This document shows, piece after piece, positions 1-64,000 of a stretch of 64,000 bases of DNA. Where the stretch lies: NCBI GenBank assembly GCA_025738555.1, contig JAOVFP010000004.1:5890001-5954000 (forward strand). Reading direction: 5' to 3'. The DNA is from Cyathus striatus (Eukaryota; Basidiomycota; Agaricomycetes; Agaricales; Nidulariaceae). Each line of letters starts with the position of its first letter. Position 1 is the first letter of the stretch. The position numbers and the translations under genes are program-made. The notes beneath the pieces were generated by a model, which searched no databases, was not told where the DNA came from, and worked only from the letters and a program-made list of their open reading frames with translations.

Positions 1-1594
1 GGGATGGTGTTGTGATGCGCCGTTGCCGTTCTCGCTCTGACTGAAGCTGTTGTCGCTGCTAGCACTGGTGGATGACTCACAACTGCCGTGCAGGTCCCCG
101 GGCTCTTCACTCCCTTTTCTTTTCTCTCGGAGGAACATCGTTTTTCCTGGTGGTGTGTTATGCGCTTGCACAGTGTACTTCCTTGGGAATTCCATGCAGT
201 AGTGTCTCGTCGCGTCGCGTCGTTCTCGCCCGTAACGTCATCTCGCCAACAATAATCCCTCCTCTCTCCTTCTCTGCGTCACAACGACGACGATGCCTGT
301 TCTGTTTGCAAGAATGGCATCGGCTTCTACGCTACATCATCCAGCCCATCCTCACTTCCTCCTCCTCTACGGCGTCACGACGACGACGACGACGACGCTG
401 CAAGAACGTCATTGAAGCCACGTCATCCCGCCCTTCCTCTGCGTCGCAACGTCATTCAGCCCCCCCCCCCCCCTCACCCCCCTCACCTGTGTCCCTAACT
501 TCGATCTTCCCTACTCCTTTCGTGCCTACGAGGGCATCATTGCCATATCGCCTACCGCCGCCTCTACCACTATTCCCGTCCCTGCTCGACGTCTTCCCTC
601 CTCCCCTGCATCACAAAACGGAAGACTATAGAGTGTACATCTTTGGAGTTGGAAACGAGTTGGATATAAGAAACAGATAATTGCAAATAAGATAATAGAG
701 CTGCTTATGTATGCCATACCCAGTTAATTAGTTGGATATTAGTTTTCATATGAATATCTATGAGCCCTTCATCAAAAACATCACATGGTTACTTGTAAAA
801 GCAAGGAAAGTGCATTGTATTAATCGAAACAATCGATCAGATTTGCTTCGTTCGGACTGGTCAAGTGATTGGAAGGGATTGGATACTCTGCTTTCCGGAT
901 CTTTTTTTCTCAACTTGAAAAAAGTTCATATCTTTTGGTTTCCTCAGCAACCAAACAATACTTACGAAGACAAATAAGAACAGCCCGCCGCCTCGAAACA
1001 AATATTTTGTGACCTTTTCAGTCAGATACATAAAAGGGGGGTCTTGCAGTCAAACTAATATGGCTAGCATATGGTACCCCACCTCGGATGTTCTCAGTCT
1101 CAGATTTCGAGAGAAAATGGCTCGAATTTGGCAAATTCCTCTTTATCGCGATGGTGGCTTTATTATCAAAAAAAAAAACATTAATGTGAACTTAACTGAT
1201 TCGTTTAGTACAATACTTACGCTTCAAATACTTCCCTGTTAATATGGAGGAAAATTGCACAATAGTTACGATAATAATAATTTATTAAGTACGAGCCCGA
1301 ATGGATCACTGAGCGCTGTCTATCTTTTTCCCCAATACAATGACCCACTGTATATTTGCGTAGACTTTCCATTGCTGAAGGCTACGCTTGTAATAACAAG
1401 CCATGGAATACGCAACAATAGCACAGGAATCTCTTGGAATCTCTCCCCTCCACTGTGGTAACGTGATATTCCCAAAGTACTGAGCATCGTACGTGCCCAG
1501 TGAAGTAACATTAGTAGCGTCGTATACAGGAACTGATATGATTTGTCAGACAGAGAATAACAATACCATGAAATCTTACTATATTCTGTACTGT
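1..1594. other. Low-complexity and unassigned DNA at left edge
   Basis: The first ~700 bases are pyrimidine-rich, with a (CGA)n microsatellite near 371-398 and a C-homopolymer tract near 460-473. A 202-codon Ser/Pro/Arg-rich reading frame (72-680) crosses this tract but shows no recognisable domain and is probably a compositional by-product. From about 720 to 1594 the DNA becomes AT-rich and I see no convincing gene. It may be the flank or 3' region of a gene beyond the window. Confidence 0.5.
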
Positions 1595-2495
1595 CTAACA
1601 TGGATTTGCCGTATAGGGGAAACACCCGAAGTCCCGTTTCTTTTTGTGACGATTTAGCGTACGTATATCAGAGTAGGCGTAAAAGCAGTTACTTTTATTT
1701 ATTGGCGGTGTTAAAAATTTAAGAACACTTCCCCTGAGGTCCGCATATACTTCAGGCTTCCCGAAGGCCATGCATATCGTTGCCACCATCTTTTCCCATT
1801 CTTTAGCATGAAGTTTTCCACTTAGAAACTTGTATTCCAGATCATCATATACGCCTGCGCATGAACTATTGATCGAAGACTCTTCCGTACATATAGGGGA
1901 CAGACAGATGGCCATTTCAGATACCCCGGATTCAAGCTTCACATGAAGCTCATACCGTTCAGTTCCGGAACGGGTTCGTTGCGGGAAGAGAATTCTAGGA
2001 TCGACACGGGAGGGATTGATATATTTTCCCGAGTTGGTAAAACTAATGGCAGGATCAAGAAGCCTTTGTAATTGATTTTAAAGTCTCTATTAGAACAGAG
2101 GAATAACCTTATTATTCAATGACTCACCGATAAATGTCGTCGCTACCCCACGCTGAATATTCAAATCCGCCTTGCCCAAGGTTCTGTGTACCACTGAAAG
2201 CGATGAACTTCCCGGCGCTATATTGCAAATGTAATGTCAACTTAAGTCACTTTGTGAGCATAGACACATACCCAACTAAGGGGAGACCTTCAGCGTTAAT
2301 TTCTAACGAACCCGACTCCAGATCATTACCCCGCCGTCTATTTGACAAGGGCTCTGATGTCTTTTTCGCAGGTCTGTGGTAAGGAGAATAATGAACACCT
2401 TTTCCCTTGGATTCATTCGATGTTCGAGTCCGTTCGCATAATGTTATCTGGGTTGGACTCCTTGGAGCCGGTGTAGCAGTCGCCACCATTCTCAT
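1595..2495 (-). CDS. Unknown protein, minus strand, possibly with an in-frame stop
   Basis: Two coding blocks join on the minus strand. The first (2495 to about 2253) starts with an ATG and encodes a Thr/Ser/Arg-rich N-terminus. The second (2217 to about 2113) contains GKFIAFSGTQNLGQGG and ends at a GTGAGT donor. It joins across a short intron (acceptor near 2070) to a long block with GKYINPSRVDPRILF and a C-terminal part with several Cys. The first two blocks are separated by exactly 33 nt containing a TGA (2249-2247). This is either an unusually short GT-AG intron (2250-2218) or a nonsense codon in a continuous frame, because 33 nt keeps the frame and the skipped segment would read as a beta-strand-like LKLTLHLQY. 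No family recognised. The 3' end is uncertain and the stop at 1595 is only the end of the open frame. Confidence 0.5.
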
Positions 2496-3325
2496 AGATT
2501 ACTGTCGTCAGTAAGAAGTGAGGAACGCACCATTTTCCATTCAGTTATATTAGATCTTGGCCATTCAAATATGATGTAATGATAAGATCAATAGAAAGAA
2601 AATCAATAGTAGGCCCTATTTAGCCTGATAGATTCGTGGCTCGCAGCTTTACGTAACGGACAGGCTCCACTGCCGCCCCATGGCGAAGCTCGGGAGTGCG
2701 AACATGGCCTTACCAAGATCTCCTTCCCCACCTAGGCTATTTCTAACAACGGGTTTTACCACCATCGATGATTCGTATCTTCTTGAGGAGGAGATCTGGG
2801 AGTGGTACGAACCAGGGCTTTTCTATCCAGTGCGTATTGGCGAGGTGTTCCAGTCGTGCTACCAAGTGCTCGGAAAAATTGGATATGGATCACGTTCAAC
2901 TGCATGGCTTTGTCGTGACCTCGAGTACGTTGTCTCCATCTGTTTCCACCCCATCGGAATGGTATAAACTTGTTGTTTGTGGCAGGGAGCATAGATATGT
3001 CACGATAAAGGTTTGCGAGCAAAGTTCGGAGCCTGTACACCGCGAGCTCGCTGCATTCCGCCGTTTCGAAGGCATGAAGACATCGAATTCGGGGAGTTTG
3101 TTAATACGCACCGCATTGGATACCTTTTCTATATGTCAGAAGTCGGGCGGCGCCGAGCATCACCGCTTTGTTCACAGGCCTCTTGGGATAAGTATGGCAC
3201 AATTCGCGAAATACTATACCCCAGGGCGCCTTCCTGAATTATTCCTTAAAGTTTTTGCTTACCATCTGTTGCACGCCCTCAACTTCTTGTATACTGAAGT
3301 TGAGATGATACATGGCGGTATAAAG

Positions 3326-6300
3326 GTCTGTCTTAATATTTACATGGTGCTTTGAATGATGCTCGTCTTTTCGGTCAGACATTCCATCAGAAAAAAAGCG
3401 TGCCACATACATTGGCGTAGAAATATAATATAATAGTTAAAAATATGTTGTAAACCTCAAAAATATGTTATATTGACAACAAGTATTGTGAACTACTAGT
3501 ATGGAACCTCAGAAATACCAACCCAGCAATAGTTACCAACATTGTATAACATCATTCCCACGGAATCCAGTACAATACTTATGAGCCATACAAGGCTCAC
3601 AAGGCAATACATTTGGTTTATTTGAAAGGATTCATTACATTTCCCATAGATTTGATTTTTATTGATTCAGTTACGGTATTGATTTCAATTCGGACACAGT
3701 ATTGATTCCGTTTATTGAATGATTTCGCACTTTGGATAATAGATCGCAATCTAATACAATACTCTTACATCAAAATCTTAGAAAACAAGTCAACGTACGG
3801 CGAGCGGAAAGAGTGTTGCTTATTGGTACTTATTAGCTCACACCAGCTCACTTAATTCAAACCAATGCTAACTAAAAACCAACGACATCGCGCAACAACC
3901 ATAAATAGTACCAAAGTCATACAGCTCGGTAGTTACACGATGAGGGAATGGAAATGAAGACACAGACAAAGATATGGCGAAGTTGGAGATAAGAATAAGT
4001 GCACTAGAAAAAGTTCAAAACTCGAGTCGAGGTGCCTAGACAGAAAAAGAACTATAACAGGACAGCGTCAACAGGGGAAGGAGACGGTGGAAGAGCAATA
4101 TGGAGTTGGGTGGAAAGGCCACCTAGATACAACTCCGGTGGATAAGACAATGAAAACGCTGACACTGAACAAATAATACAGTTAGCGTATAACAGGCTTC
4201 CTCAGGACCATGTTCTACGTACCGCGTACCGTCAATCGATAACCAATGTACACCCAGGCACGTAACCACTCGCTCTCTACATCAGCCATTACACCACAGT
4301 AGCAGTGAACCCTAGAACTAAAATAAGGTAGGCGCAAAAAGACTCACCCTCACAGAAGGAATGTCATCCAACATCTATACCTGGGGGGAAACTTAGTCCC
4401 GACCCCGCCCTGTGTACTTCGTACTCCATGACTCGCGCTGAGTCCGAGAATGGAAGCAAAAAGAGAGAAAGAAAAGAGATAAACGATGAATAAGCCCTCG
4501 AACTCTCTGGAGTGAGCCCAAAGAAGAACCATAGCGTGTAGACAACGCACTGTGGAGGGATGACTATTGCCACGCATGTATGTGTTTTGTCCGCCCTGGA
4601 TTGTTCACAAACCCATGGTGCAAGCTCAAACCATAAAAGATACAAACGAAGAACCAAAAAAAAAGAAAACCGTAAGCTAGAGTGTTAGAACACATACCAG
4701 GAGCGCGCACATGCAGTGGCGCAGTCTCGAGAACACCACTTCCCAGTGGTAGGAATTCATTTGCGTAGGCGTGTCCAGGAACTAGGGCTTGAAATACAGA
4801 TGCTGGTGAGGGGTAGGTCTGCTTCAGTATCAGATTGAAGCAGAATATTGCCTAGGGAGAAACGTGGCATTCCAAAAGGATGGGAACATTGCTAGCTAAC
4901 TTCAGCATGGCTGGGAAGATAGGATACACACTGAACAGTAGAAGAGGGAGAGAGGGGGCGGGAGGGATGGAGGGAGGAAGGGAAGATGATGGGGGGAAGG
5001 AAGGAAGAGTCGGGCAAGAGATGCTCGACTCCCACAAACTGTTCATGGTGCATGGGCCAAGCGCAATCGTTGTCGCGTCGCGTCCAAGTACACATAATCA
5101 TTACGTAATTTAAACAGCGTCACGTTCAAACCTTTTTCAAACCATGGCTCAAACGCTCACCTCAGGGCGCCCATCTCCAAGCGCCCTCCGCTTGCCCTAT
5201 ACATCTCTCTCTTCACCACATCTTTCCATCCCCTCGCTATCAACCACTTCCAAATGCTTTAATTGTGCATTATTAACACTCAATCAATAAAACCCATGCT
5301 AAAGTAGTGAAGAAAAGCCCAATATCGCACTAAGTTGGCCAGCTCAGTCAAAGCTCAGTCCCGACCAAATCCCTTTATACATATTGTTCTATGACTCAAA
5401 CGACAGTTCAGCCTCTCTTAAATATTACATCTGTTTTAATGTCTTGGACATTCAAGCTAATTTACATTGTAGAACTATTCCTCGTTAAGTGAGATGACTT
5501 ATAAGCACTCTCGATCATTTATTTTATAAAACATGTGTTATTCCCAACTAAACAACAGATTATAATCGTCCTTTCAGTATTATTTCTATTCTTACTCTTA
5601 TCTGATCTTACACCATATCAGAACATTTTTTTGTCATATCACTCTCAAAAATCTGTCAAAACAAACCCACTGGAACCTGTTCCCTCTCCTCTCTTCGAGA
5701 CCACAGGCCAATTTTTAACAAGTGCAAATAAGTATGTGTGTTGGAGAGGATTCTTAATTCTACGTATTGTTCTTAAGTACTCTGTGATTTTATACACCCT
5801 GTAACTTGGTCTCAAGTTATATAGCTGATTTATGCACTCTTAAACTCGCTCTTACAGTCCCCAGCTCGTTGCTACAATCCCTGTCTCATTCCCACAGCCC
5901 CCAGCTCATTCTACAATCTTCAGCTTGTTCCTACAGTTTCTAGCTCGTTGTTACAGTCTCTTTTTCGATCCTACAGTCTATAGGTTGTCCCTACCGTTCT
6001 CAGGTTGTTCTTACACTTCTAAGGTTGTTCCTACAGTCCCTGTTTCATTGCTATTGTCTCTAGCTCTTTCATACAGTTCTTAGCTGGTTCTTATACTTTT
6101 CAGCTCGTTCCTACAGTCCCTGTCTCATGCCATTGTCTCTAGCTTGTTCATACAGTCCCCAGCATGTTCCTACACTTCTCAGCTTGTTCCTAAAGTCCCC
6201 GTCTCGTTTCTAATGTCCCTAGCTCATTCGTACATTCATCAGCCTGTTCCTACAGATCTACGCTCGTTTCTACAGTGCCTGTCTCGTTGCCACTGTCCCT

Positions 6301-7548
6301 AGCTCGTCCATATAGTTCTCATTTGCTCATACTTGGATGAATTTGTTGAAGGGAAATGGTCATGTATTATTTAGTTATACTCATACTTGATTTGTCTCTA
6401 AAATACGGTTGAATGTAGCCTTCAACGCGCTATACCTAGGACCTACACTATCTAGATCATGGCTTGTAAGTTATCTCGAATCATTACGACTCACACCATC
6501 AAGGACATGACATCTCTCTCCTCAATTTATCTATGAAGTCAAGCTTCAAATTATGTAAGGGGCTAGTTAAGCCCATATGAATGGCGCCAGGAGACGAAAG
6601 GAATTCATGTTCACCTTCTGTACCAGGTAATGTCACACGCATAGTTCTTTACATGCTAAAAATTCGTCCTCCCCTGTGCACCAGTCCCATGATGTCATTT
6701 CACTACATTTACTTTCACTGAATATCTCTCTCTATGCATTATTCGTTACTAACCCATTCCCATCCCCTAGTTGATATCTTTTTCCATTGTTTGATTTTTT
6801 CTCATAGATGTTTTTGCTACGAAGGGTTTTGATTTAGTTTTGATGCACCCAAGCTTCTTTAAAATACTTATATTACGCACTCCGACGTAACAGGTTGATA
6901 AATTGTCAACGAAACGTGCAGATTGCATAGCGCAACACATCCTTGAACGCGTCGCAGACCCGCAATTGAGCCGTGAAGCTGTTTGGCAGAGCTGTCTTCG
7001 GTAAAGAAACGTATTACGTGATGTATATTTTGAACCGTCATTTTTATAAGTAATATTAACCAAATATGCTATTGTGTATTCTTCAAGCCCTAAAAGCTGT
7101 ATAAACTTGACAAATTATTCATCTACTTTGTATAAAGTAATGCTAATTCCAAATTGTGGTCAATGTATCTGCTAGGTGTCTATTAATTCTTGCTTACTGG
7201 ATAATTATTGAAAGACATTTTGATTGGATTATAATAATCACATAATATTATATTGTGCAACATTTATTCTAGAGATCTTGTGTTAGATTGTGGAAATATT
7301 GTATGAATGCTGAAATAATTGTGAGTACATTGTATGACTTAATAATAATTGTGTAGAATTGTAATGGTCAGTAACTATTGTATTGATATTGCAAGCGCGC
7401 ACAAGTATTGTAACATATTATGTGCGAAATGCAATAATTTCGGCAAGTTCCGTGACCAGCAATCGAATACACGTCATCTGCTTTTTTTCTGATGTCAGTC
7501 ACGAAATATTCATCTAGACCTCGAAGACGATTTTGATCTCCTATCAAA
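3326..7548. other. 4.2-kb interruption within the kinase gene
   Basis: This segment lies between the catalytic loop and the DFG region. It opens with GTCTGT, which could serve as a donor. The sequence is AT-rich at both ends (3330-3800 and 7070-7440) and more GC-balanced between 4000 and 5130. I found no long domain-bearing frame, no clear terminal inverted repeats and no transposase. A 20-bp minisatellite occupies 5845-6322. The short frames present are not supported. It may be a decayed insertion whose ends are no longer legible. Confidence 0.5.
5845..6322 (+). repeat. 20-bp minisatellite, ~24 units, with 80-bp higher-order period
   Basis: About 24 head-to-tail units follow the pattern CTCGTTCCTACAGTCCCNAG; a few are 19 bp. 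Units ending in CTGT or CCGT in place of CTAG or CAG recur every fourth unit (units 10, 14, 18 and 22, and also unit 2; unit 6 ends CTTT). The unit after each is also similar, reading TTGCYATTGTCTCTAG or alike. The array is thus a higher-order repeat of four units (about 80 bp). Units have diverged, so the array is not recent. Confidence 0.9.
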
Positions 7549-8211
7549 TTGCCTAAGAAAGCTGGACGTCCAATTCTATGTGACTTTGGAGAGGCTCGCT
7601 TTGGACAAAGCACGTACACAGATATCATCCAGCCTTATCAGTACCGAGCGCCAGAAGTTATACTGGGCATTCCATGGTCATACAGCGTGGACATATGGAA
7701 TGTTGGCGTGTTAGTAAGAATGCTTTACTAATACCTAAAGGCTTACTGTTCATAGTGGCTTTAGATGTGGCACATCTTCGAAGGGAAGCAAATGTTCACC
7801 GCTAAAAACCCACAGAGAGAAGACGAAGATAGCTCTCCCCACCACTTGGCCCAAATGGTTTCACTGATAGGTGGTCCACCCGTGGAATTTCTCCGATGCT
7901 CAGTTACCAAGACCCCCGAGGAGTATTTCGATAACGAAGGGAACTGGAAGCGTTCAGATGATGTCCCTATTTCTACCGAGATGTCTCTTGAAGCTTCTGA
8001 AGAACGCCTGGAGGGAGAGAAGAAGATAGATTTCTTGCGATTTTTGAGGAAAATGATACAATGGGAGCCGAAGAAGCGGTCTACTGCGAATGAGCTACTG
8101 GAATGAGCTACTGGAGGATCCTTGGATTCACTAATCTTCATATCAACCCCCCTTTCTATTCCAATCTTTATACATAATATATAAATTCTTATATATTTTC
8201 CGCAACAAATC

Positions 8212-9969
8212 TTACAGGATATTCAGCGCCTTCTCAACCTCCCCTTCAACAGGATGCGTCTCCGTCCACCCAAACTTCTCATTAAAATCATTCAAAAACC
8301 TCTCAAACCATCTATTCAACGCCTCCTTATCGTCGCTTCTAAAGTGCTCATACCCAGGTGCGCGGAAACAGGCCAATCTTCCCATCTCATTAGATTGCTG
8401 AAGGACAGTGTTGGCGAGTGGTCGGCGTATCTTCGTATATGCTTCAGTTACGCGGTGCATTTGGATGTTTTCTTTTATCGCTTTTCTGACGAGGTGAGCG
8501 AGAGTGTATGCATCCTGATTACAAGTTTTTCAGTACGGTATTGGTATAAGGTATGTGTGAAATTAACCTCTACGGCTTGACCAGCTCCAGATCCCAAATT
8601 CGGCGTCATAGCATGAGCCTACAAACATCATTATCAACAAGCAAGCAAAGTACACTGGCAGAAATGAACGAACCGCATCTCCGAGAAGAACAACTCGTCC
8701 AATTGCAACTTTCTCCAGGACATTCAAATACTCAACCGTCCACTTCGAACAAGAGTCTATATTCTACATGGTAACACCTATGAGCCAATATCACGTATAA
8801 CGAATAAAGAAAGCAGCTGACCTTAACCAGCTCGCGATGTTCCGCAGACCATCCATCAAAGATAGACAAAATATGCTCTTTGGTCGTTTCTTGAACAGTG
8901 GGACCTTCGAATCGAGTACCTTTTTTGCTGTAGTCTGTAACGAGAGCTGCCATGTTGATGTATCTGCCTTGCATGATTGGATATGTAACACAGTACTACA
9001 AAAGATTGTCAGATCAAATTCGTGGATATGTAGCTGAAGGGTTACTTTTCCATCTCCAACATACTTTATAAACATAGTTAATATCAGCAAATCATAAAAG
9101 TGAAAATAACACACCAATACAGGCTTATGCAATGACAAATGGTCCGGGAACGCCTCCCTAACCTTTTCCGCATTAATAAGACTACGGTACATAATGGTAC
9201 CGTCCCAGACGGGATATATCGATTCTCGCTCATCGGGGAATCGCTTCTCTATAAGCTCAGCCCGGATATGTGACCTGATACCGTCAGCAGCGATGAGTAA
9301 ATCGCACGGCTGAGAGTCTTGTCCTTCGAAGTTGAGAATCACTTTGTCGTCTGATTCATCATAGGACGTAAGACGGTGGGAGAGGTGGACTTCTACTGAG
9401 GGAGGTAATGATTCGAGCAATGACTTTTGAACTACTGCTCTGTGAAAATGTGTTGGTGCGCCTAGGTGATTTCGTTGAGTTTCAAGGTTACAGACACAAG
9501 AACTGAACTACATACCATCTCGATAGAATTCAAGGACATCAGCACTGTTTTCTTCATCGCCCTTTCGTACAGTCCAGACCAGTGCTAATATATCAGTGAG
9601 TAAGCTTTAGAACTAAGAAGTAATGAAACACGTACTTCGCTCGTTATCTGGTTTCTTATGTAGATGCTTCTCAAGAGCATCGGATACACCAAGACGTTGA
9701 AAGATGGCCCAGGTGCGCGGCCAAAAGACAATACCAGCCCCAATTTCCTTGATCTCGTGTGTCTGCTCGTACACATCAACTTTGATTTCTCCCTCTGGAA
9801 CGAGTTTCGCGAGCGCAACTGCGAATGCTAGTCCACCAATTCCTGCGCCACTGTAGAAAATATCAGCTTAAAATACTTGAGTGAAGAATCACTAGAAAAC
9901 TTACATGATCGCGACGCGTGTGACGTGCTTAGCCTGGTTGTCATTGCTGAATGGTTCAGTTGCAGACAT
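8212..9969 (-). CDS. FAD-dependent monooxygenase, salicylate-hydroxylase-like, copy 1
   Basis: Predicted class A flavoprotein monooxygenase, which uses FAD, NAD(P)H and O2 to hydroxylate an aromatic or related substrate; the substrate is unknown. Start ATG at 9969 (MSATEPFSNDN...RVAI), first intron 9904-9851, then the Rossmann motif GAGIGGLAFAVALAK and the acidic end of strand 2 in DVYEQ. GAGIVFWPRTW follows, then the DG motif LLIAADGIRSHIRAE, the fold segment YPIMQGRYINMAALV, and the second FAD motif GRVVLLGDA. That is spliced to AHAMTPNLGSGAGQAVE and DAYTLAHLVRKA. It ends HPVEGEVEKALNIL, stop at 8214-8212. At least eight short introns are needed and no lesion was seen. It is the only one of the four copies on the minus strand. 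Length about 430 residues, usual for the family. Confidence 0.9.
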
Positions 9970-10035
9970 TGTTTTCTCTAGTGCGATTGTGAGGTTTATG
10001 TTCTCGATTATATCGACATCTTTCGAGTATACGGG

Positions 10036-10043
10036 TTTATATA
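10036..10043 (-). promoter_or_regulatory. TATA box of monooxygenase copy 1
   Basis: On the minus strand this reads TATATAAA, 67 bp upstream of the ATG at 9969, within the normal range for fungal TATA promoters. The other three monooxygenase copies have a TATA element in the equivalent position. Confidence 0.6.
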
Positions 10044-10343
10044 CTCCCTCGAGGACACGGATATTACGCGCCTTTATCATGTAATCACTGGTCTACGCAT
10101 AATGATAATTGAACCATCGGTGCCATTGCAACCGTAAGTTCGCTTGGTTTTGTACTGAATGGTATACATCGCTGGTCCATCAGCTTGTAATCACTAGTAG
10201 CTATCGGCTGGATTGTAGCCGTGTTCCATTGGACTGTGGGAGATAATGAGTCTTGGGCAAATTACAGCGAACGAGAGCATGGGTGATAGAAGCAAGGCGG
10301 AAAGCGAACCGTGTTGGTTAGTCAACGGATGGGTTGCCGAGAC

Positions 10344-10834
10344 TACAGATGATCACCACTCCTTTGTACACCGAAATTTAATTTGACTATATCTTTATCA
10401 ATTTCTCGTTTCTTCAAACATAATTTGGCAAGTATATTTTCCAACAAGAGAACTACCTTATTATAAATTTTGGCAATACTAGGACGTGAACTGAGTGAGC
10501 AATGTATGTTTTAATCGTTTTGAGGCAAATTCGGCAACCACTATTCAGTTGTACAGGGTCACAGTTTCGGGCCCCAATTCGGAGATCTGTCACATAAAAC
10601 GTGACACGATGCAGATTAGCACGCTTCAGGACCATCAAAATTCAAGAAAACACACAAAATTCAACATCACACATCTCTACATTGAGAAATAGAAAGATAA
10701 AGTACATAATATAATAGAACAGACCATGTATTATGTAGATATTGAATTTTTTCGTTATTTTATGTGATTCTTTGCGGTAAAAATGCCATTGTACAAGTGA
10801 CTAGTGGTGTACAAAGGAGTGGTAATCATCTGTA
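10344..10834. mobile_element. MITE-like element with 29-bp TIRs and TA target sites
   Basis: Left end 10344-10372 and right end 10806-10834 are inverted copies with one mismatch; the inner part reads ACTCCTTTGTACACC. If the outermost TA is taken as the duplicated target, the element is 10346-10832 (487 bp) starting CAGATGAT, which fits a Tc1/mariner-type non-autonomous element. The interior is AT-rich without a transposase. It sits about 300 bp upstream of the monooxygenase 1 TATA box. Confidence 0.7.
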
Positions 10835-11883
10835 CGTGTAGGTTTCCCTTGGCTTTTTACCTAAAGAGTAAGTAAGTAATTTTTAATATTTTTTTTTCGC
10901 TGTTCTTCTACAAATTTTACCATTTTTCTTTTCCTTTCGTCGCATGAGAAATGTTTAAAGCACCGAGATACCCGATTGCGTGGCACGGTGGCAGCAGGTG
11001 GCGTTTGTGAGATCTTTCGTGCGGCGAAGCGCTCAAGCGCTCACCGTGAGAATTCCGGTCCGAGATATTTGATGGACGAAATTTTCTCACTTCGTCCACT
11101 TACGTTCACTCTGTCACTTACCTCCATCTACAGACGAGTCGTCGCAGGACATTCTGCTACTTTGCGAGCATATTCTAAGGGCTATAAGACTTATCTGAAT
11201 ACTATGAACATGGAATTTTGAAAATACCTTGCGGAAACTGTAATACTACTTAACAGTATTACTTACACGATTCTAAGTATTTCTCGAAGAATCTGTCATC
11301 ACTTCGTGAAAGTGGACACTATATTCAGCGTATGTAACGTTTTACAACTCATTTAACCTTCAATATTTCACAAACTGATTGGTAGATATAGCCAAAAATG
11401 ACAATCTCTTATCTGAACACCGTTTATTAGAAGCATCTCCGCCAGCACTTCGCCGACCGAAGTAACGTTCAAGAAGGCGACTTTTCTCCCTCCGGTTCTT
11501 CCTCGCAAGACCTCATGCGAAAAATATATTATTGTCCTATCGGACAAGTTTCTCCGCGGCATAATTACAAACTTGATCCGCTACTATTAACACACATATC
11601 GTCATAGAATGATGCGGTTTCACGTCCCCTAACTAACGGTACGAATGACATATCGCGTTCTATCATCAGACTCGGACTGCAGGCATCGGGATATGAGCTC
11701 CACTCTGTCCCACGGTCATTCTGCTATTTTGTCACTCCGCAGGGCCCCCGGCCCCCTCTTCCCTTCCGAGCCCTCTTCGTGCTCTGGACCACTGGCCCCA
11801 ACTACAGACGTTGATTCCTGTACGTCCCTTGTTCTCGTCTCCGCATCTTATAATGTTGACTTGACTTAAAAGGGCGAAGAGGG
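10835..11883. other. Intergenic region between monooxygenase 1 and F-box gene
   Basis: No domain-bearing frame is seen on either strand. The stretch contains AT-rich runs near 10880-10920 and short frames without support. The last 200 bp are the 5' region of the F-box gene; no clear TATA box was found. Confidence 0.4.
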
Positions 11884-13183
11884 ATGCGGACGCATTCGCG
11901 GCTTCCTCGAGAGCTCACAGATATAGTTATCGACGAGTTGTGGGACGATTCGGCTGCGCTCAGAAATTGCTCCCTGGTCTGCACGATCTGGCACAAACCG
12001 GCCTGCAGGCATCTTTTTCGAGAGATCACGTTGCACAGCCGGGAGCTATGTCTAGCACTTAATAAGTTGCTAGACGAGTCTCCTCGAGTTAACCAGTATA
12101 TTCGTAGTCTTATCGCGACTACCGCTGGTGCCGAAGAAGACGACTGGGCTTATGTAGGGGACATATTCCCGAGGACGCTGCGGATGTTCACGAGTCTGCG
12201 TTGCTTGAAGCTTTCTAACGATAAGTTCTACGGACAGGTCTTATGGTCATTTGTGTCACAAGATTGTAAAGATGCAATTATGGATGTATTACAACTTCCA
12301 TCGTTGACGTCATTTACCCTGTGCACTTGGCGATTTGATACGGAGACTCAGGATATTGACATGCTTCTTCGTTATGGAAGAAGTTTGAAATCGCTGCGGT
12401 TTGAGTATGTCTCATACAGAGAACAGGTGCCCTCATCGGAGGCATCTCAAGGCGACGACTTGGGGAACCAGGAGGAAGACCCACCGATAGAACTAGACAG
12501 TCTATCGATTGAAATTCAGCAAGTTTACCGCCCAGATATTCTTAGCTACTTCTCTGGAGACTCTTGCCATATGTTTAACCTTCACTCCATAAAGACGCTG
12601 GAAATCATGGGAACAAAGGATAACCAAGACAAAATTACCTCACTATTAGGGAACATCGGCGAATCACTCAGAACGCTAAAGATCTTTCCGTTCGACAGTG
12701 AGTACGGCAGTAGCCCCTATTGGACCTACTCATAACATCGTTACAGTTATGCCAAATGACCCCTGCATCGATATTAGCAAAAACACAGGCTTGCGCTCAC
12801 TTCACTTGATATTCGGACCAGTTCTAAATGCCCGAACGACCGAAACAGATCCACTAGACTGGCTTCGTACATTTCTCCACACTGTCCCAGAGACAAACTC
12901 ACTCGAAGAGATAGAAATCTCTCTAGACCTCAAACGCCTCTTGGAAGAATGGTCTCTATACTCCTCCGGTTCCACGTTGAACCTCGACGTTACGCACTGG
13001 CGTTCCCTCCGAGACGTTTTAGAGCTGGACAAGTTTCGCGAGTTGCGAAGCTTAAGCATCAATATTTATTCACGGTGGCACAATACTTTTTTATATGGTC
13101 ACCTCGTTCTTCTGGAATTTCAAGATTTAAGATTCACAGTGGCAGTTAATCCTTCTGGGACACCGGAGGAGGTTACGCCGTAA
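11884..13183 (+). CDS. F-box/LRR-type protein
   Basis: Two exons, 11884-12697 and 12747-13183, joined by a 49-nt GT-AG intron (GTGAGT donor at 12698). The N-terminus reads LPRELTDIVIDELWDD, then LRNCSLVCTIWHKPACRHLF, the signature of the F-box-like domain of Agaricomycete F-box proteins, which bind Skp1 in SCF ubiquitin ligases. The rest (to about residue 415) is a run of Leu-rich segments such as LKSLRFEYVSYRE and LRTLKIFPFD, consistent with degenerate LRR repeats that would recruit a substrate. The start ATG is the first in frame. Such genes are strongly expanded in mushroom genomes and individual substrates are unknown. No lesion seen. Confidence 0.85.
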
Positions 13184-13378
13184 TACTGGAATTCGTGAGG
13201 AACAAGGTATTTCGCTTTAGGGTACATATTACTGTTGATTCTTCAGGGACGCCTGGTGGTGGGACCAAAAGATGATACATAAGTAGTAAAGTTCATTAGA
13301 TTTCGTAGTGGGTACATTGGGGTTCGTATCTGATGCTATCTACTAAGTCCTCTGTCCGTACCGTACAATGGCTACATT

Positions 13379-15073
13379 CTAAGCTACATGGGGAACAAAT
13401 TTAGTCCAGTCCACGGCAACATGTGCATCATCTGGTAGTGCTCTGAGCGAAACGAAAGCTTGTATGAACAATGCGAGCCGTGCTATAATGTACAGAACAA
13501 GACTGATATAAATGATCCTTTTAAAGAGATGAAACAGCGAACGTCCAATTCCAGGCGGTCTCCAATGGACCTTATAATACAGCATAACAGCGAGAATCAA
13601 AAACGGAACAGGGATGCAAGTAATGAGAATTGAACAGGACCTCCATAGGATTCTCTCGACAAGCGAAGGAAACTTGAAGCGAGGTAACAATCCGATACAG
13701 TGAATCCCGCCGAAGATTACTGAGATGACAGCTGAGGGAATGTCTAGTCCGTAGAGGACTGTAGGCCCTGCGAGGTCGGCGTAGAAGGTAGGAACACGGG
13801 TTGCGCCTGGTGCAATGGTGATTGACGTTGGTGATTGGGTCATGTCGTCTAGTGGACGAAGGAGGTCTACTAGACCCATGGTGAGGATTATCCATAGGAT
13901 GTCCCAGATCTTTTGAATGATTCGCATGAGACGGTTGGTACGAATCGTTGCCTCTGGGGATTCTACTACTTGTTCAGTAGTTCCGTCCGGGTTGCTCGGG
14001 ACCCCAACCACATTCCGTTCCACGTCTTCTCCGACATTCAAAACATGCTCCGAAACGTCCTCATCCTTCCCCACTTTTGAACGATCTTCTTCCTCAAACC
14101 CCGTTTCAACTTTCTCAAGTTCCAGAGGATCTTGTTCCGGCAACGACATAGTTTCCAAGCAAGTCTTTGAAACCAACTCATCCTCTTCTTCAGTCATCTC
14201 CATCTCATTCTTCTTCAGCTGGATCGCAATAGGGCACCGCACATCGAGAGGCTTATCCCACCAGAAGAAATACATAATCCCATTCAGCACCGCAAACGCC
14301 AGCGTGACCAGTTCGAGCTCAGTGATCCCGATACCTTGGATACCTCTGGCGATGCATTGAACAGTAAACCAAGAAGTCTGAACGGCTACAATTCCTTTTG
14401 CAAGAAGATCCCCTTTGCTCCTGTCTTGGATTTGCGTGACTGTTACATCGGGGAAATCGATTTCGTCTCTGCTAAGCAGTTCGCGAAAGCGTGACAGCGA
14501 GAGAGGTCCGAAAGATGCTTTGTCTTCGTAGAGAACGAATCCGCCCATTTGGATGAAGAAGCCGTGAGCTTTAGTCCAGTTCTGGTCTATGAATATGATA
14601 GTAGTCCCTCAAGATCCACCATATTGAAGTGGAAACGACGTACCCTCGTACATCACAGCAATCTTCTTCGCATTAACCCACTGCCTCATAGCCCAGAATA
14701 TGATCATCTCAGGCGCAATGATCGCCCAAAACATCAGTTTAACCCTCCTAATCGCAACTGAGTACCACGTTTCTTCCCCAGCAGGGATATTAGGATGCAC
14801 AGCGACCCAGGTGCAAGCGAACATCGTCGCTACACAGCTCCATACGATGTCAACTGTGCTTCTTGTATCATTACTATTAGGACATTGACATGAAGGTTCT
14901 GAGGCGAGTATGTTCACGGGGACTAGTGGGAGAGCATTTGTGTGTTGGGAGAGGAGGAATGTTAGGCCCAAGATGAACATGGGTGAGCAGACGACAAGTT
15001 CGCTATCATCGTGGTCCAGTGGATGGGGTTTATAGTTTGAAAGCGCTGTTCTCCGCTTTACGCCCTTGGGCAC
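13379..15073 (-). CDS. Multi-pass membrane protein of an Agaricomycete-expanded family
   Basis: Two exons on the minus strand, 15073-14644 and 14586-13379, separated by a 57-nt intron; the joined codons read E-DQNWTKAHGFFIQMGGFVL. Family-type features are a short luminal Cys pair in SEPSCQCPNSNDTRST, the segment WSCVATMFACTWVAVHPNIP, and a hydrophobic segment in IRRVKLMFWAIIAPEMIIFWAMRQW. Later segments include ELVTLAFAVLNGIMYFFWW and three C-terminal hydrophobic helices (near IWDILWIILTMGLV, SAVISVIFGGIHCIGLL and ILITCIPVPFLILAVML). A Glu/Asp-rich, poorly conserved insert lies between them. I recognise the general pattern from uncharacterised mushroom proteins but know no function. About 545 residues. 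Intact as read. Confidence 0.8.
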
Positions 15074-15397
15074 TTGGCGATGTCATTTGACGTGCCTGGT
15101 ATGAAGCGCTCATGCCTACGGTGGTTTTTGAGTCAACGCTCAAAACAGGAAATGCTAGTTTTGCCAAGGTAAGTAGTAGGTACCGCGGTTATATACAGCT
15201 TCTCAATGTGGTGCAGTGCCGCTGTGCTTTCTATGTTTGCATCAAGGCTATTGTATATGACTGACAAGGCTAAACCAAAATACCTAAGGAACTTACACCT
15301 GTTGTATATCAGGAAAAAGCAGATAGAGCTGTATATTGTTTTGATTTATATCACTGCTACGGTGAGGGCATTTGTGAGAAACAAAAACGGAAGAGAC

Positions 15398-15402
15398 AAA
15401 AA
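15398..15402 (-). terminator. RNA polymerase III terminator of tRNA-Ser
   Basis: A run of five T on the minus strand begins 5 nt after the last base of the tRNA, the standard Pol III stop signal. Confidence 0.8.
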
Positions 15403-15406
15403 GTTC

Positions 15407-15487
15407 GTCACCTGAGCGATTCGAACACTCGCGGGCAAAGCCCAACCGCTTAGCAGGCGATCCCGTTAACCACTCCGGCAAAGTGAC
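15407..15487 (-). tRNA. tRNA-Ser(GCU)
   Basis: The minus strand folds into a class II tRNA. The acceptor stem GTCACTT pairs with AGGTGAC (one G-U). The D arm contains GGTTAACGG, and the anticodon stem ATCGC/GCGGT encloses the loop CTGCTAA with anticodon GCT. There is a long variable arm (GGGCTTTGCCC) and a T loop TTCGAAT. The discriminator base is G, as usual for serine. No intron. Confidence 0.92.
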
Positions 15488-16223
15488 TTATAAAAGTCAC
15501 TGTGCATATTGGAATGAATACGTCATGTGAACTCTTGTGAAGAGTCCAAGTGAAGTTTACTCATGTTGTTCAACGGCTTCCATCAACGAAGATGTGCGTA
15601 TATCCGAGCAACATCCGAGTCCTTCCGACTACCATTCGGTACATAAGTAACTAGGTCACTAACAACTCGTAAGTAATATAAAATAGGTAGTATCTAAAAA
15701 CCTTCGATAATTGACCATCTTAACAGGAACGGGTGTACGGTTACGCCCAAGTTACGCCCAATTACGCCGCGAACTTACGCGTCTCGCGGCAATATCCAGT
15801 AGGCAACACGGCTGTCAGAACTTGTTACATTTTTAGCTCATTGCTGTGAAGACTTGATTGAATCTACAATTCTTGGCAAGCAAGCTTTGAATGTACTTAC
15901 GTACCTGAAAAACTGAACATTTCTTATGAATAATTTAAAGTGTAAGTGTAGCATAATTACGATATGCATACTTCGTTATAGTAGCAAATCTAACATGATT
16001 AATTTCAAGCCATACTCAAGAGAAATGGTGCTTTAAACTTTACATCTAATTCGCACCGCCTGTCGTATGTGAATCAACTTCGTCATCGAAGAAATGTAAA
16101 ACGGTTGCGTTCGAGCCGATGAGTATAGATGCCTATTATCTTTGCACCACGTCAGCGTCGTAGTACATATCGTGCTGAATGATGTGTAAGGTCTGAACGT
16201 GACCTAGGAAGAACTACGAAACG
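15488..16223. other. Intergenic region upstream of monooxygenase 2
   Basis: AT-rich DNA between the tRNA gene and the monooxygenase 2 promoter. No gene, repeat or element could be supported on either strand. Confidence 0.4.
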
Positions 16224-16230
16224 TATAAAA
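16224..16230 (+). promoter_or_regulatory. TATA box of monooxygenase copy 2
   Basis: TATAAAA lies 80 bp upstream of the ATG at 16304, within GAAACGTATAAAAGACGG. Confidence 0.7.
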
Positions 16231-16303
16231 GACGGCTTCCTTGGGAGCACCCAGAGTTCAAACCATTCTCATTCGAAGCTTCGAAATACCAGAAACTACT
16301 CAA

Positions 16304-18050
16304 ATGACCACCGAAACCTCAAAGGGCTCCTCGAATCAACTTCGTATCGCCATCATGTTAGTCTCTGATACCTGTCGTTTATATCCCATATCTGACCAAA
16401 TATTTCTTTACAGAGGCGCAGGCATTGGTGGTCTTGCCCTTGCAATCGCTCTGTCCCGTCTAATTCCCGAGGATTCCCTGAAAGTCGAAGTTTACGATCA
16501 AGCGAAAGAACTGAAAGAAGTTGGGGCGGGAATTGTCTTCTGGCATCGCACCTGGAAGATCCTTGAACAACTTGGAGTTGCTGATGCGTTTGAGAAACAT
16601 CTAGGGAGGAAGCCAGATACTAATCGAAGTGAGCACTTTAACCGTACTTTTTTCAATGTCAAAACTCATAAGCTTACCAAAGCGTTGAATTTGAAACTGA
16701 TAAAGAGCGACAGAGGTCAAAACGAGGAGATGTTCGATTTTTATCAGAATGGTACATTTCTCTATTTGGACATTTGAAAGTCGTGCTAAAGGAAAGGCGT
16801 AGGCTCTCCTAGTTCCTATCATCGAGCAGCCGTGCAGAAGTTACTGCTTGACTCCCTCCCTCCGTCAATTCAAGTTCACCTTGGTCATCGTCTTCTGTCC
16901 TACGACGAGACCGATGACAAGGTCACCTTAAACTTCGACGAACAACCGTCACAGATTTGCGATTTACTTGTGGGAGCAGACGGTATAAAGTCACATATTA
17001 GAGCTGAATTTATCAATAAACGGTTCCCGGATCAGAAGGAATCGATAGACCCCGTTTGGGCAGGTAGTGTTGCGCATCGCGGCTTTGTTGAAGCAGATAG
17101 AATTCGTAATGTGTTTCCCGAGCACCCATCGCTTTCTAGGCCTGTGCTGGTATGTGTTTCACCTTTATACTCGAATAATTGCTAACGATAATGTAATCGA
17201 AGTATAACGGAGAAGGGACAGTACGCTTTAGCTTTCCATTCGTCACATAAGTATTAATCACCTATTAGTATGCCGTGAGCTACCCTGTTATGCATGGTCG
17301 CTTCGTTCACGTCGCTGCGCAGGTCACCGACTTCGGAAAGGACGGGACTCGCTTGGATCTTGAAGCTGCGATTAATGTAGATAAAGAACAGCTTCTCAAA
17401 TATTACGAGGGATGGTCTGAGGAATTTCTGGCACTACTCAAGGTTAGTTTAAAGCAGTTTTTATCGCAATTGTACATTCAAATGCGATGCGAAGAACATG
17501 GACAACAGTACGAAATGGGCTATAAATCGCATAATTCCCCTTCCAAGCTTCGCAGTTGGACGAGTGGTTCTTGTCGGTGATTCAGTGAGTCGTGTTTAGC
17601 TTCATCGATAACTGGCTCTTACTGAGTGCTCCCCATTACATAGGCGCATGCGATGACACCCAACCTGGGATCTGGAGCAGGGCAAGCAATTGAGGTAACT
17701 ATCATTGTATAATCATATGTACTCCGTATCTAACGTAGTGGACATAGGATGCGTACACCCTCGCCCACCTTCTTTCAAAGGCCATCAAGGAGAAAATACC
17801 TATCCACCGTACCACGGATGCTTATACGAAGGTTCGACAGCCTCTCGCAAACCTCGTGCTTCAGAGGTCTTTGGATGCAGCTCAACTTAGCAGCTTCCGT
17901 GCTCCTGGATATGAAGGTATCAATAATGCCGATAGCACAACGAAGAACAAGTTGTTCGAACAGTTTGCGTTGGACTATGAGGCTCTGTTCAATTGGTGGG
18001 AAATTAATCCCGTAGAACAAGAGGTTGAGAAGGCTTTAGATATGTTGTAG
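16304..18050 (+). CDS. FAD-dependent monooxygenase, salicylate-hydroxylase-like, copy 2
   Basis: Start ATG at 16304 (MTTETSKGSSNQLRIAI). A phase-2 intron then leads into IGAGIGGLALAIALSRLIP, the FAD-binding Rossmann motif. The following blocks match the other copies: VEVYDQAKELKEVGAGIVFW, an exon ending MFDFYQNG, then VQKLLLDSLPPSIQVHLGHR. The DG motif is LLVGADGIKSHIRAEF. YAVSYPVMHGRFVHVAAQ follows, then FAVGRVVLVGDS joined to AHAMTPNLGSGAGQAIE and DAYTLAHLLSKAIKE. The C-terminus is NPVEQEVEKALDML, stop at 18050. The last GD motif has Ser after Asp where copies 1, 3 and 4 have Ala. Every intron has plausible GT-AG ends and no premature stop was found, so it appears functional. Substrate unknown. 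Confidence 0.9.
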
Positions 18051-18676
18051 ATTACTCAGAGTGAGAGATCATTTGGTTTGACGTTTAGTCGTATAGTGCG
18101 GCGGTGAATCGAATAAACTTGCCATGACTTATCGGTATATTAAAAACGTACCTCGTGTGCCTTTTTTACATGGCTATATTTATCTCACGGGAATCACTGA
18201 TTAAGAGAAACGAAACTATTTTGCTCAGATAGACGAAAGGGGCGTATTGACTTGCACAGTTGCACTTGTACTTCGACTCCTTTATGCAGTTTACTATCAT
18301 ACCTTATAATGTCTAGTACAAAATCGTATACAAACGCAAATCATTGAAAATAGAAATGTAATGGCCCGGCGATACACGATACTGCTACAGCTGTCTTATA
18401 ACGCGCGCTAAACTTTTTAGGCAGGATTGTAGTGTTGCTGTCAAGTTGCTGAGCGACCGATCTGTAGCGACGCGACAAAACGTCCAAGATTGAACTCCCC
18501 TATTACTAAAGCGGAATAGAAAAAGAAACTGGATAAATAGAGTTATATTTGGGAAGGTGAAAAACATCTGATGAATGAAAGCATATGAATGATATGTTTA
18601 ACTATTCTGAATGGAAGACCTTGAATATAAAGGGAGAAAGAAAGTGACTTCAATGGCGAAATAAACCAAGGTACTA
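18051..18676. other. Intergenic region
   Basis: Between the end of monooxygenase 2 and the convergent unknown gene. No supported gene. A short minus-strand frame near 18385-18567 has no domain or splice context. Confidence 0.4.
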
Positions 18677-19273
18677 TTACAAAGGGATCTTATCCCGATT
18701 GGTGATTTGAGACTCTAAAAGACAAAGATAATTCGAACATGAAACAAAAAACTTACTCACCGCTGTCTTCATCTTTAAACACCCCTTCGTCAATTATCTC
18801 AGAAAACAACCACGCCTCTTCCTCGTTTAATGCATTATCCTTTTGTTTGCCGATGTAAATCCTAGGGTCAATAATGGAGCATTCATACTTCACAATCATC
18901 TCCCACAGTTCTATCACCAGAGAACTTTCCTGTAGAACTTTGTCACCCCACTGTGCGAACTCTATACCCGGATTTTTCTTGTTAATAAGGTCATTGGTAA
19001 TAGTCCAATCACAGTTGAAACCTAGATTCTCAAAGATAGGGAAAGGCTATAATACAAACCAAAGAAGAATGGGTCAGAGATTATTACAAGAACAAGCCCA
19101 TAGAGAATGCGGAAATAGAAGAAATAATAAGAGGTAGCTCACGTCGGTTAACAGGTCCCATGCATTCCCAAACGTATCCTTTGAATAAATATGGCGGAAG
19201 TCTTCAAGATATCTTAAATCTACTACTAGTAGCGGTAAGATCTTTTTAACAGGCTTTTCTTGACTCTGCGAAA
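18677..19273 (-). CDS. Unknown protein, minus strand, 5' end unresolved
   Basis: Three blocks splice cleanly on the minus strand. The first begins after an AG acceptor at about 19268 with SQEKPVKKILPLLVVDLRY and ends DLLTD at a GTGAGC donor. The second, after a TATAG acceptor, starts PFPIFENLGFNCDWTITND, includes IEFAQWGDKVLQESSLVIEL and ends DEGVFKDEDS at GTGAGT. A short last block ends with a TAA at 18679-18677. The composition is acidic and Leu/Ile-rich, like a soluble globular protein. No family recognised and no start codon assigned; the first exon may lie upstream near the bZIP/E-box-like palindromes at 19368-19388. Confidence 0.45.
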
Positions 19274-19367
19274 TCAATATAATTAGTTGGTAACTGTACT
19301 ATTGTAGAGCAGGCGTTCGGCCTGCACTATGGAACGGATGATTCTACAAGTCCTGCGAACGCGTTCA

Positions 19368-19388
19368 GTCACGTGACGTGTTCACGTC
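19368..19388. promoter_or_regulatory. Overlapping CACGTG and TGACGT palindromes
   Basis: The stretch contains TCACGTGA followed by the perfect palindrome GACGTGTTCACGTC. CACGTG is the E-box core bound by fungal bHLH factors and TGACGT is a CRE-type core bound by bZIP factors. It lies about 100 bp upstream of the first recognised exon of the minus-strand unknown gene. A small hairpin (GCAGGC-GTTCG-GCCTGC, 19309-19325) lies between. Function is inferred from the motifs only. Confidence 0.35.
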
Positions 19389-21119
19389 ATCAAGCTTGAA
19401 ACAGCGCGTCTACGCTATCGTCTCTGCCACCTCAACACGCTCCCCGACGCTCTCCGCCTCCACCCCCTTCGCCACAATGCTAACCATATATTCAACACCA
19501 AGACCACCACAAGAATGGTTGTAACACAGACTCAAGTAACCGAGAGACCGCTCAACAGCGGCACCTCAAAGTCTAATCATCTCCATATCGACATCTCAAT
19601 ATATTCTCTTTCTCCCTTATCTTTTAATTCAATTTCTACATTCTATTCCAAACAAACTCGTGTTTCGGCTCCTGGAAACAATTATTCAATTCCTATCTTA
19701 TCCTTGGCCTTACTTACACTCTTTTCGCTCTTTTAGGTATATTTCTATCTCTTTTACTATATAAACTGTATATGTTGGTATCGAGCAATCCAGTGAAGTT
19801 CACCATCTCGAGTTCTCGTCTAAACGATTCGGTTTCGTTCTCTGTCGCTGTCTACAACGCTCTACGTCGTTCTACTCGCCCCAACTCGTCGTGCAAACTT
19901 ACTCAGTCAATTTTCATCCCAGAACTTCAAAACTCGAAGTTCTCATCCGTTTTCTTTCGTATTTGTCACTGATCGTCGTATTTCATCACCTTAGAATCCT
20001 TACGCTGGACGGACGCACCAGCGACTCGCATTTCTTTGCGTAGGAACCTTCAACCTTGAGTTTCCCTCTTCACTATATGACAAAAGGAGAGAGAAATGGT
20101 AAAGGAAGGAGACTGACCATCCCAACACAAAAATTGAAAACTACATCGCACCTGTTTTCATGTATCATGTTCAGCATGTCATAATAAAGGTTAATAAAAT
20201 GAAAGGTGTTATGAAGAGCTATACAACGTACGTCCAATGTTTCCAAATTGGTTCAATTACGGATTTGGGCCGTGTCTTTTCCTTGCGCATCAGCTCCTTA
20301 TTCTCCTTATTATATGAAGCGGATTCCCTGGAGCGGGCAGATTCGGTGCGTATTCGAGTAGATTTGCGCAGTGGCTGCATTGGATTGCGAGAAGTGGTGG
20401 ACTCGTGTGACATGTAAAGATTCGCAGGAGGGGAAGAGGTTGCAGTAGATGAACGTAAAGAGTAGCGTGGCAGATTATTATAGTACGTGGCCGTGTTTGT
20501 TATCGAATTGACGCTTTGTTGGAGAACGAAAGATAACTAAAGGAAGCAAAGTACTTGTAAGTAATAGTAATGTAGAGATCACATTTCAGAATATTCTGAA
20601 ATGAACCACAAACTGATAAATCAAAAGCATCTGCGCTGTACCGCAATGATGGAATAAACATGTAATAGTGGTTTCCTTTTCCAAATACCCCGCACCGCGG
20701 TATCCAGACACATAAAAAATTTCAAAGGCAGCGGCCGTGGCCTGTGGCGCTTCGTCATTGTATAACCAATGTCTACCATTTTCTTTATATTTGTTACAGC
20801 GATGGCCATTCAGAGCTAAGAATGATAAACGTCAAAAGATCAATGAGAAATCAGAATGGTTGGTGGTTCATGCATGTTGAAAAACGAAATGTAAGTAAAC
20901 GATGCTCGTGGCACTGGCATTGTCTCGGCTACTTGTTTACGCATCATGATTGTTTTCCCATGTTGACGATAGTTGGTGCACATATATATGTACTTATTGC
21001 TTATGTAATCGGGAAAATCGTCGCGTCACCTCGCAAGTGACATTCTGACATCATGCCACGTGCAGCCTCTTGCGCTCAACTGCTACTGAACCTGTTACAC
21101 TTCTCAGACATCAGTGTTG
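19389..21119. other. Region with one tentative small gene only
   Basis: A minus-strand frame from 20413 encodes a basic, Ser/Arg/Lys-rich N-terminus (MSHESTTSRNPMQPLRKS). It ends at a good GTACGT donor near 20230 with a matching acceptor near 20160, but the continuation quickly meets a stop, so it is not called as a gene. Plus-strand frames at 19515-19972 are Ser/Thr-rich and unsupported. A perfect 22-bp palindrome occupies 20582-20603. Confidence 0.35.
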
Positions 21120-21128
21120 GTTTTACTC

Positions 21129-22498
21129 CAGGCTCCTAAAACCAGCACGCTCGTATCTCGCTACAACCTCCTTAGGTAAACAAAGTCAAATATTTGCTTA
21201 AGGCAAATAAACCTAAGGGAGGTTCTGCTCGATAGAGCGGCTGGCACAAGTCGTCACCGAAATTTCCCCGCGGACCCTTGCCATCAACAGGGAAATCGAC
21301 GGCGGAGCACGCCGCGTTCCCACCTTATACTTACCCGCTCGCGCTCATGAGCGCAATGATCTACAGTTATCTCAATCTGAGCCTCATACTCTCCATGTAC
21401 TTAAGTATTCTAAAACCTAATAATATGTTTTTGATCTTTCTTGGGTTACACTTGTTAAACGTCGTTAATAGTTGGATTCAAGTGGAGTAATAGAATAAAC
21501 TGGATTTTTGAAATTTATTGGCCTATAAGTTTAAAGTAAATACATATGAATTGGAATGAATAATTAAAAATAAAGCATCCTGTAGGTATGTGCTTCACAA
21601 ACAGTTATATATATATAAAACTGAATGCTGACTGGTTGTAATGGAATGACATGCCTATAGAATAGTTATGCATTAATGAATGTACATAAACAGTATATCT
21701 AAGTGGCATAAGTCCAGCTCACCTCAGCTCTCGTAAGTTGAGTGACAACTGAGGACGGCGAATGACTTTTTAATCTACTTTATAAAAGAATATGTAGATC
21801 GAAAATTTAATCACTAAGCCACTGTACCAGATCAATTGGCGAGGAGTGCGCTCCAACAGGTTGCCTGCTAAAGGCTCATGCTACAGAGTCCGTACTGTAT
21901 ATTCTAAAGTTACTTTCATCAATCTTGTAAATCTATGAAGAAAGACTTATAGTATAATCAACCACACTAATACAGATGTTGCAATAGGAATTATTTTAAT
22001 ATCTAGCAAGATACAATGATGAATACACCAATGGACTCTTCAGAGCATGTGTCCAGTATATGTAACAACATTTAACAGAGTGATTGCTGATACTTACAAA
22101 ATGAAAGGCATTCCATATTGTACTTAAGAGCCATGTGAGCCTGATACTTATCTTAAATGGTAAGTGTACATGCCAGTGCAGCCCAAGAAAGATAAAAAAT
22201 CAATTATTGAGTTTTAGAATACCTAAGTACATGGAGAGTATGAGGCTCAGATTGAGATAACTGTAGATCATTGCGCTCATGAGCGCGAGCGGGTAAGTAT
22301 AAGGTGGGAATGCGGCGTGCTCCGCCGTCGATTTCCCTGTTGATGGCAAGGGTCCGCGGGGAAATTTCGGTGACGACTTGTGCCAGCCGCTCTATCGAGC
22401 AGAACCTCCCTTAGGTTTATTTGCCTTAAGCAAATATTTGACTTTGTTTACCTAAGGAGGTTGTAGCGAGATACGAGCGTGCTGGTTTTAGGAGCCTG
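21129..22498. mobile_element. Mutator-like non-autonomous element, ~325-bp TIRs, 9-bp TSD
   Basis: The two ends are long inverted repeats (21129-21454 and 22174-22498) starting CAGGCTCCTAAAACC. They differ by only a few bases and small gaps. The element is flanked by the identical 9-mer GTTTTACTC at 21120-21128 and 22499-22507. Long TIRs with 9-bp target duplications are typical of the Mutator (MULE) superfamily. The 719-bp interior is AT-rich with no transposase. Each TIR holds a nested inverted pair (ACCTCCTTAGGT and ACCTAAGGGAGGT) that could fold or bind protein. It lies about 520 bp upstream of the monooxygenase 3 TATA box. Confidence 0.88.
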
Positions 22499-22507
22499 GT
22501 TTTACTC

Positions 22508-23017
22508 TTAAAAATCTACAGGGCAACTTCGTCTTTAAAAATATGCAACCTCGCAGCCTCTCAGATGCTCTCACCAACTGATCAGTTAAGGGTTAAACTT
22601 AAAGCGACCCCCAAGTGACTCCATCTGATTTCTAAACATACTTTGAAAGCTGGACTGCGACTTGGTAAGTACTAGCTAGTTTACTCCATACTGACTGGTA
22701 TAGGGCTTCGTTGTTGCTTCTAAGCCTGAATAGCGGAATCTCGGATGACATCCAGTAGTATTTCCTGCTGGCAAGCAGCGGTTACCCAGGTTCGTGTCTC
22801 GTAAGTATCATGCACCAATCATGTTTGAAGATTATTTTTAAACAGATTAGATCGCTGTCACTGAAGCATCATCATTTTATATCAGATAAGATGTCGACGT
22901 TTCATCGCTCCATTGACGTTAACGACCTCGACCGTGCAGCCCATTTAAACTGAGGTGGTCACAAGACTCCGACGATGGAGTTGCCCGACCCTTGTTTCAA
23001 TCGAAGCGAGGATGATG
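22508..23017. other. Upstream region of monooxygenase 3
   Basis: No gene supported. The stretch between the Mutator-like element and the TATA box probably holds the monooxygenase 3 control region. Confidence 0.35.
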
Positions 23018-23024
23018 TATAAAA
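23018..23024 (+). promoter_or_regulatory. TATA box of monooxygenase copy 3
   Basis: TATAAAA, 93 bp before the ATG at 23111. The context GATGATGTATAAAAGCT is nearly the same as upstream of copy 4 (AATGAGGTATAAAAGCT), and CAATCGAAGCG matches TAATCAAAGCA just before it, so the core promoters are homologous. Confidence 0.75.
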
Positions 23025-23110
23025 GCTGCGATCCTAAATGAGTATGAGTCACAACTTCTCGACCTACATCTCTGTGATTACTATCATTTCCCAGTTAAAC
23101 CAAGCAAAAT

Positions 23111-24928
23111 ATGGACGCCAAACCTTTCACCTCCAAGCTGATTCGTGTTGCTATTATGTGCGTCATATTCTTTTCCATAACATTTATCTTGCACGAACAG
23201 TGATACCTTTTGCAACAGTGGTGCAGGTATTGGAGGACTAGCAACCGCTGTTGCACTGTCACGTCTTGTTCCCGGAGAGGCACTCAGGATTGATATTTAT
23301 GAGCAAGCACGCGAAATTAAGGAGATCGGAGCAGGTATTGCCTTCTGGACTCGCACCTGGCCGATATTTGAACGCATTGGGATTGTCCAAGAGCTCGAAA
23401 AGTGTCTAGGGCGAAAGATAGGTAACGAGAGGAGTGAGTTATAATGATACTTTACAGGCCTTATTAGCTAACTGTTACGGCCTTTGTAAGATTTGCTTTG
23501 GAAGGTTATCAAAAGCGATCAAGCACAGTGGAGTGATATATTCGAGTTCTATAAGACAGGTAAGTACTACGAGATACCATATCCATTTATTCGCGCATAT
23601 AACTGATATCATACATTGTCCTAGGACAATGTTTGCATTTCCACCGGGCAACTGTGCAAAAGATTATGCTCGACGCGCTTCCTCCCTCTGTTCAAGTCCA
23701 TCTTTCCCATCGCCTTGTATCTTATGACGAATCCGATGATAGCGTCACTCTGAAATTTGAAGATTGTCCGTCGCAGGATTGCGATCTTCTGGTTGCAGCC
23801 GACGGTATCAAATCGCGTGTTAGAGCACAATTCATTTCCAAGAGGCTTCCTGATCAGCAAGAATCAATAAACCCTGTATGGGGTGGAGCGATTGCATACC
23901 GCAGTCTCATTGACGCAGATAAGATTAAACAATCATTCCCAGAGCATATTGCACTTACAAAGATAATGCTGGTACGTCTCACGATCCATTCGCCGCCAGT
24001 AAAATATTCTTATCGAACTTGTAATGCTAGTACGCTGGACAAGGAAAGGTACTACTCCGTCTCATACTAATATCAATTGACATCAATGCACTTGAACTAA
24101 TGACTGTATCAGTTTGCTGTATCGTATCCTATCATGCAGGGTAAAATCGTCGCATTATCGTCAGTTTCAACTGACTTCAGCAAGGAAGGCACGACATTCG
24201 AAGGTCAGACCTCCAACGAAACGGATAAGGAATCCGTTCTTTCTCTGTTTCCAGACTGGTCAGACGAGTTTCTTGGCTTGATAAAGGTTACTAGTTATTT
24301 CATGTGTTACCGGAATCTAATCGTTAACACTTCACACTTCAGAGTTCAGATACCTGTTCTCAATGGGCAATTCAATACTTGAATCCTCTGCGAAGCTTTG
24401 GCGTCGGACGGGTGGCTCTCGTAGGCGACGCGGCATGTTTCACACTGTGGGATGTAACGTGCACTTACTAATCCGTTGGCGTACATAGGCTCATGCTATG
24501 ATGCCAACTATGGGATCGGGAGCAGGACAGGCGATCGAGGTAACGATTATGTATATCACGCCGGGAGTCATCTCCTAATCGCTGGACAGGATGCTTACAT
24601 CCTTGCCTTGCTTCTACGGAAAGCTGTGGAAGACAATATCTCGATCCATCGAGTCTCCAACGCGTACACGAAGACACGCCAGCCGCTTGCGAATCTAGTA
24701 CTTCAGAGGTCTTATGATCTGAGTCAACTGATCACCTTCCGTAGACATGGATACGAAGGAGTAGACGATTTGGATGGTGAATCCGTGAAACGGTTATTCG
24801 AGCAGTTTTCAGAAGACTTTGAGAGAATGTTCGATTGGTGGGAAACGTATCCAGTAGACAGGGAGGTTGAGAAAGCGCTGAATCTGCTGTCGTCGGATGA
24901 TACCTTAGCAAGCCTCAAACCTCTCTGA
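23111..24928 (+). CDS. FAD-dependent monooxygenase, salicylate-hydroxylase-like, copy 3
   Basis: Start ATG at 23111 (MDAKPFTSKLIRVAI), then a phase-2 intron into IGAGIGGLATAVALSRLVP. Further blocks are IDIYEQAREIKEIGAGIAFW, KVIKSDQAQWSDIFEFYKTG, and VQKIMLDALPPSVQVHLSHR. The DG motif is LLVAADGIKSRVRAQF. FAVSYPIMQGKIVALSSV leads to the second FAD motif FGVGRVALVGDA, joined to AHAMMPTMGSGAGQAIE and DAYILALLLRKAVED. The end, PVDREVEKALNLL, carries an extra tail SSDDTLASLKPL. It is closest to copy 4. The intron after GDA begins GCATGT rather than GT, a probable GC-AG intron (copy 4 has GTAAGT here). Otherwise intact. Substrate unknown. Confidence 0.9.
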
Positions 24929-25194
24929 TGTGGTGCGCCATTAGCTTTACCATAACGTAATTGTATCCACGTATGTATATACCTCCAGCCACTCGATGAG
25001 CTGCATGCTAAGTATTGTTTTTAGACATATGTAGAGTCTAGATATACAAAGACACATTTCGTCAAACGTACAGACTCCGAGTGCACAAGCAATCAATGAT
25101 AACTGAAGTTTTCCTTCGATTGTCGTTAAGTATGCCTTGACGTGTGCGCACTTGATCACCATCGCCAACGCGACTCGGACGGTCGAACAATATA

Positions 25195-25494
25195 TATGTG
25201 CCACACACGTATAGCGGAACAACAAAAGGGAGGTAGGTCAGTTTATTACTTTACGTGTTGGACTTGGAGGCGTGGCGCTGAAGCGCATACTCCAGTCCAG
25301 ACTCCTGCGATAACAATAATAACCTAAAGGAGACACAACGTCGCTAATGCCCGCCAACAACGTTGAGCGTTGAGCAACGGAGACATAGCTCATTCAACAA
25401 GACATCTAACAGCCTTGTAATCATCACATATAAATTGCTTCAAGAAATGCCATACTGTATTATAACACAACACTTTACTTGAAACCTCTCAGGT
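25195..25494 (+). promoter_or_regulatory. Promoter-region copy A of a duplicated upstream segment
   Basis: About 300 bp, starting near ATGTGCCACAC and ending CTCAGGTATGGG, align with 36572-36870. Shared blocks include ACAACAAAAGGGAGGT, CTAAAGGAGACACAACGT, AATGCCATACTGTATTATA and ACACTTTACTTGAAACCTC. A TATA-like ATATAAATTG precedes by about 60 bp the place where similarity ends. In copy A the segment leads into a truncated F-box fragment; in copy B it precedes a multi-exon gene. Confidence 0.65.
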
Positions 25495-25761
25495 ATGGGC
25501 CTTCGTTACACACATATATATTTCGAAGATGACACTGCTGACGGTTTGCAAAATGATAATATCGGACGCTTTCTTTCGGTCCCCTGGGTAGAGGATGTTC
25601 ACAACGTCATAATTAATGGTTATCGGCTTACGGAAGACACTCGGTTAATGGTCTTGAGAAACCTAGATGTATCTTCCAAAGTGAAGGACAAGTTGACCCG
25701 TGATGGTGGCTTGTTAGGTTGGGGTCACTTCAGAGATATGATTCTAAGGTCTACGTATTAG
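25495..25761 (+). pseudogene. C-terminal fragment of an F-box protein fused to a duplicated 5' region
   Basis: An 88-codon frame whose residues from about 12 on match the last ~70 residues of the F-box protein at 40732-41968: VPWVEDVHNVIINGYRLTED against APWIIDIQCVSIRADWIADE, and SSKVKDKLTRDGGLLGWG against FSKVKEKLTLRRGLIRWG. The F-box and central LRR part are missing. The first residues (MGLRYT) come from the duplicated upstream segment, where GTATGGG may originally have been an intron donor rather than a start. Probably a deletion derivative. Confidence 0.65.
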
Positions 25762-26394
25762 TTTCATTATTGACTGGTAGTGATGTAGTACTTAGAGTGT
25801 CAACAATTGAGCGAGCGAAGACACACTTCCACTCGAAGTACCACATTTCATTTCAAACCTAAATAATGTAACAAATCTTATTTATACAACATACTTAATA
25901 TACTTTAACACAACGACCTGGCAAAGGCTCAAGCGGCGTAGAGGGAACGTGTTTTCGACGACGCTCCAAAGGGGAAGTGCGACGACATCATCCGAGGATC
26001 CAAGGTCATAGCAATACGTCATTGAATGCAAAGCAAACGATATGCATACCCACTGTAAGAACGAGCCTTCGTGGTTCAGGACGTACGACAACACGAGAGG
26101 GTATTGTCGGAAATCAACTAATTCAGAGCAAGTAGAGCCGCCTAAAGAGAGGTAGAGAGCGGGGGTAGGGGTAGTTCAGGCGAGTTCCCCGCCTGAAGAG
26201 TAAGGAACCCGGAGAGCAGAGACAGGACGTAAGTCGGACGCCCATCAACGTGTCCACGGTCGTGATTCAATCATTTGTCCGACGTTCCGACCTCACCGGT
26301 TATTTTCTATGTTGCTCTGACCTTTGACGATAGTCCATCCGACAACGCATAAATTAGATTTATTGAACTCACGGTTAAAAGCCGTTAAACACGA
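25762..26394. other. Intergenic region left of the large transposon
   Basis: No gene supported. Short frames only. The sequence leads into the small monooxygenase relic and then the transposon target site. Confidence 0.35.
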
Positions 26395-26465
26395 AATCCA
26401 GATCCATCACATTACTGACGCCTATACGAAGACACGCTAGCACCTCAATACGCACCTGGTGCATC
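26395..26465 (+). pseudogene. Short relic of an FAD monooxygenase exon
   Basis: GATCCATCACATTACTGACG and the following ATACGAAGACACG align to the copy 4 exon GATCCATCATGTCACTGATG / ACACGAAGACACG (encoding IHHVTDAYTKTRQPL). The match decays after about 60 bp. The relic has an in-frame TAG and no flanking exon. Confidence 0.55.
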
Positions 26466-26670
26466 GCTTGTTCTGTCACCGGTCGGTCATCTATGAGGCG
26501 ACACGTCATAAATTCTCATACATCTAATTAATTAAACATTAGATATAAAAATGACATTTTGTCTACTTTGCAGCCCAGACTTGTCGTACACAAGCAATCT
26601 TAACTGTTGCTATTCATTGACAAGAAATCTCCGGCAAATGTGCGAAGCTATCTGGTTACTATCGCTAAAG

Positions 26671-27096
26671 TATGGCGGTCAAAGTGCACATTTATTGTGC
26701 CGCGCAACTTTTTTTGAGGGTGCCGCAACTTTTTCGGGTGATTATTCGGCGCAACTTTTTACACGAGGCCGCAACTTTTTGCACGAGGCCGCAACTTTTT
26801 TTCAGCGCAACTTTTTTTCTAGCAGCGCAACTTTTTTCTGGCAGCGCAACTTTTTTTTTTTTGCGCAACTTTTTTTTTTCTCTGCGCAACTTTTTCTTTT
26901 TTCACGCAACTTTTCTCTATGATTATTTTTAAGTTAATAATGTGACTTAAATTGAATTCAAGTTTGACTATTAAAATATATTCCGTAGTATACCGTGACC
27001 CAACATTACATGAAGCTAAAAATATACAAGGCCCTATCACTCGTCGCACATTTTCCCAGCCGCCTGCACTATGCCACAACTCGTATTATTAAGTAA
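26671..27096 (+). repeat. Left terminal inverted repeat with CGCAACTTTTT array
   Basis: 426 bp. Its outer ~250 bp contain eleven copies of (C)GCAACTTTTT spaced about 12-25 bp, separated by motifs such as CACGAGGCC. Such iterated subterminal motifs are usually transposase-binding sites. The inner part is AT-rich and ends TATTATTAAGTAA. Confidence 0.93.
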
Positions 27097-27136
27097 TGGA
27101 ACTGTGCAAGAGTACATACTAAGCCTCGCGTGGTTC

Positions 27137-28205
27137 CTAGACGCTGGCGCTGCTGTCCAATGATGCGCCGGCATCGACGAGCAGTCCTTTAACAGCGTGA
27201 CTTATTGGGGGTTCGGACAGAGTGGCACTCTCAAAAGCACCACGCTCGCATGCTGATGGACGTTGTTTGCTGACTCCAGTGAAGGAAGGACAACCGGTAT
27301 CACGATATACGAGTCGACGACTATCAGAAAAGTTCCGAATGGCCACCCGTCGAGTGTGTAGTGTGTCATAGGTGGCGGGTGTTTTGTGCACCATTTTTGA
27401 AAGAGTGATGTCTGTCGTATCAACAGGAGGTAACGTAGGCGAGGGGTGGGGAGATCGGGGGGTCTTCTGACAAGGTGGTACTCTCGGGAGCACCACGCTC
27501 GCGTGCTGATAGAGAGGAAGCATCAACATTGACACGCAGTCTTTCAACGGCGTGACTTACTGGGGATTCGGACAGTGGTGCTCTAAAGAGTACCATGCTC
27601 GCGTGCTGATAGGAGGGGGAGGAGGGGGACAGTGGAGAGGATTTGTGAGGGTGAGAGACCCGGAGCGCGTGATGACAGTCTTATACACGGTTTTTAAAAG
27701 GAGTGAGTGATGTCTATCGTGTCAACAGACAGCGACATAGGTGAGGGGGAGTTTAGATCAAGAGAGTATGGTTTTCTGCAATGTAAGACATGTCTGATTC
27801 TTAGTGTTCGTGCGCGACCTTGTACAAAACCAAGAACAAACTTACCAGCTGAAATAGGGATAAGACCCCCTGATGCGCGTGAGGCAGTTCTGATGCCGCT
27901 GGGTGCAGGTGTACCATCTGATAAAGTGGAATTTGTCGAAGATCCCAGCAAGGTTACACTTGCAGTACGGTTGGGATACGAGCACAGATACCCCAACGTC
28001 GTCGTTTAGGCATGGGAGGTGGAATTCCGGTGAACGCAGGGGAAGGGACATAATATAACATTGACTTTGGTATGCAGAAAACGGCATCTCTATCTTTTAC
28101 ATCAGATGTGTGATTATAAAAAAAACATGATACATACGAGTTTGAGAATCTGTGCATTAGCAGGTGGCGACCGAGCAATTGTTGATGCACGAAATACAAA
28201 AGCAC
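27137..28205. repeat. Duplicated left subterminal segments within the transposon
   Basis: A unit containing GCGTGACTTAYTGGGG, then GGACAG and ACCACGCTCGCRTGCTGATRG, occurs near 27196 and 27550. A partial third copy of the last motif lies at 27476-27515. A downstream piece, GATGTCTRTCGTRTCAACAG, occurs near 27408 and 27709. An inverted relative of 27260-27430 occurs at 35225-35390. On the minus strand 28010-27850 there is an exon-like block ending at GTAAGT (GGLIPISA), perhaps from a captured gene; not assigned. Confidence 0.7.
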
Positions 28206-28559
28206 CTCGTCAATCGCAGAAAATTGGAGCCTGAGTGTGCTATTGGAGCCTATGGAGCCATGAGTACAGCCTGGTGATCTTCTAGAGTGGTAACGACACT
28301 TGTATGGTGATAGAAGAGAAAGTGGGGGTACGGTGGGAGGGAGAGGGTAGGAGAAGTTGTCGCAGTGGCATTGTTTGGGGTGTCAGAATCAAACAAGCAC
28401 TGCCTTCGACTAGTAAGAACAAAGGTTTACATAACTATGACAGGCTTCGTCAACCGTGAGATTCAATTGAAACTGATATCGATGCTTCTGAATCTGAGTA
28501 GATTTAAAGTAGACAGTATAATATATTCATGAAATAAGTAAATGTTTTTGTAGATAGCT

Positions 28560-29600
28560 TCAAACCTCCATAACAGGACAAGGCAATAAAGTACCATGCC
28601 AGCTGCGAATTTCACCAATAGCCTCATCTACGTAATGTATTTCCTTTGAAAATACTTGCTTTGCTCCAATCCATGTAACTGTTAACTTCCTGCATGGCTC
28701 ACAAACATCATGAAGGCTTGTGGATTCTAGTTCCTTTAGAATGGATTCACCAGAGAAAGTAGTAGTCGGATGCAACAGCCGACGAGCTACACCATCCCAC
28801 CAATCATGCTCCCAAGCAGCTGCACAATTAAGCGGTGTTTGACAGCTAGGGTCAGTAACCAAAGATGGGGAACGATATGCTATAGCGCTGCACTGCATGC
28901 CGATTTTTGCGTTCATCGAAACAAGCATATGGAAGACAAATGGTCCGAGACGAAGGGAATCGTCCAATGAAAAGGAATTAAGAGGGCGAGTCACTAGCTC
29001 GCGAAATGCTGGAGCAACCCACTGATTGACTCTATAATTACATGCCAGTTCCATCCGTAGTACCGGGCAAAATTCATCTTTGAGCTTCTCAAAGGCACTG
29101 ATGGAATACTTGACACCATCATCGATGAAAAGGTAAGTTGAGAGGTTGAGTATGGCTATGAGAAACTCATTGTAAACACTAGAGTTTCCCGGCTCTGGAT
29201 AACAACTGTATGAAATACTTGTTAACGATTGCTATCTAAATATAATATGATGCTGCATGCGACACACCTAGGCCCACACATCAAATATGTCAATAAATGA
29301 TTGAAGTCAGCTGGCCTGACATTTGAGGAAGGGAGTTTGAATGGCTTCTCATCACTAACACCTTCAAAGTCATTTCCCTGTGGGACCGCAAAAACATTCT
29401 GGAACACAACGGAGTGCTGTGACAAAATGCTTTTGTGAAGACAGTAAAGCACTGCATTATGTGTGTCAGATACCTAAAAAGTCATAAGTTTGTATATATG
29501 CTGAAACTGCTGTAATGAATACCTGTATAACAATAGAACCGTCCTCATAATAGAATTGTGAGTGTCATTTGGGGGTGGGAGAACGACTTTGGGTAGCCAT
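28560..29600 (-). pseudogene. BTB/POZ domain protein gene carried by the transposon
   Basis: Minus strand, divergent from the transposase, with starts about 200 bp apart. The first exon (ATG at 29600) contains SQFYYEDGSIVIQ. The next has the BTB core LYCLHKSILSQHSVVFQNVF, then PVGND-type spacing, FKLPSSNVRPADFNHLLTYL, matching the mushroom BTB family in which the domain mediates dimerisation and Cul3 binding. A final exon (about 29054-28560) gives a helical C-terminal part, with WVAPAFRELVTRPLNSF and a Cys-rich CEPCRKLTVTW, ending CPVMEV. Codon 12 is TGA (29567-29565), a likely CGA to TGA change, so this copy cannot be translated from 29600. The rest is open. BTB genes are not standard transposase partners, so it is either cargo or a captured host gene. 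Confidence 0.75.
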
Positions 29601-29801
29601 TATGCTGGTCTACAATGTGGATCAGACACGTTACAATATGTTTGTTGCCGGAAAGGTTAAAAATACAATTGGATGTACATATTTGTGTGAAGAATGTGAT
29701 TTAATGGATGCTCCCGAACTACTGGACACTGTCGAGTTATCGTGATCAATACTGTGGTGCCTACTGATTCAATTTCTCTACGATACAACGTTGTACTGGA
29801 T
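29601..29801. promoter_or_regulatory. Bidirectional promoter between BTB gene and transposase
   Basis: About 200 bp separate the divergent start codons (29600 minus, 29802 plus). No other gene fits between them, so the two must share this control region. No clear TATA box is seen. Confidence 0.5.
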
Positions 29802-31691
29802 ATGTCTAACTTTCCTTCTCTACCAAACATATCTGACGAACATATATGGTCTGATCAAGTTATCAATGCTCATCAAACACTTTTACACATATACCAAAAG
29901 GCACAACAGATGTTGCAGCTAGAAGATATTGAACCGATTAGGCTACGAATACTATCTGAAACGATCCAAACAGGAATGATGGAAATCTTAAAGGCTCTAG
30001 ATAGAGAACTGGAAGATCACCGAGAGTGGGTTGCTACTTGTGGGGATATACTTCTTTCAGAGGCTCTGAAACTGGAACAAGCTGCAGTGAATACAGAAGG
30101 ACAGTAAGTACCTACCTGTTAATATTTGTAATATAATTGACACTTGATAAAGAGCACCAGAACTTATAGAACATGCCGAGCCTATGTCTGATATTTATAC
30201 AGGGAACCCTGGAAGGCCTGCAAAGGTACTCGATGGTGAATGGTTAGCTGATGCTATGTCTGCGCATCGTAAAATAGCAATCACCACATTAGCAAAGGCA
30301 CTCGGAATACACAGAAATACACTTCGAAACAATTTAAAGCGTCATGGAATTTACAAGCACTTCTCTGATATCTCTGATCTTGAAATAGACATACTTATTT
30401 GACAGTTCAAACAAGAACGACCAAATTCAGGATTGCGTTATGCTATAGGATTTTTTAAGCAGCTTGGAATTCGGATTCAGAAATCAAGAGTACGTTCAGC
30501 ACTTCAACGAGAAGATGCAATTGGACAAGCAATGCGTAAGCATGCTTCAATTCGGAGAAGAGAGTACCGGGTATCACAGCCACATGCTCTTTGGCATATG
30601 GATGGTCATCACAAACTTATACGATGGGGAATTGTTATTCATGGTATTGTGGATGGTTACTCGCACCTAGTAAGTTATTTATGATGTCTACATGATGTAC
30701 TCATAACATTTTATTATGCAGGTTGTTGGTATGAAAGCTAGCAACAATAACCGAGCATCTACTGTTTTACAGGTATTTTTAGACTCGGTCTCTGTACACA
30801 GTATACCATCAAGAGTTCGTGGGGATAGGGGAGGTGAAAATATTGATGTATCAACATGGATGATCAAGCATCGAGGGCCAAACCGTGCATCATACATTTG
30901 GGGACCATAAGTGTTGTTCAAATATCAAGTCAATAGTAAACTAGCTAATGGCTCAAGACAGGTCCACACGCAATACATGAATTGAACATATGTGGGTTGA
31001 AGTTGGAAGTCAAGTTGCCCGTTACTGGTGTGCATTCTTTTTATGGCTTGAGAATCTCCATCATCTTGACCCGAATAACGCCAACCATCTGTTTCTTCTA
31101 CATATCTTATTTTTAGATATGATCAACTCGGATCTCGCAGAATTCCAATCACAGTGGAATCATCATCCAATCTCAGGAGGTGGTCATGACCAGACTCCAC
31201 ATGTAGGATTAGTACATTTAATTCATTTTGAATATACCTAAACTAATCTCAATGTCTTTTAGGATATGTGTTTTATTGGAGAGCTACAGCATGGAATGTA
31301 TAGAGAGCACACTCTACCAATTCACCCAGACACACTTCGGAAATATCCAAGCAATGACAACAGCTTAGATGAATTAATTGCACATGATCAGCAACGTAAT
31401 ATTTGCCATGAACCAACTGTGGTGCCTGCCGAGACATGTCCATTCAATACAGAAGCACAGAGTGTATTCATGGATGCTCTTCGCGATGTGATTGAAGCTG
31501 GGATTATTCCTGAGAATTTAGGTTTGCAGGAAGATGAATGGGAAGGTGGATCTTATCCAGATTCTGAGCTGATCAAGGTTGGAAAAAAAGTTGTAAGAAT
31601 GGATCTTCCATTTAACATATGGTATCCAAGAGCTGTTATATGGGGGATTGCACTTCGTGTTATGGTAGAGTTCCAGCAGGCATTAGCATAA
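29802..31691 (+). pseudogene. DDE/integrase-core transposase, decayed
   Basis: Start ATG at 29802 (MSNFPSLPNISDEH). Exon 1 is alpha-helical, and an intron (30104-30152) leads to a helix-turn-helix block with LGIHRNTLRNNLKRHGI. The integrase core follows: HALWHMDGHHKLIRWG (first Asp), HGIVDGYSHLV, MKASNNNRASTVL, RVRGDRGGEN (second Asp) and RNT-IEHMWVEVGSQVARYW (Glu). After an intron (about 31203-31261) the C-terminus runs DMCFIGELQHGMYREHTLP to VEFQQALA. Lesions are TGA at 30400-30402, TGA at 30978-30980 where the family has Arg before IE, and a donor reading ATAAGT at 30907 in place of GTAAGT. The DDE residues remain. It should be inactive unless complemented by another copy. Confidence 0.85.
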
Positions 31692-31896
31692 ATTTCCAGG
31701 CTGCAAATATAAAGTACAGTTGAGTACGTGTAAATATGTAATAGCATCCTTTAGTCTCTCCAGAAATTTGGCGCATACATATTCTGAGAATACTGCCATG
31801 ACTGTGGTAAAACACGCTTAACTGTCATCACTTCATACTGTATTCTTCCCTCTTCCTTTCATCGAGCTACTATCAACCTATTTTCCCCTACTGTGA

Positions 31897-34082
31897 ATGA
31901 ACTGCTCAGCTACGAGACACAATGGAAAGCTGTGTCAATGCAACATATCTCAAACACACACCAACGGCACAAAATGTCCTACTTGTCACCATACACACAG
32001 CATGGAACCTAGCAGTACGACAATATCAACTTCAGAGCCTCCTGACACTAGCAAACCAGTGAAGAAGACCATTTCCGAGGTGATATCATCATATAGCCCC
32101 AAGCTTTCTCAAATCCGAATGAAAGCATCTGATACAACAGCCCGGCAAGAAACTGTTGAAGGCTTCCGACCCACTCGCCAACATGAACAGAGTGGTAGTT
32201 GTTGGAGTACATCTATTGTAAGTTAGCCCATTACATTTAAGTTAACACTTAATAATCTCTCAGTTAGTCCCATGCAAAGAAGAGTGGGAATAGGAACACT
32301 AGTATTGTAAAAGCTCCAAAGTCGTTGAGAGTAGGAAGCATTATTTTTATACCATGGGGGACTAGCAAGGTATTTTACATTCATCTCACTGATTAATTGA
32401 CGCTTACGACTGAATAGAATGGTCAATTGCTTAATGATAAAGTGCCTGCCGGTAAATTTCTCGAAATCATGTACAAGTATCAGCTTGTAGTATTGAAAAA
32501 AAGTGGACATGGGATCGAGTACAGAGAAGACTGGGGACAGGACAGAATTGACACATTGCTTCGTGGCCTCTTCCCTGAAATTTTTAGATGGCTAGACGAG
32601 CATTTCGGCACACCAACCTCTGGGCAGTATCATTGGATACTTTTAGGAAAACATTACTCTAGGCATTTTCGGTATGAACGGGAGGAGATACGTGGAGAGG
32701 ATATTACAGAGGCACGGGGAACAACATCTCGCAACTGGAAGTCATATTGTATTCGTGTTGGTGAGACTCATTGTTCCATCTTGCATTAATTCTACCTTAT
32801 ACTCTATGATCAGCATTGCTCCACACAATCCCACATATAGTTCAGAAGCTTAATACTGAGATCAAGCCCATGAACCAGCAGTCCATGAGCTCTGACAATG
32901 CAGACTCCAACATGGCCTCAAAACCCCAGCGCACCAACAAGAAAAAGCCAAGGTGGTCCATGAGTTCCGATGATACAGACTCCAACACGGCCTTGACATC
33001 CCAGCGTACCACCAAGAAAAAGCCACTGCAGTCCATCAGCTCCAACGACACAGACTCCAACGCAGCCCTGACATCCCAACGCGCCACCAAGAAAAAACCA
33101 GCAGTACATATTGTCAACGACAGCGACTCGGATGACCTGTTACCTGCAAGGAAACGTTCAGGAAGACAAAAGCAAGTTGTAACAATTATCAGCGAAGCCA
33201 AATCCGATTGTGAGCCAAGTACACCTCGTCCTCGACGTTCTAGGAGACTGTTGCAAAACTCTACACATGCACTGGAAGAAGGAACAGAGAGCGAGACAAG
33301 CACGCCATCTGTGTCAAGCTTTCTTCCATCTGAGGATGATGATAATGACTTACTTTCACAGTTCCAGGTGCCATGTACACCGTCAAGTGAACATCAGGAG
33401 GGGGGTAATATGGATGGAAAGGGTGGAAAGGGTCTCAAGCCGGTGAGTATTGTACTTCAAACGCTTAAGAATTTACCTAACTAGTCCCAAAAGGAATCAT
33501 CCCTTGACACGATGAATGTCTTATCGACCCCTTTATCAGCTATCATAGAAGACATTCCGGCGCGTGATTCATCAAGTGAGTTCACACTGTGCCACACAGC
33601 CTGTCAGCTTCTAAGTTAACAGCTATTATAGTATTGCAAACTAAGCGGAGTCGATCACCAAGCGTCGAAATCATTGAACAACCAACTAAGAGGGCAAAAT
33701 GTAAGTAGTTAATATATGTTGGCTACCATACCTACTAACTCTGACCTATGTAGATGATTTGTCCCCAGTCGATTGGGATTTACTTCCCATTCACTCGAGT
33801 GATGCTGACAGTAGTGACTTCGATGTCATGGCGCTACCCGAGATTGTGGATCATGACATGGGGGTTGGTCTCAAAGGGGATGAACAAGCAGTTATTGACA
33901 CATCCCAGATTCCCACTGCTGGTCCTATTCTTCGTTCTCTCAGCATTCCATCAACTGGACATTTGTTGCACTCATATACGAGTGCTTCATTCCATTCCTC
34001 GTCAACTACCACACAGAGCAGTGCTGTGTGCAAACTCGGGTTTTCAGACATCCCACCTGTTGACTTGGATCCATGGGCCTAG
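31897..34082 (+). CDS. Transposon accessory protein, Cys-rich N-terminus and repeats
   Basis: A multi-exon gene on the same strand as the transposase. The first exon (31897 to about 32218) has a Cys cluster CSATRHNGKLCQCNISQTH ... CPTCHH, compatible with a zinc-binding N-terminus. A 200-nt intron (32219-32418) leads to NDKVPAGKFLEIMYKYQLV and a helical block with EIFRWLDEHFGTPTSGQYHW. Another intron gives a low-complexity region with four ~25-residue repeats of the type MSSDDTDSNTALTSQRTTKK, basic patches (RKRSGRQKQ) and acidic clusters. Small exons lead to a C-terminus ending PPVDLDPWA. The basic and acidic patches suggest a nuclear DNA- or chromatin-associated factor, which is inference. 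No lesion was found, unlike its neighbours. Function unknown. Confidence 0.65.
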
Positions 34083-34863
34083 ATACCGTTAGTCTGGTAA
34101 TAGATCGTTATCACGCCCATGCAGCACTACGTATCATTCTCAGCAAATTTATTTATATTTAAACCATTAGTTCGGTTCTGTGGAATGTATGCTGTTCTCA
34201 TTATTTTCTCACGTCGTCATACTTACAGACCTACAGTATTCTTTAACAACATTCATTTATTCATTTTTAATTAACCCAGTACTCAAATCTCTACGTTCAA
34301 ATTTCTATTACTTAACTCTAATAATTTGTTGCTCTTTTAATAGCTAGCTTAATATAATTTTTAATGTTCAATGGTTACTGCTTGGTTTTGCACGCTACAG
34401 AAGCTGCTGCCAAATAATGCCAACATAGTAGCATACAGATTATCACATGTATATTTGTTGAAGCATTGATGTCCCACGCAACTGGAACACGTCATGTTGG
34501 ATGGTTTCCAGTATCCACTCAGCTTGTATCCAACATCGCTCATGTCTCTACCTCCTTCCACTCTATCTTGGCTTTACATTTGTGCACCTTTGTTCGAAAA
34601 TCGCATTCACACACAGTGCCGCTCCTCGACCCTGACAGCGACCCCAAGGTCACTCTCATTTTTGGTCAGATGAGTAAGCCCCCTAGTGTCTGTGCCCGTG
34701 TCGCTCTTACTGATCTTACCACTGAGACACCCACCTATCATGCCCCCTGCAGCACCACAAACATCCACTGTATCAAGCAGTTCGTTGTGCAACTCATTTG
34801 CTGTGCCTTCTGTTCCTCTAAGTACGCCCTCTCCTCCCGCACGCTGCATGATGGAATATTAGT

Positions 34864-36006
34864 ATGACTACATCGCCGTATACACCTTATGCGCCTCTAT
34901 CGGGTATCCCTGTCGCTGCGTCTCCCTCGCCGCCGGCTCCACAGGGGGGATTCAAGGGCCTCCGTTCCTTTTTGCCTTTTGCCAAATATACCACTACCCC
35001 CTCGCAGTCGCTGGGTACTAGCAATGCAGTGGGAGGGGCACCAGTTACACCAGCCAAAGGGGGAGGATTCGGATTCGGCAGTGTCAGGTGGTCGATGCAG
35101 AAGGAACGCGAGAGGAAAGGAGAGGGAAAGAGAGGGAAAGAGAGAGGGTGTTACCTGTCTCCCTTTCGCAGCATTTGCCGAAACCGCAACCACAACCCCC
35201 TACACGTCGCCTCCTGTTGATACGACAGTCATCACTCACTTCTTCAAAAATGGTGCACAAAACACCTGCCACCTATGACACACACTACGCACTCGACGGG
35301 TGGCCATTCAGAACTTTCCTGATAGTCGTCGACTCGTATATCGTGATACCGGTTGTCCTTCCTTCACTGGAGTCAGCGAACAACTCTGTCCAAACCCAAA
35401 TCCCAGCGCTCCGTCAGTGTGCGACCCACCCCCTTCAGCATCCCCCAACCCCTTCCTTAAAACGCGAACCTTCCTTCGTACATATCCTCTCCCACACATT
35501 ATACAAATAGCTAATCACGATCGACACAGGACTTCAGCACATTCTCATTTGACAGCAGCATCACATCCTCACCTACCGTGGGGCGGCACTTCGACACCTG
35601 TGATCCGCTCTCCCTGCCCGCCGGCACGAGTCCCTTCGATCAATGCCAGTCCATCGTAGATTCATACACTCTTTCAATCAACACTACATTCCCTAATACC
35701 TGGACCAACTCCCCCTCCCCAACCTACGACGCATTCAGCCCTTTCAACTCTCACCCCCTCGATAAAGAATCACCACTCCCATTGCCCACATACGACACAT
35801 TCACCCCCTACACCGACTCCTTTTCCACCATGGAAAAACCCCTTGTTGATTACTCACAGTTCCCTATCTACCACCACCACCAAGGCATGGGCGAGAGCCA
35901 GCTCATGTCCCATGCCGATTTTGACGCATCCCAGTTCGCCTTGCAGCATATTCCTATTGCCGAACTTGATTTGGATTTCGCCAGGTTCTTGGGTGGGCAG
36001 TATTAG
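34864..36006 (+). other. Rearranged, possibly captured coding segments at right end of transposon
   Basis: Two coding-like stretches. One (34864 to about 35100) is Pro/Gly-rich with GGFKGLRSFLPFAKYTT and GGGFGFGSVRWSMQKERER. The other (35578-36006) is Ser/Pro/Tyr-rich and ends with a well-formed acidic tail (FALQHIPIAELDLDFARFLG). Between them lies an inverted relative of the left subterminal unit (35225-35390). The pieces resemble fragments of host regulatory proteins but I cannot name a family. They could be captured exons or a decayed third gene. Confidence 0.4.
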
Positions 36007-36115
36007 ACGCCCTCCCACTCCACTGTATCTCTATCCTATTATCCATTCAATAGGTTCTTCAAGAACCTCCTTCGTTCATTGTTATACACCATCTTGCACT
36101 TGACTTATAGTTTCC

Positions 36116-36541
36116 TTACTTAATAATATGAGTTATGGCATAGTGCGGGCGGCTGGGAAAATGTGCGACGAGTGATAGGGCCTTGTATATTTTTAGCTTC
36201 ATGTAATGTTGGGTCACGGTATACTACGGAATATATTTTAATAGTCAAACTTGAATTCAATTTAAGTCACATTATTAACTTAAAAATAATCATAGAGAAA
36301 AGTTGCGTGAAAAAAGAAAAAGTTGCGCAGAGAAAAAAAAAAGTTGCGCAAAAAAAAAAAAGTTGCGCTGCCAGAAAAAAGTTGCGCTGCTAGAAAAAAA
36401 GTTGCGCTGAAAAAAAGTTGCGGCCTCGTGCAAAAAGTTGCGGCCTCGTGTAAAAAGTTGCGCCGAATAATCACCCGAAAAAGTTGCGGCACCCTCAAAA
36501 AAAGTTGCGCGGCACAATAAATGTGCACTTTGACCGCCATA
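36116..36541 (-). repeat. Right terminal inverted repeat
   Basis: 426 bp, the reverse complement of 26671-27096. The few differences include transitions at CpG-type sites (for example CGCCCGC here, read on the minus strand, against CGCCTGC on the left). Ends CCATA next to CTAAAG. Confidence 0.93.
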
Positions 36542-36571
36542 CTAAAGCAATTCATGAGGTTAGGTAAAATG

Positions 36572-36870
36572 TGCCACACGAATGGCCGACAACAAAAGGG
36601 AGGTCCGGGTTTATTGTGGTTTATTGTTTTACTTGTTGCGCTGAAGCGCCTTTTCCAGCGATCACAACAATTACCTAAAGGAGACACAACGTCTCCAATG
36701 CCCACAAGCAACGTTGAACGTTGAGCGACGGAGAGATACTACTCATTCAACAAGGCATCTAGAAGCCTTGTATAACTCGGCCTTGTTATCACTACTTATA
36801 AATTGGTTCAGGAAATGCCATACTGTATTATAGCACAACACTTTACTTGAAACCTCCCAGGTATGGGTCT
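36572..36870 (+). promoter_or_regulatory. Promoter-region copy B of the duplicated segment
   Basis: Second copy of the segment at 25195-25494. It contains a TATA-like CTTATAAATTGG and ends CCCAGGTATGGGTC. GTATGG at 36861 fits a 5'UTR intron donor; an acceptor at 36994 (CACATAG) would place the ATG of the next gene 20 nt downstream. Confidence 0.6.
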
Positions 36871-37014
36871 ACGTTACACGACCATCCCACAGTGTTCTAA
36901 TTGTTCAAACATTCATCAGTTACCATTTCCTAACAAATTTATATTCTTCACACAATTACAATAGTATGTCTTTTTGTGAAGTCTCGTCACATAGCAACTA
37001 ATAAGCCCTAGAAC

Positions 37015-38644
37015 ATGAATACGAAATCAGGTCGCTTCACCAACGTACTACGAACTATTTACCCGGCATGGACACACAATTATGTCTCCCAGCGCCATCA
37101 GCCGAATGATACGACCCAGACTACAAGGAAAAAGTCGATGAATTTCAACCGACTGCGTTCGGGGTTCAAATCAGCTTTACGACACGTCAAACCACACATG
37201 TTTCAACGCATCAACGTTCACCAAAGATTCCCTGTAACAAACACAATGACTAAGTGCTGGACATTAGACCCGGCACCCAAACTTCAAGATCGCATGCAAC
37301 ATCAGGAGTTGATCCGTGCACCATTGTTACTTCCGATACCTCTTCCTGATGTACCAGATGGTGAGTTTTGCGATGTCCCAATTCTTATATCGTCTCTCAA
37401 ACTTCAATTGTGTAGGGATCGAACTTGCTGACACGGCTCTAGTAGCCTCAGGTAACTTGAAATTTTCACTATATGAGCTTGAGAATAATCGCTAACTGTT
37501 TTTCGTGATAGACGATGACATATCTGCAGACACGACTAATTCAAATATCTTAAGCAACGTAAACGAAGGTATGTTCTGGGCTCTGCCGTACACAAGTAAT
37601 CAATTTAAATACTTTTCCTTAGATGATTCCGGATCTCAAATCATACCAACTTTACCTCTTGAACCTAATTCGCTATTGCTAACCGTACCCGATGGTTAGT
37701 TTTACAATTTAACGAGACTCTTCATAATATATTACTAAATGATGATTTATACTATAGATATTAATACCGTTTCTGATGAAACTGAAACCTCTTTGGTCTC
37801 CTTGGATGAGTTTGTCATAGCAGAAGAATGTACGTCAACTAATCCATTTAATCAGTAAAATGCTGATCTATATTTTTGTACAGATAATGATGCACTGGCT
37901 CGTAACATCCCCGAGTCATTAAATATCCTTCAACCAATAGCTGCCACCAGGGCCACAACTAGAGAAGGTAAGCATGAGTTAAGCCACCACTGGCGCAAAT
38001 AGTTAACTTACATGTCTGTAGAATCGGTCTCCTCAAGCAGCCAGGGGAAGCATATCTTTGGTACCATGACAATGCATCAATTGCTGGATGCCATCTATGA
38101 ACACGGACAGACATTGGAGATCATAGATGTCGGAATTAACGCAACTGACCCTGCTAAAATTACGGAACTGGAACCCCGACTAACCAACGAAAGTGCACAA
38201 TTGTCACTCCCCTATCTAAAGTCGTTGAAAGTAGTCTCCTCAGTTCGATTGGAGCCCCTTGGGCCTGTCATTTTCGGAAAATATCTCCGGACACTGGAAC
38301 TCGACCTTTCCAATGACACATTTATACCATCCACACTGGCTATAAATTGGTGCAAACTTCAAATAATAAAATTGCATTGCAACTTAAATATCCGGAACCT
38401 TATGAATGTCCTAAAGGAATTACGCCCTGGATCCTCCTTCGAGTTAATAGGGCATATTCAAGACCAAGCCAATTATCATTTGACGGCCATAGACAAACAG
38501 AATTATATCCTTGAGTTACAATTGAGCACGATACGTGTAGAGTGCCCGAAGAACTACTTGGATTTGATGGATATCATTTGGCGCTCCAAATCCATTACTA
38601 CAGTTGAGCTGAACGGTAATCAATATATAAGGAAGACGAAATAG
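37015..38644 (+). CDS. Hypothetical multi-exon protein with LRR-like C-terminus
   Basis: Start ATG at 37015 (MNTKSGRFTNVLRTIYPAW). The first exon encodes a basic region, then five short exons follow, each about 12-30 codons. Every one is bounded by phase-1 introns, and they start with D or G codons (DDDISADT, DDSGSQIIP, DINTVSDET, DNDALARNIP). The last exon, from about 38023, is long and Leu-rich with regular segments (LRTLELDLSNDTFIPSTLAI, LQIIKLHCNLNIRNLMNVL), like the LRR parts of Agaricomycete F-box proteins, but no F-box is seen. Stop at 38644. Promoter copy B and a likely 5'UTR intron precede it. Function unknown. Confidence 0.6.
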
Positions 38645-39299
38645 TGATGTTATAGGACATTTTAGTTTACTGAAGATTACGCGTACGCTTACAGTTAGTT
38701 TACTTTCGGTTTTGTGTAAGTTGTACTATTGTATATGTGAAATACGACTCGGAGTATGTAAATATTTAATAGAGCTTTAGTTCTGAGTTGAATTATTGAA
38801 TACGACGTAGAGAGCATAACAGGGGGAAGATCGACGAATAGAGCGTATGGAATAGATGCTAGCAGTTGATTTCCTTACCGAGGAATACCCATAGCCTTGC
38901 TCTACAAGGTCCACTCACTACGTATTTCATCACTAAATTTGTGAAGGTCTGATATAGCGGTATGTTTCTCACGAGGTCGACCCAAGATAATGAAGCAGTT
39001 GTACTGGGTTATAAGCTAGTAGTAACGGAACTAACATAATATACAAAAATCGCAATCTCCTTGACATATCACACTATGTGCATCTGTAGTTATGAGATTC
39101 TTGTCAGGTTGGACGCACGTTATAACCGATGATCATTTCATTCATATATTTTACATAACTTACGAGTTATATATATAGTCTCATATCCCGAACGTTGAGA
39201 TAGCAATGTAGCATGTTTCATTCTGCAAAGCCAACACAAAGCAGCTGTGAACAAGCCGTGAATGTGATCAACATGCCGTGGCGGCCGAACCAGACGTAT
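38645..39299. other. Intergenic region
   Basis: AT-rich, no gene or repeat supported. Confidence 0.4.
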
Positions 39300-39578
39300 T
39301 TAGAATTGCCGAAGTATCCGAACACCTGTAAGCTCAACTAACCCCCTCATGCGCACCCTTTTATTCCAAATGCGGACCTTAACGGAATGGACAAAATGTG
39401 GATCATCTGGATGTCTTGGATCACGACTAAGTACTAGTACAAATTGAGTACGATTGGTATGAACACCAGTGAACACCTGTTCAAGTTCCGGCAGGGACCT
39501 ATCCCTCCCAAATCGAAACATGTATAGGCGCATACCTTCATATCCCATACCTCTTAGCATCCCCAATACAGGGATCAC
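39300..39578 (-). CDS. Tentative minus-strand exon of unknown protein
   Basis: An open stretch with MLRGMGYEGMRLYMFRFGRD and RNTQFVLVLSRDPRHPDD-like composition, Arg-rich and uninterrupted, ending ELTGVRILRQF. A plausible acceptor (CTGCTAG) precedes it, but no first exon was found at normal intron spacing. No family recognised. Confidence 0.3.
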   Translation of the reverse strand: MIPVLGMLRGMGYEGMRLYMFRFGRDRSLPELEQVFTGVHTNRTQFVLVLSRDPRHPDDPHFVHSVKVRIWNKRVRMRGLVELTGVRILRQF

Positions 39579-39693
39579 CTAGCAGATACAAAGTGTGACA
39601 TACCTTGGCGGTCTAGCTGCATAAATACTTTGGGCATTCTACTTCCCACTTCTCCACCCAATATCTACTCTCTCGTACAGCATCCTCAATATT

Positions 39694-40096
39694 ATGGAGT
39701 CCCTCCCCATAACTGCAGCTTTATTTGGCCATGCACACATAGTGATACAGGTACGTCGTTGCTGAACCATGTTGAAAACTTGGTAGTATCTGAAGCTGCT
39801 ACATTCCTGGAATCATGCCTAACAGAGCCGCATCCAACCTACTTGGTCTATAACGTTGTAGGAGTTCGAGCGAATGAATTTATACTTATTCTGGGTCGTG
39901 GTCAGTATGTTATTTACACTTCTATTCTTCTGCAATGCTAATTTGTTAATGAGTTCTTCTGATGGGCGCAGGAACTCCAACTTGCCTCGATAATAATATC
40001 ACCACTTTGTACTTCACATTCACCTGTATTTACCCCCGGCTAGTTGCAGATAACTCATATCAAGTATATAGTAGACTAGTACTTGCTTGTATATAA
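39694..40096 (+). CDS. Tentative small three-exon gene
   Basis: ATG at 39694 opens MESLPITAALFGHAHIVIQ, ending at a strong GTACGT donor. After an acceptor near 39830, PHPTYLVYNVVGVRANEF runs to a GTCAGT donor. After a GCAG acceptor near 39971 the frame continues TPTCLDNNITTLYFTFT to a TAA at 40094-40096. About 105 residues. Clean splice sites are the only support; no homologue is recognised. Confidence 0.35.
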
Positions 40097-40731
40097 TAAA
40101 CGTGCTCAATATATCTTATTTTACATTCACATTTGTTCATAACATTATCAAATTATATGAATCATATACTTCCACTCGCAAATTGCAACATACGTACAAC
40201 TGAGCACCAATCTTATAATTCTCTCATCTCGTCAACATCATCTTATAACCTCCTCATAATTGTCTCTAATCCGTACGAAAACGCATGAGCTACCGTACGA
40301 ATTATGAAATTTGATGCTGCTGTACATGGCAGTATCCTGCAGTATCATATGCTGTAAGGTTTATGTCAGCTCATACCACTTACGGTAAATTATACTGCGT
40401 TATAACGGTACACGAGACTCTCCAAAATTTAGTGATGTTGGCTATGGAAGCCGTTGCTATGAGCATATACACGACAAGAACCGAAGAATCGACAAGCCGA
40501 AGAGCCGAATGTCGGATGTCAAATTTCAAATCTTTGAGTTGTATATATTCCCGCACTAAGCCGGTTAGTGAGCGTTACCGTCCCGCGGTCCTTGCGCGGT
40601 CCGGTCACTTATTTCGACGTTATTGTCCTGTACCCCCGATAAGCTATACAATTAGATGCTGCAAACACAGAACGCTAAAAAGCGGTAATACAGAAATCCG
40701 TTACCATAATCCACCAATCCGAAACTTCAAC

Positions 40732-41968
40732 ATGAATGCACCTCTTCCTACCGTCAAGTTCGTGTCGTCATACACTACTAACGATAGTGCTATAGCACTG
40801 GTGCGCGTGCTTCAAGTACCAGTTACCAATTGTAACTTATGCATTGTGTATTTTATAGCGTCGCGGTAGCCCTTTTGATCGGGTACCAACTGAGTTGGTG
40901 CAAGAAATTTTTGATCGCTGTTTTGATTGGGTGCCAAGGGAGCCGTTCTATATTGACGGCGTGGTTAAGTACGGGCAGTACATCACAATGGCGTTGTCAC
41001 AAGTTTGTCAGAGATGGCGTCAAATTTCGCTTTCTATGCCTCATTTGTGGGCGTATATCCGGTTGAAGAACCCGAACACCGTGCAACTGTGGCTTCAACG
41101 ATCGAGGAATGCAAATATCTATGTTGCAGCAATGCCAGCAACAGGTGAATACGATCAAGCTGAATTGGACTCATTTTCCAACATAGCCAACCACGCCGCT
41201 CGATGGAAAGTTGTTGATATCTATACGGAACGGCCCATCTCGGATATTATCACCTCACTAAACATTGAGAGTCGACACTTGGAACTAGTAAAGCTAGACG
41301 CCTCTAGCCTTCCAATCGATTCGAAATTACCACTCACGGATGCTGTGTTCCGCTTCATTTCATCGTCTCCACGCATAGGACACATAAAGTTAAACTCCGT
41401 ATCACTTCCTTCTTTTATGGACAAGGATACATGGTCGCGTCTAACTGTAATCTCACTGAACATCTTTTGTGTTGTTACACCGGATGAAGTCATACAGTGC
41501 CTTTCAATGTGCACATCTGCAGTGGATATAACCTTCTCTAATCGAGGCGTGCTTTCGGATCCCGATACTTCCAACAAAGTTACATTACTTCCGCATCTAT
41601 CCTCATTAAATCTTTCTCTGTGTGCAAATGCAGGAAGATTCCTGCAATATTTTTCCCTTCCCCATCTTACAAAGTTGGACATTGACAATTACGGATCATT
41701 CGATTGCGAAGCACTGGATAGATTTTACGTGCAGTCGAAATGTTACTTAACTAACCTGCTCGTAGATCTCGAAACCGACAGCCTGCATGATGATGCTATC
41801 GGATACTTGCTTCGAGCCCCCTGGATCATTGATATTCAGTGTGTTTCGATTCGTGCAGATTGGATTGCTGACGAGGCTCTTCTTGCACTCCTCCAAAATT
41901 CAGATGCATTTTCTAAAGTGAAAGAAAAGTTGACTCTTCGTAGAGGCTTGATACGTTGGGGTCGCTAA
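40732..41968 (+). CDS. F-box protein with LRR-like C-terminal region
   Basis: Exon 1 (40732-40800, MNAPLPTVKF...) and exon 2 (40859-41968) are joined by a 58-nt intron. Exon 2 opens RRGSPFDRVPTELVQEIFDR, then ITMALSQVCQRWRQISLSMPHLW, a textbook Agaricomycete F-box (Skp1-binding) with the conserved Cys-x-x-Trp and P-LW. The rest is a ~300-residue Leu-rich region ending FSKVKEKLTLRRGLIRWGR. About 390 residues, no lesion. It is the closest intact relative of the truncated fragment at 25495-25761. Probable substrate receptor of an SCF ligase; target unknown. Confidence 0.85.
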
Positions 41969-42162
41969 ATAGGACATATAATGCTCGGAAAGCCGATGTA
42001 ATAGTTGTTTTATCAGCGCCATATTTATAATGACAATAATTTAATACAGAAGAAAAAAAGTGCTGTGTGTTCAATTATCAATGTAACAGCCAGTTAATTT
42101 AAAATTTGGTGAATAATTGTCAAAGATTTACCGCCCACTACTCGTTGGGGTAGACTTGATAA

Positions 42163-42308
42163 TGGTTCATCTCAGGGCTGAATTTGTAGCCAATAGCATT
42201 GGATCAGATAGATTCGACGGTGGGCAGGTAGTGTTGCGCATTGCGGCTTCGTTGAAGTAAATATTGGATAGCATCCGAAATGTGTTCTATCCATCGTTCT
42301 AAGCCCAT
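42163..42308 (+). pseudogene. Relic of an FAD monooxygenase (copy-2-like)
   Basis: The 146 bp align with the central exon of copy 2: GGGCTGAATTTGTAGCCAAT, then GGATCAGA, GTGGGCAGGTAGTGTTGCGC, ATTGCGGCTTCGTTGAAG, and CATCCGAAATGTGTTC against the equivalent VWAGSVAHRGFVEADRIRNVF coding stretch. Gaps and an in-frame stop (TAG in TTTGTAGCC) make it non-coding. No other exons are nearby. Confidence 0.8.
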
Positions 42309-44085
42309 GTTGGTATAAGTCCTTGATGCATCCTGCACCATTCTTAAGTTTTTGCATTCACCAAATGCAATGTTTTTATAATCTTCCATCGAAGTCGCGC
42401 CAGACCGAATGTATGCCCTTGCTCTGAGATAGAATTATAGAAACCGTAGGGGCCAAGATCCCCGCGCTGACGTGTGATGGAACCGGTGGACCACCGGCTG
42501 CTGGGCCTCAGCGGTTGGAGCGTTTAGAATAGCTCTAGTGCATGCAGAATTCCGAGGGGGCGGGCAAAGCACGAAGGCGGGGAATCAAAGTAGTGCTGCC
42601 CGTAGTGTTTGAAGGTGGAGAGGTGGCATAGAAGTTGCGGATGTCACTTCCTAAAGATCTTCCGTTCTACCATAAACGCCGCCTTGCGCGTCTTTCAAGG
42701 AAACCTTCCAGCTGAACAGAGGAAGTGTGGAAAGACGGAGAGCTATGCTGACGCCGTCATGGCTAACTTCCATCGTCACTCCGGACGTGTGTCGAACAAC
42801 CACGAAAGCGATGGTCTAGAAAGTCCCCAAGAAGGAAGGTAGATTCATGGAGAATGCGTGTGCACCAGTAGTCGATGCATCGTTCCTGTCCTAGCGGCTG
42901 CCTCCCCCGAATCAGATATCTCAGTGAAGGTGTGAAGGGTGGACAGAGAGGGCATGAGCCAGATCCAACATAGTGCGTCGATGATGTTGAAGGGCCTAGC
43001 TCGAACTGATAGAGGCGAATGCCGTTTGTATGGTCCGAACAACAATAAGTATAAGCGAATGGGGGGGGGGCGGGGAAACCGGACAAGCACGCAAAGAATG
43101 GCCCCACCGGAGGATAAGTCCATCGTTGACCTGAAATCCTGAGTCCGATATATCTGCCTGCACTGCATCACCTTGCGTCGGCGAGGAGTCGGCAAATGAT
43201 GCTGGCCGGAACCATTCTATACCTTCATGTGGCGAATGGACCAGGACATCAAGGGCACGATGAACTTGAGCTTTAACGTAAGCGAGATTGGTGACAAAGG
43301 CCGCCACCGACGTGCACCAATGAGTGCCTATGGAGCAGAGCGCACCCACAAAAGTCTGACTACGAGCAACCTTAAGCAAGTCTGTAAGCCATATTAGATA
43401 TTTCAAACGTACCATTCAGTGAACCATTATATATTTATAACTTCCACATCTAACTTGAAGCACTGAAGGAAGGGGAATGAAGCGTAAAGTGAATAAAGGG
43501 GAATGAGAGGGATCGGAGAGTTGGAGTCGGAATAAGCGTACGTGTTTGCTCTATGTTGTGGTGTATTTATTTTGAAAGCCTTGTTCCACAAAAACTTCCC
43601 GTGACGCAACAACGAGAAACGCAACTCCGTCCCTTACTAACTGAGTTCCCTTGCCTCCCACTTCCATTTTCCGTCCGATGAGCTCCTTACAATGTTCCTT
43701 CATCACCTCCTAACTCTATCTTAACTTACGTTGAACGCTCATTCTGGTGTAAATCTACCCAAAAGAAGCTTCTATGTTTTCCCACCACGAATCGGGCTTT
43801 GCTGCGTATTCGCTGCGGTCAATTTTAAGTGGCTCTTCCTTTAATTTAGGTGATTATCCACTTCTACATGTAGAAGATCCGTTGTCAATCAGAACCACTT
43901 TAGGTAATATCTGATAAGATCATCACGCTGCGCAGCTTGTATGAACATTGGTATTGACGATCCCCCGTGTTTCGTTGAGGTGGAGATAGTATACACGGAT
44001 ATGCCGGGTGTCTTCGTCGTCACCAAGGTCCAACAGATGCCGAAAGTTTTATTTGAACCTTCTTTTAATCAAAGCATGAATGAGG
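42309..44085. other. Unassigned region, GC-richer block at 42430-43400
   Basis: The block near 42430-43400 is GC-richer than its surroundings and has several overlapping frames. The best is on the minus strand from 43415 (VARSQTFVGALCSIGTHWCT, then TSVAAFVTNLAYVKAQVHRA), which looks protein-like for ~90 codons and then meets a poly-G run (43062-43071). No family recognised; it may be a decayed gene. From 43430 to 44085 only the promoter of monooxygenase 4 is seen. Confidence 0.3.
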
Positions 44086-44092
44086 TATAAAA
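44086..44092 (+). promoter_or_regulatory. TATA box of monooxygenase copy 4
   Basis: TATAAAA, 73 bp before the ATG at 44159. The flanking bases match those of copy 3. Confidence 0.75.
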
Positions 44093-44158
44093 GCTCTGAC
44101 AGTATTAAATAGATGAATAGGAGTTACATTCCGACCATTTTCTTACCCAGCCAAACCA

Positions 44159-45926
44159 ATGGTTATCACAACTTCAGCCGCTAGACCATTTCGTGTTGCC
44201 ATTATGTAAGTCAAGAGTTTATAGCGTTAATATTGGATAAATGATGAACCTTCTTCAACAGTGGTGCTGGCATTGGGGGATTAGCAACAGCAATTGCGTT
44301 GGCACGTCTAATTCCTGAAGGAGCTGTGATGATTGATATATATGAGCAAGCACGAGAAATCAAGGAAATTGGAGCAGGTATTGCATTCTGGACACGCACC
44401 TGGCCGATATTTCAGCGCCTAGGTATTTTCGAAGAGCTAGAAAAGCACCTAGAACAAAAGATAGATAACGAGAAGAGTGAGTATGAGTACTATGGCTCGT
44501 CTCCTCAGTTAAACTAATATGGTGTATGTCAGCTTTGCCTTGGAAGGTTGTAAAAAGCGATAAAGCACAATGGGATGATATATTCGAGTTCTATAAGACC
44601 GGTATGTAGTGTTTTTTTATCTCACATATACAGTAACCGATAACATACAGGGCAATGCATGCATCCAATACACCGCGCAGCAGTGCAGAAAACGATGCTA
44701 GATGCTCTTCCTCCCTCTGTCCAAGTCCACCTTTCCTATTCACTTGTATCGTACGATGAAACTGAGGACCACGTTACTCTGAATTTTGAAGGTCGCCCGT
44801 CACGTGAATGCGATGTTCTTATTGCCGCGGATGGAATCAAATCGTGCGTTAGAGCACAATTTATCGCCACGCGACTTCCGGATCAGCAAGGGTCTATAAA
44901 CCCGGTATGGGGTGGCACAACTGCATATCGAAGCCTTGTCGATGCGGATAAGATTAAACAGAAATTTCCACAACATATTGCGCTGTCGAAGATAATGCTG
45001 GTATGTCTATCATTGTGGTTGTTGCCGATCAATCATGCTATTAAATTGCCTTAGTATGCAGGACAAGGAAAGGTACCACTTGATTTCAATATCTTAAAGC
45101 AATGCACAACTTATAATTGCTGCAGTTCGCTGTTTCTTATCCTATTATGCAAGGCAGATTCGTCGCTTTTTCTGCACTCTCCACTGATTACAGCAAAAAA
45201 GATACGACATTTGATGGTCCAACTTCAAATGAAGCCGATAAAGATTATATTATTTCTCTATTTTCAGGATGGTCAGAGGAATTCCTTGGATTGATAGGAG
45301 TAACTATTTATTTCATAACTCTAGCAATGCCACCTGATTAACATTGTCCTTTAATTAATGCTTTAGAGTGCAGATACGTGTTTTCAGTGGACAATTCAAT
45401 ACTTGAGTCCACTACGAAGCTTTGCAACAGGACGGGTGGTTCTCGTCGGTGATGCGGTAAGTTTATATGCTAAGGAACCACATAGTGCATATAGCTGATT
45501 CGTTGCCATACGTAGGCTCATGCAATGATGCCAACTATGGGATCAGGAGCAGGACAAGCAATCGAGGTAACCATTATCCTTATTGTCTAGAGCTACCCAC
45601 AGTCAATTGAACGATTTTAGGATGCATATATTCTCGCTCAGCTTTTATCGAAAGCTGTAAAAGACAATATTCCGATCCATCATGTCACTGATGCGTACAC
45701 GAAGACACGTCAGCCCCTTGCTAATCTTGTGCTGCAGAAGTCATATGATCTGACTCAACTGATCACCTTCCGTAAACAAGGATATGAAGGAATTGACGAT
45801 GCAGATCAGGAAACGATGAAACGGTTATTTCATCAATTTGCTTTGGACTTCGAGCAATTGTTCGACTGGTGGGAGATGTATCCGGTTGAAGCGGAGGTCG
45901 AGAAAGCACTGAATATGCTGGTGTAG
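44159..45926 (+). CDS. FAD-dependent monooxygenase, salicylate-hydroxylase-like, copy 4
   Basis: Start ATG at 44159 (MVITTSAARPFRVAI). A phase-2 intron leads to IGAGIGGLATAIALARLIP, then IDIYEQAREIKEIGAGIAFW. KVVKSDKAQWDDIFEFYKTG follows, then VQKTMLDALPPSVQVHLSYS. The DG motif is VLIAADGIKSCVRAQF. FAVSYPIMQGRFVAFSAL leads to the second FAD motif FATGRVVLVGDA, joined to AHAMMPTMGSGAGQAIE and DAYILAQLLSKAVKD. The C-terminus PVEAEVEKALNMLV ends at 45926. Exon structure equals copy 3, with all introns GT-AG. The two copies share most residues and their promoters, indicating a fairly recent duplication. Substrate unknown. Confidence 0.92.
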
Positions 45927-46463
45927 TAAACTTATCTAGTTTCGTGAGGGTCGTAAATCTTTAATTAACCTGCATCTCTTTATATATATCTATATGTTTA
46001 ATTGATAAGAGCTGCATGTTCTTGCTAGGTACGGTATTAGATTTAAACGATGTGCCTCAGGCTGCCGTCATTGGAAGGTTCGCGTCAATCACTTTATTGG
46101 TTGATAGATACGTAACTTAACTTTAGAAGGCTTTAGCTTGTATTTCAAGTCAGGTTCAGGTCCGGGTCGGTTGCCGGCTGGCGTACTACGCTGTTGTTGC
46201 GAACGATAGACCAATGAAATACTGGAATGTGGAAACCAGGACGGTTATTTGAATAAAGGCTATATGCTAGCCATTCAGCCAATTGAACCCGAGTCAGAGA
46301 ATTCAATCTATTGACCGGTGGCAATTAATAAGCAGAAGTCGCACTTCTCCCTTCGCTCTACTCATACGGCACTACATAGCTGGAATTTTGATACAGGTGA
46401 GCTTAATCTACTACAGTATTGCTATTAATCTTACCATGTCAAGCCATTGACACTCTGTGACCA
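45927..46463. other. 5' region of F-box gene with probable UTR intron
   Basis: The last ~160 bp are duplicated upstream of the second F-box copy (51750-51906). The shared CAGGTGAG and TGTCAAG sites would remove a short 5'UTR intron (about 46397-46442). No other gene supported. Confidence 0.5.
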
Positions 46464-47769
46464 ATGGCATCACCCACTGAAGCAGTATTCCCACTTGAGA
46501 TTTTCGAGCTTATCATAGGTGAAGTTGCGTCTAAGAACAAAACTTGCTGGCAAGATCTCAATGCATGTGCTTTAACTTGTAAAGATTTCTTGCAACCTTC
46601 AAGGCGTCATCTTTTCCGCATAGTCAAACTTTCCAAGTACACCCGATGCTCAAACTTTCGTGATGTACTGGCCTCATGTCCGGAAATTGCGCACTACGTT
46701 CGCGTGTTGTATTTAAATAACTGGAATGTGGATAATAGAAAACAGTCCACTTTACGAAATCCCGCCCTTCCAGAAATTCTCGCTTCATTTGAAAATTTAG
46801 AAGTGTTGCGAATATCATGGGAATGGAATCTCAGGTGGGGAAATATGCCACGAAAAGTAGAGGAGAAGATCGCAAGTTTGATCTTGTCACCCACTCTTAT
46901 GGAGCTGAGTCTTGACCAAATTGTAAGGATCCCTTCGACATATCTGAAATGGATTGCGCGTATCCCCACTGTAAAAATCAGTTGGGCAACCTTTTCAGGC
47001 TTACAGGAAGAAGACCCTCTGGTATTGAATCCAGTAGCCAGACCACGGGATTGTTACCTTCGAACATTGATGTTTGGTCTTATGGTTCCACCCGATGAAA
47101 TAAGTTCGCAAGTATTTGTTAATGGCCTCTCGCCACCAACTTGCAAGCTTGAGGTATTATCGATCGAATATGACTACGACTTGGATGCTGGAATGCAAAT
47201 TATAAATATGCACAAGAGCACCTTGACTCAGATTGTGTTTCGTGACACTTTATCAGAAGGTAAAGTTGAATGAATATTTTTATTTCACATACTAAATCAC
47301 TAACACAACGATGAAAGACTTTCACAAATATCAAATTGGTGTACTTCCTTGTCTCAGAAAGATTAAATTTCAAACAGATTTTGATTTAGAAGATGACGAC
47401 CCCTTCGACAAAATTAAACAATTCCTTGCTAGCTCAATAAAAACAGGGAATGTACTTGAAGAAATCATTATATATCTGAATAGTTATCATGGCCCTAATG
47501 AAGATTGGGCTAAAACGCCTTATTGGGATGCCCTGGATATTTTTCTCTCCGGAGCACAATTCAAAAATTTGCGGAGGCTTGAACTCACTGGGCTACCTAT
47601 CCCTCACCAGGCTCACTTACCAACAAATTCGCCATACGAAAATAAAGGCCAGTATGAAAGCGTCAAAAATGAAATTTGCAGTCTTCTTGGCAGAATACAT
47701 AAGAGGGGATTATTACACTTTGGGCCTTCGCATTTTATCTACCTGAAAATTGATGGTGCTACTGGCTGA
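46464..47769 (+). CDS. F-box protein, intact member of a tandem pair
   Basis: Exon 1, 46464-47259, and exon 2, 47318-47769, flank a 58-nt intron. The N-terminus EAVFPLEIFELIIGEVASKN with LNACALTCKDFLQPSRRHLF is an F-box-like domain. Later segments are Leu-rich (ASFENLEVLRISWEW, LSPTLMELSLDQIV, LRRLELTGLPIPH). About 415 residues, ending LKIDGATG. The intron splits codon S-E-D, and the same intron is present in the paralog at 51907. No lesion seen. Probable SCF substrate receptor, target unknown. Confidence 0.85.
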
Positions 47770-50119
47770 GATACAGGTATTCCACTATAATAACACTGCT
47801 ACTCGATGTAATAATAGTTACTAGTCTAATTATAATACTTGAGTCCCAGCTAATAGTCTTGTAAGAGAACGAAGGGTGTAAACGTTCAAAAGGTATTGTA
47901 TATTTCTTAATAATAAACGGACGACGGAACGGTGTCTTAAAGCGCTTACGGGCGCTTCGCGTACTCAAAATGTCTCGTTATATAACCAAAAACAAATGTA
48001 TTTCGTCTGTGCAGTGTGGCGCTACCCTGTCTGTGAGGAGAGGAAGTACTGCTGTCGTGCGGTGCTTTCCTTGTTCTATTTCCTACAACGAGACTTATAT
48101 ACATTATAACTACGCGAAACGATCAAATTGTACAGTACGTATCTTACATATCTACTTATACGTAGCCCGTGCCTGTTCTTATCCATCAGCCCGTAGCAGG
48201 CAGAGACGCTAGCGCGCGCGTGGGTAGAACCTAAATATAGCTTATGTGGTACTGACACGCTCTACACACTGATGCGCTACGCCGCACAAGGCGCGTGAAA
48301 GCGCGTGTCGTCGTTCCCAAAGATCCGCGCCTGACGCTCGGTTCTCCTGATGCGCGTCCGTCCGTTAACCCCTTCACCGCTCTGAACGCCTTTCCACCAA
48401 CTGAGCGTGCATACCATGAAACTCGACATTTCCTAAATCAATCCTCTATACTTCCAGTTCATAGGTACCAGTTTCCTTATATTTTTGTCAATTCCTAGTA
48501 CATAGTCCTTGTTCTTGAATGCTGACATAGTAATTTATAGGTTTTTCGGCACCAAAACCAGAGTTACTAGTTGCTTTATGGACAATGGGTGATGTCATGC
48601 GCCTTCACTTGAACAAAAGAACAAATACAAAGGTTTGCCTTTGAATCTCTCCTATCCGTGTACATGCATATCAACCTTTATTCCTATTGATCTCATATTT
48701 ATTACTGTTATTTTATAGCTCCCTTATTATGTATGTGAAACACACTTCAGATGGCGGTGCGGGACTTAACTCCAGCTCTTGAACTCGAGATCAGGGAGGT
48801 GGGTTTATACTAACTGGATTTATATAGGAAATTCCTCGTATATTTCTTAACAAATAAACGGCACCTTATCAAAATGTAAGAATTTTACTTCTACGCACCT
48901 GTACATACTTCTTCGCTTTGTCAATTACCAAATGATTTTTATTAGCTAACTCATGTATTTATTATTTACTCTTATTGCTCTTATTTTTGCTTGCATGTTG
49001 TAGCATGGAGAATTGGTTTTTTCGAGAGTTGAAGTTGAAGGCTTGGAGCCCCGATTCTTGCCCATCTCAGGCCTTGGGAGCCGAAGATTCCTATGGTTGT
49101 TTAACAGATTATGTAATCTACGGCTCGGCTCGGCGCTTTCATTTTGTTTCAGCCTTTTCCTTTGATCAACCATCCTAGTCTCGACTCAATACGTCCACTC
49201 CGTGGACGGTCTTGCACCAAAGTCCGTGTTTTACAGGGGCAGTGTAAATCAAATTTTCCATCAGAAGTGTCTATTATGTAAACGATCATTTTGAAGTTGA
49301 TCAAGTTACTTTTGAAGTCATTTTGTTGTCCTCAAGTGTTGCGAGGTCGTCAAATTGTCTCATTCACTGAGACCTTCACCGAACACATTTTAAAATTTTA
49401 TATACATAGTTTTGTGTGCAAGAAGCAATGTAACATTTTTTTTCTACCAATGCCATACCGCTGGTTTGAACTCGAGGCCCCAGAGCGAATATACTACACA
49501 TTTTACACTACCCTGCACTTTCCTGGACTTTGGTCTAAGCCCGTCTCACGAAGTGCCCTTCCCGTTGATGCGTCTACATATGGAAGGTCCACGTGATATC
49601 GTGAGAAGGGTTTTGTTGAGCCTACAACCATCCTTGAACGTTCTGAACAGTTTGAACCATCCCCTCTCTTTATTCATTCCTGAGCTGCTCTCCTTGTTAT
49701 TATACAAAACACTGCGTCATAGTTAAACATATTCGATATACATGGAGATTTTGTAGAAAGAAACAAAGTGACCAAGACTTGACCAAGACAGCGAATGGAA
49801 GGTCTTGCGCGTAACAATCGCCTTCACAGGCAGGGATCTAGGCCTCATTCCGGGCCGCGAAATGGGATGCTACAACCAACTATATCATACCATCCGCACT
49901 TCTGGAGACCTGGTGACTTGTTTCGGGCCTTATGGGGTGGAAAGTAGTTCAGTGTGTGGGACGGCATTGCGAGAAATGGAGTGGTGTGCAGGCGCTGTAT
50001 GCTTTATATAGTACTTAATAACAGTATGTTTTCTTCTCTCTTCCTTCCTTACCCTTTGAATACCTCCCTCAATTGAACGAAAGTCTCACAGAACTTTTTT
50101 TCGACCACAAGAAAGAGGG
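47770..50119. other. Long intergenic region without supported genes
   Basis: Several short frames exist (for example near 48295, 49291 and 49805) but none has domain or splice support. A small GC-rich patch near 48290-48390 and a short hairpin (CGTCCAC-TCC-GTGGACG near 49188) are the only notable structures. It could hold decayed retroelement or gene debris that I cannot identify. Confidence 0.35.
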
Positions 50120-50940
50120 ATGATAATATTCAACTTGGACCATCCAGTGGCCCACCGTTATCGGTGTACAAGCTCGGCCATACCAAGGGACTAAGATCAC
50201 GTCTTCTCCAGCATGTCGTACAGTACCAACGACTTGCGCGTGGATGATATTCTCAGCTCACTAACGCAAGCAGCGAGGTGGATCCAAAGAGACGTTTCAG
50301 GTTGTAAAACACAGAAGAGGGGCGGAGTATCTTTGGGCGGAGAAGTATTATGGAGATGGGACTATGGCTACGAATGAGGGTGTCAAGACGATTGCGAAGA
50401 CGATTGAGAAGCGCGTGGCGGACATGTAAGTAGGCTGAATGGTGATACACCTTTTGTTTCGACGGATCATGATACCTAGCGATTACGTCCGCAGATCCCA
50501 TCGCTTACTGTCGGCACCTAGATCCATCCCATCTCAATGAACGCGACTGCTGCTGACAGTGGTACTTCATCCATAACTGGTAATGAATAATCTCCCGGTA
50601 TGTTGCTTATGCCTTTCGTTACCCCTTAATTGTGTAATACATAAATGCGATCATTGAACTGTAGGTTCTCAAAACACTAACCGTTGCATTACCTTGGGGT
50701 TCTCCTACGGGCCCAATGACACTTGCTGCTAATGCCTCTGTGAACTTGGATTTAGCGCGATCGAAGAGCTTAGGTCGTTAAAAGCCAGGTAGTTTCTTTC
50801 ATTTCTTTCACCCTTCCCTCTTCATACAATGCATGATATTCAATCTCGCAGTTGAAGATGTATCACGGATATGTAATACCATAGCGTGCGGTGATTTTGT
50901 GCACGGTTCCCGTTCAGGGTAATGAAATGGTACGTCTTAT
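50120..50940 (+). pseudogene. Decayed copy of the hybrid histidine kinase N-terminus
   Basis: Pieces in the same order as the start of the kinase gene at 58911. TTGGACCATCCAGT with AGCTCGGCCATACCAAGG matches CTGGACCACCTAGT / AGCTCGGCCCACACCAAGG. GAGTATCTTTGGGCGGAGAA with GTATTATGGAGATGGGACTA matches the [13 protein letters not shown] coding stretch. GAACAATCTCC-like TAATGAATAATCTCCCGG is followed by an intron-like GTATGTTGC. CCTACGGGCCCAATGACACT and GAGCTTAGGTCGTTAAAAGC match the MGPLTAAAF and EELRLLKAQ segments. CCCGTTCAGGGTAATG matches the first HAMP linker. Introns are retained, so this is a DNA duplication, not a retrocopy. Many indels; not coding. Confidence 0.8.
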
Positions 50941-51906
50941 TACACTGTAATAAGACCTTCAAGAAATGACCTTTAAATATGTGAGATTACAGATTACAGG
51001 TATACTACTTCTACGATCCATCAAGTCGTGACTAAAAATATTACACATTAGATTTCAGTTGTTGTCGATAACCAATTCATATTCATCTGGAGCCCACCGC
51101 GAGAGGTTCGCCAAGAGCTCCAGATGAATACGAATCGAATCAACATTTCGCACCGACCAAGAGTACACTTCGAGGGTCGAACTTATGATCCTTCGAAATA
51201 CCTCCGATTAGTAACACCAACGAAATTCCGCTATGCCATGTCATGTGTTATTTTTAAAGGTGGTGTTAATGTCATGCATAATTGGGTTTGGGAATGCTTA
51301 TTAAAACCGATAAACTCTTACTGTCTCAATTTCAAGCAAGATATCAGAGGCCAGAGATTACTCCTTTTGCATCCGAACTTTGTTTGTGAAAGGGATGAGT
51401 ACTTAATAAGCCATCTTTATTCTCAAATTTCAACGAGTAAAGCATGAAATCTTCCCTTAACAATGTGCACTTCGAGATTGGTAAAATATGGTTCCAGCTA
51501 TTTGTTATTTATTAAGCAACATGGCTATGTACATTTCGGCAGAAATGTAACCGAGCTGTAGCTTGTGGTTCAAGTCGGTTACCAGCTGGAGTACGTACTT
51601 ATGTACATATGTAAGTGCAGTTGCGGACGAATCGGGGCGATAGACAATCGTGAAAATAGCATCAAATAACACAGTGATTCGAAGTTCGAACAATGGCCAT
51701 CTCCCTGTCATTCGGCCTCGGCCAGAGAACACATTAATTCTTGATCGATTGACTGGCAATAAATAGGCAGGAGTGGCTCTTTTCACCTTCTCTCCCTTCT
51801 CATACGTGTACTACATAGTTGGAACTCTGGTACAGGTGAGTAAAATCTACTACAGTATTGCTTCTAATCTTACTATGTCAAGCCATCAACACTGTGCGAT
51901 CGGTCG
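50941..51906. other. Intergenic region with a stem-loop and duplicated promoter
   Basis: A 107-codon frame at 51124-51447 has no recognised domain. An 18-bp inverted repeat (51075-51092 and 51118-51135, one mismatch) lies at its start. From about 51536 the sequence is a diverged copy of the 5' region of the F-box gene at 46464, with shared pieces such as CTACTACAGTATTGCT-type and ATGTCAAGCCAT. Confidence 0.5.
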
Positions 51907-54708
51907 ATGGCATCACCTGTTGTGTTCCCACTTGAAATTTTAAACTTTATCATATTATAGGGGAATTCAAAATTGAAGTTACGCGGTACGATACGAGCTG
52001 ATAGCGCTACGTGAACCACTTCCCACGATACTGATGCACATCAAGTCCGTTGCTTCGAGCTCGTATTGAAGAGGTGTAAAGTCCGCTGGGCGTACCTAAA
52101 CAAAGACAAAATGCGAGTCGTCGAGACGTTCGTCCGACTGGGGTGTTCTAAGGTGAGAAGGAAGGGAGTTAGAACGATAGGAGGAGAGTTTCGTGACGTA
52201 ACGAGAGAGATTGAACTTCAGCAGGAAGTTCTGGAGGGGACGAGCGATGGCGTGAGTGTGAAGTTGGGAAAGTGAACGGTGAGACGGCCGAGAAGGTGTT
52301 GTAGACTTAGATTTTGAGTACGAGACGGTGTAAAAGTTGATTAGCCAAGCTGTAGAAAATACAGTGGTTTATATACAGAGAATAAACAAATAATCCTAAA
52401 ATGAATAAGTCACTCCGGGACTCTGGTGAGCGACGATCTCGGATTAAAAATGAATAATAAAGTCAGGTAACATAGCTGAAACACAAGAAATGAATGAGAT
52501 GTAGTCCAGGGAGTCCGTTATAAGGAATAGTGTTGAGTCCGTGTAAAGTTTCCGATGTCAAAGTTCAGGGTTTGTACTGCGAGCGGCAGCGGGGACGTCT
52601 TGGTGAGTCGAAACGATCCCTAGAACTGGGTATAATGTCGGAGCGGTGCACGAAGTTGTACATTTTGAGGAAAGTCCGGGACAGGGCGAGCGGAGAGAGG
52701 AGGATAAGTTGAGACGGGCGGAACGCGTATGGACGCGTCATTCCATCATGATGCGTGATTACGTAATCGAAATTGGAACGTCTTCCGATATCCGAGATAT
52801 CGCGTTTCGCATCGCAGGCACTTTGCCTGCTCTACAGTATCGTCGCGCGTGCCTTTGGGGGCGCTCGGCAAAATCTGTCGGGCCTTTAACATGTTGCAGC
52901 TATCCAGCCAATATCCAGCGGCCGGTTGGTACAAGATCAAACTCCGTATAAATATCTGTGCGGCACTGATAATGGGTTTTGCATTGGCTCTTTAAGTTAC
53001 ATATGCCTATCTTAACCTGCAATTTGACTGAGCAGATATGCAAGTGAGCTACTTTAGTACAGTATCTACAATAAGTAGACAATTTAACGCTACATTGTGT
53101 ACTAGAAGTAATGCCAAAGTAATGCTATTAAGTAAAGTAATATTACAGTCCATTTCGAGGCCTCAAGGCCTCAAAGTTAAGCTATAGTTATAAAAAAAGT
53201 TACTATCCTTCACATGTTTGTGCAGTTAAGTTAAGTACCATTAATTAGAGAAATGTATGAATTGTATATGAAAGTACAGCACAAACTACTGATGAAAAGA
53301 AATGGTATCAGTGTTATTTGATCCCCGACATATCTAGACGGCAGTGCATATCGTTGGGAGGCTGGCAAAACTGGGGGTGTCAAAATTGGAAGTTACGACA
53401 AGCTGTTCACACGATACGGTAACAGGTCTTGGCGCTACGATTTGATCAATTTTGAACTCCCCTATAGACGAAGTTGCATCCGACACTAAGAACAACTTGG
53501 CCTGCGACTTTCAAGATCTCCGTGCATGTGCATTAACTTGTAAAGATTTCTTGCAACCATCAAGGCAGTATCTTTTCCGCAAAGTCGACCTTTCAAAGGA
53601 CACCCAATGCTCAAACTTTTGTGGCGCATTGACCTTATGTCCTGATATTGCGCACCATGTTCGCGTGTTATACCTAAACAACACAAGTGAGGATACTAGA
53701 GAACAGTCCATATCATGGAATCCCGCTCTTCCAAACATTCTTGCCTCATTTGAAAACGTAGAAGCGTTGCTTATAAGATGGCATATGGACCTCATGTGGA
53801 GAGATGTGCCACGCGAAGTAGAGGAGAAGATCGCAACCTTGATCTTGTCACCCACTCTTATGGAGCTGAGTCTTAATCAAGTTCTAGGTATTTCTTCTAC
53901 ATATTTGAAATGGATTGCGCGCATCCCCACTGTACGATTCACTTGGGTGCAATTTTCAGGGCCACAGGACGCAGAGCCTCTGGCATTGAAGGATCCGGTA
54001 GCCAGACCACACGGTTGCTACCTTCGAACGTTGAATCTTGGTCTTGCATACGAACCTTACAATCAATACCTTTCGCAACTAGTTGCTGATGGCCTCTCGC
54101 CTCCGACATGCAAACTGGAGATATTAACAATTCAGAATGACTCGGACTTGGGTGCAGGAATGCGAATTATAAACAAGCACAGGAATACTTTGACTGCAAT
54201 TGTATTTTACGACGATCTACGGGAAGGTAAAGTCGAATGAATACTTTCATTTAAAATTCAAAATCACTAACATAACGACAAAAGACCTCCACGAATATCA
54301 AATTGATGTACTTCCTCGTCTTAGAAAGATCAGATTTAAAGCCGATTTTTGTTTCACAGACGACGACCCCTTCGACAAAATTACACAATTCCTTGCTAGC
54401 TCAATAACGACAGGGAATTCACTTGAAGAAATTACCATATCTGTGAACTCTCATTATCGGTAAGTCCAAATTGGGCTAAAAGAGCTGATTGGGATGCCCT
54501 GGATATCTTTCTCTCCGAGGGACAATTCAAAAATTTACAGAAGCTTCAGCTCACTGGGTTACCAGTCCCTCACCTAAAATCGAATACGCCAAGTGAAAAT
54601 AAATACCAGTATGAAATTGTCAAAGAGCAAGCTTGTGATCTTCTTGGCCGGATACATGAGAGGGGATTATTACTATTAGAATTTAAATATGCGCTTGTTA
54701 TTCTGTAG
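51907..54708 (+). pseudogene. F-box gene copy split by a transposable element and frameshifted
   Basis: The ATG at 51907 starts MASPVVFPLEILNFII, equivalent to the first ~16 residues of the F-box gene at 46464. The frame is then cut by an element at 51960-53462. It resumes with DEVASDTKNN and LRACALTCKDFLQPSRQYLF, through LSPTLMELSLNQVL and DGLSPPTCKLEILTIQ. The conserved intron lies near 54227-54285, followed by DLHEYQIDVLPRLRKI. A small deletion near 54462 shifts the frame relative to the paralog, and the remaining C-terminus to 54708 is readable only in another frame. It is a tandem duplicate of the 46464 gene including its promoter. Clearly a pseudogene. Confidence 0.85.
51960..53462. mobile_element. 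1.5-kb TIR element inserted in the F-box copy
   Basis: The left end reads GGGGAATTCAAAATTGAAG; the right end, on the minus strand, reads GGGGAGTTCAAAATTGATC. TATA flanks both ends (51956-51959 and 53463-53466), so the target duplication is TA or TATA, as for Tc1/mariner-like elements. No transposase is seen. Near the right end (about 53376) a direct-orientation copy of the left end (GGTGTCAAAATTGGAAGTTA) suggests a nested or composite structure. The interior (52060-52720) is purine-rich with unsupported frames. Confidence 0.75.
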
Positions 54709-55077
54709 TAAATAGAGCTTCGGGGAGAATTTTACGTGTACACGCCTATACGTACCTGTTCGTATTTGGATAAAGTCGGGTATGCTTAGAAATTGCAAGA
54801 TGTGTAATACTTAATACTATTAAAGGTACAGCTCTCAGTTGCAGGGTTCATCTGAATAAGTCGTTGCGTTATACGAATCGCGTATAACACTCGGAAGACG
54901 TTCCTCAGTAAGTTGCTTCTAAGTATGAAGAATGAGATGCGTGTCATTTCGGCACTCCTAGAGCGACAAATTTAGACCCACCTCCAATGTCACCTGACTG
55001 CTATCATTCTTCGATTATGACGACAAAGATGTACACAAGAGGGAATTCTCAGTCAGCATTTTCTCGCCTGGACGTGA
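54709..55077. other. Intergenic region upstream of the SDR gene
   Basis: No gene supported. It ends at the SDR core promoter. Confidence 0.4.
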
Positions 55078-55084
55078 TATAAAG
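55078..55084 (+). promoter_or_regulatory. TATA box of SDR gene
   Basis: TATAAAG in GTGATATAAAGACG, 47 bp before the ATG at 55125. Confidence 0.6.
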
Positions 55085-55124
55085 ACGTATGGGCTCCCAC
55101 ATATCGTTCCCATATCATTCTAAC

Positions 55125-56351
55125 ATGGCCCAGAATATCTTGGAGTCTTTGAATGCGAGAAACCTGTTCGACCTTCGAGGGGTTGTAGCAGTCGTTACCG
55201 GTGGAGGATCTGTAAGCTGCTTACTTCTACTTCAATGATCAGCTCTTTAATAATAGCAGGGAATTGGGCTCATGATAAGCTCGACACTGGTTTCGAACGG
55301 GGCTACAGTGTATATCATTGGACCAAAACAGACTGATTTAGATAGGTTAGTTTGCAACATCAATGATGAAGTTGAACTACAAATTCATTTTAACAGGATA
55401 GCAAAGGTATATAACGATGGTGCGACAAATAAGGAAGGTATGGGGAGAATGCATGGTATCGAAGGAGACATCCGATTGAAGGTATCGGAAACTATCTTTC
55501 CTCAATATTTATTTACGCCATCCAGTCCGAAGCAAAGCGTCTCGCCGAGGAAATCGGTAAACGAGAAAAATACATCACGGTCCTCTTCAACAATGCCGGA
55601 ATCCTGCGCGGCGCATTCAAACCCCCTACATCTCCCACAGCAGAAGCATACGTTTCGAGCCTGTTCGACGGGGTAGAACAAGAAGATTTCGACGATGTAC
55701 TTAAAACTAATGCTGTAGGCCCGTACTGGTTAACCTTTGCTTTTTTGCCGTTGCTGGAGAAGTGGAAAAATTCTGAAGAAGCTGTGACGAAGAAGTTTGT
55801 TTCACAGATTGTTATGACGAGTAGTATGAATGGTTGGACGAAGGTTTGGTTTCCTGGAGTATTTATCGTAGTTGATTGTTAACGCGTTTAAATTTAAAGG
55901 ATTCATCGACGAGTGGTTCGTCCTACCCGTACTTATTTTCGAAGAGTGCCATCGGGCATGCTACGTCGTCTCTAGCTCATGAATTGCTACCACTTGGAAT
56001 CAGAGTCAATGGTATAGCACCTGGAGTATTCCCAACGGAGGTACGTACTACAATATCTGTTACATGAACCATCTATAACACTTTGTTAGATGGCAGCTCC
56101 TGGAACAGCCAATGAATTTGGCATATCGCACACGTCTCCCGATAAACCGTATCCACTCGACATACCAACTTGGCCTGCGGTAGGAACCAACAAAGATATG
56201 GGATCGCTTGCATTGTTCCTTGTGGCTAATTGGTTTGTCAATGGTGAAACTGTTTTGATAGATGGTGGTGTAAGTGTTCATAAATGCTGTAGTATGGATA
56301 CACGTATTTATTATGTTGTAGACGCTATTGAAACATCCTTCAAGCTATTAA
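55125..56351 (+). CDS. Short-chain dehydrogenase/reductase
   Basis: ATG at 55125 (MAQNILESLNARNLFDLRG). Exon 1 ends in the Rossmann motif, completed across the intron as VTGGGSGIGLMISSTLVSNG, the TGxxxGIG cofactor signature. Later exons give ITVLFNNAGILRGAF (NNAG), FDDVLKTNAVGPYWLTFAFL, QIVMTSSMNGWTK (catalytic Ser region) and SSYPYLFSKSAIGHA (YxxxK catalytic pair). LGIRVNGIAPGVFPTEM follows, and the C-terminus LIDGG is spliced (donor GTAAGT at 56270) to TLLKHPSSY, stop at 56349-56351. That ending is typical of a fungal SDR group annotated as 3-oxoacyl-reductase/RhlG-like. About 310 residues, NAD(P)-dependent, substrate unknown. Six or so short introns; no lesion. Confidence 0.88.
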
Positions 56352-58910
56352 GCAAGTTACATGTGCTGCTACGGCCACAAATAAGAGCCTCTTTCGCTGC
56401 TTTTAGTTTGAAAGTTTAAACATATGTTTAAGTTCCAGAGTGAATCACAATAACTGTAACACCTCTTCTACAGAGTAAAGACATAACTCGTCATTAAAAA
56501 AATATTCAATAGGTCTGTACATTGAAAAATATTCTCCGAGTTAGCCAAAGATAGACACAGACAACTTCATACAGTAAACGCTCCCAGGCAGCTGGTCAGA
56601 ACACTCTTAACTCGGTAGTCATAATAACCCAACAAGCGCCATACATCTCAGGCAACGTGCAACACACGAGGATCATGCTCAATCATGCGCTTTTTAGTCT
56701 TCAACAGCTCCTGTGCTCACTCGAGGTCTAGAGGAGGAGAGAACCGGGCGCCACCGGCGGGGCGTTAAAACGCCACTATAACGAGAGTTGTTCGCCGAGC
56801 CTGGAATGCAGTTAAGAATATTCGGAAATAAAGAAAAGTATGGGTGTATGTCATGGCTTGGTTTTTCCGCGGGTGATAACTACTTGAGAACCTGAACACA
56901 TCCTTTTTTTAAATATATCGTTGGACACGAGGCAGTCGCGTACCTTGCGCTATGTCCTTCCACGATCGAGGTTTTCAGCAACCGAGAGATCTATGGCACT
57001 GTGCAACGAATTGGATCTTCTCTTTTCTTGATCACAGCGCTTCATTGAAGTCCGAGTCGAACCGTTCCGGGTTGTTTGAACTTTGCACTCCACTTCCCAT
57101 GGCCAAATTCGACGATCTGCTACTGACTACTGACACCGGAACGCTGCGTATCCGAAATTACATATAGGTCTGGGATCGATAGGACTGGATAAGCTTGGGA
57201 TAAGCGGAGTATGTATGTAATTAGTGTGTAGGTTAATGTATCGTTTGTGTCAGGTGAGAGAGGGAGGAGGACCTTTGAGGTGATGGGTTCTTGTTCGCGG
57301 TGCGAGGGGCGAAGTTTTAACGAAGTGGGATTGGAGGACGAGTGCAGGTCTAGGCTTGTAGATTGGACTTGTGATGGTAAAACGTGTTTGGTATCGATCT
57401 GAGAAGGTGGATTTTGGTTGGGTAGTTGGATAGGGTACATTCTATTGGCTGGATGCTGTTGGATGGTTGGGTACGGCTTCTGCTGGAATTTGGCGTGAGT
57501 TGCTGTGAAAGTATTATCGACTAGAAAAGGGATAGAACATTTTACAGTATGTATTGGTAGTCAGGGTGAGTGGAAGAGAGCATTCCAGCGCTTTAAGCTA
57601 AGTTCTGGGTTTTAATTCTTTGTATTGTGAGATAAGACGGATTGACTCGGATAGTACTTAGGGCGTTAGTTAATAGCTATGCATACGCCTCGCGTATTCA
57701 ACGCGTATCAGTAATGTATGTAATGAGATAGACTCACTCGGAATACATGCGGGGAAATAGAATAGACTGAATTAACGCTTCTTTTCCATTTTTGATTTCG
57801 GGCTTTATTGTGCTTTGACTGTTTGACACAATTGGAGTATCAGATGACCCAGGCATCTATTCATTTTGGACAGTTGGTTGCGGGTTTTGGATCCGTTGAC
57901 TCTGTGAGAGTTGGTTTGAGGTTTTGGAAATTGTGCGGTATGTTGTATATTATTCGGATTCGTAGGTGTTGATGTTGAGCGATGCGTCGGAGCTGGAAGA
58001 AAAAGAGGAATAAGGTATAAGGTATACTATGAATTTGAATTTCAGTGGGCTTCCGAGTAGTATATAGAGGTGGGAATACTTGGATCGGTATTTACGGACC
58101 TTGGTCCGTCCTTGCCTTGCATGAGCCTCGTTTTGCTTTGATTTGGATTGGACTCGTGCTGTGGGGTGGGATTTAAGTTGTTATTTGGTGGGAAGATGAT
58201 TTGGATTGGATTGGGAATGGATATGCTCGGAAATTCTGGGTTATGTGGAAAATGGTAATGTTTAATGCGTTGTTAGCGTTTATGAGGTTGGATAAGATTG
58301 GTAAGATGTGTCCGATTGTATTTCTATATACTGCAATGTAAATCCTGTAACCTCGAAAGTGGGGTTGACAGTTTCCTGTTTTATACATAGTACGCTCTCG
58401 TTCAAAGAAAGTACGACCAGTGGAGTACTTGGAGAACTATTGATCCGAAGGTTCGAAGTGCGGTTCATGCAGCGCAGCGGATGTAGTACAACGGTTACAC
58501 TGATTCATGGAGTTTGGAGTGTAGAGACAGCCGCCATCGGCAGTGATAGACTCATCTAACGTTTTTGTGGAGTGTGTGGTGGTTGGAATGGAAGGCGCTA
58601 AAGCCCAAGAGTCAGACCCGTCGCCGGTCTATTAAAATCTATTAGTCATAACTAAATTCAAACCAAACCAGTTCGACCGTTCTTGTTATTTTCACAAGGT
58701 TCCCACGCAGCCACACGGATTTGCTTATCCAGATTAACCCGCTTTCGTGCTCGTTCCATTCCCTTTCTCTCTCCCTCGCCCGAGCCCTCTGTCCCTCGGC
58801 TTCTTTGTCTCTGTCTCTCTCAGTCTTCTTCCTCCACTGTTATCGACTATCCACTGGTGTACAGGAAACATAACATAACATAATCCAAGAAGGAAAGAAA
58901 GAATAAGAAA
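56352..58910. other. Long upstream region of the histidine kinase gene
   Basis: No supported coding sequence; the short frames at 56952 and 57120 lack domains. From about 58750 to 58840 the plus strand is a CT-rich tract (CCTTTCTCTCTCCCTCGCCC and similar), a common feature just upstream of transcription starts of well-expressed fungal genes. It ends 70 bp before the kinase ATG and probably marks its core promoter. Confidence 0.45.
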
Positions 58911-61900
58911 ATGTCAACACACGATCCCTTCCTGGACCACCTAGTCCGTCTTCTATCCGTATACGAGCTCGGCCCACACCAAGGAGCCAAAATCCCTCTA
59001 TTCCCTCGTACCCAGGTATCAGAGACCACCAAGGCAGATTGGCGGGTTAACGCCATCCAGCGCTCCCTCGCGCATGTTGCTCGACGGATGTGGAGAGCCG
59101 AGGAAGCGTTGGATGTTGCCAAGCGTCGTGGTGGGGCCGGATATTTGTGGACGGAGGGGTATTATGGCGATGGGACTACGCCTGAGGAGGATGGCATTGG
59201 GGGTGTGATGGAACGGTTGGAGAAGATGGGGTTGTTGGCTCAGGCTCAGGATAGGGAAGAGGAGGAGGGGGAGGTGGGTTGGGTGGTGACACTCCTTTTT
59301 TTTTTGTTTTGCTTTTTTGGGTGTTGATAAGGTTGATAGATCCCTTCGCCGATTGTTGATGTTGAGCCTCCGTCTGCTACTTCTGAGTCTCAGTCCAGTC
59401 CCAACGGCGCTCCCGACACCTCGAACACCAACACCAACGGCACAACATCTACTGGCACACCCTCAACAACGACATCAAACAAACCACGCAGCATAACGCT
59501 TCCCGCACCTGCTTTCCCCGATCCTATCACCGGAACTACTTACTGTCCTACTTGCGGACGCGGTGTCGGCGGCTCATCGCCTGGGTATGAATGGATTCCT
59601 AATGGTAGTGAACAATCTCCTGGTGTGTTTCTTTTCTTTTCTTTTCTGATTTTTGACAAATGTGTTAATGAGGATATGTAGGCATTCCAACTCCGAATAG
59701 TACTTCTCCTATGGTTCTTCCTATGGGTCCGCTTACGGCTGCTGCGTTTGAGAGTGGCATGAGCGCTGTGGAGGAGTTGAGGTTGTTAAAGGCTCAGGTC
59801 AGTTTCTTTCATTGCTGTTCGGGGGTGGGGGTGGACCCGTTTTTCCTCCTTTCTCCCTCTTTCTCCGCCCTTCTCTCCTCCTCCCTTTTCTCCCCTTCTT
59901 TTTTCCTCCCCCTCTTTTCTCCCTTCTCTCCTCCCTTCTCCCCCTTCTTTCTTCCTCACCCTCTTTGCTCTCTCCTACCCCTTCTTTCCCCCCTCTTCCT
60001 CCGCCTTACAACAACACTAACCACCTTCACAGGTCCAAGACGTAGCTCGCGTATGCAACGCCGTCGCACGTGGTGATTTGAGTCAGAAGATTACGGTCCC
60101 CGTTCAGGGTGTGGTTATGGTTCAGCTTAAGGACGTTATTAATGGCATGGTGTGTTTCTTTCTTTCTTTTTGGGGGGTGGGATGGGGTTGCCTCTCTTTG
60201 CGTCGTGCCCTCGTACCTCTACTCCTGCTTCCTGTCAGGGAATGCGAGACGCGGAGACGGAGGCATGATCTCCCTCTCTCGCGAGCTAATCACTAGGAAC
60301 TGAACTGAGCTGATGATTATGTGATATGTAGGTTGATAAATTGGGACAATTCGCAAAGGAAGTTACTCGTGTTTCGCAGGAGGTTGGGACTGAGGGGTGA
60401 GTGTTTTTGTTTTCTTGGTTGTGTGTTTTGGTGTGGTTTCTGCGTTTTGTGTTTCGGGAGGTTGGAGATTCGAGATTCGAGATTCGTGAGCGGGTGTACT
60501 GGACTGTGATCCCTTGTCGCTGTGCGATACCCCGCCCGATGTGATCCGTTCACTGCGTTCGACGTCGCCGTCGTCGTTGTGCGACACCGGATATGATCTA
60601 TTGTCTGCTACGCTCTGCGCTTTCAACAGGTGTGGTATTCACGTCAAGCTCTCGGAGTCTTGATTCGTGCGGTTGATGGGCATCATCCATCTACGTTCTT
60701 CATCCCCTCATCCCCGCGCGAGATATCGTTCCATCGGAGACGATCGGCCCCCATTATCAGTTATGGGTGATCTACACTTTCCATGTCCTCCCCCTAATCT
60801 ATTCTTGCGCCCTTCTGCGTGGAGTGGACACCGGCACTTCATCCCCTCATCCCAGCGCGAGATATCGCTCCATCGGAGATGATCTGTCCCCATTATCAGT
60901 TATGGGTGATCTACAATTTCCATGTCCTCCCCCTGATCTTCTGCGTGGAGACACCGGCACCCTGGTTTATTATCGTCGTGCCCTAATCACCTTTGTGATA
61001 TTCGTGATATTCGTTTGGGGTGGAGGGTTGTGATCGGATTCTTTTCGGTGTTTTCCTATTCCGCTTTTCTCTCCTCGTTTTTGTGCTTCTGTCTTCTCGT
61101 TACTTCTGCCTGGCCCGTGCGGCTCGCCATTTGACGTGGCAGTGTCAGTGACCCCTTTCTCATTGTATGTTCTCGGGCAGTGTGCCTTTTTGGCTGATGG
61201 GAACGGGGTACCCTGATATGAGCCATGATGTCATTGATATAGGCATTCCGCGTCATTCTCATCATTGAACCGGTTCACTTTATCTTTCTTTACCTCACCT
61301 CACCTTTCCAAAAATAACTAACCAATCCCCACAGTAAACTCGGTGGTCAGGCACTCGTATTGGACGTTGAAGGAACATGGCGCGAGCTCACGGGTGTCGT
61401 AAACAAGTTGGCTGCGAATTTGACGTCACAGGTCCGGTCTATTGCAAAGGTTACCAAGGCTGTTGCGTTGGGTGATTTGAGTAAGCAGATTGAGGTTGAT
61501 GCTCGGGGCGAAATTTTGGATTTGAAGAATACGGTTAATGGTATGGTAGTTCGGTGTGTTTTCTTCCTTTTTTTCGTTTTAGGGTGTGGTGCTGATAAGA
61601 CATGTAGTTTGCGAGCTTTAGCAGCTGAAGTTACTCGAGTTACATTGGAAGTCGGATCTCAAGGAAAATTGGGTGGTCAAGCGCATGTGCCGGACGTGGA
61701 AGGGGTTTGGTTTGAATTGGTTAGAAATGTGAATCGGATGTGTTCGTCGTTGACGGACCAGGTTCGGTCTATTGCTGTTGTTACGACTGCTGTTGCTCGT
61801 GGAGATTTGACGCAGAAGATTGAGATTCAGGTGGAGGGTGAGATGTCTACTTTGAAGAGTGAGTTTTTCCTTGGTTTTTGAGAATGGGGTGCTGATATGG

Positions 61901-64000
61901 GGTAGGTACGGTTAATTCCATGGTGGATCAGTTGTCGGCGTTTGCGAGTGAGGTGACGCGTGTTGCTTTGGAGGTTGGAACGCAGGGTATTTTGGGTGGG
62001 CAGGCGCGTGTTGAGGGTGTTCAAGGAACTTGGGCTGATTTGACGAGGAATGTCAATGTATGTCTTTTCTTTTGTCTTTGGTGCTGGGTGCTGATGCTGT
62101 TGTAGAAAATGGCTTCGAACTTGACGGATCAAGTGCGTTCCATCTCGGAAGTGACGAAGGCTGTCGCTTTGGGCGATTTGGGCCGGACTGTCAATGTCGA
62201 TGTTCAGGGTGAAATGCTGGATTTGAAGATGACTGTCAATTCCATGGTGGGCCAGCTCCGTCGTCTTGCTAGCGAGGTATCCCGTGTCTCGTTGGAAGTA
62301 GGCACGGAGGGTATATTGGGAGGACAAGCTTCCGTTCCTGATGTACAGGGCATGTGGAAGGTGTTGACGGATAATGTCAATTTGATGGCTATGAACTTGA
62401 CTAATCAGGTCCGGTCTATTGCGGAGGTTACCAAGGCTGTTGCTAGTGGTGATTTGACGAAGAAGATCGAGGTGGATGTGAAGGGCGAGATTTTGGAGTT
62501 GAAGGAGACTGTTAATGGGATGACGCAGTCCCTTAGTGTGTTTGCTGCTGAGGTTACGCGTGTGGCTAGGGAGGTTGGGACGGAGGGTAAGTTGGGTGGT
62601 CAGGCGCAGGTTACCGGTGTTGGTGGCACGTGGAAGGATTTGACGGATAATGTGAATGTTATGGCGAATAATTTGACGTTACAGGTTCGGACTATTGCCG
62701 TTGCCACTGTGAGTTCTTTTCTCTCTCTTTTGGTGTTACCGGTACTGATTGGATGATTAGACGGCTGTGGCCCGCGGTGATTTGACACAGAAGATTGTCG
62801 GCGTGTCTGTTGCCGGAGAGATGTTGAATCTTGTCAACACTATCAATGACATGATTGACCAGTTGGCCATTTTCGCTGCGGAGGTGAAGAAGGTCGCGCG
62901 TGAGGTTGGGACGGAGGGCAAGTTAGGTGTGCAGGCTGAGGTTGGGAATGTGCAGGGTATTTGGCAGGAGATTACGTTTGTCCTTTTTCATCCATTCTCT
63001 TTTTTCGATGCTGATGTGTCGTAGGTTGTCCGTGAACACGATGGCTGGCAATTTGACGACGCAAGTGCGTGGCTTTGCACAGATTTCGGCTGCTGCCATG
63101 GACGGCGACTTTACGCGGTTCATTACTGTCGAGGCGAGTGGGGAGATGGATTCGTTGAAGACGCAGATCAATCAGATGGTGTTTAATTTGAGGGATAGTA
63201 TTCAGAAGAATACGGCTGCGCGTGAGGCGGCCGAGTTGGCGAATAGGAGTAAGAGTGAGTTTTTGGCTAATATGTCGCATGAGATTAGGTTCGTCTTGTC
63301 TTCTTTGTTTGTGGCAAGAGCTGATGGTTTATAGGACGCCGATGAATGGTATTATTGGAATGACGGAGTTGACGTTAGATAGTGATCTTAATAGATCACA
63401 GAGGGAGAGCTTGTTATTAGTCCATTCGTTGGCGAGGTCGTTATTATTGATTATTGATGATATTTTGGATATCTCCAAGAGTGCGTATCTTTGTTTTTTG
63501 CTTTGCGGATGCTGACTCCTGGACAGTCGAAGCTGGTCGCATGACAATGGAAGCTGTTTCTTACTCCCTCCGCCAAACTGTCTTCGGGATCCTCAAGACG
63601 TTAGTCGTCCGCGCGTCCCAGAACAACTTGGACCTGACGTACGACGTCGAGCCGGATATTCCTGATCAGCTCATCGGTGACTCGCTGCGTCTCCGGCAGG
63701 TTATTACCAACCTTGTCGGAAACGCGATCAAGTTCACTCCGAGCAAGGCGACGCGCAAGGGCCATGTTGCTCTTAGCTGTCGCTTGCTTGCGCTCGATGA
63801 TCAGAGTGTTACCCTCGAGTTCTGTGTTACTGATACTGGCATTGGTATTGCGAAGGATAAGTTGAACCTTATCTTCGATACGTTCTGTCAGGCTGATGGG
63901 TCTACTACGCGAGTGAGTACTTTGTCTTCCGGTTGATGAGCGCTGGCTGATAGGTGTAGGAATACGGTGGTACTGGCTTGGGATTATCTATCTCTAAGCG
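58911..64000 (+). CDS. Group III hybrid histidine kinase (Nik1/Os-1 type), 3' truncated by window
   Basis: Osmosensing histidine kinase upstream of the HOG pathway and, in other fungi, the target linked to fludioxonil/iprodione action. ATG at 58911 ([20 protein letters not shown]). Exon 2 has [11 protein letters not shown], exon 3 the coiled EELRLLKAQ. Seven HAMP-like repeats follow, each with a GDL or GDF motif, for example [30 protein letters not shown] and MDGDFTRFI, with [16 protein letters not shown] linkers. Then come the H-box NMSHEIR joined to [12 protein letters not shown], the N-box [16 protein letters not shown]1 [13 protein letters not shown], the F-box-like [10 protein letters not shown] and G2 [12 protein letters not shown] at the edge. 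The receiver domain lies beyond the window. Many short introns plus one of 938 nt (60397-61334). No lesion seen. Confidence 0.93.
60397..61334 (+). other. Long intron of the histidine kinase gene with a tandem duplication
   Basis: Donor GTGAGT follows GGGACTGAGG, and the acceptor CCCCACAG precedes TAAACTCGGTGG; the join restores the [12 protein letters not shown] linker. The intron is 938 nt where its neighbours are about 50-230. It contains two copies of a 139-bp unit starting TTCATCCCCTCATCCC at 60699 and 60838, each with GCGAGATATCG and CATTATCAGTTATGGGTG. No coding content seen. Confidence 0.8.

Follow-up and report, generated by a model that had tools for sequence, protein, structure and literature searches.

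An IS3EU-type DNA transposon of Cyathus striatus with a BTB-like gene and an accessory gene beside its transposase

The window (the whole 64-kb stretch of Cyathus striatus DNA analysed here) contains a precisely bounded DNA transposon of 9,871 bp at positions 26671-36541. Judged by published traits and not by a tree, this element fits a gene-rich lineage of the known IS3EU superfamily. What is new is the gene set, in which a BTB-like gene and an accessory gene stand beside an IS3EU-type transposase. A sequence-only reading had put the element forward as the best candidate for an undescribed system, which proved overstated, as it appears to be a lineage of a described superfamily. We consider it highly probable that the element is an IS3EU-type DNA transposon; its two additional genes are helper-like, and its copy in the window was probably mobilised in trans.

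The exact boundaries proposed by that reading were confirmed. The left terminal inverted repeat (TIR; 426 bp, 26671..27096, + strand), which starts with TATGGCGGTCAAAGTGCAC, and the right one (36116..36541, - strand) are identical at 423 of 426 bases, and the element lies between two copies of the target duplication CTAAAG (unstranded, 26665..26670 on the left and 36542..36547 on the right). Its termini read TATGG..CCATA. A concern that other copies might end elsewhere was not borne out within the host genome, where the start of the left TIR is common to other copies. Further inside, an inner inverted repeat is formed by 27262..27436 (+ strand) and 35204..35384 (- strand), which are 91-96% complementary, piecewise. 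Each TIR arm also bears 11 copies of the motif CGCAACTTTT, located at 26703..26914 (+ strand) in the left arm, with spacings of 16-26 bp (8 of the 10 measuring 19-21 bp), and at 36298-36509 in the right arm. This motif, which was picked after the arm had been inspected, occurs nowhere else in the 64-kb window, and in 500 dinucleotide-shuffled versions of the arm it turned up 0.02 times on average.

The genome-wide search for the element, with 40 of 124 candidates scored, listed at least 43 matching rows, in which at least two element ends appear twice. Among 17 two-ended elements examined in the host genome, target duplications measured 6 bp in 12 and 7 bp in three, and two had none. Flanks matched in 15 of these 17 elements and in 0 of 272 mismatched flank pairs, indicating that flank agreement is not due to chance. 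Two complete elements (C18:1333028 and C6:5543571), chosen by an end scan that favours matching flanks, begin with TATGA and not TAYGG. The elements other than the window copy have TA..TA ends as well, which is non-independent evidence since the search itself looked for such starts. A query of the host genome with ten flank pairs yielded unoccupied paralogous sites for five. These nine sites, each with a single target copy, cover five other insertions; thus, the empty-site check suggested earlier succeeded for these, but the same query returned none for the insertion in the window or for those at C10, C16, C21 and C7:1692915. Flanks are common to C7:1646634 and C7:2157545, and likewise to C14:2564939 and C14:1904630, as would be expected if the three genes stemmed from a single host locus that had recently undergone segmental duplication and were not a long-standing gene set. 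That explanation is refuted for most copies by the 15 mutually different target duplications carried by 15 elements, and it is further contradicted by the nine empty sites and by the several divergent TIR sequences that surround the same triad of genes, so that we regard it as hardly conceivable.

The gene model of the transposase, supported by a five-copy alignment, comprises five exons on the + strand: exon 1 (29802..30103), exon 2 (30153..30669), which includes the helix-turn-helix (HTH) region and the first catalytic Asp (30601-30603), exon 3 (30722..30906) with the second catalytic Asp (30824-30826), exon 4 (30962..31202) with the catalytic Glu (30984-30986), and exon 5 (31263..31691). 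As the sequence-only reading had it, this is a DDE/integrase-type transposase with an HTH: two exon pieces matched PF24764 (rva_4) in Pfam with E-values of 8.9e-16 and 4.3e-15, while the HTH matches were weak. The model of a related copy matched PF24764 at E 5.7e-62 and PF00665 at E 1.9e-9. An alignment of 28 homologues shows no variation at D308 and E343 and almost none at D251 (P0002 numbering). A profile of the transposase retrieved no chain at E 0.01 from the PDB sequences. The predicted fold of the homologue P0002 (pLDDT 86.8) had its best PDB matches to retroviral intasomes (E 1.0e-5), IstA, TnsB and MuA, at 12-14% identity. Homologues were found in Agaricomycetes and, lower among the matches listed, in Merluccius, Micropterus, Austrofundulus and Megalobrama, in agreement with the proposed occurrence of this integrase group in mushrooms and fish. 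The description of the transposon as complete holds for its structure but not for its coding capacity. The transposase frame is broken by two in-frame TGA stops (30400-30402 in exon 2 and 30978-30980 in exon 4), the splice donor after exon 3 reads AT in place of the GT of four relatives, and exon 1 of the BTB-like gene contains one in-frame TGA, which is missing from the C16 and C19 copies.

The BTB-like gene is divergent from the transposase and lies on the - strand in the window copy, with a gene model of three exons: exon 1 (29523..29600), exon 2 (29268..29473), which bears the BTB/POZ match, and exon 3 (28560..29205), with the stop codon at 28560-28562. BTB is a dimerisation and Cullin-3-adaptor domain. 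The earlier designation of this gene as a divergent BTB gene was right as to orientation, but the BTB assignment is weak, since PF00651 passes its Pfam cut-off (20.5 bits) only for the window exon 2 alone (E 2.3e-4, 21.8 bits). The spliced window protein scored slightly below (E 7.8e-4, 20.0 bits), the three models besides the lone exon reached 20.0, 18.7 and 17.8 bits, and neither the C16b model nor three Cyathus homologues displayed a PF00651 match. Beyond the genome assembly, only three Cyathus striatus proteins were retrieved at E 0.001; the query was the model of a single divergent lineage, and thus the missing homologues elsewhere prove little.

The accessory gene (31897..34082, + strand) has an open frame in the window copy and encodes 630 aa in seven exons (31897-32217, 32268-32369, 32418-32760, 32814-33442, 33485-33575, 33623-33700 and 33754-34082). 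Its product displays the Cys cluster noticed earlier, located at its start, and also has a conserved domain and a charged tail. No family exceeded a Pfam cut-off in the pieces of this gene, the conserved domain had a Pfam match in 0 of 8 aligned members, no homologues were detected at E 0.01 among 5,709 candidates, nothing better than E 0.21 was found in the PDB, and the fold prediction for the domain was of low confidence (pLDDT 39). Similar domains presumably occur in hypothetical proteins of mushrooms.

IS3EU elements have TA..TA ends, usually 6-bp duplications and an integrase-like DDE transposase without the HHCC motif (PMC10045372). The window element shares with IS3EU (including GingerRoot) the TA..TA ends, the mostly 6-bp duplications and an integrase-like DDE core without HHCC, bearing out the likeness that had been suspected. 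An HHCC-like pattern upstream of the core was found in 0 of the 26 homologues with WHxDGHHK (among the 28 best examined), and the C16b transposase model also lacks it. An integrase-like DDE core is equally common to Ginger1/Ginger2, IS481EU and Polintons, and Polintons also have 6-bp duplications (PMC10045372), hence the element might be assigned to one of these groups instead. Nevertheless, the window lineage displays neither the HHCC motif nor the 4-bp duplications of Ginger1, nor does it match the TNT..AYA ends and the 4, 15 or 25-bp duplications of IS481EU (PMC10045372). Moreover, at E 0.02 or better, Pfam returned nothing but integrase, HTH and BTB models for the nine window exon pieces scanned. 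Membership in any of these groups is therefore very improbable, and IS3EU is the preferred assignment.

A close parallel comes from the TET+ IS3EU families of rust fungi, with 6-bp duplications, TIRs longer than 30 bp, ends reading TAYGG..CCRTA, and several genes, one of them on the strand opposite to the transposase (PMC12730594). The window element is alike in its 6-bp duplications, long TIRs, ends (TATGG..CCATA, which fits that pattern), multiple genes and single opposite-strand gene. The additional genes differ: in rusts they encode a TET/JBP dioxygenase and an alpha-kinase, with the TET/JBP gene between the transposase and the alpha-kinase (PMC12730594), whereas in the window they encode the BTB-like and an unrecognised protein. 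No Pfam match to TET/JBP or alpha-kinase domains was present in the nine exon pieces, and the term BTB does not appear in the main text of PMC10045372 or PMC12730594.

The element had been credited with a four-part gene set. Three element genes stand, but the supposed fourth part is sequence similar to portions of two host genes that are unrelated to each other. The segment 34729..35211 (+ strand), a probable captured host-gene fragment, is 89.7% identical to C6:2506873-2507356; a second match, at 90%, is C6:2530820-2531258, with a further 52 bp at C6:2531975. The segment 35396..36108 (+ strand), with an open frame at 35515-36006, is 88.6% identical to C2:74208-74954 and is probably the captured 3' part of a host HMG-box gene, since the C2 locus has an upstream exon coding for an HMG box (PF00505, E 1.7e-12). 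The fourth ORF, which matches this 3' part, was rejected as an element gene. It had looked selected, with ratios of 0.14-0.42 in six pairs, which are weak evidence of selection because mutation consists almost wholly of transitions. Coding frames extend past the matched part at both C2:74208-74954 and C6:2506873-2507356, and neither TATGGCGG nor CGCAACTTTT occurs in the DNA examined at the C2 and C6 loci, but the same test was also negative for C11:2384k; this left-arm match was rejected as a donor, as it also has arm-like sequence, which identifies it as a decayed element copy. Transfer would have run from host to element, and an ancestor of the window copy probably took up fragments of both host genes. 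Pack-type transposons (Pack-MULEs, some CACTA elements and Helitrons) contain chimeras assembled from pieces of unrelated host genes, and the window element resembles them in holding fragments of longer host genes. Unlike them, it has an IS3EU-type transposase, and the fragments lie beside its own gene set.

Of the 22 transposase loci in the genome, 17 have the BTB-like gene, always upstream and on the opposite strand; no BTB match was found in the DNA examined around the other five. The BTB match at C6:3590781 had no transposase match within the 3.4 kb examined. The accessory gene was found at 16 of the 22 loci: an initial scan detected it at 13, and all three further loci examined downstream also had it. 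The three genes co-diverge (Mantel r 0.959 for 17 loci and 0.942 for 11 loci; 0 of 2000 permutations). Between the window and C17 copies, dN/dS was 0.18 for the transposase, 0.17 for the BTB-like gene and 0.27 for the accessory gene, with dS between lineages above 1 and near saturation; close pairs ranged from 0.24 to 1.0.

The two genes could be chance-captured passengers with no role in transposition, given that the element already carries sequence resembling host genes and that rust IS3EU elements hold their own additional genes (PMC12730594). We regard this as unlikely: unlike captured fragments, both genes are common to transposase lineages that are ~46-53% identical in their best-conserved piece, and they retain one gene order and strand arrangement across lineages, along with co-divergence and low dN/dS. 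Sequence comparison thus indicates that the BTB-like and accessory genes evolved together with the transposase. The proposal of a distinct family that includes a BTB protein holds within the host genome, where the triad marks a family with a BTB-like gene, albeit one with a weak BTB match.

Based on these findings, we postulate that the inverted repeats are the substrate of the integrase-fold DDE transposase, which probably binds the 11-motif arrays with their ~20-bp spacing. The TATGG..CCATA ends would be joined to the target through cuts offset by 6 bp, or in some cases perhaps by 7 bp, gap filling after this staggered joining would produce the target duplication, and excision would be of the cut-and-paste type. 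The BTB-like and accessory proteins may act as helpers or regulators, either in transposition or in evading silencing. The window copy has arms that hardly differ from each other, yet stops interrupt its transposase and BTB frames; it was therefore probably mobilised in trans, with the help of other copies.

CpG observed/expected is 1.48 in the TIR arm, which is rich, versus 0.56-0.58 in the genes, which are poor, and CpG transitions in the window copy affect 1 of 92 arm positions versus 19 of 236 interior ones. A more specific possibility, which we consider quite doubtful, is a two-protein anti-silencing module: the accessory protein would bind the CpG-rich arrays and the BTB-like protein would bring in a ubiquitin ligase that targets a silencing factor of the host, so that the element ends stay unmethylated and active while the internal genes decay at CpG. 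The CpG-rich arm, CpG-poor genes and fewer CpG transitions in the window arms fit such a module. Against it, 5 of 8 arms examined have lost 9 to 17 of their 40-46 CpG positions, and selection for array-bearing copies would also account for CpG-rich arms. VANDAL elements have a MuDR-type transposase and plant hosts, whereas the window lineage is IS3EU-type and fungal, the two being compared by likeness only. This likeness consists of an extra protein together with short non-coding motifs, as in the VANDAL elements of Arabidopsis with their VANC anti-silencing proteins (PMC5735166, PMC10398659). If true, the module would be a fungal counterpart of VANC systems.

IS3EU is a minor superfamily for which few gene sets are described in the main text of PMC10045372 and PMC12730594. 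The retention of a BTB-like and a helper-like gene over deep divergence suggests that partner proteins are necessary for the transposase or at least of benefit to it, and these elements provide a natural set for testing such dependence. They also offer material on CpG decay, possible movement in trans and host-gene uptake in the transposons of basidiomycetes.

The IS3EU-type transposon at 26671-36541 bore out the sequence-only reading in its 426-bp inverted-repeat arms, in the CTAAAG on its flanks and in its gene types. A left-arm search of the host genome (107 Mb, 24 contigs) yielded 43 rows, with 40 of 124 candidates scored and at least two ends each counted as two rows. Among 17 pairable two-ended elements (single ends lie outside this count), the target duplication measured 6 bp in 12 and 7 bp in three, and was lacking in two; two of the 17, C18:1333028 and C6:5543571, were chosen by an end scan ranking flank match and arm identity. 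The three 7-bp duplications could alternatively be 6-bp ones adjoining a terminal base that varies. As a control, none of 272 mismatched flank pairs agreed at 6 or 7 bp.

Joined flank pairs of ten insertions were queried against the host genome, which retrieved unoccupied paralogous sites for five (C18, C5, C8, C14:2501k and C19) and none for the other five, the window insertion included. In all nine empty sites retrieved, the two flanks overlapped by 6 bp on alignment, corresponding to a single target copy, altered by one base in two of the nine. At C16:47048-76753, another full-length member of the window element's family (97.7% identity over 8.1 kb) is interrupted by a 19.7-kb insertion. 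At C7:1745786-1753145, one element lies inside the inverted repeat of another, both with 6-bp duplications (AATGTG inner, GTGGAG outer). Copies C7:1646634 and C7:2157545 have a flank in common, as do C14:2564939 and C14:1904630, pointing to segmental duplications.

The window copy encodes a five-exon transposase on the plus strand (D, D and E residues encoded at 30601, 30824 and 30984), a three-exon BTB-like gene on the minus strand with a TGA in exon 1, and a seven-exon accessory gene of 630 aa whose frame is open. Using the window exons, tblastn against the host-genome DNA examined detected 22 transposase loci. A BTB match accompanied 17 of these, always upstream and on the opposite strand, and at two of them 3.6 kb (C7:2365k) and 8.2 kb (C7:2147k) away; the remaining five had none within the locus DNA examined. 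The accessory gene was matched at 13 of the 22 in a first scan. Downstream DNA was added for three of the nine loci without a match, all of a distant lineage, and each contained a related accessory domain with 21-24% identity to that of the window. The C6 domain matched the window domain at E 6.8e-6 and the C18:1337k domain at E 5.3e-19. Three-gene elements with other terminal repeat sequences were found at C18:1333028-1340200 (duplication CTGTAC, first 500 arm bases identical), C6:5543571-5549861 (TATTTG) and C7:2362625-2371196 (GCCAAT). The BTB domain itself was weakly supported: the window exon scored above the Pfam cut-off and three other models below it, and Pfam gave no BTB match in the gene model of a related copy (C16b) or in three Cyathus homologues. 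A distant relative of the BTB-like gene (24% identity) lies at C6:3590781-3591218; the 3.4 kb examined there contained no transposase match.

Protein distances of the transposase correlated with those of the BTB-like gene (r 0.959; 17 loci, 130 pairs) and of the accessory gene (r 0.942; 11 loci, 48 pairs), values reached in 0 of 2000 permutations, the loci including several close copies and hence being non-independent. Six of 17 locus pairs compared had dS above 1, and at this divergence dN/dS was 0.13-0.23 for the transposase (six pairs; ratios raised by short non-coding extensions in the queries), 0.10-0.21 for BTB (five pairs) and 0.23-0.33 for the accessory gene (four pairs). Closer pairs ranged from 0.24 to 1.0, as expected where copies decay once inserted.

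The related transposase model C16:2239k (one stop written X) matched PF24764 (E 5.7e-62) and PF00665 (E 1.9e-9). Among the best 120 of 156 homologues, the best named matches were from Agaricomycetes, with Rhizophagus, a sponge, molluscs and fish among the lower ones; many entries carried no name. In the numbering of the homologue P0002, D308 and E343 were invariant across 28 aligned homologues and D251 nearly so; of 28 homologues examined for an HHCC pattern, all 26 that carry WHxDGHHK lack it. The predicted fold of P0002 (pLDDT 86.8) matched retroviral intasomes, IstA, TnsB and MuA (E 1e-5 to 2e-4, 12-14% identity, low whole-length TM-scores), and the transposase sequence profile retrieved no PDB chain at E 0.01. 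Further PF24764 loci at C15:381148-381741, C11:3429240-3430165 and C7:4700482-4700848 may be IS3EU lineages without BTB; at the C15 locus, no BTB of the element's type was found in 3.1 kb.

IS3EU elements are described with TA..TA ends and target duplications mostly of 6 bp (PMC10045372), and TET+ families of rusts with TAYGG..CCRTA ends, carrying TET/JBP and alpha-kinase genes (PMC12730594). The term BTB appears nowhere in the main text of either paper, and among the papers listed by searches of open-licence literature, none dealt with BTB genes in such elements.

Each arm contains 11 copies of CGCAACTTTT, a motif picked post hoc from the arm already read, with spacings of 19-21 bp in 8 of 10; it is absent from both strands of the rest of the window, and 500 shuffles of the arm gave a mean of 0.02. 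Direct repeats at 25303-25511 and 36654-36879, about 83-90% alike and about 11.35 kb apart, flank the element. A 57-bp piece of its left part (27616-27672), perhaps subtelomeric sequence, matches DNA lying 7-25 kb in from the ends of contigs C12, C19, C4 and C2, and also a site 123 kb into C4.

The transposase frame of the window copy is interrupted by two TGA stops, and one splice donor reads AT where four relatives have GT. Compared with two relatives, the window copy carries 32 derived substitutions across 4,611 aligned positions. Every one is a transition, and 19 fall within the 236 CpG positions; in the C16 copy, CpG sites account for 23 of 43 such substitutions. CpG observed/expected was 1.48 in the left arm (26671-27096), 0.94-1.04 in the 10-kb flanks and 0.56-0.58 in the genes (28560-34090), the pattern expected if methylated CpG sites in transposon genes decay. 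In the window copy, CpG transitions affected 1 of 92 positions in the arms and 19 of 236 across the gene region (Fisher p 0.018). This contrast is only suggestive of trans-mobilisation of the window copy, because the two counts use unlike references and the arms of the window copy themselves contribute to the arm majority; gene conversion between the arms is an alternative cause.

The element also carries sequence resembling host genes. Positions 34729-35211 match C6:2506873-2507356 (89.7% identity), one of a few related C6 loci, and 35396-36108 match C2:74208-74954 (88.6%), the 3' portion of a gene with an HMG box encoded in its upstream exon (PF00505, E 1.7e-12). This DNA is common, whole or in part, to the C16, C2:6846k and C19 copies; in the C18 copy, the match to the window element stops at 34724. 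The longer frames at the C6 and C2 loci suggest that the DNA passed from the host into the element; the absence of arm motifs at both loci is weak evidence for this, since the decayed element copy C11:2384k lacks them too. A probable donor intron lies within the second fragment, which was thus probably captured at the DNA level. The stretch 34729-36108 is thus probably a chimeric capture, in which an IS3EU-type element holds pieces from two host genes that are unrelated to each other, an HMG-box gene being one of them.
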